From Umbilicaria muhlenbergii (lineage: Eukaryota > Ascomycota > Lecanoromycetes > Umbilicariales > Umbilicariaceae): a stretch of 64,000 nucleotides of DNA. The stretch covers positions 1,226,291-1,290,290 of the forward strand of contig KK106985.1 of assembly GCA_000611775.1 (NCBI GenBank). Direction: 5' to 3'. Below the pieces are notes generated by a model. The model was not told the DNA's origin, did not search any database, and saw only the letters and a program-made list of their open reading frames with translations. This document shows positions 1-64,000 of the stretch, in pieces; position 1 is the stretch's first letter; each line of letters starts with the position of its first letter. The position numbers were made by a program, and so were the translations under genes.

Positions 1-310
1 CACCTATAGCTTGGGTGATCGATACCTCATAAGTGCAGGCTCATGCTATCCCAATGATAGCTGCGCGGTGTTATAACCATCACTACTCCACGACGACAGG
101 GAAAGCCGTCAGTAAAGTAGCAACGTTCTTCCATTGCGAGGTGTCAAATGTGCTCAAAGCACTCGTTGCAAGAGTTCGGCTTTACGAAGTGAGAAACCCA
201 GCCGAAGCTGCGGAAAAACAAAAGGCCTTGTTCCGGAGTCGAAGGTAAGTTTCCCGAGTAATTTTCCAGAAATTCCATACCGCACAACGAAGTCAGAAGT
301 TCGGCATGTT
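1..310. other. 5' flank of BFR2, no gene seen
   Basis: Short open frames occur here, but none has recognisable protein content or joins convincingly to a neighbour. The stretch is best read as promoter and 5' leader of the BFR2 gene that starts at 311. Confidence 0.5.
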
Positions 311-2156
311 ATGGCGAAGACAAAGTCCCGCAAGACTTTAGCAGAACAGATAGCGGATCTCGATGATCCTACCCCCAAAGGTCAGGGATACGGCGTGCAA
401 AGAAAACTACACTACTGACCCCAGCCATAGATTTCGACCCTGAGGAGCACGGCGAAGTTTACCAAAATGGAGACGACGCAGAGTCGGAGGAAGACGAAGA
501 CGGAGACGAGATAGATGGGTCGCGGGAACATTACGTGGACGTTGGGTAATGTTCCAATGATCGAGTGAACCACACAAGTTTGTTAATATAATACTTAATA
601 GGAAGAGCAAGCTTCGCAAACACGACGACGCCGCATTGGGCCCTCAGTATGCGGGCTCGCGTATAAGCCGAGATGCACTGGTCGCAGATGAAAGTGACGA
701 CGAGCCTTTCCGCAGTGGTGCCGGCCAACAAGATGCCTCAGAGGATTCCGAGCATGCGGACCCGGAATACTTCCAGCTGGAGGACCAAGTGATAGATGAT
801 GAAGACATTGACAGCGACGAGGCATTTGGAGAAGGGGACGAGGAAAAGTTCAAAGGCTTCCTTTTCAGAGGTAGTGGAGCCCCTCACACGGGTCCAGCGG
901 ATGGGCAAAGCGGGGATAAAACCACGAATGGGGAACACTCGAGTTCAGAGGAAGATCTGGACATGGGGAATGAGGAAGAAGTCGATGGGGAATTGGGTGA
1001 AGACGTCGAAGCCTCATCAGATGATGGAGTGGGGAGTTCAGAACGCTCAGAAGAGGCATCGGAAGATGTCAGCGATATTGACAGCAGTGACGATGAAGAC
1101 ACTCTGGGCGATTCGAAGGCAGATGTCCGGGCTGAATTGCGTAAGATGATGGCAGAGGAGCAGAGATCAGTGGCCGCAACAATATCCCAAGCGGCAAAGG
1201 CAGACGCCGAGAAAGGCAAAGCAGTCAAACATCAGCGATCGACCTTCGACGCCCTCCTGAACACCAGAATAAAACTGCAAAAGGCACTGATCGCCAGCAA
1301 CTCTCTATCCGCTCCAAGCACTACCATCAAAGCCAGCGAAAGCGGTGAAGAAGCTATGCAAGCCGCCGAAACCGCAGCTCTGAAACTATGGAGCACCCTC
1401 GACGAACTCCGCCAGTCCCTTTCCCCCATCAGCACCAGCAAAAAACGTCCCTTCTCCGCCACCCACTCGACCCCCACCTCCACCATCTGGACACATATGC
1501 AAACCCACGAATCCGCCTCCCTCCCCTCCCGCCGCACGACCCTAACAAAATGGTCCTCGAAAGTCCACCTCGCCACCGCTCTCCCCACCCGTTCCAAACT
1601 CACCAACGCCCCCTCCCAGCAGCCCCTAACCGCCATCTTAGACGACCACCTCTCCTCCACCAACACCGACCGCCTCATCAAACGCACTCGCGTGCCTCGC
1701 TCATGCGCCCCCGTTCAAGCCCAATCCAACATCCCCGAAGACGCTCGCATCTACGACGACGCAGATTTCTACACGCTGCTACTGCGCGAACTCGTCGATC
1801 AGCGAATGGCCGACTCGGCAAACACTACCAACGCTAACGGGAGCGTTGGCCTCGCCTCTCTCAGCGCGGCGCTTCCGAATGCGGTTGCTGCGCGTAGGGG
1901 AGCGAAAGTGAAGAAGCGGGTGGACACGAAAGCGAGTAAAGGGCGGAAATTGAGATATACGGTGCATGAGAAGTTGCAGAATTTCATGGCGCCGGAGGAT
2001 CGGGGCAGTTGGGGAGAGAGGCAGGTGGATGAGTTGTTTGGGAGTTTATTGGGGAGGAGGGTGGGGTTGGGGGAGCAGGAGGGGTTGAAAGAGGATGGTA
2101 TAGATGAGGATGGAGTGGTTGGGGAGGAGGAAGGGTTGAAATTGTTTAGGAGTTAG
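311..2156 (+). CDS. BFR2: BFR2/AATF-family ribosome biogenesis protein
   Basis: Three exons (311-380, 431-545, 602-2156) give 579 residues. The start MAKTKSRKTLAEQIADLDDP is the conserved opening of the BFR2/AATF (Che-1) family. A long Asp/Glu-rich stretch follows (about residues 25-190). The middle holds the AATF leucine-zipper region with Lys/Gln-rich helices. The C-terminal TRAUB domain is recognisable by the KGRKLRYTVHEKLQNFM block and the FGSLLG motif. In yeast the protein acts in the nucleolus in small-subunit processome assembly and 18S rRNA maturation. Both introns are short (50 and 56 bp) with GT-AG ends, and phases match at both joins. The gene converges on the next one, with 208 bp between the stops. 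Codon use swings from C-rich in the middle to G-rich near the 3' end. Identification is by family motifs; function is inferred from the family. Confidence 0.9.
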
Positions 2157-2364
2157 TGGGGAGGGTGTGGGTGGAGGTGGGGGAGAGCATATAGCTATGT
2201 CTAGCTGTTGGTACTATAGTCAGGTAATTACTGATCGATTGTATGTATTTACAACCCTGCGATAGCGACTTGAGCACCCATCGTCCCAGCCCAGTCCGCA
2301 CCCTTTCCACCCTGAAAACGCCCAGTTCCAATTCCAATCCCCATACCCAACAGTCCTAAAGCTC

Positions 2365-4170
2365 CTAATAACCGTCATCCAGACTCTCCTGTGTTAAAGG
2401 CGGCGGAGCTGGCAAACTATCATTCATCAAACTATCTGGCAACAACTGGCTATCTGTCAATCTTTCCCCATTCCATACTAGTTCTACATCCTTCATCGGC
2501 GATGATGACAGCATAGCCGTGGGCGGAGGTGAAGATGAGTGCAATGGCGATGGTGGATGGAGTTGCGACCGAAGGTGCCGTGGCTGGGTGCGGAAATTGA
2601 GCGGCGAGGCCTGCGCCCGCGCGATATGTGGGGATGACTGTGTGACGTCGACGGTGGTTGCTTGGGAAGGACGTACTTGCGGTGGAAGGTCTGCGGAAAT
2701 GGCGTCGCTGGGGATATGTGGTAGATCTTGCTCTTCTTGCTCTTCTCGATCTTTTTGAATTCGTTCCTCGTCATCGAAGTTGCTAGGCGGTGAGTAATCT
2801 CGCCAGGCGGACTGGAATTGAGATTCCGTTTCTAGAATAGGACAGGGTTGAGTAAGGCGGATGAGGTCGTTGGTGAGCTGGTCGGAGGCTTCGTCTGATT
2901 CCGTTCTTGTAAAAAGTGGCCTGTTTGGATTGGAACTTTTTGGTGGTGTGGAGATCAGGCTGCCAGGAGCGGGGCTACGCTGAGATAGGCCGCTCGGCGT
3001 GGTTCTGCTAGATCCTCCGAACTGCACAGCTGGCTTCCTAAGCAGCTGTTGATGTGTCTGGGAATTCGCTTCAGTGTGCCCGCTACCAGTAAGCCCCGTT
3101 GCGGCCTCATTACTGCCGAGGCTAGGTCCGTCGTTCTCTTTTGGTTCCGTTGACTGTTGTTGCGGTTGATTACAAGTTTGACTAGAGAGTATGCCGAAAG
3201 CGCCCAGGGCAGCCTGTGTATCGTTCCCAACATCGAAGTCATCATCCTTACCAACACCGTCACTCTCGTCCGAAGAGTCGGCTACTTCGGATTTGATGCT
3301 CTTGCACTCGGCGGCAGAAGAGAGAACCACATCGGTCGTTTCTGTGCCCGGAATCTCCCTATCAGCTGAATCGTTGGCCTCCTTCTTTCGAGTGTTTTTC
3401 TCGAAATGTTCCGGATGGTCCATCAACCGAAGGAAAGACGCTCCTGCCGCTACGTATTCTTCCGTACTCTGCTGCCTTGACGACCGACTTCTAGATGACC
3501 TTGAGCTATCTTCTTTTTCGTAGTCATAGGTATCCTCCACTTCCAGCTTCGGTGTGAGATCAATACCCTTCCTTGTGCCTGGAGGTAATGGACGTGACAT
3601 CATAAAATTCGTAGATCGCTGTTTCAATGGTGATCTGCTGTTACTTCGCGCTGATGTCCGGCTTCTCATTGAGAGTGGCGTATCCGCAGGGGATTGGGAA
3701 GAAGGTATCTCCATTCTCCTGATCTTCTTTGGGGTCCTCGGCGGTGGCATACTGAAGGGTGCGGTATCTACATGCGGCTGCGAAGACTGTGAAGGATCCT
3801 CGTCGATCTGTGTAGGTCGTACTTCTTCCATGTCTTCCGACCTCGTCTCTTGGTGACGCTTAGCATCCGCTTTGGTAGCCCTTGTTTCTACGTTCCTGGT
3901 TGGCGGCGCTTCGGGCATCGTCTTCCGTCTCTTTCTTGCCCTCGGGCCCTCATCTTCGATATAGTTGAGATCAACACCTTCATCTTCCGACGAGTACCTA
4001 GAGACGAAGTCAATCTGGGTGAGCGTCTGCTGTCGGGTCCTTGGCGTCGAAAGGGAGAGATTCTTTGGGGTGACAGTGCGGTTTCGAGGCGTGAAATGGG
4101 CTTGCTTCGGTCTTTCAACAGTCTCATATGTTCGTGGAGTAGGCCGATGTCTCTTCCTCCGAGTAGGCAT
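2365..4170 (-). CDS. hypothetical low-complexity, probably nuclear protein
   Basis: A single exon of 601 residues. The longest open frame begins further upstream at a GTG, so I set the start at the first ATG (MPTRRKRHRPTPRTYETV). The protein is rich in Ser, Pro, Arg, Gln and acidic residues. Basic patches near the N terminus (RRKRHR, RARKRRKT) look like nuclear localisation signals. Several SP/TP motifs (SQSPADTPLS, SPLKQRS, SSPMKD) could be proline-directed kinase sites. The C terminus is more ordered, with a short block around LVWNGERLTDSQLLPDS that may be conserved. I see no catalytic domain and do not recognise the family. It is convergent with BFR2. The unbroken frame of this length with fungal-type codon use supports a real gene; a hidden intron cannot be ruled out. 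Confidence 0.7.
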   Translation of the reverse strand: MPTRRKRHRPTPRTYETVERPKQAHFTPRNRTVTPKNLSLSTPRTRQQTLTQIDFVSRYSSEDEGVDLNYIEDEGPRARKRRKTMPEAPPTRNVETRATKADAKRHQETRSEDMEEVRPTQIDEDPSQSSQPHVDTAPFSMPPPRTPKKIRRMEIPSSQSPADTPLSMRSRTSARSNSRSPLKQRSTNFMMSRPLPPGTRKGIDLTPKLEVEDTYDYEKEDSSRSSRSRSSRQQSTEEYVAAGASFLRLMDHPEHFEKNTRKKEANDSADREIPGTETTDVVLSSAAECKSIKSEVADSSDESDGVGKDDDFDVGNDTQAALGAFGILSSQTCNQPQQQSTEPKENDGPSLGSNEAATGLTGSGHTEANSQTHQQLLRKPAVQFGGSSRTTPSGLSQRSPAPGSLISTPPKSSNPNRPLFTRTESDEASDQLTNDLIRLTQPCPILETESQFQSAWRDYSPPSNFDDEERIQKDREEQEEQDLPHIPSDAISADLPPQVRPSQATTVDVTQSSPHIARAQASPLNFRTQPRHLRSQLHPPSPLHSSSPPPTAMLSSSPMKDVELVWNGERLTDSQLLPDSLMNDSLPAPPPLTQESLDDGY

Positions 4171-4984
4171 CACTGTGTCATGATAAGCTTCCACCGGATC
4201 GGCTAGATATTGCAGAGGGCGCAGGTCTGCTCGTCAGACGCGCTGCCTGGCTTTCCGGGAGACGCGTTCAATTACTAAGCGGCGTCATCGCCACATAAGG
4301 CTGAGCAGGCATGCCTGCCGTTCACCAGCGACATCAACAGACCGGAACACCACTCACTGTAGAAAGCTCCTAGATGACTGTGAAATCCCATGTGAAGGGT
4401 TTGATACCCGTGCCTGAGGTTTTTGCTGGCTACGTTCGAGAGGAAAGTGAGCACAATTGTATGCTGGTAGAGTAAGTGTACATTAACCTGAAGGGCTCCG
4501 GCGAAACATAGGATTTCCGCGATGCTATACTGTAAAATAAATCCTTGGTTCATGAGCCGAGTCCATAGGCCATTGACAACTTACATATAGAGCTATATCT
4601 CAAGCGCTTGATACAAGCTATGAGAAGATACAGCACGATAATACTGGGCCAAAATGGCTGTCCGCTTCATCAATTCATTACCATTGCACGTAGCTATCCT
4701 CACGCATTGTGATCTAAATTAACAATAAAGGTATATTTGCCCTCGAAATGGTTTCAATCCTGGCCGGGAGCCATCTGCTTTTCTACCTTGAGTACTGGAG
4801 ATGCAGTGCTTCTCTTGGCCTGACTGACAGCAAAGCTCGTTCACAGATCGGGCTATAGACAAGCTAGTATAAAGTAGCCATATGCTGTGGGACTTGTCTA
4901 CTTGCTTCCTGCCCCTTGGATGATATGGTATATGACAGCATTTCCTCGAACTTAACGCAAAAACGAAACGAGCAATCCTCTTTA
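4171..4984. other. intergenic, nothing recognised
   Basis: Stop-rich in all frames apart from short shadow frames. It holds the upstream region of the gene ending at 2365 and the 3' flank of the gene ending at 4985. No repeat or RNA gene was seen. Confidence 0.5.
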
Positions 4985-5761
4985 TCAGACAGCAAGACCT
5001 AAAACGCGCAACCATAAAAGGCCAAACCACCAGACCAAAACCCATCCGCCTATAATTCGGTATGCTTGCACGATTTTCGTCATGGTGGAGAGAGCAAAGC
5101 TGGGACCCACGATGACACAGCAACGGTCGTGATCTTGCTGTTCTTGCCGCATTTGATTCGCTCCTTGCGCGGGTTCCGGCCAAATCACCCTCATCTCGTG
5201 CAAATGATTTTGCGGCGGAGCGGGATTCACTCCACCCTCCGGAGCAGCAGGTGGAACTCCTGGTTGATTTTGCTGCGGAGCGGGATTCCATGGTGGATAG
5301 CGGAAGCGTGCGCGCTGGCCGATACGGCGTATTCTTTCATAACCTCCAGCCAAGGCTTCTTTCAATACTCTCAAGGCTGAATCCACCCTGTGGGCTGGCT
5401 CTGCCAGTTGCCCACGTGGCAAAGGACGCCTTTCCTCCATCATTGTTACAAGTCTGCCGAGCCATATTCTGAGATCTGGGGCCGAAAGTCGTTTAATTTG
5501 GGCTATGAATAGGTTTATCATTCTTGGGTCATGGGTGCCGATCCATACTTGCAATTCCACGTGGATGTAGGGGACGGTGTTATGGCTGAATAGATCAACG
5601 TTATACAGACTGTACGGTTCCTGCCGGTGCCTAATATAAAAGATCTTTTTGTAGTCTCTGCCTCTTGAGGACAAGGTCAGCAACCAATGAGGATAGTCGG
5701 TGTCAGGCTCGTAACCGTAACCCGCGTAAATATCCACTGGGTCCTGCGGGTGAAATGGCAT
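4985..5761 (-). CDS. hypothetical protein with Pro/Gln repeat
   Basis: Open frame of 258 residues from an ATG (MPFHPQDPVDIYAGYGYEPD). The first ~130 residues look globular (aromatic-rich, e.g. YPHWLLTLSSRGRDY and HVELQVWIGTHDPRM). Around residues 165-195 lies a duplicated Pro/Gln-rich element (NPAPQQNQPGV and NPAPPQNHLHE), encoded by an imperfect DNA direct repeat. The last ~30 residues are very hydrophobic; this may be a true membrane segment or read-through into a 3' intron, so the C terminus is uncertain. I do not recognise the family. The gene lies 180 bp from a small inverted-repeat element that occupies its upstream region. Confidence 0.5.
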   Translation of the reverse strand: MPFHPQDPVDIYAGYGYEPDTDYPHWLLTLSSRGRDYKKIFYIRHRQEPYSLYNVDLFSHNTVPYIHVELQVWIGTHDPRMINLFIAQIKRLSAPDLRIWLGRLVTMMEERRPLPRGQLAEPAHRVDSALRVLKEALAGGYERIRRIGQRARFRYPPWNPAPQQNQPGVPPAAPEGGVNPAPPQNHLHEMRVIWPEPAQGANQMRQEQQDHDRCCVIVGPSFALSTMTKIVQAYRIIGGWVLVWWFGLLWLRVLGLAV

Positions 5762-5941
5762 TGTTGTTGTGTGATATAAGGCCCATGAATTGCGAGCAGT
5801 TTACAGAGACTCCTGCCTTCTTCCATTCATCCGCTGTCATCTTTTTTATACTTTATACTGTCTTTGTCATGCGATAATCTTTATCAGTCTTTTCCGGAAA
5901 CGGGTGTTGCTTCTTTGACTGCTTAGAATGAGGATGTGCCC

Positions 5942-6029
5942 GGGGGTCCTCGTAAAATGACACCCCATTTTCTTAGAATGACACCCCCTTTTAATACATT
6001 GACACCCCCACCCACGCTAGCCTAATCGG
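5942..6029 (+). repeat. left terminal inverted repeat of the 935-bp element
   Basis: It pairs with 6777-6876. The inner ends share CCTAATCGG. The left arm has an extra ~11-bp stretch (acccacgctag) absent on the right, and the right arm has one additional copy of the cattgacacccc subrepeat. Confidence 0.8.
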
Positions 6030-6074
6030 GCAGTTATTTCAAGAATTCGTGTTTTTATGTTTCAGATATCAAGG

Positions 6075-6110
6075 ATAACGAAAAGGGACGCAGGCGTGCC
6101 TTTTCGTTAT
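6075..6110. repeat. perfect 12-bp hairpin inside the element
   Basis: ATAACGAAAAGG at 6075-6086 is followed after 12 bases by its exact reverse complement CCTTTTCGTTAT at 6099-6110. It lies just inside the left arm of the element. Confidence 0.7.
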
Positions 6111-6776
6111 ATATGTCCTCAATATACTGGGGTATTTCGGGGCTGTTAATCATTAAGGCAGAGAGAATTTTGGCCTGGTTTAACATGAATTTGAGTCTCT
6201 GTATTAATGAATTCAGAGACAGCAGGCGTCAGGGCTTCCTTTCAGAGTGTGAGGTGACTTATAATGAAGCTGACGTCATGATTATGGCCTGGTTTTTTCA
6301 CATCTAGGGTCCACTCCCCCCCTTTTTGGAGGGCCACTGCCTCAAAGGGGCATCCGACCATACAGGTGAATGTATGACGGCGTTTTTAAAGGTCTCAGAG
6401 AGGAGAGCGTTGGCTGTGAGTAGCTCCTTTATTGCAACAAAGGTAGACTCTAACCGTAACCCCCTTTTTCTCAATGGATCAACATTTATCTACAGCGAAA
6501 CCCTGCTTCAAAGCATAAGAGCTTCAGCTGTCATAAAAGACTCTTCAATACAGGGTGGCTGAAGGCTCATTGAGGCAGGCGCCTCGTCCCCAGATGAGGC
6601 GGAGAAGGAGGATGGGTCGTGGTTCATAATTGAGGGGCGCAGGTGTAGGGTATTGAGGTGTAAGTTGAGCTTCAGGGGTGTATAAGGGCAGTCGCGCGTT
6701 GAAAAATCCTTTCCCACGTGTCGTACGTGCGTGTCTAATTATACCCAATATAGCTAGCTAGTCACGTTAGAATTAT

Positions 6777-6876
6777 CCGATTAGGGGGGTGTCAATGTAT
6801 CAAGAAAGGGGGTGTCAATGTATTAAAAGGGGGTTGTCATTCAAAGAAAATGAGGTGTCATTTTACGAGGACCCCC
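6777..6876 (-). repeat. right terminal inverted repeat of the 935-bp element
   Basis: Reverse complement of the left arm, with a few substitutions and one additional internal subrepeat. Confidence 0.8.
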
Positions 6877-7289
6877 AACTCAGTACAACAATCTTACATG
6901 AGAGTCTTTACTAGAAACGAAACATGGATTCGTTGCGATCGTCCCACGCACCTTTCCGAATCCGGAAGACCGGGGTCATGTGAGATCGCGACGTGATTCA
7001 CTCACTAAGCGACGTCAACGTGCAACGCCTCGGGATGTCTGTACATACATTGGTGACAGCGAATATCAATCTTATCTCTCGTCTACAAGTTGTGTTAAGC
7101 AGTCAAAGGGTTCTATACTGTACAGTCTTTTCGTCCCATGGCAAATGAGACCTTGGGTGCATGATGTGCTTCACTCGTGTAATGCTAGAAAGGTAGATGC
7201 GGTTGATCTGGGGTTGATTATTTTCTACTCTCCCAATCTTGCCAACTGCATAATTTGTTGAGGTTTTCTGGCTGTTGATGCTGTCCAAG

Positions 7290-10200
7290 ATGGTCAACAC
7301 CGAAGGCAAAAAGAAACGGACAAGGGGTGTCCGAAGCAGTGCATCGAAGCGTTCGCGTGGGGCCTCTGCCCGAGATGCTATACCCGATGTCTACCAAGAA
7401 ATGCTTGCCGATGCTATGTCTTCGTCACCAACTCGACTCAGTAAGGAGGGTCGGACCATGAAGCGGCGCAGGGTAGGCGGCCGCGTAGTCGCGCAGGGCG
7501 CGGATGACGAAACCTTGCATCCCTTGGATTACGCATCGACCTTCGCTGGCGATACCTATGCAGGCGACAGCGTCGTTAGCACTGGCCTGGCTGGCCAACA
7601 AACAGCGTACAATGATTCGAATGATTCCGCCGAAAGTGATATGGCCTGGGAGGAGGTCGAATTGAAAGTTGGAAACACAAACCATGCCTCCAACGACAGT
7701 GCCAACGATGAGGGTCCAATGGAACTGACTCTAGGTGACAGCCGTAAGGAATATCGATCCCATGGGCCGCCTAAGAGGAAGCCAGCGACGGCTGCGGAGA
7801 AAAAGATAAGATTGGAAGTCCACAAAATGCATTTGCTTAGCCTGCTTGTGCACATATATAAACGGAACCACTGGTGTAATGATCAAGGGGTTCAGGTGTG
7901 TTTTATCTCGTGTCTACCCCGGCACTCAACGCATCGTTGATGATGTTTAGGGTCAACTCAAAAGGTTTTTGACGAAGAAAACAATTTCATATCTAAACCC
8001 CGATGAGAGTCTGTCCCAGTTTCAGCATTCTAGGTCGTTCATTGATGGCTTGACCCAAGCAAGTGCGGCCTTCAAGAGAGAGTTTAAGATTACCGCGAGA
8101 GGCATGAGCAGGTCTTACTGGGCTGAGAGTTCAGAAGCTTTGGCCAATGTAAGTTATCGGCCGACAATGCCATACTAGGGGGTATCGAGGGCCATAGGTG
8201 AAACGTCGAGACTAAGTATGCTAACGCTGCTTCCTGCAGACCGAGCTCCCTAACGATCTCGACCTGCCAGTGCAGAAGTCTGACTTTCGGCTACTGGCTC
8301 GAAAGTTGGAAGGCTCCCGAGACATTGGCTCTCAGTTGTTCTGTGGCCTATTGCGATCCGCCGGTGTAGAAGCAAGATTAGTATGCTCACTTCAGCCTTT
8401 GCCGTTCACCTTTACGACAAAAAGCAGTACACCTCAAAATCCCAGATCAGTCATGATTATTGCGGATTCAGAAAACCGAACGGCTACTTCCGATGACGAG
8501 AGCGGAGCTGACGCTGGCACCGACACTTCAAGCCGTACCGTTGATATAACTGCGCCGAGGAGTCTGGCCCGTCGAATCAACGATACACGGCGCCAACGGA
8601 TAGGGCAAACGGCGATACACTCCAATGACTCTGGAGTCACCCCACAAACAAAGAGTTAGTGTTACTTTGCTCATGAAAGATAATCCACTAAATGTGGATT
8701 GAGTAGAACCTCGACGGAAGCGAATCATAGAGTCCCGATACCCAATCTACTGGATCGAAGCCTTCAACGCCGCAGGCCAAAAATGGATCCCCGTAGACCC
8801 TCTCGTCACAAACACAGTAGCCAAACCCTCCAAGTTCGAGCCTCCTGCCAGCGATCCCGAGAACAACATGAGCTACGTCATAGCCTTTGAAAACGACGGC
8901 ACTGCTCGAGACATCACCCGACGATACGTGCGGGCCTACAACGCCAAGACCAGGAAGAATAGAGTCGAGGTCACCAAAGGCGGCGAAAGATGGTGGCGAA
9001 GAGTACTGAAATTGTTCGACAGATCGTATGATCTCGACCGAGACCAAGTCGAAGAAGCGGAATTGGCTGCAAAAGAGGCTGCGGAGGAGATGCCGAGGAA
9101 TGTGCAAGATTTCAAGGATCATCCATACTATGCGCTCGAACGGCACTTGCGGCGGAACGAAGTCATTCACCCGAAACGTGAGGTCGGAAAGGTAACAGCT
9201 GGTAGAGCTGGCGCGGGTGGTAGTGACAAGGCTCTGGAGTCAATCTATAGACGGCGCGATGTCCATATCGTCAAGAGTGCAGATAGCTGGTACAGACTTG
9301 GCAGGGAGATCAGACCAGGGGAGCAGCCTCTCAAACGAGTTCAGCCACGCCGCGGTCGTGAACCAAGAGTAGAGGAGGATGGACCGGGTGATGAGGATGA
9401 AGAAGGGGCGGGCACGGGACTTTATGCGCCTTTCCAGACAGCTACATACGAGGCCCCACCAGTGGTTAATGGTCGGATCCCCAAGAATGAATATGGTAAT
9501 CTCGATATCTACGTTCCCACTATGGTACCGAAGGGTGGGATACATATCGTACACCCGGAAACCGCTCGTGCAGCCAAGGTCTTAGGCACTGATTACGCAG
9601 ACGCAGTCACTGGGTTCGAATTCCGAGGCCGTCACGGTACCGCCGTGATCAAGGGCGCTGTCGTGGCTGAAGAATATTCAGAGGCAGTGCAAGCAGTCAT
9701 AAGCGGGTTCAAAGACCAGCGAGCAGAAGCCGAAGAGCTACGGAGAAGTCATGAGGCAATTAGAATGTGGAAAAGGTTTATGGTTGGGCTTAGGATCAAG
9801 GAAAGGATCGAAGGTTATGATGTGGAGGGTGAGAGAGATGTGGTGAAAGAGGGGTTGGAGAAGGTGGACGAGGAGATGGAAGATGAAGGGGGTGGAGGCT
9901 TTGTGCCGGATAGAGATGGGGCCATTGCCGAGCCGACCGTTGCTCGGTCGTACCAGCCATATCCGGCAGTGTTCGAAGATGAGGGTGGTGGCTTCCTACC
10001 TGAAAGTCCTTTCGAGGGATCAGACCTGGTCCCAAGTCAAACCGAAGGTCACGTCACGCGCGATACAATAATCCAGTCTGAAGACCTACGAGGGGGTGGC
10101 TTTCTATATGATGCTATCGACGAAGATGCAGAAGAAGCTTTGAGAGACACCGAAATGGCGTATGCAAAAGGACATGTTATCCGAGACTTTTCGGATAAGG

Positions 10201-10649
10201 GGCAAGCTGAACCACATGATGTGGGTGAATTCTCCTCGTCAGGCGAAGCTGACCAAGGTGGTGGCTTTATTGTCGATGACGACCCAGCCAACAGCGATAG
10301 AAGTCCCTCTCAGTCGAAGATTCTGCCTCAGATGACAGCAGGTCTCGGCTTGACTGATCACGAGCTCGCAGAAGCTACCATGTTGCAGCAGATGCAAGAG
10401 AGTCAAGGCAAAACCATCCACCCGCCCGAAATGAAAGAAAGGGATCAGACTATGCCAGTGCCCGAACAAGAGGACATGCCAGCGGGTGATCGCAACGTCG
10501 AGGGGAATCCACAGCAAGCATCTGAGGCCGAGGAGCAAGTTTCTGTTCCAGGACACATGACATCCGATGAAGAAGAAGATCGGGGTTCGCTTCTGTCACA
10601 TGATCCGGAGGACGATGATGCCGAACCTGAATGGTTGGCGAGCGACTAG
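7290..10649 (+). CDS. RAD4: RAD4/XPC-family DNA damage recognition protein
   Basis: Four exons (7290-7895, 7951-8148, 8240-8654, 8707-10649) give 1053 residues. I chose the ATG at 7290 (MVNTEGKKKRTRG) over the in-frame ATG at 7278 because its context (AAG before, G after) is better. Residues ~190-460 hold the transglutaminase-like fold, split across exons 1-4, with the block YPIYWIEAFNAAGQKWIPVD. Beta-hairpin domains follow: BHD1 (FKDHPYYALERHLRRNEVIH, ~541-560), BHD2 (IYRRRDVHIVKSADSWYRLG, ~586-605) and BHD3 (NEYGNLDIYVPTMVPKGGIH, ~667-686). The ~320-residue tail is acidic and contains four GGGF motifs. In the family this protein, with Rad23, binds helix-distorting lesions to start nucleotide excision repair. 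Its stop is only 2 bp from the stop of the gene on the other strand. Confidence 0.95.
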
Positions 10650-10651
10650 CG

Positions 10652-12642
10652 TTAATACAGTGCCAGCGCCTGTTCGAGTAAACGATCTAGATGTGCGGGA
10701 CCCGTAGTATCTGTGCTTTCAACGACGCATTTGAATGGTATCCCTTCAGTGGATATGCCTCGTATCAAAGTACCATCTCGGGTACGCGCGAAGCCCACGG
10801 TCTTCATCAATGTTGTATCCAGAATCAGTTCGCCATTGTCGTTATTGATGACCAGGAGCCTCCTCTTGGTCTCTCCGATGTGTGTCTTGTGAAAGCTGGA
10901 GATTACGCAGTTATCTAATTTCGACTCAGCTCTCTCCTTCGGCTCTGTAATCCGCACTCTTATGTTGATGGTGTTCGGGAGTTCCCCTTTTGTTGTATGA
11001 GGTTCACTACCAAGCGTTTTCAATGGTGGAGCAGTAGCTAGACTCGGTGCGGTAGTAGTTGATGCTAACGGCTTCGAGAAGATATTCGTCGTAGGCTCGG
11101 GGGACTCATTAGATCGCGACCCGAATCTAGGATTCTGGGCTTGAGACTGAGTTTGCGGTCCGGTAGCTGCTCTAGCAACTGAGAATTTCCCTAGCTCACT
11201 AGGAGCCTTATTTGTTGTTGTATTCCACGGCCACTCAAATTCCCTTACAGATCCACTGTTCCAAGCCGGCAGTGGTGCGGACCCTGCTCCGAAGATGCTT
11301 GTTGCAGATTTGCTTAGAGAGTTGTCTGCTGACAGCTTGGAGAAAGGGGAGCCATCACTGATGGCCTTGTTGGTGCTGAAACCAAATAAACCAGTGTTTC
11401 TCTGCCCAAAGTAAATCGCAGATGTGGTGGCTGCACCAGATTTCGTCTGGCCGAAGCCCGCAAACGTCGGTGCTGCACCATACTTTCTCCCACGAGCATA
11501 ATCGGCAAGCCGTAATTCCTAGCCAAGATTAGAATGCGGATAAGCAGACAAGGGATACCACCTACCTCAAAAGAGAATTTTTGGTACTCGGGCATATAGA
11601 TTATGCATTGATGATGATTGATCTGTGGTGACTCTGCTCCTTCTTTCTCTGTGTGTGCCTTAAAAGGCGTTGAGCCAGTTCCCTGACACTCACTAGCAAA
11701 GGCCGCACCGCTTTGGAACGGACTATGAGTGCCAAAGCCAATTACTCCCGGCTTGCTTGGTGTGGCCAGGAAGCCCAGTGCCGACGATGATGCAAAACTA
11801 TTGGTGTCTGCGCTCCCGTTGGTACTCTTACCGCCAACAGTGAAGAAGCCAACTCCAAAACCTGGGACTGCGTTACCCTCCTTTGTTTTGGAAGCTTCCT
11901 CGAGCTTTTGCCTCTTGAAAAGCTCCTCCCGCAAGGGATTAGACGCCATACCATGACCGTTATCTTCCTCCAAATCGGAATTGTCAGCTTCACGCTTTCC
12001 TTGTTTGTTCTTCCCACTCAGAAGGCTGTTGATCCTCGCCTGCCACGACGGAACCTTGACTGTTGGCGGAAGCTCTTGCGGGTTCAGCAAATTCGACGGC
12101 ATAGGTGCGAATCCCGACAGACTGTTAGCCCTCGCCAGGCTGAAAGGACTTGCTTGCGCGGCGGAAGTGCTGCCAGTATTGATGGAAGCAGTGGGGTTTG
12201 TAGATGAAGACAAACCTAGGGCGACAGTAGGTATGGTTGAAGAGGTCGGTGGCTCTGCACTGAGCACTGGCGGCAATCGGACGGACGGTACCGGCGGTGC
12301 TGGCATCTCAAGGATGGGCTTCTGCTCGCTCTCCGCTTCCTCTGACTCGGCTGAAGCTTGACTGTTGCTGTTTTTCCTGGACGACGCGTTGCTGTTCTGG
12401 ACTCTCAATCTACAAGGAACAAGCGTTAGCCCACGGTATGTAGACCGTTATTACCGCACTTACTCGTCCAGCATCTGCAAGATCTCCAGGTTCTGGTGAT
12501 ACAAGACATCTTGGTTGTAGAACAATAACCTCTGCGTCTCGCTCAATGACATGAGGATTCTTCCTCCACGAGCGAGCTCTCCGCTAACAGGAACCCATTT
12601 CGCTGGTAGGCTATACTCATCTGGATTAGGTCTCGCCGCCAT
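10652..12642 (-). CDS. FG-repeat nucleoporin-like protein
   Basis: Three exons (12464-12642, 11566-12409, 10652-11518) give 629 residues. The N terminus (MAARPNPDEYSLPAKW, then LLFYNQDVLYHQNLEILQML) is predicted helical. The centre is Ser/Thr/Pro/Ala-rich with scattered FG-type motifs (GFGVGFF, IGFGTHSPF, FAGFGQ, YFGQ, LFGFS, IFGAG, RFGS). The last ~120 residues form an ordered domain (NIRVRITEPKERAESK through DRLLEQALALY). FG motifs plus the lack of membrane segments point to a nuclear-pore or transport-factor role. I cannot assign it to a named Nup, and a RanBP1-like C-terminal domain is possible but unproven. Introns are 54 and 47 bp with correct phase. The 3' end abuts RAD4 tail to tail. 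Confidence 0.6.
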
Positions 12643-13177
12643 GATGTTGACCAGCTGTACCGCTAGGAGAGACTTGAAAGACTTTGTGAGTGTGGATCGA
12701 ATAGAAAGCGGGAGCAGATGGTACGGAAGTAGACTTGTATATGGGCGCGTCCTGTTTATTGTGATGACTGCAGGTATGTGCTGCCACGACACTGCTAAGA
12801 GTCCCTGATGAGACGTGGTGCTGGAATAGTATGGTCGAGAATGATCTGGACGAGGATCGATGTTGACCTCGGGTCGACATCAGTGAGATGAGTGAATGAT
12901 CATCACGAAACATTACATCAGGAAAGAAATTAGCGGGGTCAATTGTACACAGCATACATGTAGTAAGCCGGGAAGCGCCCCGGGTGCTGATCACCAAGTA
13001 ATTCAAGATTGTGAGGCAATAACCTAAGTGACTCGTCCGAATACTTACATCAGTGTGGAACGACATAACGACAATACGTAAGCGCCCAGACTGTTTCTAT
13101 GCGCCAAATAAGATCCAGGGTATCATAGATAGAAATGCGCCGGCACATGCGGGGAACAACCAGTCATGCAGTTCATG
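12643..13177. other. intergenic, 5' flank of the nucleoporin-like gene
   Basis: No supported gene. A 146-codon open frame covers part of it, but this is an upstream extension in a different frame and shows no domain. Confidence 0.5.
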
Positions 13178-14383
13178 TCAATCAGAATCGTAGTCCACCA
13201 GCGCAACGGCAATGTCCTCGTTAGGGCGCTTCACATCATCCACCTCCTGAGGCTCCTCGTTGCTTAGTAAGTCTCTCTTTCTCTTAATCCCTAAGGAAGT
13301 TGACTTGGCAGAATCTCGCGGTTTTTCGACGGTGAGGAACGGATCCACAGCCGCTCGAGTGTTGTCGCCGAGATCTCGTCGAAGTTTCTCCCTCCTGCTC
13401 TCGGCCTCCAGCAAAGTCTTTGCCTTCTTTGGATTCTTTTGCGGCTTTCCAGGCCTTGTCAGCGAGTCTGACTCACGCGCGAACAGTGGTCTGGCTCTTG
13501 CTTTCACAATAGCCACCTCCCCTCCGACTTCCCCGAAGTCCACAAAGCTGGCTCGCTTTCTGTCGGCTTCGGTTTCCTCCAATAGATCTATGCCTAAGCT
13601 CATGCGGTCCTTGAGATTCTCCGTTTCTTCGCCATTCTCCTCTCTGACCTTGCGGTCCGCCCTGAAAGCTCTCCTTAACTTCCTGCTCGCAGCATAGGGA
13701 TCCTCCCAGTCTTTTTCTCGAAGGATTTGCAACTCTTCGATCCGCGTCTTATCGGTCTTAGCCTGCCGCCTGTCGTCAATCTTCACCTCCAAGGCTGCAA
13801 ATGCATCATTCCGTAGCCTCTCCCTCTCTTCATCAGTCCTAAGTACAATCTCCCCGTCTTGCTGCTTGTCCTCTCCAGTGTCCCTTTTCTTCGCGCCTTC
13901 CGTCACCACATACGCTGAGTTCTTCGGATCCGTCCGGATTTCTATCCAGCCCCCGCATACATTGTGCTTCATGCGGAAGCTGAAGATGGGTGTCGTATAG
14001 TAGTTGCCAACCTTCTTCTTTTCGGCATTGAAGCGGACCCCTTGGCCGATGATGGTAGGTTTGGGGCAGGTCGAGCACCAAATGGGGAAGGGCATTTCGA
14101 ATCGTACGGTAAGGATACCTTGACCGGCTTTCCGAGCGCGGTTTCCGAGAGCGTGTCTACCATTTGTTAGTATTATGTAGTATGGAGGTAGAATGTGAAG
14201 ACGTACTTGCCGGCCAGCTTGTTGGCCGAGACGGTTCCTTCATGCTCCGGTGGGACATAACTATCAAATAGTAAGACTGGGATGTACAGATTGGCTGTTC
14301 CTTGTTATACCGTCCCATATCTGAGACACGTTAGTGTAGGCACATTGAAACTGCTGGAGCGGTGACTGACTAAAACCCTGCAT
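13178..14383 (-). CDS. YJU2/CWC16-family splicing factor (SAF4/CCDC130 type)
   Basis: Four exons (14371-14383, 14311-14320, 14207-14260, 13178-14156) give 351 residues. Joined, they read MQGFNMGRYVPPEHEGTVSA..., the classic start of this family. The signature VGNYYTTPIFSFRMKHNVCG and the block WIEIRTDPKNSAYVVTEGA follow. A WCSTC (CxxC) pair and the later HNVC form the likely zinc site; the position that is Cys in the human homologue as I recall it is His here. The C-terminal half is charged and coiled. Family members act in the spliceosome around catalytic activation. The first two coding exons are only 13 and 10 nt long. The assignment to the CCDC130/Saf4 branch rather than YJU2 itself rests on the VGNYYTTPI block and is moderately sure. 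Confidence 0.88.
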
Positions 14384-15398
14384 CTTGGGTGTGTATAGAG
14401 CATGCGCCCCTCAGCAAGCCTGACTGAATAGTCCTTTAAAGACTCTAAGCATTAAACCAAGTATTCATGAGAGCAGATTCCCTGAGTAATGCATAATTAA
14501 GATTCTCCAGAAGGGGCAAGCACAACGAGGGAGGCCGAGTTGTCATCATGCTCTTGTCCCTCAGTCCTCAAGCTCGCTTAACATTATCGATAGTCAAAAT
14601 ACTGCCACCACAGACCGCCTCCGCCAAGAACACCACAGGCGTCAAAACAAAATAAGTGGCAGTCCCCAGCTGGGACTCTCCTTATAATTGAGTTACAGAG
14701 GATATATCGATCTTATTATTGTATCGCTGAGACAGAGCTCAGCTAAGAGATACCACTCCTATGTCCTGACCCCTGAGCTCTTAGCATAATTACAAAAACA
14801 AGCAGATCACGTTGACCACTGACAATAGGTATACATATACGAGCGCTCCCTAGAGCCAACGGCTTTTAATACTGATATATAGCGGGCCACCCTAGTCCCC
14901 TCAAAAGACCCTCCTAACAGTGAGTAGCTATCAAAGCTTTGGATTCCAACTCGATGTCCCATGAATGCTACCCAATCGTATCTACACATGTCCCAACAGC
15001 AGCATTCCTGACAGTCAGAATTCACCCTGAACAGGAAGCGTAAGGACGAGGCCCCCCAAACCCATCCCCAAACACCGTCAAAGCACAAAAGCCTCACCGA
15101 GTCCGCCATTGTGCTACGTCAACACCGCATAAGCCAGTCATGCCCGTTGCGCAACAGATCCTCTAGCAACAGAGCTATACTCTCGAAGACCCACTATACA
15201 ACAAGCGAAAGAAACACCAGAAGTTCCCATCAGGCACAGCCCCGTCGTCTTGATTTCTCCGCAAGGAAGCCCCATAGATGGACGAGCCTCCCTGACCCAC
15301 GTTTGCCATCGCCGCTGTTGGCTACTCCTAATAGGATACAGGAGCGGGTTCGGCACTCCCCTCCCTCGACTCGTTGCTGACTCGTTCTCGGCATATGC

Positions 15399-15929
15399 TT
15401 ATTGAGTACTGGAACGACTGATTACCCAGCTTTCTACATGACGAGCCATGGTTGGCCAAATCCAGATACGTGGATGTGCCGGTTCCCCGATTCTTTCAGT
15501 ACTACTAGAGATAGCCGTGCTGAAGGAGTAACATTGGGCTGGTCTCTTGAGGTTCGCGTTCACATTCTTCTTTTCATTGTTTCTTTCTCCGTTGCTTTGC
15601 TGGGTTTGTGGAGATATAATTGCGGTGTGTTGTCTTGATAAGTCTCCTGGTGTACCACAAGGCCAAGTTTTGTAAGATATTTCTTGAATATAGGGCACAT
15701 TGATGTGCATGTTCTCTTCTTCAAGCACGAGTCCTCCTGTGCAGATTAGGTAGTTGTCGTTGACTGGGACAGTTGTACGTCGGGAGATCATCGCGGTGAG
15801 ATTCTTGATGCATATTCCAATGCTGTTTGGTATCGAAGCTTTGCCGTATACCTTACAAGACGACGATGATGATCGCTCATAACGGTGCGTTGACGAATGC
15901 TCTCCCGGGTCGTGTTCGCAGTGGAGCAT
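15399..15929 (-). CDS. unassigned open frame, 176 codons
   Basis: An uninterrupted ATG frame with no recognised domain. It lacks membrane segments and shows no family resemblance. It sits alone in a gene-poor region, so it may be chance. It is listed only because it is the longest frame in the stretch. Confidence 0.2.
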   Translation of the reverse strand: MLHCEHDPGEHSSTHRYERSSSSSCKVYGKASIPNSIGICIKNLTAMISRRTTVPVNDNYLICTGGLVLEEENMHINVPYIQEISYKTWPCGTPGDLSRQHTAIISPQTQQSNGERNNEKKNVNANLKRPAQCYSFSTAISSSTERIGEPAHPRIWIWPTMARHVESWVISRSSTQ

Positions 15930-16685
15930 GCTTGAATTTTAATCACTGAAGGATAACTTTGTGCGATTCCCAACACGTGTGGGCCATGTAGCTCCAGGGT
16001 TTGCTTGGTATAGGCTATATTTAGACATTTTTCATATATGATCATGATGTGAACGTCCACCAGTCTGTCAGATGACTCTCATGATGTGCTCTAAGGATCC
16101 TTTCGTTGTGGAAACATTTTTAGCATTGAACGCAGACGTGTTTTCGAGCACAATATGTACCACATGCTGCTAGACCTTCTCAACAAAGGTCATCTCGCAC
16201 TGGCCGCATCCGAATGCCCATTGAGACTGAGGTAGAGGGATTAACCATGGCCTTGGACGATGGGCTCTTTAGTCATTCAAGTTTTGAGAGGGGATTGATT
16301 AAAGCAGCCAGCGGTGTTTAGACCTATTCTGTCATGCGCGGACCTGGCTGCCAGACTGCCATTTTAAGGGATAACATCCGGGGAGACCCCTGGAACCCCC
16401 CTCTCAGGGAAAACATCAGGTCAATCTGAGTACTGGGAGTTCCTCAGGGCCTACGACCTTCAGCCTCCAGCCTGATTCAGAACTCTGCAGACGCAATGTG
16501 AAGTGTTTCTTTGTGAAGAGATCAGATTTTGAGGCCCCTACGTGTAGTCAATCAGAATCATGCAACAACACTAAAATACTATATAGATGAGGCCATGTTC
16601 AGGCCTGGTCAGTGATTTTCAGTAGCATTACAGTGATGTGTACGGACGCGTCAGGCTATGAAGGTTGAAATCATTCAGACACAGT

Positions 16686-16745
16686 CAAGGCTCATCCTCA
16701 GCCAATCGGTCTGAGACTTTGCCAAGACTCATTCTCAGCCAATCG
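16686..16745 (+). repeat. 37-bp near-tandem repeat, partial second copy
   Basis: The unit begins CAAGGCTCATCCTCAGCCAA and recurs 37 bp downstream as CAAGACTCATTCTCAGCCAA. The two copies differ only by transitions over the repeated part. Confidence 0.65.
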
Positions 16746-17113
16746 CTTCCGCTTTTTCCCGCTGGACCCTTTTTTTTCTTATTGTAATACTATATAGAAA
16801 CTCAGCAGGCTTGGTCATCAACCTGCCGTCGGCACTATTGCTTGCACCAAAGTACATATTCACCTGTGTTGTTTCCATCATCCGCAACATTCTCGAGCAT
16901 TTGCGCTTGAGACTCAGAACATCCATGAGTGGTATTCTTCTAGGACCTGTCATCTTCCAGCTGATCACACCCAAGCATTTGAGCTACCGTGGTGGACAAA
17001 AAATCTTTGTAGATGTAACTGATAGTTTCAATAATGTCTATGATTACATTTCAAGTTCTGATTGACCTGAAAGCGATCGAGCACCCATGCCATCCCAAAC
17101 CCAACTCCACCCC

Positions 17114-17979
17114 TTACTTCTTAACCCTAAACGTCAAACTCACCCTCTCCCACCCCTCCCCCCTGCCTTTTCCCGTCCTCAGAATCTCATGCTGCCACTT
17201 CCACCGCGCCTCATCATTCATAACTAGCAAACTTCTTCCCGGCAAATGCACATCGACCATCCTGCCCGTCCTCTTAGCTAGTCGAGCTTTTCCCGACCGC
17301 ACGGATCCGTCGTACGGGGATTCGAGTTCATGGAAACGCATTGGGCAGCTGCTGAGAAGGGAAAGACCGACGACGGGTTGGTCGAAGCTAAAGTTCTCGG
17401 TGTGGGCACTGATGCCGAGACTGCCGGTGTAGTAGTTACTGGTAGGCGTGAGTTGCGGTGTCAGGGGTAACAAGGGGGAGTGACGGGTTCACGTTGGGTT
17501 TAGGAGGGGATTGCGGCTTACACGATGCAATACTGGGGCCTTTTATCTTCTTTGTAGACTCCACAACTGATCATCCTTTGGATCAACCGGTCAAACTCTG
17601 CCGGCATATCCGGAGCTTGTAGGATCTGCGGCTTAGGCTTCTTCATGGGCGGGACCTCAACATCTGGAGATGGCCCTTCCGAGTCTTCCTTGCGCTGGCG
17701 CTTGGCTTTCGGTTCTTGTCCTTTTGGGGGCATGAGACAATACTCGCCGCCGAAATGCATAGTCTTGCGGCTCAGATCTGTCCGCCATGTACACTTCTCG
17801 CTGTTCAAGAACTGTAGAATGTTGGTCTCTTCCGTAACAGTAATAAAGTTTTTGTGAAGCGTAAGTCCTGGCACAGATGTCTGGAGGGGTGCGACGGTGC
17901 ACGGAGATAAGCTGGCAGAAGAAGAAGCACGGCTATAGAAGTCTGTAATGGTCTTGCGTTTCTTGGACTCCGGCTCCAT
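17114..17979 (-). CDS. AlkB-like 2OG-Fe(II) dioxygenase
   Basis: Two exons (17522-17979, 17114-17438) give 260 residues. The N terminus carries a basic, Ser-rich segment (MEPESKKRKTITDFYSRASS) that could be a nuclear signal or a PCNA-type motif. The catalytic core shows the first iron ligand as H165-T-E167 in GISAHTENFSF, the second His at 236 (WKWQHEI), and the AlkB-type R-x5-R motif at 251-257 (RVSLTFR), which binds 2-oxoglutarate. The conserved LLSSCPMRFHEL strand and GRSLLVMNDEARW segment support the AlkB family. AlkB proteins oxidatively demethylate alkylated nucleic acids or proteins; the substrate here is unknown. The usual HxD is HxE, which iron enzymes of this fold can tolerate. The intron is 83 bp. 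Confidence 0.85.
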
Positions 17980-18605
17980 GTGACAATTTGTATCGAGAAG
18001 CTGTGCGTTAGATTTGGACGTCTTGTAGAACAGGACTCTCCCTGTAGAACGTAACGGGTGTTAAAAGCGTGCAAGTGCTATAGATCGTAGAGAGATGAAG
18101 TTAAGAAATAGCAATCAATCGCGGCCGTGGATATCCCTCTATGCAGTCGTCAGTTCAAGTAAATAGACAGCAACAACGGAATAATGATAGGGAAGTAGCC
18201 TGGAACAGAAAGGTACACAAAGTTGATCAATCGAATAGGTATGAATACTCGAGCGCCTTTAAGGCCTTCGAATATGGTTGGTTCTCGACTTGGACAACCA
18301 CTGTTGCCACTGGTAATAATGACTTCGTGCCATTGTTTTTGAAGTGTCATTACCGAATCATACTTATGGCGCTAAGCTACTCAGGTCTTAGAGTGGAATA
18401 TGAAGGTGAAAAGAAGTAGTACCCGTGCACCATCATCATTGACTGAGAACCACCAAGATATATTGCTGTATTATGGTAGTCTACAGATGGCGCTCAGCTA
18501 CGGATGCTCTTCTCTCGTCCCTCGAAATAGTCCTCCAACTCCTCGCTAATGCATCCCTTTCTCTCATACAAGATTCATACTGCCTTCGAACATAGGTGCT
18601 TGTTA
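17980..18605. other. intergenic, nothing recognised
   Basis: Upstream region of the AlkB-like gene and 3' flank of the MFS gene that ends at 18606. A 92-codon frame on the plus strand shows no protein features. Confidence 0.5.
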
Positions 18606-20329
18606 TCACTTCCTTGCCAAATTGCTATGCAACTTGTGCTCCCTCATGAAAAGACTAATAAGAGCCCCTAGCACCCCAATCCCAAGCGTGGTTAAGAAGA
18701 CGCCCCTCAATGCATCCATATACACGTCTTGAACCCCTCCTTTCCACTCCGGCGGCAAATGCTTGATTCCGTCAAAGCTATCCCTAATACTTCCAATGAC
18801 CTTAGCAGCGTCTGTCCGATCACCGAACCTTCCCCAGAGTTCCATCTTCAAGATATTCTGGAAGACCGCGGAAGCGATGGTGATGCCAATGGTACTGCCA
18901 GTACTGCGGAAGGCGTAGGAAGCTGATGTTATAACGGCTTGATGCTTGTGGTCCACAGCCGCGATCAGTGCGAGCAGGGTAATTGTCAGCATTCCGCCAT
19001 ATCCCACGCCCGCGAAGAACAAATATACGAAAGGCTGCCACGCAGGCGAGGTAAGCGTGAATGTCGAAATCAAAGCCAGAGAGGCCAGGAAAATAACCTG
19101 GACGCAAATGCTAAGGAAGTAATACCGCCCTGACCATCTCATGACGACGCCAGAGCCAAGAGAGCCCACCGCATTTCCTATCGCTTGCGGTATGAGCCGG
19201 ACGCCAGCTTCAGTAGTTGAGAAGCCTTTGAGCTGGAAATAGATAGGACCGTAGAACAGGAGTGAGAAGACTGCCATGGTGGTAAACCAATTAGTCAAGC
19301 AGGCGGCGAAGACAGTTCGATCTAGCAGAAGTTTGACCGGTATAACGGGCTCCGTTGCTACATGGCTCTCCACATAGGTGAATATACCCCCAAAAACGGC
19401 CGAAAGTGGTAGAGTAGTAAGCACCAGCGGATGTGTCCAGGGAACAATGTTTCCTCCGGAATTTAGCCCGAGAAGCAGCAGAACAAGGGTAACGATCATT
19501 GTGGTGGCGCCAAGAAAATCGATCCGTTTCCAGGGTGACTTGTCCGTCTGTTTGACCGGTATCTTCACTGTGAAGAAGACAAGGATGCCCGAGACAACCG
19601 TAAATGGCACTTGTACCAGAAATGCTACCCTCCAACCCCATACATCGTTGACCCAGCCACCAAATACACCGCCAAGGCCGGCGCCCAAACCGTAGCATAC
19701 ATTCCCGAAGCCTTGCCACACTCCTCTCTTCCGCAGAGGCACGAGATCTGAACCGACAAATGTGGAGATGGCGGTTAATCCTCCGCCGCCCATGCCTGCA
19801 ACGACACGTCCGAGTATCATGATCCATTCACGTGTGGCGAGACCACAGATCAGATTCCCAATGGCGAAGAAGACGTTCGAGAAGACGAGCCCGGTCCGGC
19901 GAGAGAGTATGTCGGTTAAACGACCGCTGAGAGGCTGGAGAGCGGCGTTGGCGATCAGATAAGCTGACGCAAGCCATGAGAGGAGTGAGAGAGCGCTGAA
20001 CGAGGTGGAGATCGGGGCGCTGAGGGTAGCTATTATTGTGGAATCTGTTTGCCACTTAGCAATTGAGCGATTCTAATGGTTGAAGGGCCCGAACCTAGTG
20101 CTGCGAGAAAGCACCCAAACCAGATACTACTCATCACAAGTAGGAGCTGCGCCGTACTGGGCTCTTCAGCTATAGGCACGTCGGTCTCCCCATCACCACT
20201 CTCACTTCTCTCTGCTCCATGCTCAATTGTTCCATTATCTCGAGCTTGGGTTTTGTCGTTGCCGAGTAGAGGGCTCTGTTCGTCCGGAGGAGAGGAAGGC
20301 TCGGAGCGGGAGTGGATAGATCTAGACAT
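18606..20329 (-). CDS. MFS transporter, 14-TM DHA2 type (FNX1/VBA-like)
   Basis: Two exons (20095-20329, 18606-20044) give 557 residues. A ~65-residue hydrophilic N tail with an EQSPLLGN dileucine-like signal precedes the membrane domain; such motifs often route proteins to the vacuole. Motif D1 reads LDSTIIATLSAPI, the loop GRLTDILSRR is the MFS motif A, and ILGRVVAGMGGGGL matches the FNX1/VBA branch of fungal basic-amino-acid and drug transporters. About 14 hydrophobic segments can be counted. Likely role: proton-driven export or vacuolar uptake of small cations or drugs; the substrate is inferred only from the branch. The frame is intact. The start codon lies only 71 bp from the edge of the giant palindrome, which must therefore lie within or next to its promoter. 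Confidence 0.88.
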
Positions 20330-20400
20330 GCTGCAGCATTGGTTTCCGTGGAAGCTTCATTTGTAGTCGAAGCGGCATGTTCGTAAGAAGTAGGACTTAT

Positions 20401-23400
20401 TAGAGGGATTTAGCCACCCCTGTATTGTTTTTGAGCATATGCAGCAAGGGTTTTCAGGCGTAGCCCGATCAGTAGTAGTGGGAGAAGTGAGGTGAATGTG
20501 GCAATTTCTCAGCGCTCAGACCTAGTAGACAGTAGACCCAATTAGTAATAATTCAATATAAAAGTCAATTTCCGCAGTAGGATCAAGAAAAGAGAGGGGG
20601 GGGGGGAAACCCTCATAACTCTACCCTGTGAATACATCCTCAACATTTAGTGTGTGACATCATGAACCTCAGGGTTGCTGCTGCTGTAGGAGCAGCAGTG
20701 ATTAACATAATAACAAGCTCCTGCCTGATCCTACTCAAGTCTGAAGAGCCTGAGACCACATCAAAGCTCATAGAGGAGACAATTGCTTGATATAAAGAAC
20801 TCTTGCCTTACATTGCTCATGAATTTCAGCTTCAGGCGCTTCAGGATGTTCTGATGATGAAGTGCATGCAGTATGTCTGATTCTTCATTAGAAACACCTA
20901 CTAATTTATATGTTTTAAGTTTAATTGAGTAGAAATGAAGAGAATCATATTCTTACTTGATTTAGATGAAATTCTCTTTCATCAATGAGTATATGCTTCT
21001 TCAGAGGTTACTTTGACAGTAATCTGCTGTTGATTGTTCTATCCTACTCACTACAAGTCTATGTGTAATCAATTTGATCATTTCAGGTCATGATTGTCAA
21101 CAGTATTCAATGACATCATTATACACCTGACTCACTGATATAAGGCAATGCTGACCTGAGATGAGAGACGCCTGATGTTTTCTACCCTTTTCAGGTATAC
21201 TAGAGTCATATGAAATGCTGATAAAGGTCACTGTATATGAGGTTTTATTAATGAAATCACAAATTAAATATGTTGACCTGGAAAAAATCAGGAGGAGTTT
21301 TATTCAGAGCATAAACATCATCATTATTATAAATATCAGATGATAATTACCTCTGACAGCTTAATCTCAAGTCTTATGAGGTCATTCATTGATAGAAGAG
21401 GAGACTGAGGCATGATTAATGAATCAAGCCTTCAAGAGAAGCTTATAAAGGCTGATATCTCTTTTATTTGCTCTACAATTGTTAATTTTGACTGTTTGTA
21501 GGTCAATGAAGGTCATCATTCTTTGAAATGTCTTTATTTATACAGTGACCCCGCCTACTGTACTGTTTGAGGCATCATTGATTTTTACTCATGCATCATA
21601 TGACAGCCTCATACACGTCTGAAAGCTCAGTTTAACCACTGAATGTTAAAGCTTCAGATTGAAGTCAAACACACCTTCATCATTCATCAGAATCAGTGAA
21701 CATATAATGACTTTCAGCTTGTTTAAAAAGTGAGACAAGGCTCTGTGACTTTATGTTATATGATGATTATTTTATTGTTCAATATCTGCACCTGCCTTCA
21801 TGAAAATTAAATGAGTAAGAGATTTCAATGTGAATCTTTTACTGTTGAGGAATACCTGTACATGAGAGAAGTATCAGCAGTGATGAAAGAAGCAGATAAG
21901 TAGTAACAGTCTCTTTTAAGATATTTTAATCACTTTTATATGATTATCTACAATTATATGTTTCAGATTTACCTCTTATTTTAGGTTTCAACATTGAAAA
22001 CTGACCTTTTAAACAGATTCTTAAAAGTTATTTTGATCACCCCTTTACAGAATCATCATCATGCCTCATGAGCTTTTAAGTGTTGATGAGGGCCTAGAAG
22101 AAGATTAGTTCTAAGGCTGAGAGAGATGATTTTATGAGAGGAAAGCCTGAGTATCAATTTCATGAGGAGGTGTTGATGTAAAGTTAAAATTCAACATTTT
22201 AATCTTAAAGGGTGAAATCTCTTGATACATAGAACTTATAACTCTGAATATTATATATATATATGTATTTCATCTCTCTCTAATGTGCAAAGCTTGTAAT
22301 ACAAGTCTCATTATGTGATTTTACATTTTCCTCCTTTTCATCTTTCTTTGATTTTTAAACTCAACTGATGTGAGTTTCATTCTTGTCTGATCAACCTCAT
22401 ATTAACACATTTTATAATTTTACATATGAAAAAGCTCTTCACATTTTCCTCTGATTATTCAGCAAGAATAAGGGAGTGATTATGAGGGAGTGTATCACTT
22501 TCATCATGAGGAAAATAAAAAAAGAGGTAAGTTTTAAACATGCTTCATGTAAACTGTCCTTTTTCTTGATGCTAAAGATTAATATGATCTATTAAATGTG
22601 AAAGTTTCAGAGCAATCAGAGTACAACTTAATTTTTAATGAATTTTTACTTATGATGAACTTTGATTTCTTCAAAAAAGTTCAAGCAATTCTGTCACATC
22701 ACGCTTCAAATGATTTAAATGAGCATTGATCTCACTGTCTCTCTCTGCTGAAACTATTCCTCAAAGGCTGCTGCTCAATGTGATCATTGCAGACTGCATT
22801 TCATTCATTAAAACCTTAGCTGCTTCAATTTAAGTATTGATTATCTTATCCTCATCAGAGGTTTCAGCTCATCAACGCTTTCATGACTTCTCAGGCAAGA
22901 CAGTTGAAGCATTTCAGCTTTGAGAAGAGATCACTGAGAGTGTATAAAGCTGTTCATCAAGTGATTCCTCATCATCAATTGTTGCAATCATGAAATGCTG
23001 AACTCAGAAGCTTTTCATTGTGATTTGTTCTCATTCTGCCTGTGTTTATTCTGCTGCTTTTTTCAAGCCTTGAATGTATAATCATCTTGTTTTAAATGCC
23101 TGTACAGTTACTTAAAAGTCATCATGTGAGATCTTCATTTCAGACTCAAGTTCTTTTTTTATAACCTGTTCAATATCCTTCTTCAATCACTTCTTGACTG
23201 TCATTCTTGAGGCTTTCAATTCATACTCAGTATCCTGTTGCAGAAACGTCTGTACATTGTCTCAGAATTTTGTTTTATTAAGTAGTTCATAGAACTCCTG
23301 CTGATCAACACAAATTCAAATAAGAGTTAACTTCTCACTAGTTAACATGCCTCAAGCTCATGACTTCTTTTCATGCTCAGTAATAAAGCTCTTTATATCA

Positions 23401-24044
23401 TCTGTCAACTGCTGTTGAGCTGTTCTCTGCTGTTCAGTACCTCATTGTCATTCAATGCCTCAATTTGCTTTAACTCTGCCTCAAGAACAGTCTTGAGAAT
23501 TCTTTTTTTAAGCTTTCAACTGCTTCTCCTGCTCTGCTCTGTTGTTCTCCAGGTTCTCTGACTGCGTTTGAGGGGTGAAGACAGGACTGAGTGTGTAGAG
23601 TGACATAATGAGAGCTCATGATATGAGGGTGATGAGGGCAGAGGCCTGTGTCAAAGTTGAATAAAGGCTGAAATAAGTGCTTCTTTGCTGCAATGAAAAT
23701 ATCAGTTGATTTGCAGACTGCTCATACAAATTAAGTGTGAGAGTGACAGCTGACAGGGTATTTTCATTATGAGAAGCACTCAAAAGAGAGTTTATAAAAG
23801 GAAGACTGTCTTCAGAGGTTTCACCTCATGCTTGTACAACAGGTATAAGGGCATAATGAGTGATTAAAGTCTTCAAAGAAAGCCTCTCATCAACATACTG
23901 ATTAAGAGGCAGGTCAGAATTTGAGTCAGTGTCATAATCATCCTCATACTCACTGTCAGAGTGATCATCCATGGTGAGGGAACAGTCACATCAATTCATG
24001 ACAGTATGAAGCATGAAAAGGAGGTTTATTTTGAATAATTAATT
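20401..24044 (+). repeat. left arm of the giant palindrome
   Basis: It includes an 11-12 G run near 20597 and a short AT microsatellite near 22251. It retains a few CpG sites that are TpG/CpA in the other arm (for example near 23247). Confidence 0.85.
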
Positions 24045-24058
24045 AATTAATTATTCAA
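24031..24058. repeat. perfect palindromic centre
   Basis: A 28-bp exact palindrome built on repeated TAAT/ATTA steps marks the symmetry point of the 7.29-kb inverted repeat. There is no unpaired spacer at the tip. Confidence 0.9.
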
Positions 24059-27000
24059 AATAGACCTCCTTTTCATGCTTCATACTGTCATGAATTGATG
24101 TGACTGCCCCCTCACCATGGATGATCACTTCAACAGTGAGTATGAGAATGATTATGACACTGACTTGAATTCTGACCTGCCTCTTAATCAGTATGTTGAT
24201 GAGAGGCTTTCTTCAGAGGTTTTAATCACTCATTATGCCTTTATACCTGCTGTACAAGCATGAGGTGAAACCTCTGAAGACAGTCTCCCTTTTATAAACT
24301 CCCTTTTAAGTGCTTCTCATAATGAAAATATCCTGTCAGCTGTCACTCTCACACTCAATCTGTATGAGCAGTCCACAAATCAATTGATATTTTCATTGCA
24401 GCAAAGAAGCACCTATTTCAGCCTTTATTCAACTTTGACACAAGCCTTCACCCTCATCACCCTCATATCATGAGCTCTCATTATGTCACTCTACATGCTC
24501 AGTCCTGTCTTCACCCCTCAAACGCAGTCAGAGAACCTGAAGAACAACAGAGTGAAGCAGAAAGAGCAGTTAAAAGCTCAAAAGAAGAATTCTTAAAACT
24601 GTTCTCAAGACAAGGCTAAAGCAAATCAGAGCATTAAATGACAACAAGGTATTAAGTGATGAAGAACAGCTCAACAACAGCTGACAGATGATACAGAGGA
24701 CTTTGTTACTGAGTGTGAAAAGAAGTCATGAGCTCAAGGCATGCTAACTAGTGAGAAGTTAACTCTTATTTGAATTTGTGTTGATCAGCAGGAGTTCTAT
24801 GAACTACTTAATAAAATAAAATTCTGAGACAATGTATGAATGTTTCTGCAACAGGATACTGAGTATGAATTGAAAGCCTCAAGAATGACAGTTGAGAAGT
24901 GATTGAAGAAGAATATTGAACAGGTTATAAAGAAAGAACTTAAGTCTGAAATGAAGATCTCACATGATGACTTTTAAGCAGCTGTACAGGCATTTAAAAC
25001 AAGGTGATTATACATTCAAGGCTTGAAAGAAGCAGCAGAACAAACACAGGTAAAATGAGAATAAATTATAATAAAAAGCTTCTGAGTTCAGCATTTCATG
25101 ATTGCAACAATTGATGATGAGGAATCACTTGATGAATGACTTTATACACCCTCAGTGATCTCTTCTTAAAGCTGAAATGCTTCAACTGTCTTGCCTGAGA
25201 AGTCATGAAAGCATCAATGAGCTGAAACCTCTGATGAGGATGAGATAACCAATACTCAAGTTGAGGCAGTTAAGGTTTTAATGAATAAAATGCAATCTGC
25301 AATGATCACATTGAGCAGCAGCCTTCAAGGAATAGTTTCAGCAGAGAGAGACAATGAGATCAATGTTCATTTAAACTGTCTGAAGCATGATGTGACAGAA
25401 TTGCTTGAACTTTTTTGAAGAAATCAAAGTTCATCATAGATAGAAATTCATTAAAAATTAAGTTGTACTTTGATTGCTCTGAAACTTTCACATCTAATAG
25501 ATCATATTAATCTCTAGTGTTGAGAAAAAGGACAGCTTACATGAAGCATGTTTAAAATTTACCTCTTTTTTCATTTTCCTCATGATGAAAGTGATACATC
25601 TCTTCATAATCACTCCCTTATCCTTGCTGAATAATCAGGGGAAAATGTGAAGAGCTTTTTCATATGTAAAACTATAAAATGTGTTAATATGAGGTTGATC
25701 AGACAAGAATGAAACTCACATCAGTTGAGTTTAAAAATCAAAGAAAGGTGAAAGGGGGAAAATGTAGAATCACATAATAAAACTTGTATTATAAGCTTTG
25801 CACATTAGAGAGAGATGAAATGCATATATATGTATAATATTCAGAGCTATAAGTTCTATGTATCAAGAGATTTCACCCTTTAAGATTAAAATGTTGAATT
25901 TTAACCTTACATCAACACCTCCTCATGAAATTGATACTTAGGCTTTTCCCTCATAAAATCATCTCTCTCAACCTTAAAATTAACCTTCTTCTAAGCCCTC
26001 ATCAACACTTAAAGGCTCATGAGGCATGATGATGATTCTGTAAAGGAGTGATCAAAATAACTTTTAAGAATCTGTTTAAAAGATCAGTTTTCAATGTTGA
26101 AATCTAAAATAAGAGGTAATTCTGAAACATATAATTGTAGGTAATCATATAGAAGTGATTAAAACATTTTAAAAGAGACTGTTATTACTTACCTGCTTCT
26201 TTCATCACTGCTGATACTTCTCTCATGTACAGGTATTCCTCAACAGTAGAAGATTCACATTGAAATCTCTTACTCATTTAATTTTCATGAAGGCAGGTGC
26301 AGATATTGAACAATAAAATAATCATCATATAACATAAAGTCACAGAGCCTTGTCTCACTTTTTAAACAAGCTGAAAGTCATTATATGTTCACTGATTCTG
26401 ATGAATGATGAAGGTGTGTTTGACTTCAATCTGAAGCTTTAACATTCAGTGGTTAAACTGAGCTTTCAGACGTGTATGAGGCTGTCATATGATGCATGAG
26501 TAAAAATCAATGATGCCTCAAACAGTACAGTAGGCGGGGTCACTGTATAAATAAAGACATTTCAAAGAATGATGACCTTCATTGACCTACAAACAGTCAA
26601 AATTAGCAATTGTAGAGCAAATAGAAGAGATATCAGCCTTTATAAGCTTCTCTTGAAGGCTTGATTCATTAATCATGCCTCAGTCTCCTCTTCTATCAAT
26701 GAACAGCTTCATAAGACTTGAGATTAAACTGTTAAAGATAATTATCACCTGATATTTGTAGCAATGATGATGTTTATGCCCTGAATAAAACTCCTCCTGA
26801 TTTTTTCCAGGTCAACATATTTAATTTGTGATTTCATTAATAAAACCTCATATACAGTGACCTTTATCAGCATTTCATATGACTCTAGTATACCTGAAAA
26901 GGGTAGAAAACATCAGGCGTCTCTCATCTCAGGTCAGCATTGCCTTATATCAGTGAGTCAGGTGTATAATGATGTCATTGAATACTGTTGACAATCATGA

Positions 27001-27687
27001 CCTGAAATGATCAAATTGATTACACATAAACTTGTAGTGAGTAGGATAAGACAATCAACAGCAGATTACTGTCAAAGCAACCTCTGAAGAAGCATATACT
27101 CATTGATGAAAGAGAATTTCATCTAAATCAAGTAAGAATATGATTCTCTTCATTTCTACTCAATTAAACTTAAAACATATAAATTAGTAGGTGTTTCTAA
27201 TGAAGAATCAGACATACTGCATGCACTTCATCATCAGAACATCCTGAAGCGCCTGAAGCTGAAATTCATGAGCAATGTAAGGCAAGAGTTCTTTATATCA
27301 AGCAATTGTCTCCTCTATGAGCTTTGATGTGGTCTCAGGCTCTTCAGACTTGAGTAGGATCAGGCAGGAGCTTATTATTATGTTAATCACTGCTGCTCCT
27401 ACAGCAGCAGCAACCCTGAGGTTCATGATGTCACACACTAAATGTTGAGGATGTATTCATGAGGTAGAGTTATGAGGGTTTTCCTCCCCCCCCCTCTTTT
27501 CTTGATCCTACTGCGGAAATTGACTTTTATATTGAACTATTACTAATTGGGTCTACTGTCTACTAGGTCTGAGCGCTGAGAAATTGTCACATTCACCTCA
27601 CTTCTCCCACTACTACTGATCGGGCTACGCCTGAAAACCCTTGCTGCATATGCTCAAAAACAATACAGGGGTGGCTAAATCCCTCTA
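24045..27687 (-). repeat. right arm of the giant palindrome
   Basis: Reverse complement of the left arm. Just beyond the centre, from 24119, an outward reading starts MDDHFNSEYENDYDTD, followed by stretches of acidic and then coiled-coil-like composition; its mirror lies in the left arm. The frame is much interrupted and not assignable. Confidence 0.85.
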
Positions 27688-29390
27688 CTATCTTCCCATG
27701 AAGTAAGATGGGTATATATCTGTTGGTGTAGGTGCTAAAAACGCCAGGTGTGCGTGTTACACCGAGCGAGTGGGGCAATTGGGCCTGAGCAGCCCACTTC
27801 CGAGACCGGTGGTCTCTAGGCGTGCCAGGGTATAGCGTTAGTTTTAGGCCGCTGAGATCTCAATACTTTGATCAAAAACGAGCTTCGAAACCAATATTTC
27901 TTTACGAACATGCTAATTGTCATGCAGACACTGCCTTCAACCACATCTCTCCTCTCACTGTCGTCGCCGCCCTTGCCGCCCTTTCACTCGCCCATTACTC
28001 GCCCCCATGACAACTAGCTTACTGCTGCCGCTATCGACATCTTCCCCACCCTCTCTACCACAAACCTGGAGCGTCCTTAGCTAACGACGTACTGCTGAAA
28101 CTCCTATAGCTAGCAAGCTAAATCATTGCTACGGCGGCATGCCCACTGCAGTAGAGATCCAGTAAGTCAAGGATCTTTTGACTGTTAAGCATCTGATATG
28201 AGATACCTAACGTGTTAGTCACAGTCAGGGCTCTCTTCCTTAATGTCCTTCTTTTTCCCCCGTGAAGTCATGAAAGTCTGTCACCGTTGCGCTTGAAATC
28301 ATGGTTGAACATTCGCAGGCTTAAATTTTACAGTCAAGGCTCCTTCAACACACAAGTATGAGTGGTGGCGTGGTTGGACACACTGATTAAACGTAGCTGA
28401 GCCTAACCAAAGTTGGGACGTTCTACTCTGAAGCTCGCAGGTCATACGTGCAGGAACGCCGGTGTAACGCCGGTGTAACACCATAAAATGGTTGAAGCTA
28501 GGTACCTGCGACATGACACCCTATCGTGATTCAAGTGGCCGTTCTTACCTAGTTGTTAAGTTTCTCTGGATCTCTGCTACGAGGCGCTTTCCAAAAGTGA
28601 GTCTTTACCTCTTCGGGTGGGCCATCCTACCAATCAGATCAGGGCCTTGGAGTAAGATCTTTGATAATGTTGAATTTAGGCGCTGTCGGCTTACGGCAGT
28701 CGCTTATCGGGGTGATTTCAGGGTGGATTTCGGGGTTCAGGCTCCTCAGCCATGGCCTTATAATTAGGCGAATTCTCCTTTGTTTTAGCAGTCAGTCAGT
28801 CTTTACCGAAATAATTTCAACAGATAAGACCGTCGATCCGGCTTGTCTCGGGACCGTCAGAAGGCAGTATCCACACGAGGCTCAACTCAGTGAGGTGTAA
28901 GCCACGCGCTGTATCATGGCCACACCAAAATTTATCGGCGGGTGAACGACGCCTGTGCTTAGACACCTGCCTAGAAGGGCTGAAAGAGGAGGGGGGAGGA
29001 TGATCAGACTGCAGAGTTTCAGAGATAAAAAGCAGGCGTAAACGATGTTTTTTAGGGAAATTAAGAAAAGGTGAAATACTATATAAAACTTAAAGAGGCC
29101 TTGAAAAATGTGAAGAACCACCCTCCTCAACCTTAAAGCGAGCAGGACTAGGGCTCAACCCGACAAGGCACCTACTGACCAGTGGTCTGGTATCAACCAA
29201 CCACTGGTCAACTAGGTACTATATAGACACGCCTACATGTAGCTAGCAAGTACTCGACTACTCATAGAACCCTAATCCGATACCTGATCTCTATTGGAGC
29301 TTTACAAAAAATCCTTTTATAGCATTATTTTTCTTTTATTTCATCTGCTGATACTATGTAACCATCACTACCACATTAAAGCAACGAAGG
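27688..29390. other. 1.7-kb gene-free flank of the palindrome
   Basis: No supportable gene. Minor features are a doubled CGCCGGTGTAA near 28459, a hairpin of the form GAGACC-GGT-GGTCTC near 27802, and the inverted repeat at 29176-29210. The composition suggests old repeat debris. Confidence 0.45.
29176..29210. repeat. 11-bp inverted repeat (hairpin)
   Basis: TGACCAGTGGT at 29176-29186 and its exact reverse complement ACCACTGGTCA at 29200-29210 are separated by 13 bases. Confidence 0.6.
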
Positions 29391-29440
29391 TCTTACTTCA
29401 AATGTGGTGAGCGTGATCACAGAATAGATCAATTCACCCT
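29391..29440 (+). mobile_element. possible retroelement relic (zinc-knuckle-like)
   Basis: A short plus-strand reading with a FKCGERDHRID core resembles the CCHC zinc knuckle of retroelement Gag-type proteins. No LTR, reverse transcriptase or integrase could be recognised around it. It looks like a small, old and broken fragment; LTR versus LINE origin cannot be decided. Confidence 0.25.
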
Positions 29441-29504
29441 TCAGTTCTGCTTCACCTTAGAAACTTATCTGGGCTCACAGATTGTGATATATGGAGTTAC
29501 AGCG

Positions 29505-30765
29505 CCTGGAAGTAATTAGCTAAGTCTGCAGGTTTCAGTCTTGTCATGACTGCAGATTTACCGCTGATAAATAGCCTTCTTATCTCTGCATCATGAACAA
29601 CTACCGTGGCCCCGCTCACCATATTCGCGTGCTTATCCTCAAGTATCTTTGTTACCTCATACCACTACCCTCCTTTAGTTTTCGAATTCGCCAAACTGTA
29701 GACGGGGACTTGCTACCAAACGGATTATTAAGCGAAGCAGTCAACTCCAAAGGCTTCGGTATTCCCGCAGCCCAGATATCCCCGTTTCTGTCGACGGACA
29801 GATTGTCAACGGCAATGCTTATGTGTATGTTATCAACTTCCCAAAGAGTAAGATTGGGCTGCAGCTCCATAACTCGGATCCTGTTCTTCATGATTTGCGG
29901 AACGTAGTAAAGCCCATCCTTACCTTTGGCGAAGCCGTTAGGAAAATTGAATCCAATGTTGGCGGCGACGTGGCAGCTGGTAGGGGAGCAATAGGCAACG
30001 TTACCGCCGCCCAGGAGGACTTCAAGCTCTCTACGCTGGGAACTGTATGTTAAAAAGCAGTAGTATAGATCGAAACTTCAACGAGACAGCAGCGTACCAA
30101 CCCACCTACAAATCCCAGTCAGTGCTCACTCTTACACCAAAGCATCAACTCGCTCACCTTTATTAGAATATTCATCCGTCACTACAACCCCCCCCCCCCC
30201 GGCCCGTCGCCGGCGGCTTATTCGGCGTCACAATCTCCTCATGCGCAAACGTTTTCACATGCACCAACACATCCGCACCCCGTTCCGCCTCAAAAAGTTC
30301 GATCGTTGCGTTCAAGTGCTCGAGATACCGCCCCCTTTCATCAACATGAGGCTGATTGTTGACCAGCCAAAAGCGTAGGTTCGAATCATCCACCACTTCC
30401 ACATCAAACCCAACCGTGTTCAACGCTTCCCGCCCTGTAGCGTCCCGGTAGCCCGGCGTCCACATCTGATGCAAGCCAAACAGCCTGTCGGGCCTGGCGC
30501 GTCGATGTGGAGCACCGAGATTAATGCCCCCCCTGGGCGGCGGCCGGAGGCGTTGAGGGCTCCCACGCAGCCACGCTGCGTCAGGGCTGTCAGAGAGGAG
30601 ATTTCAGAGACATTCGTGTATATATGCTTCTTACCCCGGGTTCCACTGGCTCCGTCACAGCGAGCCCGTGCAGGCAAGGTAAAGAGCCCGCCCCTCGGTG
30701 TCGAGCGACTTGAGCCAGGAGTCTTCGCAGCCTTCAAGGTATTTGTTCTAGATTCGGCGACATGT
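29505..30765 (-). pseudogene. decayed arylesterase/paraoxonase-family gene
   Basis: Read on the minus strand, successive blocks match fungal arylesterases (SMP-30/strictosidine-synthase-like beta-propeller): LEGCEDSWLKSLDTEGRALY near 30745, LNTVGFDVEVVDD near 30420, NATIELFE and VHVKTFAHEEIVTPNK near 30240, LGGGNVAYCS near 30010, GFNFPNGFAKGKDGLYYVP near 29940, IAVDNLSVDRNGDIWAAG near 29800, and TVVVHDAEIRRLFISG near 29600. The blocks are in the right order but lie in different frames. In-frame stops follow the first block (after ACTGSL), a homopolymer G run of about a dozen bases near 30190 shifts the frame, and the segment after VWRIRK is interrupted. Some shifts may be introns, but not all can be. 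An intact enzyme would be a secreted or ER hydrolase with a calcium-binding propeller. Confidence 0.7.
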
Positions 30766-31599
30766 TTAAGGGGATACTTCTATGGGTTCGAGCACACGGC
30801 CAATACTGACGATGTCGAATAGGATTTCTTCTGCCCATAGTTGGTAGAAGCCTGCCAGTAGAAGGACGCTTGTAGATACAAGTCCGGCATGAGTCAGGTT
30901 CACGTTTGGTTCTCGAGAAGTGAGGTATGCGCTCCTGAAGAAGGAATGACGGGATGCAGGAGAGTGCGCTGATTTTGTTTTAGATATGATATGACTAGAG
31001 CTCGGAAAATCACGCTTGGATGCATGGGACGGGGTTGTGTCTTACATACTCCAGTCATGGAGGTGAATAAGACATGACATCATTATATGCTGTTAAACGT
31101 ATGCTGAGAATCTACTTGATACGTTCATGCAAGATCATATCAGCCATTGCAAACCCCTTCAAAATCAATGCTCGATGAGTTGATGATTGTACTGTCAAGT
31201 GTCTTGCTTCATCCATCTATTATCTATGCTTTTGCATTTTCATTTATGCGTCTACTGAGTGATATCTTAGCTGACCCCTGCTGGGAGATCAATCAAGTAT
31301 CCGGCACATGCACACCTTTAGCATGAGCCAAAAATCAACTGCCACGTCTATGCTGCGCTAAAGGCCTCCTCTACTTCAAATGTCGGCTCTTCTTTCTATT
31401 ATGCAGCCCAAGGCTTGCCCTCGGCTATCAGGTCTAACATGATAGCCAGTCACGTTCACGGGCAGTCATATCACTAACTCGATTCTGCCTCGAGAACCGG
31501 GGAATGTCCTAGGCTGTAGTCCGTGACGAGCCTTTGATACGCGTGAAGCAAAAGGTCAAGAGGTAACGAGAGCCTGGGGTTGACAAGAGAAAGCAGGTA
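30766..31599. other. intergenic, nothing recognised
   Basis: Stop-rich sequence between the two pseudogenes. No repeat structure noticed. Confidence 0.5.
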
Positions 31600-32575
31600 G
31601 GCTTAAAGAACTTGGCATATTCAGGCGCTGTCATCTGTGTTGACTCCTTTTTCTTTCTAATGTTTTGCGATTTCACTCCGAAGGTACAGAAGAAGGCCAC
31701 CGCGGCTTCAGCGACTGACGCTATAAATACTTTTGACAGCGCATAGTTGTATGCTTCCCTGACTATGTCGATCTGTGCTGGTGGTACTACCGAGGATATA
31801 GCGGTAGCCCCAGCGGAAATGATCGCAGCACTGTTCAGTTGAGGGACCGTCTGCTTCAACCATTGCTTCAACACATTCGAAAAGATGTTCTGTGCAATAC
31901 TGACAGCCAAAGCCATTCTCAAGAAGTTGTTGAAAAGCATAAGTGCATTACCTGTGGATAGGTCTTTGTCTGGAAGCGCTGCCTGGATCGCAACTGTAGC
32001 TAGCGTGAGCATGGACCCGTAGCCGCTGCCTGCCAAGATCTGGTACTCAGCCCAGGTCGCTGTGGTCCTGTGGAGCTGTTGACTTGAAGAGTGGTGAGGA
32101 GTTCGGAGGCAATGGCAAAGACAATCAATCCAAACCACATGAAGGGGACACAGTAGCCGACGGTGAGCATCAGAGATTCAACGACCAAGGCCATTACCAT
32201 CAACGAGGCGAGGTATGGTACAAGGTCAATTCCTGAGCTTTCCGCAGTAACCCCTTTGGCGCTCTGGAATTAGAACGGAAGGTAATAAGTATGAGTGCTT
32301 AAGTCTATAGGTATAAAGCAGACCAAGAGACAGCTGAAGGCGCTGATATTCTGATGAATAATCCGGGGAGGAATCATTGCACTAGTGACGCAATTAGCCA
32401 CAACATGTCTTTCAAGCCATCCATAGAGGCGACTTACTTATCGCCCCGCTGCAGCTGCAAGATAACAAACAGAACCATAGCCAAGCCGGAGCCCAGCAAC
32501 CAACCCCAGACTTCAATGAAACGCCGCTCTGATCTGAACGGCCTGGCGCCCCCTCTGCGCCATTTATGGATTCGT
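31600..32575 (-). pseudogene. 5'-truncated MFS transporter (C-terminal half only)
   Basis: Minus-strand segments match the second half of a 14-TM DHA2 drug-efflux transporter: WGWLLGSGLAMVLFVILQLQ near 32510, HTYYLPF and SAKGVTAESSGIDLVPYLAS near 32230, AEYQILAGSGYGSMLTLAT near 32030, LPDKDLSTGNALMLFNNFLR near 31950, and a tail ending near KKKEST. Plausible introns separate the segments (a donor after LQRGDK, an acceptor before SAKGV). A further join is needed between the VNSSTG reading and the AEYQILAG reading. The N-terminal half with motif A and the first six helices is absent upstream, where only unrelated sequence follows. It is therefore most likely a truncated gene; an unusually split intact gene is less likely. 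Confidence 0.6.
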
Positions 32576-33554
32576 TCAACGTAACTGCTTCCGAACATTT
32601 CTCGTTCTCAGTGTTTGAGGAATGAAGCCATGCAGCTCTTAGAGTGCCTGGCTGAAAGATAGACGAACAAATCTTCTCTTTCATATTGAGATTGTTGGTG
32701 GTGTTAGCTTGCTTCTTGAAAGTCTTATGAGGCGTTGAGACATCAGTGCTTAAAGCTGGGGCTCACTCATACTTGCAATACTTTATAAGGCCTGCAGTTC
32801 AAGTGACAAGGCCCTTGATGGCGTCTTGTCTAGGTAGACCACAACGGGGTAGCGTCTTTGTTTGCTTGCAAGATGCCCTTCGCGTCTTAAGTCAACCTCA
32901 TAATTCAATTTAGCGCTTTGCCTTGCTGCCTCGCTGCTTTCCCTCACCTCACCTCCAAAATCTTCTTAACCACGTTCGATCTCCCTCTTTGCTTTGCCAT
33001 CGACCTGCGTCGTTCGTTCAGCCTTCTCGGCAAGCTCTTGAAGCTTCTGTTCCTTGTGATAGATAAGCTCGTAAGGCCAAGGTAGGGCTACCACCTCCGT
33101 GTCAAAAGAAGAGCTGGAGCAGCCATTATCCACTTATCTGATTCCATTCAGGCCATTCGTTGGCAAATCGGCAAGCAATAGCGTACTCGTAACTCCTCCG
33201 ATAAAATAGCACTAACCGGGGGTCAGCGTCTACTTACGCCTTCATTTACCCCAGGAATCGGTATGCACGTCATGCCAAACACGTGCTTTTTAGGGCTTAT
33301 CATACGATGGAAATGGAAATCCTTTGCCAGCATTAAAGTACCGTAGGAACACTGCACTACAGTGACATGCTTCGAAAGACCGATCCAACTCCACATCATA
33401 GGACCATGCTACTATAGTCCAATCGTTGTGACGTTAATCAGTTGCCTCCATCCACCTTGGCGGATCACATTAATACGCGAAAGATTGGAAGGGGCGAGCA
33501 AATTGCGTTCAGAGAGAGGGCATGAACGCACTAAAGGTTCATAAAGGCTATTTA
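32576..33554. other. intergenic, nothing recognised
   Basis: No supported gene between the truncated MFS gene and the lipid phosphatase gene. Short frames only. Confidence 0.45.
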
Positions 33555-34722
33555 CTATGTATCGCCGCTTGTACCGGCTCTGGCTCCGTCCCGACTCGAG
33601 TCCCTCAAAGGCATATGCTCAAAATCCTCTATATCATCCGCAGTAAAAGTGCCTGCGCTCTGTATACTTTCCTCCTCATCTTTGAGCTTACCGAACCCCC
33701 TCGGCGAATCAGCTCGACTGGAGTACGGCTGATCGCAGTGCAACGTCTTCAACGCCGGATAGTATCTTCTGTACGAGAAGTATGCGACAAACATCCCAAG
33801 TAGGGATCCGATTGTAACGTCATAAACATCATGTCGGTAGTCCTCGCAACGCGAGATCGCGATGAGCGCAGCACCGACCAAAGGAGCAAGTGTTAGAAGC
33901 ACTCGGGCAAGGTCTGCGCGTGGTCGAAAGACATGCAGCTGGCCGGCTAGAAACCTATTGCTGTTCAGCGGGAGCAAAGAGCAGATGGAGCTATCCAAAG
34001 CTTACAAAGCCAGGTATCCAAGGCCGCTGAACGCAAAGCTGCTGTGTCCGCTCGGAAAGCTCCTCCACCCATCATGCAGCACATGATGATTTGTTTCCGT
34101 GCACACATCGATGGTGACCAAGCTGTGTCCAGGAGTACCCTTCGCTGGCTTGCAGCGAGCGATCAGGTCCGGTCTTGGCCTACCAACCGAGTTCTTCACG
34201 ATATCGGTTAGGAACGAAGAAAGGATGAGGGTAATGAATAGTCCCAGGATCGAAACGTGGACTTTGTGTCCATCAAGTCGTAGACAAACTGCCCATACTA
34301 CTACAACAAGCAATGGTATACCGGCAGCGTATGGAAAGAGCAAATCTAGCACAACTGGTGTCAGCCGGGTGTTGTAAAGGAGGTCTTTGACATGACGGTC
34401 GGTATGGAAGCATACAAAGTGGTACTCGCTCAACGTCGGCGTGAGGATATTGCAAGGCGATGTTGTCGAGAGCGAACATGCGGTGAAAGGGTTCCATAAG
34501 CAGTTCCATCTGGGAATAAATCAGCCATGATTTCACCTCCGAGCCTAGAGAACACTACCAGGAGATATGCGAGCAGGAGCAAGGAAAAGCCCACATAGTC
34601 CGCTGCGTAGGATCTCTGTTAACACTGTTAGTACAAGATCACAGACACAACTCGCCGGTCTAGTGTTTCCTCACCTGCCAGAACCTCGAGACCGATGCCA
34701 TGAACCCCTGCTGCTGCATCAT
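33555..34722 (-). CDS. PAP2-family lipid phosphate phosphatase (DPP1/LPP-like)
   Basis: Five exons (34675-34722, 34559-34615, 34416-34509, 34006-34354, 33555-33954) give 315 residues from MMQQQGFMASVSRFWQ. The three phosphatase motifs are intact: KNSVGRPRPD, FPSGHSSF and SRCEDYRHDVYD. About six hydrophobic segments are visible, e.g. DYVGFSLLLLAYLL and IPLLVVVVWAV. HRMFALDNIALQYPHADVER is typical of the fungal branch. The enzyme removes phosphate from diacylglycerol pyrophosphate or phosphatidate, in vacuolar, Golgi or ER membranes in relatives. The acidic, Ser-rich tail looks cytosolic. The gene is divergent from MED7, sharing a 344-bp upstream region. All intron phases agree; the third intron (34355-34415) was chosen to fuse VERVP with LDLLFPY and is the least certain. 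Confidence 0.88.
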
Positions 34723-35066
34723 CCCCCCATTTCTCCGCCCCGTGTACGAGTTCGATCGCTGCATGGAGATCAGCAGCGAAGCGTGCTCGGTCGCAGCTTC
34801 ATTAGTGACAGCTGTTGCGACCCAGAAGCTGTTGTCTTCGAAGGCGGTCGAGGTGGTCAAGGACAAGGGAATCAAGTTTGGAAGCTTCAAGTTGTCGTCA
34901 TGCGCATCGGAACTTGGCAGCGCTAGTGGCGCACGCGGAGCTACCCCGGACTTTGGAGAAACGCCAAGCTTTCGAGCGCGTCCGCCTCGGTAGGATTAGA
35001 CACTGCCGAGTTGAGCCATCCGTCAAGAGGCAGGATCACTCAACGCGTTCCTTCTTCCCTCACACC

Positions 35067-35777
35067 ATGACCGAGCAACAGCAAGCAGGCGCCATCAGCG
35101 CCGCCTTCCCCGCACCCCCGCCCTTCTACAAGCACTTCACCGAACAGAACCTCGCCCGCCTAAAGGAGCTCCAAGCCTCACCCCCCAGCGCCGACCCGAC
35201 CACCTCAGCCCCTTCCGATGACTCAACCAAAGCGCCATCCCCAGGCGCGCACCGCCTAACCGACCTGCCGCCCGAACTCCGCTACCTGATCCCCCCACCG
35301 CCCCCACCCTCCGGCGAATACAGATCCTTCGGCGACCACTACAATGTACTCCTCCCACCCCCTTCCCTCCCTCCCTCCCCTTTCCCCTTCCGTCCCCCAA
35401 AACTAACCCCCCCTTCCAACCAGATCTCCGCCCCCCTCCCGACCCTCACCTCCCAAAAAATCCCCCAACTCTATCCCTCCCCCCCAACGCCCCTCCACCT
35501 GCGGCACATCACACGATCCATCCTCCTCAACTTCCTAGAATTCGTGCACATACTCGCGACCAACCCCTCCGACTACGGCGCCAAATGGGACCATCTGCGC
35601 GATTTGTTTCTGAATGCGCATCATTTGATTAACGAGTATCGGCCGCATCAGGCGCGGGAGACGTTGATACTGATGATGGAGGAGCAGGGGGTGGAGGGGC
35701 GGGAGGCGGTGAGGAGGGAGAGGAAGAGGAGGGAGGAGAGGGTTGTTTGGGAGGTTATTCAGCGCGATGTGGGTTGA
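35067..35777 (+). CDS. MED7: Mediator subunit 7
   Basis: A single exon of 236 residues. The longer open frame upstream has no family match, so I start at MTEQQQAGAISAAFPAPPPF. The family blocks are clear: FPAPPPFYKHFTEQNLARLK at the N terminus, then a Pro-rich linker (LIPPPPPPSGEYRSFGDHYN), and the helical C-terminal part LRHITRSILLNFLEFVHILA and LRDLFLNAHHLINEYRPHQA. These are the MED7 contacts with MED21 and MED31 in the middle module of Mediator, which relays regulator signals to RNA polymerase II. The length suits fungal MED7. The coding strand is strikingly C-rich up to ~35570 and then G-rich. The stop faces the ADE13 stop 123 bp away. Confidence 0.92.
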   Translation: MTEQQQAGAISAAFPAPPPFYKHFTEQNLARLKELQASPPSADPTTSAPSDDSTKAPSPGAHRLTDLPPELRYLIPPPPPPSGEYRSFGDHYNVLLPPPSLPPSPFPFRPPKLTPPSNQISAPLPTLTSQKIPQLYPSPPTPLHLRHITRSILLNFLEFVHILATNPSDYGAKWDHLRDLFLNAHHLINEYRPHQARETLILMMEEQGVEGREAVRRERKRREERVVWEVIQRDVG

Positions 35778-35900
35778 TGGTTGGATTTCGGGGGTATCTA
35801 TTTTTGGGTTTATGTTGGTGGATTTGGTTACTGATCGCCTAGCGTGCGAACGGTGCGGAAATCCCCTCCTCGGCCTCTCAAGCAAGGTTGCTCCTCGGCT

Positions 35901-37402
35901 CTAAACACTCAACTCAGCATGGCCGCTCATCATCTTTCCAGCGTACTTCTCCAGCGCCTTGGACACTTCGCCGCCTGAAGCTGTGAATTTCTCGACTTGC
36001 TGGGGAGCTCTGCCGATAAAAGTGGTTGCATCCATAAGTTTGGGTAATTCATCCACGATTGGCTTGAAGAATTCGTCTCTCTTGATTCTTTGAATCAAGT
36101 CATTGGGTTTACCCTCTTGCTTGACAACAGCCGCTGCCTCATGGGAAAGAACACGGATGTGCTCATGAGCCTCTTGCCGCGAGACTCCCTTCGCAACAAG
36201 AGCCATGATGAAGTTCTCCGTGGCCATGAACGGGAGCTCCTCATCGATCCTTCTCCGGATAACCGCGGGGTATACCACCAGTCCCGAGCACACATTGTCG
36301 AGCACGATCATAAGCGCATCTGCGAGAAGGTACATCTCCGGCAGATTCATCCTTCGAATCGCACTATCGTCCAATGACCTTTCGAACCACTGCGCGGCGT
36401 ATGTGTCCGAGGTGTCCACAGGCACGTTTGCCAGTTTCCGTCCCAGTCCGCAAAATCTTTCCGAGCGCATGGGATTACGTTTGTATGCCATGGCTGATGA
36501 ACCGATCTGGTCTTTCTCAAAAGGCTCTTCCATCTCCTTGAACATGGCTAGGTGCCTTATGTCACCGCCTATTCTTTGGCAAGTTGCGCCGAATGATGAC
36601 AGCGCGTGGCTCACATCTACGTCGATCTTTCGAGAGTACGTCTGACTCGAGATGATATATGCCGATTCGAAGCCAGCTTTCTTTGTGACGAGCTCGTCCA
36701 GCTCTTCCACCTTCGAGTGATCACCATTGAAGATAGCAAGGAATGATGCCTGTGTCCCGGTTGTACCCTTCGCCCCTCGAAACCGAATGTCTGACCTTGC
36801 GCGTTCAATGTTGCGTAGGTCCATAAGCAAGTCCTGTATCCACAAGCATGCACGCTTCCCTACTGTGGTCAATTGCGCCGGTTGGCCGTGTGTATATCCC
36901 AGACATGGCAAGTCCTTGTACTCCTCGGCAAAATCTGAGAGCTTCCGGATGATCGTCGCAAGCTTGGGAAGGAGCAGATCAAGCCCGTCCCGTAGGAATA
37001 TCAGGTCAGCATTGTCCGTCACATAGCAAGAAGTAGCTCCCCAGTGTATTATGCCAGCTGCGTCTGGAGCGACCTGACCGTACGCGTGGACGTGCGCCAT
37101 AACATCGTGGCGCCTCCGCTTCTCCTCTACTCTGGCAATCTCGAAGTCCTCGTCCGAGACAGTGACGTGGGCTTTCATTTGCTCGATTGCTTTGTCACTG
37201 ATATCCAAGCCCAGCTCTTTCTCCGCCTCTGCCAGCCATATCCACAATTGTCTCCACGTGGAATTTCTCGTCCGCGGTGAAAAGAGCTTTTTCATCTCCT
37301 CGCCTGGGATCTCCCTCAGTCGTTGGTATCGTATGGATCGCTATTATACTTACTCGGATATCGTTCTGTCAGAGGAGAATGCCATGTGTCATGGTTCGCC
37401 AT
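35901..37402 (-). CDS. ADE13: adenylosuccinate lyase
   Basis: Two exons (37354-37402, 35901-37303) give 483 residues, the normal size of the yeast enzyme. The first exon encodes [16 protein letters not shown]; a 50-bp intron with a GTAAGT donor joins it to [20 protein letters not shown]. Active-site regions of the fumarase/aspartase superfamily are intact: [21 protein letters not shown] with the catalytic His, and the signature loop [14 protein letters not shown] (~285-298). The enzyme works twice in purine synthesis, cleaving SAICAR and adenylosuccinate with release of fumarate; it is a cytosolic tetramer. Nothing looks damaged. Confidence 0.95.
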
Positions 37403-38648
37403 TTTTGGTGTTGTCCTATGGGAATTGAGAATTAGAAATTGGAGCAATGTGAGGGCGCCGAGATCAATTGAGCAAAAGCTCTAACAAGTGTACAAGAGCC
37501 TCTCTGAACTGACGTTTTATATTGGTGTGCTGGCTATGGTAGAATTTCTATCAATGGGACTGATAATGTGTCTTCGTCCGGGTGTTTAAGGCTCTGAGCT
37601 CTAAAAGTTCGCCTCCGGGACCGGGCCCGCCATCAAAGAAGGTACCCCACTGAGCACGGGGCAGCGCTTACTTCCTAAAATACCTTACCTAAGGTAGTGG
37701 AAGGCTGTTCTTCGGTCATAGCGATGTCATTGTTGAGCTATGTAAATAGCCCGTAGTCCACAGCTGTACATTTCTGTTCGTTTGATCATACAAGACCTGC
37801 ATTTCATTCGGGCTTCCTTCGAGTAGAGAGCGGTGAACGATCGTGTCACAAAGCGTACCGGTGGATTTTCTCTAATGTAAGTTAATCTTAGAATAACGTT
37901 ACCGAATTTATCTTCATTATTTTAATCCAAGCGCTACATGATGATCTGCATTATATTCTTTTTGTTTCAACCCCATATGACCATCGAGGATTCTCTATTT
38001 GCAACACTATCTGATCTGTAGTACACGCCTGATTGGGCTCCAAGCTTTCTTATGCACCGTGGACAGACAGGCTGACAGAGATTTCTACACAAGAGTACAG
38101 GAAGTTTGCAGGCTGTGTGCCTCTGGTGAACTGGCCACCGGATTGTCTGGCATACAAGAAATTGGTCATATATCCTATCGGAGCGCCCCACCCTCAAATG
38201 AACCCTGATCTTTTATCAATATAGGGTCTTATGTGCACGGATCGTCTCTGGTGTAAGCTCGGTGTAGGGCAGGGGTCACATGGTCAGATATCCTCAACTA
38301 GAATCTGATCCTATGAGGCACTATATCTTACAACTAAGGAGGGTCTTATATGCCAACCAATGCGGGTCTGCGATACTCCTGCAGCTAGGCGCCAAAAATC
38401 CTGAGTTCGGAAGCAAGAACGCCTCGTCGGCGGCTACCGTTTCAGGCCGCAACGATCCGTGTGGATCATCCTTTGATGCATCCTTTCTTGTCATCCTTCA
38501 TGAAGTCTGCCATCATGATATTGTTGCGATTCTCGTATTCTTCTGATTTCGGAGCCTTGCTTGGATTTTTCAAGGTCCTGTTTCCCACAAACGATATATA
38601 AACTGTTTTTCCATTCTTTGATCTACGACAGGTCAGCCTCACCTTAAT
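37403..38648. other. 1.2-kb intergenic region
   Basis: Upstream regions of ADE13 and of the membrane-protein gene starting at 38649. Only short frames are present and none is supported. Confidence 0.5.
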
Positions 38649-40232
38649 ATGACATGCGGCTTTTCGGGCAATCCCGACGTCTATGGCGTTGGAATACGCA
38701 TTGGCTATTATACCCAGGCAGTGGCTGTGTGGTTCGCGAACTTCTTCCTCCTAAGTGAAGCCGCGGGCTTACGAGCTGTCAACAATCTTTTTCTGTTCGC
38801 TATGTTAGTTGTGGCTTTTATATACGCGTTCAACGCCAGCAGCACATACGCTGTGGAAGCTTTCCTGTTGCTGCATATCAGTTTGTCCATGGGATTTGTG
38901 AGTATTATGCAGTCGACAAGATACAGTACAAGGCACTTGAAGATTTCTGGGGACAGACTGATTGTCAGAACTATCATTATCAACGCTTGGATGCTTCTAA
39001 ACATTTACTTTTGGTGGGTAGGGCTCGATGTCATGTTGAAGACCCCATGCGGGACGCATGCTTTCTATTTGGTCGAAACGAATCTATACGGTTGGATGAG
39101 GATGGTGTTGAAAGTCTTGTCGCTCACGTTGTTTTCTTGGAGAACAGTCGGGTGGACAACGCACGATGCGAGGGTAGGAATCCGGGACATCTGCATGAGG
39201 TGTGCCCGCGCAACCTTTATAGAGTCAGCGGCGCGATCACAGCATGACCAAAGCCAAGACGACAGCAGTGACAGGTTGGAAGAGACCAGAAACGCGCTCG
39301 AAAATGTGCCTGGCAAATCGCCGAAGGCGGCGACCTTTGCTGGTGTTGAGCCAGTGGTGCCATGCTGCTCAAAATCCTGTCGCCGATCCACATGGCCAGG
39401 CTCCAAGGGAGTGGACTTGTGTTGCATGACTGTTGGTTCAAAGGGAGGAACGAATCCACTGTCGGCAGCCAAAGAGAGCACGGCAGAATCTGAACGCCCA
39501 ACGCCACCAAGCTATGTCTACTTCGAACGTGTGTATGAAGCTGAGAGGTACCTCGAAGATGCTCTTTCAGTCTATCACCCGAAGGTACCTGAATCGACAA
39601 AGACACGCCCTGGCCGCCTTTTTCGTGGCCGTTTCCAGATCAAAGTACTCAAAGCCGAGAGTGAAGGCGATCCACAGGCACCTCCTTACCTCGACTGCCT
39701 TCGCCGCACCGTCACAGCTGCATGGACGGGGTGTCCACCTCTATACCTCCGTATTTGCTTCGCCATACACATAACAGCGCTACAGCAACACTCAGCATGG
39801 CGTTGGCCCCGCGTCGTGGAACAGATGGCCCGACTCAACACAAAAGTCGAGCCGCCTGACTGGCGCATGCTCACGATTGCCTCGGACATCAGTCTATCGC
39901 AAATGCCGCTGGTTATATCGCCACGAATCTGGACATTCATGGCTGCGGAGACGCTAGCTATGATTTTGTTTCTTATCGTCCAGGTAGAATTGACCATTGT
40001 GTGGAATTCGATCAGTGGCCTCTCGAGCCTAAGCACACTAGGACAGTTGATTCCATTCATTTTGGGGGTGGGCGGGCTGCTCAAGGTGGTGTGGCAGAAG
40101 TGGAAGTTGGTGCGGAAGGGCGTCAAGGAGGAAGCAGCAGTACTGGAGCATACTTCGCCGTATGAGGAGGCGATGGAAACTTATCTGATTTGGAAAAAGG
40201 ACCGAAAGAAGCAGCCAGTCACCTGCGCATAG
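38649..40232 (+). CDS. multi-spanning membrane protein of unknown function
   Basis: An intact single-exon frame of 527 residues from MTCGFSGNPDVYGVGIRIGY. At least four membrane segments lie in the first ~180 residues (VAVWFANFFLL, LFLFAMLVVAFIYAF, LLHISLSMGFVSIM, IIINAWMLLNIYFWWVGL). A long hydrophilic middle part follows (~190-390), then two more segments near the C terminus (LAMILFLIVQVELTIVW, LIPFILGVGGLLKVVW). The N-terminal NPDVYGVGIRIGYY box is typical of fungus-specific membrane proteins often annotated as hypothetical; I know no biochemical role. A Cys-rich patch (PCCSKSCRR) lies in the loop. The upstream 80 bp has TATATAAAC at 38596 as a possible core promoter. Confidence 0.75.
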   Translation: MTCGFSGNPDVYGVGIRIGYYTQAVAVWFANFFLLSEAAGLRAVNNLFLFAMLVVAFIYAFNASSTYAVEAFLLLHISLSMGFVSIMQSTRYSTRHLKISGDRLIVRTIIINAWMLLNIYFWWVGLDVMLKTPCGTHAFYLVETNLYGWMRMVLKVLSLTLFSWRTVGWTTHDARVGIRDICMRCARATFIESAARSQHDQSQDDSSDRLEETRNALENVPGKSPKAATFAGVEPVVPCCSKSCRRSTWPGSKGVDLCCMTVGSKGGTNPLSAAKESTAESERPTPPSYVYFERVYEAERYLEDALSVYHPKVPESTKTRPGRLFRGRFQIKVLKAESEGDPQAPPYLDCLRRTVTAAWTGCPPLYLRICFAIHITALQQHSAWRWPRVVEQMARLNTKVEPPDWRMLTIASDISLSQMPLVISPRIWTFMAAETLAMILFLIVQVELTIVWNSISGLSSLSTLGQLIPFILGVGGLLKVVWQKWKLVRKGVKEEAAVLEHTSPYEEAMETYLIWKKDRKKQPVTCA

Positions 40233-40400
40233 CCTCCCGAGATGTGTGTTCGAGGGATGTGGGCTGTGTTAAACGTGTCCTGATTTGCACTTATTTCTTT
40301 GTGCTTGGGAGAAATAGTATCGAGGCTGTATCTTTCGGCACACAGCGCTGTCGTATGTCGTCAACGCAACGATGTACAGCTGCGCCTTGAGGCCGTTTCT

Positions 40401-40835
40401 TCAAGGAATTACCACATTTTCGTCTGGAAGTACACCCAACCGCCGCCCTTCCCAGTAGACGGTCAGACCCCTCCACATGCCGCCAAGGGTGATAAAAATG
40501 CTGCAGCGCGCGGCTGCGAAAACCGGAACAGTACACAGAAGCACGACGATCAGCGCGGCGGTCCTGAATTTTGGAGCAGTACGTCGAGTAGCATTAATGG
40601 ACTGTAATTCTCGTAATACCGTAGTTGAGACAATAACAAAGCCTTGGTCTCCTTCAAGTTTGACGATCTTCACGCCGCCTCCTGCAATTGCCCCCAAACC
40701 GGTTCTTCGCAGCCATCGATTGGCGCCAAGGCAAACAAGCTCCTGCACTGCCACGCCCGACCCATCGCTTGCTGCCAAGTTCAGCTGAATTGCGTAATGT
40801 GTATATGAACGCTCCGCCTCGCCTTTTCGTCTCAT
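40401..40835 (-). CDS. possible small membrane protein
   Basis: An ATG frame of 144 residues with one convincing hydrophobic helix (TAALIVVLLCTVPVFAAA). The N-terminal half reads as plausible globular sequence (VAVQELVCLGANRW, VKIVKLEGDQGFVIVST). Its N terminus could be extended by an upstream exon. Family not recognised; it could also be chance. Confidence 0.35.
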   Translation of the reverse strand: MRRKGEAERSYTHYAIQLNLAASDGSGVAVQELVCLGANRWLRRTGLGAIAGGGVKIVKLEGDQGFVIVSTTVLRELQSINATRRTAPKFRTAALIVVLLCTVPVFAAARCSIFITLGGMWRGLTVYWEGRRLGVLPDENVVIP

Positions 40836-40994
40836 CTTCCTTCAGATCACTTACGTACATACCTTGTTCCGCTTCTGTGTTTATTGTGCATACCTAGGAA
40901 TCTGGTGAGTTCTCCTCCTTGTGTTACATCCTCCCCTAGATATCCAGATCGTCCATCCTAAGCGGCTGAAAAAGGGAGGAAGCTGAATGCGCTG

Positions 40995-41244
40995 CTAGCC
41001 CCACTGCTCTTCGTCCAGCAAAACCTCATTCTCGTCCGAAGAACCTAAAAAACCACATCAACAACTCACAAAACCCACCACCAATCCCATATCTGTCAAA
41101 AATGTGTTCCTCAACCAACCAAGCCGCCACCCCAGTCAACTTCGTCCTCCCCTCTTCCAGCGCCTCCTCAATCATCAAGCCTGCTGGCAACGAGCCGGGC
41201 AAAACAAAGTGTATTGAGTGTGATGGATACGAATGCTGCTGCAT
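40995..41244 (-). CDS. possible small hypothetical gene, two exons
   Basis: From the first ATG (MQQHSYPSHSIHFVLPGSLP) the frame runs to HIFDRYGIGG. A candidate splice then continues into SSDENEVLLDEEQWG and a stop at 40995. The candidate intron is only about 34 bp, which is shorter than the others in this window, so the 3' part is doubtful. Family unknown. Confidence 0.3.
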
Positions 41245-41738
41245 TCCGCTGCCCTGCACTATTATGTAGATGATCAATTAGTAGGTGAGGAAGCATGGGG
41301 GAAATGGAGATTGGAAGGTGGGACGAAAGGGACAGACTCGCATCGCAACTTTGTTATGGAGTGAATTGCGCTGGAGTTTTCTTTTGCGGAAATTGGAATA
41401 TGAGGGAGATGGGACATCGTGATTGGGATGAGGGTACCTGCGGGTGTGTGTTGGACTTGTTTTGACAGTATATGGTGTTCTTTATTCCCTGAGAGATGCT
41501 GTATATCGTTATGACCCTTGTTGGGAGTGAATACATGACGTTTCCCGAAGGAGGTGTGAAGTTGTCAGGAAAGTCTTCTGATACTAGTGAATGTTACACA
41601 AGCGTTCCATAGACAGGCCAAAGCCACCGCTGCCTCCTTTCATACCTTACTTAATAGACATTCGCTAACAAGCAGGAGATTTATCATTTTTCGTCCCGTC
41701 TCACAATCAGAAAACTGCCCTCACGCACCACACATGCC

Positions 41739-42884
41739 TCAAGCCCACTTCCCCAACAACGCCATAATCCCCGTTCCCAGCAGTACACAAACAATCATGA
41801 AAGTCAGCCGCGTGTTATCTTGGGTTCGCAACGGATTAAACAAGAAGTCCCTCGCCAGCAGCTCGACCAAGCCTGTATAAATGAGAACACCTGCAGACAT
41901 CGAGTCCAAGACTCCAGAAACCACATTCGCGGTGAATGACCCCGAGTTATACGTCGTCCTCACGCCCAAGCCAGCCGCAATCGCAATCGGCGTCGCAAGT
42001 CCATACCCCGCGCAGAGAAACCAGGGCATCCAACTACCCTTCTTGAACGGGATGGCGGACATACGGGCTCCGATACCCAGACCCTCGAAGGACTGGTGGA
42101 ACACGATCACAGGGTATAGCGTGTTGAATTCGGAACCCACAACACCGAGGTTCAGCCCAATGATCACAGAGTGGAATACAACGCCGAACTCGAGGATCAA
42201 GAACGCAGCGATTTGCTGCTTGAAGGAGCGGTCGCGAGCGACTTCGTCCACGCTGTCGACATCGTATCCTTCGGACACGAATTTCTTCTCATAGATGCGC
42301 GCGGCTGCGGCTGCGGCTTCGACGTCGGCTCTAGAGGCATGGCGATGGACGTGGACGTCGGCAGCGACTCCATTAGTGCGGATGTCCGCCTCGCCTGTAA
42401 CGGCTTCTTGCACGTCCGGGTCGTTCTGGATACCGTATTTAATTTCGACGTAGCGCTCTGCGATGAAATCGAGCAGGAAAATAACAATGATGGAGGTCAG
42501 GACGATGGCAGGACACCAAGAATAGTCGGCCCAATGGCCCGTCATGCCCACGCATGTGTTGGGTCCGATCTCGGCATATGCGGGATCCAGGAGATGGATG
42601 AATGCCGTGGCGATAATGACGCCCGCGCCGAAGTACCGAGCGAAGAGGTAGACGTAGAGAGGGATTTGTAGCTTGGGGACGCGCTTGGCTATGACGGGGA
42701 AGAAGGTGACAGCAGTGGAGAGGATGAGGATGACGAACAGGGCAGATATGCGGGCACCCAATTTGCCATCATATTCATTGGTGGAGGCGGAGAGATAGCA
42801 GACTATCTGGGTCGGGTCGGCGGTGGTCAGGTTGACAGTGTTCGGGTCAAAGCCGTCACTGGCGGTAACGGTAGAGGTCGACAT
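41739..42884 (-). CDS. ZIP-family zinc transporter (ZRT/ZrfA-like)
   Basis: A single exon of 381 residues with about eight membrane segments. The first is near residues 45-63 and the last ends at the C terminus (FMIVCVLLGTGIMALLGKW). The variable loop between TM3 and TM4 holds the His cluster HVHRH (178-182). TM4 and TM5 carry the ZIP metal-site motifs HSVIIG (238-243) and HQSFEG (263-268). An N-terminal extracellular stretch (~45 residues) with TADPTQIVCYLS matches plasma-membrane zinc importers of fungi. It imports Zn2+, and probably other divalent metals, into the cytosol. Two zinc-response-like boxes lie 130-222 bp upstream, which suggests induction under zinc shortage through a Zap1/ZafA-type activator. 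Which ZRT/Zrf paralogue it is cannot be told. Confidence 0.93.
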   Translation of the reverse strand: MSTSTVTASDGFDPNTVNLTTADPTQIVCYLSASTNEYDGKLGARISALFVILILSTAVTFFPVIAKRVPKLQIPLYVYLFARYFGAGVIIATAFIHLLDPAYAEIGPNTCVGMTGHWADYSWCPAIVLTSIIVIFLLDFIAERYVEIKYGIQNDPDVQEAVTGEADIRTNGVAADVHVHRHASRADVEAAAAAARIYEKKFVSEGYDVDSVDEVARDRSFKQQIAAFLILEFGVVFHSVIIGLNLGVVGSEFNTLYPVIVFHQSFEGLGIGARMSAIPFKKGSWMPWFLCAGYGLATPIAIAAGLGVRTTYNSGSFTANVVSGVLDSMSAGVLIYTGLVELLARDFLFNPLRTQDNTRLTFMIVCVLLGTGIMALLGKWA

Positions 42885-43013
42885 TCCTTCGGCTGCCGGA
42901 GGTGAAACGGGGGTTTTGCAGCCAAAGGGAGAATCGTGTGGGCGAGAGACGCGGGGAGCGTGGGAGGGTGCAGATGGCCATGCTTATAGCCGTCCTAGTT
43001 TTGGGGTCTGAGT

Positions 43014-43024
43014 ACCTTGGTGGT
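43014..43024 (+). promoter_or_regulatory. candidate zinc-response element, copy 1
   Basis: ACCTTGGTGGT matches 9 of 11 positions of the yeast Zap1 element ACCTTNAAGGT and contains the reverse complement of the CAAGGT core used by Aspergillus ZafA. It lies 130 bp upstream of the ZIP gene start, within the repeated sequence GAGTACCTTGGTGGT. Confidence 0.55.
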
Positions 43025-43095
43025 ACTGCGGCTCACGGCTGGGTGAGTTAGTGTTCGCTTGCTGAGCTGCGCCTTCTCAGGCCGAAGGTGTGAGT

Positions 43096-43106
43096 ACCTT
43101 GGTGGT
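43096..43106 (+). promoter_or_regulatory. candidate zinc-response element, copy 2
   Basis: A second exact copy of ACCTTGGTGGT, 82 bp further from the ZIP gene start and in the same orientation. An additional AAGGTG core lies beside it at 43085. Confidence 0.55.
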
Positions 43107-45945
43107 TGGGTTGCACGGCTCGGTCGGACCGTCCTATTATGACAGGACCAATGCAATGGCTGTACCACCACACCTTCAAAAATGTTTTAGTGGTGCCTAA
43201 TCGTTCTTCGCTTCTTTGATCCTTCAAGTTCTCCCTGTCAGCGCTAAAGAACCTTCAAGCAATTCGGGGATGCAAGTGAGAGGTAAAGACCATACGTTCC
43301 TCCCGTCGTTGCGTTATATATTTTCGGCTTGGCAGCCCAATGGCCTTGGACCTGCTCAATGCTTCCAGCTGACACAAAGATAAGAGCATACACGCTAGCG
43401 TTGAGCATGAGGCACCACTGAGCTGTGAGAAGCTGCCCGAGAAAACCCTAAACAGCCAGTTTTGTGACATTTCTTTCCCTTCTCCTCCAACCCTTGCCGC
43501 AAGGCTGCAGCAGCAAGCTGAGACAGGCATGCCCATTGGAGAGCTAACACATATTTCACCACCCTTTCATATGATCTTCGTTGTGTCCGGAGTCAACATT
43601 GGTTTTCACGACAAGCCCAAGTCGTCCATGTTCAGTCTCTTCCAAAGCCCTGCGCTCATCTGAAGTCCTGTTGCTTTACTGCCGTTGCAGTCACGGCTCT
43701 CTTTTATTGACCCTTCTTGACTTGCCGGACGTGAACAATGGGGAAAGCGGTACGCAGGTTGCCACAGGTCATATTACAGTGCTGCATCGCTGCGCCGTTT
43801 CGCATTCTGCGGAACAACTCTCACTTTCATTTGGCTTGCGCCCAAGGATCTGTTATAGTCAGTTGTAGTGTGCAGGCTGTTGAGTGTACTTTGAGATTAA
43901 TCTCGTACCGACAGTACTAATCACAGCTGGGCCAGCGCCCATCATGGACCCCTTATACACTTGTTTCCTCACCGGCGCTGAGCATAGTGTCCCGGCCCTA
44001 CATCCCTCGCGTTCCATAGTAGACTTGTGCACACCTATCCAGTTTCCTTCCTCCATCTTCTCTATGTTCCTCGAAAACCGGAATTACAGGAATGCTGACG
44101 AGAACACCGTAAACAAACCACCTACTAATAGCATAATTAATAATAATCGACCTACCCTAGCTACCCTGCCTTTGCCCTGTGAGTAATTCTAGTACATACT
44201 CCCATTAATCGTAAGCCAACCCTAAACATCCGGGAAAACATTGAGATAGCAGAAGGGTTGTAACAGTATGTTCTATTCTCACAGGGGATGAGCTATGGGA
44301 AATAGAAAGAATGTCGAGAACAGAGTAGTTTAAATACGGTCGAGATGCTGAAGATGATGTACAGTCGGAGAAGGTTGAGCAAGTTGGTGTGGGATAGGAA
44401 CTCGCATGGAGAGTGCGAGGAGAGTAAGTGGCAGCTAAAGAGTTGACGGCAGTCTAACAATGTAGGCACCACTAGACTAGCAGGACTTATCTGCAGTGAG
44501 ATGACCTGAAAATGTCGGAACAATTGGCTAGTTTTCGGCAATATACGAGCGGACTTCCTGGCGCAGATTCCAGGAGATCGAGTGAAGCACCGGAAACAAG
44601 AGATTGTAAGATACCAGGCGGTCGATGGGTCCCTCTCACATTCGTGGTTAAATCAAATCGATCTGCTAATCTTGTTGCAGGATAGAAGTCTTGTCGAGTG
44701 TTATTGGAAACCGTGCGGAATTGCAGAATATCAAAATGGCTCTCTAGGCTCAAAGGTCTTGAATTCCGTAGGTGTAGAAGGAAACGATAAACCAGACAAG
44801 GAGGTCTTCGTCGCACTAGGTCAGACAAACATCAGCACCGTATAAGTCTGTGTCAGCACCGAACCTTGAGCGGTATAAGAGGTACTCGCCATAGTTCGAT
44901 CGCTATTCTGACCAGGCCACTAATTGGAACCCGCGGGAAATAACTTTCGGATGATGGCTAGAATCCAATGATGTGTCTTATCCATTGACGCCAATTTTCT
45001 CAGAGCCCTAGATGTAGCCAGTGGATCGTGGAAAAGGTTGCCTGCAGCCTTCAGAGCATACAGGTTCGCCAATGGATCAAGCCGTCACTTCGAACCGCAG
45101 CTAGTATCAATATCAAGAGTTGGTGCTTTGTAGAACCTGACGGTATTGATGGCAATAGTCTTTCGCTGCCTAATAAAATTCTTGAATGCGGCAAAGCTCG
45201 GCCATGAAGAAGGTGTAGAAAGTTGAAGTCTGAGTGGACGTGGTTTCCGAGCGGTTGCACTGCGCCATACACGTTGCAGAGCAGAACCTCACCGACCCTA
45301 TATCCTTGGCCACAAGTCTTACTTCATCATCAACTGCACGAGCCAGGTACAGCAACAGAAAAACAACAGTCATGTCCGCAAGTTAAAACCAGAGAAAGAG
45401 ATCAATGTTCGTGCCTCCAACATCCGTGGTGGAAAAGAATCAGATCTCAAGCCTGACAACTGACACGAAAAAGACAGACTACAAAAATGAAACAAATAAT
45501 TTCCCAATGTACCGTAAGTCTTGAAGGCAGATACTGAGGTAGCATTGCAATCACCGCACGAGGCAAAAGAGTCATCTATCCACCAGGAAACAGCTCTAGA
45601 AATTCCATCCAGAAACCGTCATGCCGGAGACAGACTTCCATCGAGTGCCACTCGCATGGCGGCCGAGAGTACGACTTGCGCTACATCCCTAGCGCGGTGA
45701 TGTAGACTGATGGATGAAGTGGATAGGGACCGGGCTTTTCTAAGATGCGTAGGGACAAGCGCGGGGAATAGCCGGGGATGGTTGTTACAACCTGAGGGTC
45801 TGCCGTAAATTTATGCCATGCCCAAGATCCTGTTGACCTAGCTTCCAAACCAACCTCCATCACCCCTCGAGCATCGCGTACAACCCCACAACCTCAAGCG
45901 CTCCCAGCAATCACCAACTTTCCTTTCCCCCAACTCTCTCCCCCC
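43107..45945. other. 2.8-kb region without a supported gene
   Basis: Several frames of 60-110 codons occur on both strands, but the longest (near 44487-44828) has no ATG and none shows a domain. I found no repeats or RNA genes. An unrecognised multi-exon gene cannot be excluded. Confidence 0.45.
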
Positions 45946-46482
45946 ATGGCATCCCAACCCCCGACCTCCCCCACCCCCGCCATAACCGGCCGCTGCGCCT
46001 GCGGCAGCACCACCTGGTCCTCCACCACCCTCCCCACCTCCATAACCTACTGCCACTGCACCACCTGCCGCCGCATCTCCGGCGCCGCCTCCCTCCCATG
46101 CGGCGACTTCCCCTGCGCCAGCATAACCTGGCACTCCTCGACCCCCACCTCCCCTCCCTCGCCCGCGCCATCCCCTCCTCCAACCCTCAAAACGTTCACA
46201 CTCGGCCCCGTCGCCGAACGCGGCAAATGCAGCGCATGCGGCACCCCGCTCTACATGAAATACCACTGCGAACCGGACAGGATTAGGATCTGTATGGGCA
46301 CGATGGATATCGAGAGCGTGAGGGGGAAGGAGATGGTGGAGCCGAGTGCGCATATTTTTACGAGTCAGAAGGTGCCGTGGGCGGGGGTGGGGATGGGGAG
46401 GGATGGGTTGGAGTGGTTTGAGAGGTATAGGCCGGGGTTTCAGGAGGTGGTGGATGCGTGGGAGGAGGGGAGGAGGGGGTGA
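45946..46482 (+). CDS. CENP-V/GFA-domain protein (Gfa-like zinc enzyme)
   Basis: A single exon of 178 residues. The zinc-binding cysteines of the glutathione-dependent formaldehyde-activating (GFA) domain are all visible: GRCACGS, then YCHCTTCRRISG, and later CSACGTPLY. The conserved ICMGTMD strand follows, and the C-terminal part ends in FERYRPGFQE. Relatives bind glutathione adducts or act as small zinc enzymes of unknown substrate. The Thr/Ser/Pro-rich loop (~65-85) is an insertion between the zinc half-sites. The coding strand is extremely C-rich to ~46230 and then G-rich. It is a lone gene with no related neighbour. Confidence 0.85.
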   Translation: MASQPPTSPTPAITGRCACGSTTWSSTTLPTSITYCHCTTCRRISGAASLPCGDFPCASITWHSSTPTSPPSPAPSPPPTLKTFTLGPVAERGKCSACGTPLYMKYHCEPDRIRICMGTMDIESVRGKEMVEPSAHIFTSQKVPWAGVGMGRDGLEWFERYRPGFQEVVDAWEEGRRG

Positions 46483-47012
46483 GTGGGAGGAGGAGGGGAA
46501 TGGGATGGGGTTGAGAGAGTGGAGACGGGAGTGGGAGTTCGAATGGTCTCTAGCCGGGGAAGAGGGGTATGAAGTCGGTTGATAGCTTTGTCTAGCTAGA
46601 TGCTTGTACGGCACGCGTGAGGAGACCAGGCCGGAGCTGGCTTAAGGCTGGCAAGATATCGGCAGAGACTGAGCCTTTGTCACCGGACAGCAGCAGCAAA
46701 GCAGCAGTTGTGAGTGGGTTCGACATGCTAAAGAAGACGTAAAGCATTCTCGATAGTAGTCTACCGCATAGGAGCCGACTAAACAAGCGTTGTTCAGAGA
46801 GCAATCTAGCTTTGAGGCTGAGACCTAACTCTGCATAACCCTAGACTATGCCCTTTGACAGACGCGACTGAAAGTGACGCTGAAGAAAGTAGGCCATGCA
46901 ACGACAGGCATAGGGGTATACGCGGTGAACGCCTTGACAAAGGATGCTAGTGAAGACTGTAACGCAATGCATCTAGTGCCTGAAGAAGAAAGAATAACTA
47001 CGACAACCCAGC
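46483..47012. other. intergenic, nothing recognised
   Basis: 3' flanks of the convergent GFA-like and coiled-coil genes. Confidence 0.5.
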
Positions 47013-50000
47013 TCATCCCTCGACGACTTCTTCCATGGGCAGCGGCGGCGGCGAAGCGCCGTTCGTCGAAACATCCTCCAGCGTGTTCGGCTCAGTGATC
47101 TTCGATAACATATTGACGATTCTGAACACCTCATTAGCATCAATGTTGACGAAGATAGTGAACATTAGTCTAACCTAGCCGTCTCTTCCAGCATATCCTC
47201 ATTAACGTCTTCCAGCTGCCTTACCTGTTCCTGTAATCCCGCCATCTGCAGCACCAAAACCACCAGTTAGCCTACGGTGCCGAAGTCCGCAAAAGCTAAA
47301 AGATGTGGATATGGGGATAAGAAGAGATCAAAGGGGATGATAGATAAGAATAAATAGATGGGCACCCCACAGTTCCTTCAATGCGAGGACCAAGCTCCTC
47401 ACCTTCCATAACATCTCCCTTTCTTCCGTTCTTGGTTGGTGATTCGGCAGGCCATCGACTCAAGCGCAAACCGCCCTTGGGTGCTGGGCTACCGACAAAT
47501 TCAGAGCCGTCCGCTCTCTTAGTTCGCATCTCCGTAAGTTCCGCGGTGGTGACTTTCAGCGCAGCCTCGACTTCGCGGATTCGGGTGGTGTGCTGCTCTG
47601 CCGCCTCCTCGGCCCTTTGCAGCAGGGCCTTGAGCTTGGTGGTCTGCTCTCTTTCTGCATCGGCTGCCCTTTGCAGTGCTTCTAGGTCCTGTTTCGTTTT
47701 ATTGGCCTCAGCTTCGGTCGCTTCAGAAGCGGCTGCATTGGCCTTCGCCATTTTGGATTGGAGGTTTGATAACTCTGCCGAGATCTCGTGATGGTTGGCC
47801 TTGTGCTCTTCGGCCTTTGCGTTGGCCGCGGCAAGCTTTTCGTCGAGTTCTTTAATCTTGAGGTTAGCGGCTTCGACAGCCTCTCTATGCTGCTCGACCT
47901 CCGCTTTGGCTATGGGCAGATCTCGTTTCAGATTCTCCAGCTCTTCGACCACCGGGACCACATCATCTCTCTCCTGCGTGATCTGCTGCAAGGTCGACTC
48001 CAATTCTTTCTTGACACTGGCTGCTTGCTCCAGCTCAACTTTGAGTTCGCTGAGTAGAGCTTCGTGATCTTGGGAGTCTTTGGTATCATCCTGCGCAGCT
48101 TCAAGCTCACGCTTGGCTTGTGCTAGTGCCTCCTTCTGTTGCTCGATCTCCAAGCGAAGCTCTGATAGTGCGGCCTCGTGTGCTTTATGCATTTCGATGG
48201 TACTTCGGGACTGACCATCCTCCAATTCCTTTCTCAGCTTAGTGTACTTCTGCTCGTGCTCTTCTCGCAACGCCTCTACGTCCCGCAAATGCTTCTTTTC
48301 GGCTTTAGACGCTTCGTCGGCACTGTTTGCTTCCACTTCTCGCTTGCTCTGTGCGTACTCGCGTTCGAACCGTACTCTGAGTTCTTCAATCTCCTTAGAA
48401 TGGGCCTTCTTCATTTCATCAAGCGTCTCAGAGTGCTTCTTGAGCGCCTTGGAATGCTCAGCTTTTAGCTTCTCAAGAGCCGCAGGGTGCTGTTCCTTTG
48501 TCTCCTTCAGCGTCTCCTGCAGCTTGGTTTGCTGGCTTTGCAGCTCTTGTATCGCCGTACTGTGTTCTCGGTCTATAGCTGTCTTGAGTTCCTCAAGCTC
48601 CTTGGAATGGTTCACATTTACTCCATCAAGAGTTTGAGTATGCTTCTCGAGGGCCTTGCAATGCTCGGCCTTCTGCTTCTCCAGCACGTCGGAGTGTTCG
48701 ACCTTCACTTCCTCGAGCGCCGCACGGTGCTTTTCCTCAGTTTCCTGGAGTGTACTTCGTAGTTTATCGTGCTGGCTTTGCAGCGCTTGTATCGCGTCCT
48801 CATGTTTTCGGTCTGATGCTACCTTGAGCTCTTCGATCTCCTCGGCATGGCTGTCTCTAAGGGCTTGAAGTGCAGACATGTGCATCTCCTTGGCTGAAGA
48901 ACTTTCGACATTCGTCTGATCGAGCGTTTTGGCAAGAACAGCCGCCTCATCGTTTAACTTCTTGATAGCAGAAGCGTGCTGCTCGTCCTTGTTCTTGCTC
49001 TCATCATCGAGAGTTTCAAGTACCTTTCTCAAGCTCGCGACTTCGCCCGACGCCTTCTCCAAATCAGTTTGGAGTCTTATTTGGAGAGTCTTACTTTCGT
49101 CCCTCTCCAGTTCAAGCGCGCTGATTTTCTCTTTCAATTGATCAATCGTCTCCGAAGCTTCTTGCTGCGCCTCCTTTGCCCCATTTAGTAGCTGCTCAGA
49201 CTTTTTGAGCTTTGCTTGATATCCACTCAATTCATTCGAATATCCTACCTTAACAGAGTCCACATCCGCTTGCAACTGGGTCTTGGAGGCTAGCACTTCA
49301 GCCAGGCTATTCTGGAGGTCACGTTGGGCAATATCATGTTCTCGGAGCAAATCCTGGATTTCCTGCTCATGTGCCAAACGGGTGCCTTGGACCGCTTCGA
49401 TATTTTGGTGGTGGGCGGCGTCGAGCGCAGTCTTGTGTTCTGCTTTGAGGCTCCTGAGGATACTCTCGTGCTCCTGGACTAGTCTGACCCTGTGGAAATC
49501 GAGCTCCCGCTCCTTGTTCTCGTGAAGTTGCTGCAATTCACCCTGCAGATTCTCGATGATTTGATGCATTCCCTTGATCTCCTGATCCTTGCCTTGGACG
49601 AATTCGTCATAACGGGTAGAAGCTAGCAGCGAGTTGTCTTCGGCTTTCACAAGCTTGGCACGAAGCGTTGTGATTTCCGACTCCAGAGCGCTTGCAGTCC
49701 GCAGTGATGCAGATTTGAGCTCGTCTAGCTCCCGACTTTGCGTATCCTGTAACTCTTGGAGCTCCCCCTGCAGTGTCAAGATGTCTTGGTCTTTGACTTC
49801 GAGTGCTCGATCTTTCTCCCTGATAGCTTCCTCAGAAGTACGGCGTTGTTCTTCAAGGCGGCCCTCCAGGGTTGAAACGTCAGACACAGCTTGTTCGAGC
49901 CTCCTTGCGGTATTTTCACCGTTTGCTCTCTCGGCGGCGAGATCGGCCTCTAGAGCGCTGAGTTTGTCCGCTTTGGCCTTCTCTTCGTCAAACCTAGCAC

Positions 50001-51390
50001 GTAAGGTATTTAGTTCACTGGTGTAACTTCTCAAGTTCTCATCGATCTTCAGAGCATTTTCCTTGCGGATGTTCTCCGTAGCTTCTTGAACGTTTTTGGA
50101 GACTTCCGCAGCAGCCGTACTGTACGCGAGCATCTTTGTCTGCAAAGCCTCAATCTCTGCTTCCGATAATTGGACCTTCTCTTGGCTCGCTGCCAGGGCC
50201 CTCTGGAGCTGCATAGCATCGATTCCCGACGATTCCGTTGCTTGAGTGTCTGACGAAGTTTCTTTGAGGGCACTTCTATTGATCTTTGCCGTGCCTCCCT
50301 CCGGATCGATATCGCTGACTGGTGCCGAACTGGTTTCCTCTTCAGCTTCCTTCTGTCTCGCCTCTTCCAATTTCAAGCGTAGTGATGCAAGACCCTCGTC
50401 GACTTTCTTCCCATACTCCTCCTTGACCTCATCACTCTCGTCCCCATCTTCGGCCATTGCCGCTCTCAGCATTTGATTGACGGCTTCCATCTCTCTAAGT
50501 CGCTGCTCGATGGTGACGGACATGGTGGACTTGCGGGTCGCTAAGGCAGGTCTCGTAGGCTTCATAGTCGCAGCTGGTGCTGCACTATCGCTATCTGATG
50601 CAACTACATTAGATTTCGCCGCAGCAGGCGAGGCCGGTATAGTACTCAGCCTCTTTTTCGCGAGCCCGGAAGTGGCTGTAATTGCGCTGCCTCTCGATGA
50701 GAATGCTGTAGGTCTTGAGCTTCGAGTAGCGGTGCTGACAGTGGAAGGTCTCGCATTATTGGTTGTGGGCCTCATTGCAGATTTTGTGGGGCTGATAGTA
50801 CCTGCTCGTGCTCCATTTTGCCTCTCGATTGATGCTGCGGTACCTAAGGTGGATCGCCGATCAGTTGATGACGGAAGTGACTTGACAGCCGGAGAGCGTG
50901 TGGCCGTTGGACCACTTATGGAATCTTGAATTGCCGCCCGACCTATCGCCTGCTTCTTGTTCTCTTCTGCTGAGCTTGTCCCAGCTTTAATGCCATCATC
51001 ATGCGAAGCTATTGATGCTCGTAGCCGATGCCTTGAGCTTGCAGCTGTGGCTGCAGTGACGCTAGTCGGGGGCCGTCGTGCGGTCGAAGTCGCTGTCAGA
51101 CGTGCGGGAGGCTTGCTGAGGCTGCCACCAGGAGTACCTCGAGATGTAGAGGATGTAGTCGACATGGGAGCAGGACTTGGTGTGGTACCAGCCGTATACC
51201 TAGCTGTAGCCAAGACGCGCTTGGGTGGTATACCGTTCCGTCTGGGAGAGCTTGGCGTGGTCTGGCGCTCCTCTTTTATCTTGACAGTCTCATCGCTTTT
51301 TGGTCGCTCGTTGCCTAACGGTAACTCATCAAGCCTTTCCTGCGATGGGGCTATTTGTACCACAGTGCCTTCGCTCGTAGAGGACGCCAT
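47013..51390 (-). CDS. large coiled-coil protein, unknown family
   Basis: Three exons (47371-51390, 47175-47245, 47013-47121) give 1399 residues. The first ~300 residues are basic and Ser/Thr/Ala/Pro-rich with SP/TP sites (TTPSSPRRNG, GTISPTKSAMRP), as in microtubule-binding linkers. A nearly unbroken coiled coil runs from ~300 to ~1290, including two diverged tandem blocks (e.g. KLRSTLQETEEKHRAALEEV and KLQETLKETKEQHPAALEKL). The C terminus holds GGLRLSRWPAESPTKNG and, from the small exons, LQEQVRQLEDVNEDMLEETA. Composition suggests a cytoskeletal, spindle-pole or cell-tip scaffold, but no CAP-Gly, kinesin or other named domain is present. The last two exons rest on matching phase (a 129-bp and a 53-bp intron) and are less sure than the main exon. 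Confidence 0.75.
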
Positions 51391-52342
51391 CTCAAGTACT
51401 GATCAAATATCGTGATCAGGGCAACAGGGTCCCCTTTCGTATTTCTCGTAGAAGGCAAGGCTCCAGACGTAGCGAGAATTAGCGACAGTTGATAAGATAG
51501 TAGGATGGGCTTCAAGGGCCCGTGTGTGTCAATGCAAGTGAACCAAACCTCTTAGCAATGATATCACAGGTAGCGGTACAATCCACAGTGACGGCGGAGA
51601 ATAACTTCTTGGTGTATGACCAGCGCTCTTTGATCGTCACAGAAAACACAAGAACGGAATACGCTGGAGGGAGCCAGCACCTCGTAGGCCAAGGCAAGCG
51701 CACTGAGCCAGTGAATGCAAGGCAGGGACAATTGGTCTGAAGGAACGCACGTGTGCAGGTTCGGTGGGCGCAGGTGGGCGCAGGTGGGCGCTGGAAGACG
51801 TGCCGAACCATGGAAGGCGCCGCTTCCCCAACTTTCTGGAGACGCGCCAGGTGCGACGAACTAATGCAAGCCTACCTTACTTTGTTCAACGGCCCGCACT
51901 CCTCCCCATGGCGGAAACGAAGATCAGGCGGCATGATTAGAGGCAGTACCTTATTATGTTGGTCAATGCAATGGCAACAGAAGAGACCAGTGGCTTCTAG
52001 AACGTGTATACTAGAAGCGCTACTAAAGTCTGCCTACGATGCTGAGATATCCAGGGGGCCTCCAGCTGAGGATTGTCACTTATTTGGACCCTATGCGCAG
52101 GACAGAATTTGGTTTCTCTGATCAAGGTCAGATATGGCATGTGGTTTCTCTTCGTGGACTTAAAGACTCTAGGTCGGTGAGGTGGATAGGGAATGACACG
52201 ATTACGCGCATCAAAAGTCCTGATCACAGCGGACTTTCACCTAGGACAAGAAGCGTGCAGTAGCTGCTATCTGAGGTATTGCCATAACCAAAGGTGCCTG
52301 GAGCACAAGTTCGGGATCTGGATACACATAGCGTAGGAGGCT
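51391..52342. other. intergenic with a short minisatellite
   Basis: Upstream region of the coiled-coil gene and 3' flank of the SANT-like gene. No gene supported. It contains the 10-bp tandem repeat at 51764-51793. Confidence 0.5.
51764..51793 (+). repeat. 10-bp minisatellite, three copies
   Basis: GGTGGGCGCA occurs three times head to tail, the third copy with a final T. Confidence 0.85.
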
Positions 52343-54725
52343 TTATTCAATGCTTAGTACCCAGTCAGGTACCCATCCTTGCTTCTTCTCGTAGAAGTTT
52401 TCTAGATTCGGTCGGGAATACAAAGCTCTCTGCCTGATGTGATCTGGTAGCTTTTCTTGCAAAGCGGGTAGAGTAAGCATTTGTAGGTAGCGGTCGCCAG
52501 CTACGCGTTCCGTTAGCACACAAGAGCGTAAGAGTATACTTCCGATATCAACGCTCACCTGGTAGGTCCCCAAATTCTTCCAGATACTTGTGCAGCACCA
52601 GCTCCTGTTCCTCGGTCCAATCGTCTACCCCCAATGGTGGAATGGCGACTGGTGGTCTTGGCGGTTTTCTTGGGAATAGAAGCCTTTCATTTCTGTCAAG
52701 CTGCTCATTGATGTTCTCCCAGATCGCAAGCCGCTCCCTTTCCGTCTCAACCTCCTCTCCCCGCACTTCTTCTTCCATACGCTTACGCTCCAACTCTGCC
52801 GCAGCTTCATCTTTCCTGCGCAGAAGTTCCCTCCGTCTTTTGAATCGTTCTTTTTCAAGGGTTTGTTTCATCTTTCGCAGGTACGGAAAGATTTTCTGAG
52901 TTGTGGACTTCTTAATCGGTCTTTCCGTGATAGGGCCTTTCTTCCAATCTCGTGCCTTTTCACACAGATCAATTACGATATTCTGCAGCCGAATAATCTC
53001 CGTTAGGCCTTTGAGGTCACCTGGTAAGGAGCAGTCCGCTTCTCGCGCGTTGAGTGCGTTGTCGAGCATAAAAACCAGTTCGGGAATGGCATGAGCATAT
53101 ATGTCTTGAATCATCTCGCACTTCTTGTCCCCTGCTTTGTCTTCGTCGATGAGCTCGACTTGACGCGCAAGCTCTTGCACCTCTGGCTCTACTTCGCCTC
53201 TTCGCCCAGAAGCTTTGTACATATTCGAAGTTTTTCTCACTCGTTTGACAAAGGCCTTGATGGTCCTAGTCTCTAATTGCGGTTTGCCCTTCTTTGTCAT
53301 ATTGTTGTTATTCGAATCACCCACAGTGTTGGCACCTTCCATGACTTTATCCCAATCAGGCCCTCGCAAGAGAGATCGGGCGGTTATTTTAACCTGGTGT
53401 TGGCCATCGACTTCCGTCCGATCTGAGCAATCATTGTCGTCCTCTGCTTCAACTCCAACGGTTTCGCCGTTTTCGTCCAGGTTGTCGCCTTCCGGACCAT
53501 CGTCATCATCGTGGTGTCCATATTGGACCGTAGACTCGCTGCTACCACGTTGACCCCCTCGATTGGCACTCATCACCTGTCCACCCACGCTGCTAAGGCC
53601 GCTGCCGTCTAATGAGTGCGACTCGTCATCGGAGGAACGCTCAGCGATTTGGGCTTCCACCTTGCGTGTTGGTTTGACCTTTTTGGCAGCACCCGCGTTT
53701 GTAGCGACAGTTTTACTACTCTTCGGTGAAGATCTTGCACGCTTGGCGGTTGAAACTGCACGCTTGGCGTTGGGGTCATGCTCTGGTGCATTTGACAGGT
53801 TTCTTGTCTTGTCCTCAATGCTGTGGTTAATGCTTCGGAGGGTGTAGTTTCTAGACATTGTAGACCTTAAATCAAATATGCTTGATTGAGCCGGTTGCTG
53901 CGGCTTCTTTGGTCCACCTTTCGGCTTTGGCGATATGCGAGTGACTACTCTACGGATTGGACTTCCTGGGTTTGTATCCGACCCATGGTCGACGAGCGCG
54001 TTAGACGTGATGGGGCTTCCCTGCTCACTATCAGTACCGACAATAGGCACCGACGAAGATGGTCCTGCCGTCCTTTGGCCTGTACGCACTTTTGTCTGGC
54101 CCTCATCTATCTTTCTAGACCTAGAGACTGGTTTGATGTTTGCTGGTGATATGTTTTCTGGTGCAAAAACGTCCTTCGTAGACGGCAACCTGCTCCGATT
54201 GTTTGTGCTCTTGCCGATTAGGGTGCGGTTTGGCCGGACCAGTTGATTATTACCCAATTTCTTCTGCCCTCCTACTATAGTATCTCCATGGTCTTTCTCC
54301 GAACAGCCATGCTCTCGAACGATTCGTTTGCTTGGAGAAACCGGAGTATCCCTAGCTGGTTGGCGCTTCCTCTTCCCTGGACTTTGCGGGGGCGACTCGG
54401 GGAATGTAGTCTTCTTGGTCAGCGCAGATGAGCTGGCCACCGTCCTCTTGAGTGCCAATCGATTAATCGTACTAGCGGAGACTTCGGCAGAAACCTGACC
54501 AGAGCCGTCCCGCCCATCACGAGATGAGGTCGCGGGTGGGTCTCCAGTCTCCTCCACTATTTCGGCAATGGAAGTCTCCTTCGAGTTTGCCGCGCCCATA
54601 GTCTGTTCATCCGTTGGGTTTTGATCCAAGTCAGCCTCTTCCTCGGAGTCTGAAAGCGGCTGTGGCTGCTTAGGCTGGCCATTTCGATGTGTAGCCGGTA
54701 AAGTGACCGAGGAGAGCTGCGCCAT
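52343..54725 (-). CDS. nuclear protein with C-terminal SANT/Myb-like region
   Basis: Two exons (52559-54725, 52343-52500) give 774 residues. The first ~450 residues are disordered and charged, with many SP sites and basic clusters (SPGKRKRQPARD, KKVKPTRKVEAQ). An acidic stretch lies near 400-440. A long charged helix spans ~610-680 (KMKQTLEKERFKRRRELLRR). The C terminus joins across a 58-bp intron to read DDWTEEQELVLHKYLEEFGD followed by RYLQMLTLPALQEKLPDHIR, which has the W-E-E pattern of a SANT/Myb-like helix bundle. A role in chromatin or transcription is likely by composition, but I cannot name the orthologue. It is divergent from RRD1, sharing 285 bp. Confidence 0.75.
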
Positions 54726-55010
54726 AACTCGACAGATTCAACGGCCCGTCGCCGCCCTTTGTGGGCTGTCTTGTGTAGCTAAGGTGGAGCTTGTTCTTGT
54801 GGGGTTGCCATCGCGTGGCCGGCGCGTACTCTACTCCACGTCGATTGGCGGGAAACCTTTGCCGACGCGATCACGCCAAGCTGCGGTGGCTCGGAGGTGA
54901 CTCTTCTCTTCTTCAACACCACCCACATATACTACATCTCATCCCTTCTGTACCGCCTCATTCTTGGCAAGAAACCCGTAGGCCCTGGGCTTGTGCTGCT
55001 GTAATTCAAG

Positions 55011-56651
55011 ATGGCTAATACAGCTGCCGTTGTTGAAGTGCCATGCTTGGACAGGCTTGACCCTTCGAAGCCACACACCTTTATCACACCAGCCAAGAAG
55101 ATCAATGAAGGCCAAGATGTTTCTGCGTTTCTCACTTCCAAAGCTTACAGGGATATTATGACGTTTGTTTTGCAATTGAATGCTTCAATGTTCCCACGTT
55201 ACATCATAGATAGTGGGTCTATTCCATCGAAAACCCAGGCCTGGGAGCTTGATGCTCCTGATGTTGTTTTTTCAAATACAATTATGCAGCTGAGACAGCT
55301 ACTATCGTCCTTGAATGGCATAATCGACGAAGTTCCTCCTGACAAAGGACCTCGACGATTTGGTAATGTCAGCTTCAGGAAGTGGTTTCAGACTGTTGAA
55401 GGCCGTATATCAGACTTGTTGGCGGATCACCTCCCGTCAGAAGTATTGTCATTCAGTAAGACGGCAGAGCTGTCTGCCAAGAATGAGCTCGAATCGTACT
55501 TACTGGGGAGCTTTGGCAGCCCTCAACGCTTGGATTATGGGACTGGCCATGAACTTAGCTTCTTAGCCTTCATCGGCTCTATCTGGAAACTTGGCGGCTT
55601 TGAATCAACCGCTTCGGGAAGTGAGGAGAGGGCCATTGTTCTGGGTGTTATTGAACCGTATGTGAAGAGGGTTGTTCCTTCTTGCCGATTGCTTCATGGT
55701 TCGATATTGATCGTCAACCAGATATTTAGACCTCATCCGCAAACTGATTAAAACCTACACACTTGAGCCTGCAGGATCACACGGAGTATGGGGGTTGGAT
55801 GACCACTCGTTCGTGCCTTATATATTTGGTAGCGCCCAGTTTGCTCCGGCTATATCGAGCGTTGATAACATCCCGGCCGAAGGTTCCCTTACGGGTTCGC
55901 CGGATCCAGCAGATGTGACCAAAGCGACTGTGGTTGAGCGAGAGAGAAAACGCAACATGTACTTTGGGGCGATCGGTTTCATCTACGACGTTAAGAAAGG
56001 GCCCTTTTGGGAGCACTCCCCCATGCTCTATGACATCTCCGGCGTCCGCGCAGGCTGGGCCAAGATCAACAAGGCATGTCTCTCTCTGCTGGGGTATATA
56101 CCAGGGGCGTGTACTAACTAGAGCATATGCTATAGGGGATGATCAAAATGTACAGTGGAGAGGTACTCTCGAAATTCCCAGTAGTTCAGCACTTTCCTTT
56201 TGGCTCGCTCTTCAGCTGGGAGCAAGACCCGACCGCAGTGGCACCCGCAACTTCTGTCCACACATTGAATCAGCCAACAACAAACAGCATAAGCGCGACC
56301 TCGACGAGTCAAGCTTCCACGCGAAGAACCCCCCAAGATGGCACGAGCGCACCATGGGCAGGCCAAAGCCCGGTTATGCCACCTCCAGCAGTCCAAACAG
56401 CAGCTCCCTGGGCTGGCAAACCTACACCACCTTCTTCAACCGTCACCGCAACTGGTAGGCAGATACCAATGCGGGTACCGACGAAGGCGTCTTGGCCTGG
56501 ATCCGACACTAAATCTTCGGCGCGAGGTATGCCGCTAACTCAAGTGCCATGGGCTACGGGAGCAGGTAACCCTAACGCTAGGTCTATGCTTCCACCATCC
56601 AGAGCAGCGGGGGCGAAACCAGGGAGTGGCACTGGTGGCAACGTAGGCTGA
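55011..56651 (+). CDS. RRD1: PP2A phosphatase activator (PTPA family, peptidyl-prolyl isomerase)
   Basis: Three exons (55011-55657, 55722-56073, 56136-56651) give 504 residues. The PTPA fold covers ~25-360: [110 protein letters not shown] and [19 protein letters not shown]. These contain the substrate-groove residues of the family. PTPA proteins reactivate PP2A-type catalytic subunits. The ~140-residue tail is Ala/Pro/Thr/Ser-rich with repeated APWAG motifs, a common feature of the Pezizomycotina rrd1 type; RRD1 rather than RRD2 is chosen because of this long tail. The second intron has a GC donor (AAG|GCATGT) with a perfect TACTAAC branch site. Confidence 0.92.
56074..56135 (+). other. GC-AG intron of the RRD1 gene
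   Basis: The 5' splice site reads AAG|GCATGT rather than GT. The intron holds GTACTAACTA as branch site and ends CTATAG. Phase 0 joins WAKINK to GMIKMY, as the family requires; no GT donor nearby keeps the frame. Confidence 0.8.
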
Positions 56652-57212
56652 AGGGTGGTACTGCTATGGAAACTAGTCTGATGACATCACGATATGAACG
56701 AAAGGGGCACTGGATACAATCATGGCATAATTATGGTATCAGGGATGTAGAGCAGGTTCATGGATACTTTAGGCATTTCTACAGAAGCATTATGTCTTGA
56801 AGAAATCTTGTGAAAGCTCTTGCTAAAGCACAACTGTCTAGTCCGTGAGGTTGTAAGTATAAACGCGCGGCTGAATCATGGCTGAATCATTGCTTGTATA
56901 TCAGGGGTAGATGATTCGCCATTGCTGACAACCAAAATGCAATCTTCCACACGGCGAATGAAGCAACAACATTTGCACTGCCCCCTTCAATAGTTGTGAA
57001 CAACATGCAGCTAAGAGCGCATTCGGCATACGCCGACTTATTGTTAGCTACAATAGCAAGACCTGCCATCCTCCGTGCAACCCGTGTTCGACAGTGAATG
57101 ATCTGTGTTGTGAGGCCGGATAGCTGCTCTCACCTTACCGGCCGTCGTCTTCTCATTGCAACGCTCGGTAACCAACAACGACACCGGCAAACTCATCGAA
57201 CTACCACCAAAC
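56652..57212. other. intergenic, nothing recognised
   Basis: 3' flank of RRD1 and 5' flank of the small gene at 57213. Short frames only. Confidence 0.5.
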
Positions 57213-58066
57213 ATGCCTGGAGTCCGTAAGTAGCCCACTTGAATGTCCCTTACCATTGGTTCAAAGCATACATTCCAGTAGCAGACCTTGCATATTCTCT
57301 ATCAATTCCCCAGCTCTCGCTCCTTCCAGTTCACACTTCCTCACCGCTAACTCCCCATCATCCCCACAGCTCCCGACGCCCTGGCCCAGGTGAAGAGAGG
57401 TCTCAGAGGCCTCTTCAACCGCAAAAAGAAAGACAACTCTCATCAAACCACGCAACCCACCCCAGCGCCCACCAAAACCACCTACTCCACTCCCGCCTCC
57501 AGCTCCGGAACCCCAACCACAACCCGTAAGCCCCACCCTTCTCTCCAACCCCACCCTTCTCTCCAAACACCCAACTAACAAACTCCACCACTCCCCCAGA
57601 CTCCCACCCGCACGCCCCTCTCCCAGCCACCGCTCCCCTCGCTGCCGCAGCCACAACCTCCGAACTCCCCACCGCCTCTTCCCCCCCTCTCCCCGCTGCT
57701 CCCCTCCCCTCAGAGCCCGACCTCTCCACCCGCACCACCACCAACCACAGCGTTCCCTCCACCACCAAAGCGGCCGAACTCCCACATTCCAACCCCTCAA
57801 CCACCACAACACAGACCCCGCATGCCGGCTCTGCTACTACTACCACAACCAGGCACGCGGCTCCCGCTGCCGCAGCACCGACGGCAACGACAACCAATGC
57901 AGCAGCCGCGCATACTCCAGGGACCACAGCAAAGCCCGTGGCGCCAGGGATGAGCGCGACGAGTGGCCCGTTGGACGACCAGTTGGCGCATGGGTATGTG
58001 GATGAGGGGGAGGGAACGCCGTTCGCGACGCCGTTGGAGGCGCCGAAGAATTTAGGGACGGCTTGA
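57213..58066 (+). CDS. small Ala/Thr/Pro-rich protein
   Basis: Three exons (57213-57225, 57370-57525, 57600-58066) give 211 residues, starting MPGVPPDALAQVKRGLRGLF. A short amphipathic basic helix (VKRGLRGLFNRKKKD) is followed by a long low-complexity stretch rich in Thr, Ala, Pro and Ser. The tail ends LAHGYVDEGEGTPFATPLEA. No signal peptide or membrane segment is seen. I know similar small proteins only as uncharacterised in Dothideomycetes. The frame stays open across the joins, and splice sites are standard (CGTAAGT and CGTAAGC donors). Intron 2 contains a doubled ~18-bp CCCACCCTTCTCTCCAA unit. Confidence 0.65.
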
Positions 58067-58791
58067 GGTCGCAACTAGAAGGAAGGGGAAAGGTGCAGAG
58101 GGGATTGGGTGAATTTGATCATATGCTTGGCAACGAATGATGGACGGGTGGTTTTCGAGCTTGAAGGGAGGGGGTTGATTGTTTGGATGGGAAGGGGGGC
58201 AGGTTGTATACCCAAATTTGTTGCTGGATGACCGGGGGGCCGGCAGGAGCAGGGGGATGTTAGGGGGCAGTAGTGGTTTGAGCTATGAGGCAATACCCCG
58301 TTTTGCTTAGGTTGAAAGTGGTTTTCATCTCGTCACGTGCTGCTGGATGCGTGAAACATTTATGAGCACTTGTGATTGTGCTAGAGTACTATCGTCTTTG
58401 AAAGCCAGGAAGCAAGCTCATCCACACTCACAGGTAAAGCAAAGCCCACACCTCACTGCCAGCCTCCTTCCGTAAAATCAGATGCACAGAGCCAACTCCC
58501 GTTAAACACCCACAAAGCCACCTGAAGTAAAAGCATAAAGTACTAAGATGGAGCTCCTAGCTCCGGTCAGATAAAGTGCTCTCGCCACCTCCGTTGCCTT
58601 AACCCGACGTGAACCATACGGACATTCCACGCAGATAAACAACACGGATATTCCACGTAGAACTACGGAAATCCCACATAGACCACACTGACATTCCACG
58701 TAGACCCCACGGGCAAACCCGACGCAGACGCCACAAGCGAAACCCTAGCACACCTACCCCCACACCACCATTCCATGCACTCCAATTGGGA
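58067..58791. other. intergenic with a degenerate minisatellite
   Basis: No gene supported. A degenerate tandem repeat lies at 58618-58735. Confidence 0.5.
58618..58735 (+). repeat. degenerate minisatellite, ~5 units of 20-26 bp
   Basis: Units of the type ACGGACATTCCACGTAGA recur with changes in length and sequence. Confidence 0.6.
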
Positions 58792-59567
58792 TCATTTCAT
58801 AGCGGGATCGTAGCGGCGGTTGGTCGACACGGGCCGGGACGAGAGGCGCAGGGAGAGGCGCGCCCAGTCATGTAGGACGTCGTAGCCGCAGGAGTGTGGG
58901 TTCGTTAAGGGGGGGGATGTGGGGTTGGGGATTTGAGTGTTTTGGGGGGGGGCGTATACTGAGAGTAGAGGGCGCGTGGGCGGAGAGGCGAGGGGTAAGG
59001 GGAGGTGTATGCTAAAGGGTAAGGGGCCCCGTATGCTGAAAGATTCAGGCCCGTGTGCTGAGAGGCTAGAGGAGTTGAAGATGTTGTTCAGACGGGAAGA
59101 GTAATTCATGCTTGACGGTGGTGGTCCTACTGAGAAAGGAGACATGGTGGGAAAGCCCTCGAGACGGCGTGTGCTGGGACTGTCACGAAATTCAGTTCTG
59201 AAACTCAGGGGACGGTCGTTGGTCGGTCTGGATGCGAGGGTGTCGTGCTAAGCAGACGGTTTTTGAGGCCGCCGCCGCTGAGGTTGATTGGACGTGGTTC
59301 GATCCGACGGAAGCTAGTAGTGCCTGAAAGGGAACTGTCATGCATTCTGCTTTTGACATTCGTGGAACGGCCGCTGGTCGTTCTGAGTGAGAGGATATTA
59401 TTCTCATGGCCGCCGATGTCACTTAGAGACTGATCGTTCGGACGAAAGCTCTTCGCGCGATGAACATCGTCATCATCCAGTGTCTTCGATCTGAATTGGC
59501 TGAGAGTCATAGGAGTCAGAATTGAGAAGAGAGCGTCGTACATTGTCAGTTCTCTCAGGTCTGTCAT
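58792..59567 (-). CDS. possible Ser-rich hypothetical gene with a frame break
   Basis: An ATG frame (MTDLRELTMYDALFSILTPM) runs 120 codons to a stop at 59205. An overlapping frame, one base out of phase, continues without stop from about 59245 (LASRPTNDRPLSFRTEFRDS) to 58792 (STNRRYDPAMK). Both parts are Ser/Arg/Pro-rich and look like halves of one protein. No usable intron lies at the join, so this is either a frameshifted gene, a sequencing slip (a TTTTT run sits nearby) or two unrelated frames. Family unknown. Confidence 0.3.
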
Positions 59568-59846
59568 CTTCGACGGTGGATGAGTCGTGCTCTCTGAACA
59601 GGATGATTAAAGGGGGAAGAGCTGAAGATCCTCAGATCTCGAGCTCTCGCATGTCTCGATGAATGACTGTGAAGAGCCTTAAGCGAAATCGGCCATGCAG
59701 GCTAAAGCCTTCTCAGGTAACAATAAGCAGATCTGGCCTGGAGAAGAGTATAGATGGAATTCATTCAGAAAATAGATCACAAGTTAGATAAAAGTACGTA
59801 TTGACTGCACCGAATTTCCTTGCTCAAAAACTCCCCAGTATAGCAC

Positions 59847-62294
59847 CTACCTGACCTCCTCAGCGCTCACATCACCGAATTTCTCCTCCTCGGCAACTGC
59901 TGGAGGAATTCCGGCATTGGCCAAAGCCTTAAGGTCATCCTCGCCCATTTCACCATGCCAGCCATGAGCCACGAGATATGCTCGAAACCTCTCATCCTCA
60001 TTCGACAAATCATCACCTTTGAGGTTAGGGACGAAGACGTACGTCACAAGTACTCCAACAACACCACAGATGGCCGCAATGATAAATGTCCATCTCTTTC
60101 CCAAGTGTGTTTGGATGGGTGTAAAGGCCTGTGTTCCAATAGCAGCGCCGGTTTTACCAATTGCAGCGGAGATACCATAACAGGTCCCGCGAACGGCCGT
60201 TGCATAGCTTTCGGAAGAGATAAGGCCTAGCATGTCTCCAGGTCCAAGATTGCCGGAGGATTGCATGAGACCATAGAAAACGACAAACAGCGGAATAATC
60301 TTGGTGATCTGATTATAGGCACAGCCAATGATGAGCCCGAAGATGACTGCTCTTCGTTAGCGGTGTGTTCCCGTGAACGCACACCGTGTGAAGTAAGGTT
60401 CAGTCATAACTTACGATATCCGCTGAAACCAAGCATCATAGTTTGCTTCCTGCCTAGTATGTCACAAAGATAGGCACCCAGGAATACTCCCGGAAGAGCG
60501 ATAGAACCAAGAAGGAGCTGGTATTCAGCGGTCTTGATGATGTTGCCGTTTGGCACAACACTGGAGATAATCCTCCCGGAAAAGACGCCGTTCGGGAAAG
60601 TGACCTAGTACGTTCATTAACATGCTTTCTCTGAATATCCAGGGGCGAGTACTTACAAAGTCGTACAGGAACCAAGCGCCACAGGTCCCGATCAAGGATT
60701 TCCAGTAGTATCGTATAACTAGCAGATACGGCACCCTCTTCTTAATCGCTCCTCTCCGGTAAAGCTTCGAGTTGAGCATCTTGATCCGAAAGTAGAAGAC
60801 TGTTAACGGCAAAAGACACCCAATACCGAAGCAAACACGCCATACCGTTGAAAGGTGATTTGTCCCGGCTGCCGATATCACGATCAAGAACACGATGACT
60901 GCCAAGGGCCCACCAAAAGATAAAGGTAGGTTCGTGACGAGAATGAATATCGGCCCACGCCTCTTAAGTTGGTGCTCGTTTGCTGCTTCAGAAGCCGATG
61001 TAGACGAAGCAGGATACTCGCCTCCGGTACCGAAGCCGACGATACCACGAGCCACGGTCATCATCCAGAACATACCGTTGACGGTAGAGCCATGAGAGGC
61101 AGTGGCCAAGATGCCTCCGATAACGATCAGAGCGGTGGTAGTTACAATGGCAACTTTGCGGCCGAGATAGTCGCATGTGAGGCCGATGGTGATCTGGCCT
61201 ATGATTTCGCCCACAAGGAGAGCGTTTGATACTCGTGTGCTGACGATAGAAGTATATTCCTTTGGGTATTCCTGCTTGAGCAGGACATTGGTCATTGTCC
61301 TGTGTCAAGTCAATTATGGGAATCGGGACGGTGATGGATTAGGGTAAATATGTGAAGAGAAGGCAGCGGGAGTTACATACATTAGGTTGTTCTGATAGCC
61401 ATCGCTGATCAAAGCAAAACCAGCACAGAACTAGCCCCGGACATGGTCAGTGGAACTGTTTCTTTTCAGCGTTGGAGCCAATGTTGTTGGACATACAATG
61501 GTGAAGATATCAGACAATGACTGCCTCTGCCCCGAGACCTGCTTCGAAGGCGCAGCAGGATCATTGAGAACCATAACAACCCCCGGGGCTCCAGCGATCT
61601 TCTCATTGTACGTTGGGAGGTGGGGTCCAGCCTTCTCCTCGTCTCTCGTTGGGAGGTAGGCTCCACTACTTTTCTCGTTTCTCGCTGGGAGCTGGGCTCC
61701 CGCTGTCGTTCCGTTCGTTGTTGGATGCTGAGCCTCAGTTGACTTCTCACTCACTGTTGAAAGGTGGGCCCCGGCGGTCTTCTCGTTCTTTATTGCAGGT
61801 GGGGCGGCTCCTGTGATCTTCTGGCTCATCGTAGGTAGCTGCGCTCCAGCTGTCTTTTGGTTCATGGTGTGAAGCTGGGCTCCAACTGGCTTCTGGTTCA
61901 TCGTAGGTGGCTGTGCTCCAACTGTCTTCTGGTTCATCGTGGGTGGCTGCGCTCCAGCTGTCCTCTGATTCATGGTGGGAAGCTGGGTCTGGCTCGTCGT
62001 GGGGAGCTGGGCTCCGGCTGTCTTCTGATTTATCGTAGGAAGCTGGGTCTGGCTCGTCGTGGGGAGCTGGACACCAGCAGTCTTCTGGTTCGTCGTGGGT
62101 AGCTGGGCTTCGGCAGTCTTCTTGCTTTTCTTTGGGGGCTTGACTGCAGGTATCTTCTCCTTCTTCTTTGGAGGCTGCACTGCAGCTACTTTCTCCTTCG
62201 GCTTTGGAGGCTGGGCTGCAGGTTTTTTCTCATTTCTCGGCGGAAGGTCCTCTTCGCTCGAGCCAGCCAGGTCATCCGCATCAGTGAAAAACAT
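59847..62294 (-). CDS. GIT1-like MFS permease with N-terminal repeat array
   Basis: Five exons (61497-62294, 61381-61430, 60657-61299, 60415-60604, 59847-60346) give 726 residues. The C-terminal ~480 residues are a 12-TM permease of the GIT1/PHO84-like branch (glycerophosphoinositol and phosphate transporters): SLSDIFTIFCAGFALISDGY, the motif A loop CDYLGRKVA, RGIVGFGTGGEYPASSTSAS, CDILGRKQTMMLGFSGY and SSGNLGPGDMLGLISSESYA. The first ~240 residues are hydrophilic: a Lys/Pro-rich segment, then about 14-15 copies of a ~12-residue unit like LPTMNQKTAGAQ. The first exon runs directly into TM1 with a phase-0 intron (IFTI|FCAG), so the array belongs to the same protein and should face the cytosol. 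A ~40-residue tail ends in EKFGDVSAEEVR. Confidence 0.88.
61580..62140 (-). repeat. in-frame 36-bp coding minisatellite
   Basis: It encodes the ~12-residue units of the permease N terminus. The best-conserved copies lie at about 61830-62100 (LPTMNQKTAGAQ, PPTMNQKTVGAQ, LPTTNQKTAGVQ), and two shortened 8-residue units (LPTTSQTQ) break the period. Outer copies towards the membrane domain are more diverged. Confidence 0.85.
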
Positions 62295-64000
62295 CTTGAT
62301 ACAGGAACTCCTCTCAATCTAGATTTGGAAACTGCAGGAACTTAAAGTGCGGGGTTTCCACCGAGGGTATGTAATAACATAGCGCAGCAGCAACAGTAAA
62401 GGAGGGAGAAGAAAAAAGGACTATATACAGTCGAACATCACAAGCGCTATGGTCCAAGACTCACATCCCAAAGAGGAAGACGATTCTTCCGGCCGGAAAT
62501 TTTCCAATGCAGCTGCAGGCAGCGCGCAGCGTCGCAGATTGTCGGTGATCCAGCATCTCGACAGTTCGCGGCTGGGATAAATTCCCAGTGATTGGTGCAC
62601 GTGGCGCCAAACGTTCTCGAGGTCCTCCGAGAGATCATAATCTCAGACCATCTTCTGGCACCTACCTCGCAGACGCGAAGACCATGTCCATGTCCCCATC
62701 CGTGAGTCGTTGCAGTGCCGGTGTAGTCGTGCAACCTTCCTGCCTTGGCCTTCCCTGCCGCACTTTATTCTTGTTCCTGACGGGAGTGAGGTGGTGTAAC
62801 GTCGGACCGTCCCCGTTGGAAACGCGGCTTGCATGCATGTCTGTGTCAACGTCATTGGCTGATATCTGTGTTCTTGGTGGCACTTGCTAAGTCCAGCCTC
62901 TAGATCGAAGCTTCAAAGCTTGATTCGACTTTTGGACGCCAGCGAGGGTCAATGCTGATCTACAGAAATGGCAACCATACTGTAAAGGTATCATGAGTTG
63001 TACCGGCATGATACTAACTACGTGCATATGGGGGTCATCATTTTTACAAAGTTACTGTTTGCCATACACGTTCTAGACAAGGTTGCCAGGGGCATTGCGA
63101 TCAACGACGGGATCTCCAAAGTCAATTTCCAACCCCTTCTTGTTATCGATTTTTGCCACGCAAGCCGTTAGCCAACCATCTACGTAGGCTGCGCAAGTGG
63201 ACCAGGCAACCTTGAGAGCAGTTGCCTCTTTTTCTCCTCTCGAAGGTTGCCTCTTTTCCTCCTTCTCGAAGTCGAACCACGTCTGTACCCCTCTATCAAG
63301 CAGGACTCCCAAAAGTGATAAAGAAAAAGGTCGAATATCTATTCTGCGAAGAGCTTCACTGATTCAAAAAAAATATATATCAGCCTTCTGTTTTAAAAAG
63401 ATGATTATTATCTATTATCTTCTCAATCTATGTGGAGTTCTGGATAACCACTAGCTCATAGAGAAATTATTTCATCATATAAGAACAAAGATAAATCTTT
63501 CAAGCGTTGCCGGCTAATACAAACTTATATTGTGGTGAATATTACGAACAATAAGGAGATTGTACTGCATCATACAACAGACTTTTCCAAACAATGACGG
63601 CCGTGATTGTCGAGATGTTGATACCATCAATACGAGATTACCAAGTACCCGCTCGCTCCAGTCCTACTCTACGGGAGGGGGCGCGTGCCCAGTAGAGGGT
63701 GGCTCAGCTGCATGGCAGGGACAGCGTCAACATCAGGATCCGTGAACCTTATTTGCAACCCCTCCTCGTCCCGTCTTATCGATTTGACGCAGCAGTCCTC
63801 TTATCGAATTAAGGCAACGGAATCCTACACCAATCATCCCTCCAGAGGTGTCGAAACCGGATCATGTCAACCTTGAAAGCCGCTGCCTGATTCCCCTTCC
63901 AGATCCATTTAAATAGCTCTCAAATCAACTTTGGGTGCGACCCTCATAACTCTCTCACGGTGTAATTATTGTTCCTGCATAGAAGGACCTCGGCGTGCTT
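62295..64000. other. 1.7-kb terminal region without a supported gene
   Basis: It holds the upstream region of the permease gene. The most protein-like frame (minus strand, near 63073-63312) has no ATG. The segment 63360-63560 is AT-rich. No repeat or RNA gene recognised. Confidence 0.45.

Follow-up and report, generated by a model that had tools for sequence, protein, structure and literature searches.

A spacer-free 7.3-kb palindrome in Umbilicaria muhlenbergii, probably a dead inverted dimer of a PHIS-type DNA transposon

Introduction

How can a DNA element consist of nothing other than its own inverted repeat? The question is raised by a palindrome of about 7.3 kb in the ascomycete Umbilicaria muhlenbergii, located at positions 20401-27687 of a 64,000-nucleotide stretch of contig KK106985.1, which was analysed as a whole and is referred to here as the window. 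Very long inverted repeats are a feature of foldback elements, and the palindrome shares them with elements such as FB, Galileo and Tm1, but differs in that its arms hold remnants of both genes of a transposon and meet without a middle section. The explanation that we favour, and hold to be probable, is that a PHIS-type (PIF/Harbinger-ISL2EU-like) DNA transposon gave rise to an inverted dimer, now dead, which was made by fold-back, carries one end twice and was moved in trans.

Results

Extent, centre and ends of the palindrome

Comparison of the window with itself, as called for by an earlier sequence-only reading, gave a single long inverted match by self-BLASTN, 20401-27690 against 27687-20398 (94.5% identity, E = 0.0), and the palindrome is by far the longest among the repeats listed for the window. 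Global alignment of 20401-24044 with the reversed 24045-27687 yielded 3448 identical columns out of 3647, with 192 mismatches and 7 single-base gaps, and thus both comparisons bear out the full-length palindrome of two arms of about 3.64 kb proposed in that reading. The left arm (20403-24044) and the right arm (24045-27685) join without any spacer at an AATT-rich centre, which an exact-palindrome search placed at 24027-24062. The centre is exact and loopless, as described before, but measures 36 bp rather than 28 bp; the next-longest exact palindromes in the window are 14 bp long, two of them within this core and one at 4305.

Spacer-free palindromes are a recognised class of artefact, and a fold-back chimera arising in the assembly or the library would produce just such a structure. 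This origin is extremely unlikely, because the mismatches between the arms comprise 187 transitions against only 5 transversions and the flanks are unlike each other; moreover, both arms end at the same base beside a TA.

The terminal 20 bases occur as exact copies at 20403-20422 on the plus strand and 27666-27685 on the minus strand, and no further copy was found anywhere in the window with up to 5 mismatches. Mirror symmetry stops at both ends. As the sequence-only reading had noted, the ends adjoin TA on both sides (20401-20402 and 27686-27687), which makes TA a candidate target-site duplication. The length of the duplication is uncertain, since the wider contexts TATTA (left, 20398-20402) and TACTA (right, 27686-27690) differ by one C/T, and the duplication could alternatively be of 5 bp, with a single C/T difference between its copies. 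We estimate from base composition that TA would stand at both ends by chance in about 1 in 20 cases, and the 2-bp match is by itself weak evidence for insertion. The non-mirrored flanks and the TA on both sides fit a later move of the palindrome as a unit, 2 bp again being a weak sign, and the earlier suggestion of a mobile unit consisting entirely of inverted repeat fits as well.

Transposase frame

Each arm contains a broken, inward-reading frame with an approximate end, at 20662-21903 (plus strand) in the left arm, where it has 22 in-frame stops and may contain introns, and at 26185-27426 (minus strand) in the right arm. Pfam scans, in which X was placed at each stop codon, covered the left arm in all six frames and the right arm in its two candidate frames. 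The sole family above chance in the frames scanned was DDE_Tnp_4, matched at 21280-21678 on the plus strand (25.9 bits, E 8.5e-06) and at 26404-26808 on the minus strand (26.4 bits, E 5.9e-06), both above the cutoff of 24.8; the complete left frame as query scored 24.0 bits, just under it. These matches of 24-26 bits are weak and point to a putative transposase of the DDE_Tnp_4 type, which we take to place the element in the PHIS superfamily (PIF/Harbinger-ISL2EU-Spy). The comparison with Tc1/mariner insertions made in the sequence-only reading is not sustained, since no other transposase family was matched by the piece from each arm or in the six left-arm frames.

All 22 stops in the transposase frame are common to both arms and none is private to one of them. 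Few private stops are to be expected in any case, because only 23 differences between the arms fall in this stretch; they are distributed over codon positions 1, 2 and 3 as 4, 13 and 6.

Second frame

A second broken frame reads outward from the centre in each arm, at 22620-23972 (minus strand) and 24117-25470 (plus strand), both with approximate ends and without a Pfam family. In either arm its start lies at a distance of 72 bp from the centre, in the context CACCATGG. Two stretches of this frame hold 16 shared stops (2 and 14) and 12 private ones (3 and 9), a count that omits a short stretch with four gaps between the two and in which the second stretch was read in a frame picked to continue the first. 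Differences at codon positions 1, 2 and 3 number 18, 13 and 17 in the first stretch and 29, 21 and 12 in the second. As third positions show no excess of differences, there is no sign of constraint on either protein after the duplication.

This decay bears on the proposal that the locus was selected as a source of hairpin RNA for RNA silencing. Judging from the sequence, any read-through transcript would be self-complementary, but the frames decay without a sign of selection and transposon remnants account for the anatomy, so that we consider such a role very unlikely.

The left-arm second frame matched FliP at 8.8 bits (E 1.9; cutoff 26.9), which is attributable to chance, as is the one match returned by a PDB search (E 0.24), and the whole window had 0 Rfam matches at gathering scores. 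A 52-residue piece of the transposase frame had no confirmed relative in viral contigs (0 of 107 pattern stretches) or in prokaryote genomes (0 of 592), and neither did 69 residues taken from the second frame in viral contigs (0 of 41); the exact 22-base end pattern had 0 occurrences in viral contigs. These misses say little because the collections are not eukaryotic.

Mutation record of the arms

The observed/expected ratio of CpG is 0.08-0.10 in the arms and 0.85 in the remainder of the window, and thus the repeat combines CpG depletion relative to its surroundings within the window with an excess of transitions, as is characteristic of CpG-type C-to-T mutation. Neither arm was favoured, the C or G state at the 187 transitions being found 93 times in the left arm and 94 times in the right. 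Independent loss of a CpG in each of two copies can leave TG in one and CA in the other. Such TG/CA discordance was found at 21 sites (counted with overlaps); when an equal number of transitions was placed at random 2000 times, the mean was 1.5 and no draw exceeded 7, which argues for separate CpG loss in each arm. CpC-type discordance (CT against TC between the arms, on either strand) amounts to 14 sites, with a random mean of 2.8 and a maximum of 9. The abundance of C-to-T changes suggests that some of the damage postdates the mirror copying.

The changes are unevenly distributed along the arms, with 29 mismatches in the 1495 outer columns and 163 in the 2152 inner ones. Nineteen of the 21 TG/CA sites lie in the inner 2.15 kb, beyond a changepoint fitted at arm column 1495. 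The contrast between inner and outer parts in TG and CA sites gave a Fisher p of 0.0013 at this changepoint, which was fitted to the same arms as were tested, of 0.0028 at column 1400 and of 2.7e-05 at column 2000. For CT/TC sites the corresponding values were 0.17, 0.18 and 0.013, of which only the last is significant. The state of the outer half is compatible with two histories: it was either mutated before the mirror formed, for example perhaps as the portion that was repeated in the genome, or evened out later by gene conversion between the arms.

Two separate copies, each mutated beforehand and joined head to head by insertion or recombination, would also account for the TG/CA discordance. 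Two independent copies should, however, leave ends at the joint, and none is present at the centre within 5 mismatches, although a heavily mutated end could escape such a search. An exact 36-bp mirror joint at the identical internal point is also hard to expect of two copies, and the transposase halves, with their fully shared stops, are almost identical. The double insertion entertained in the sequence-only reading is therefore disfavoured, and we regard it as improbable.

The mutational signature is not that of canonical repeat-induced point mutation (RIP), which removes CpA, the usual target in ascomycetes, and raises TpA. In the arms CpA is not depleted (observed/expected 1.36) and TpA is not raised (0.65-0.66), and the RIP indices TpA/ApT (0.67) and (CpA+TpG)/(ApC+GpT) (1.68) both fall on the non-RIP side of the usual thresholds. 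Trinucleotide counts over 20901-27187 revealed that TCG, CCG and CCA are nearly absent, with CCA at 0.09, TCA at 2.5 and CCT at 1.59 of expectation. The loss of CCA with CCT kept is not explained by any simple CpG/CpC targeting rule. The locus thus resembles fungal transposons subject to RIP or CpG-type mutation in that C-to-T change is confined to the repeat within the window, and differs from them in keeping CpA and CCT while losing CCA. CpG signatures have been described in Tuber melanosporum and in basidiomycetes including Microbotryum, and linked to Masc2-like methyltransferases (PMC4352252); a search of PMC7882544 for CpG contexts found none.

Genomic context

The genes around the palindrome are ordinary, and 6 of the 10 neighbouring frames scanned have Pfam matches, namely to an MFS transporter (7.8e-45), PAP2, adenylosuccinate lyase, a ZIP transporter, AATF and Saf4/Yju2. 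The MFS transporter gene lies on the minus strand with its start codon at 20329, and the left end of the palindrome, at 20401, is about 72 bp upstream of it; the palindrome may disturb the promoter of this gene. A reading frame at 31509-32177 resembles, by eye, the C-terminal part of an MFS transporter and is possibly a second member or a remnant. Elsewhere in the window, a 935-bp unit at 5942-6876 starts GGGGGTCCTCGTAAAATGACACC and has inverted ends of about 69 bp that are 95.7% alike; one of them contains a 21-bp tandem repeat, and no TA duplication is obvious. This unit may be a small non-autonomous transposon. Within an open frame that has an NQKTAGAQLPT-like protein repeat, 36-bp and 60-bp tandem repeats lie at 61611-62231.

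Discussion

Relation to known transposon groups

The element was compared with known groups by features. It resembles PIF/Harbinger transposons in its DDE_Tnp_4-type transposase, its two genes and an end beginning with G, and its 3.6-kb arm is near the average length of an autonomous element, about 4.1 kb in PMC4482050. The same paper gives a 3-bp TWA target duplication for the group, while the terminal 3 bp here are TTA and TAC. No Pfam match to Myb/SANT was obtained in the six left-arm frames and the right-arm second frame, where heavy mutation may hide one. For ISL2EU, an AT duplication within A/AT/T is described in PMC4482050, whereas the ends of the palindrome carry TA; a THAP domain and a YqaJ second protein had no match in the six left-arm frames, and these too may be hidden by heavy mutation. 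PHISTA, the PHIS transposons with TA duplications of rust fungi, include TET-bearing members with a further protein without Myb/SANT, according to PMC12730594. The PHIS-type transposase and the TA ends are shared with this group, the latter being only 2 bp and possibly due to chance, whereas the whole-element palindrome sets our locus apart, and no TET/JBP match was found in the six left-arm frames.

A family whose members are ordinarily full palindromes, as giant foldback elements that have two transposase genes and spread in that form, would explain why identical ends abut TA on both sides, and such an element may have moved as a unit. At the centre, however, the upstream region of the second gene is trimmed to 72 bp and looks truncated. 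Terminal repeats in PIF/Harbinger are moreover short, according to PMC4482050, ranging from 5 to 1042 bp in 214 families and staying below 60 bp in about 93% of families, and the 3.64-kb inverted repeat is far outside this range. We judge a palindromic family of this kind to be unlikely. Among the matches listed in our literature search (titles and abstract openings), there was no whole-element palindromic PHIS transposon.

Origin of the inverted dimer

The reading as an inverted dimer is suggested mainly by the layout of the frames. Because each arm holds an inward-reading transposase and an outward-reading second frame, it looks like one element without its other end; compared with an ordinary two-ended element, what is missing would be the promoter of the second gene and the other end, beyond the start of that gene. 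From this anatomy, the ancestral element may be pictured as running from end A through the transposase gene to a convergently oriented second gene and end B. A break beside end B could have allowed the AATT-rich strand to fold back and be copied, the core serving as a short inverted repeat on which the broken strand could fold. In yeast, short fold-back inversions, mostly 5-34 bp in length, are known at microhomology beside breaks (PMC11724301), and the references of that paper include larger cases. The resulting mirror dimer would have carried end A twice and lost end B together with most of the promoter of the second gene.

Given a transposase that tolerates two like ends, such a dimer could be mobilised by cutting and joining. 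A transposase made elsewhere would have recognised both copies of end A and placed the entire dimer at a TA, the point of insertion being that beside the MFS transporter gene. A C-to-T process, either RIP-like or combining methylation and deamination, would then have mutated the dimer at CpG and part of CpC, partly separately in each arm and chiefly in the inner 2 kb.

Going further, palindromic PHIS elements could form a mobile lineage of their own, founded by the loss of one end and mirroring, since a mirror dimer with one end in duplicate would not need the other; repeat-directed mutation by the host would then be triggered by the two arms of the element itself and not by a second copy elsewhere. 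We hold this to be quite unlikely and put it forward as speculation.

Taken as an inverted dimer, the locus exemplifies how a two-ended element may turn into a full palindrome that uses one end twice, which is a possible route to foldback elements. Its two arms serve as an internal control for repeat-directed mutation, since each TG/CA CpG marks a separate change in each copy. If the palindrome alone triggered the mutation, the locus would be a natural experiment on whether linked inverted arms are enough.
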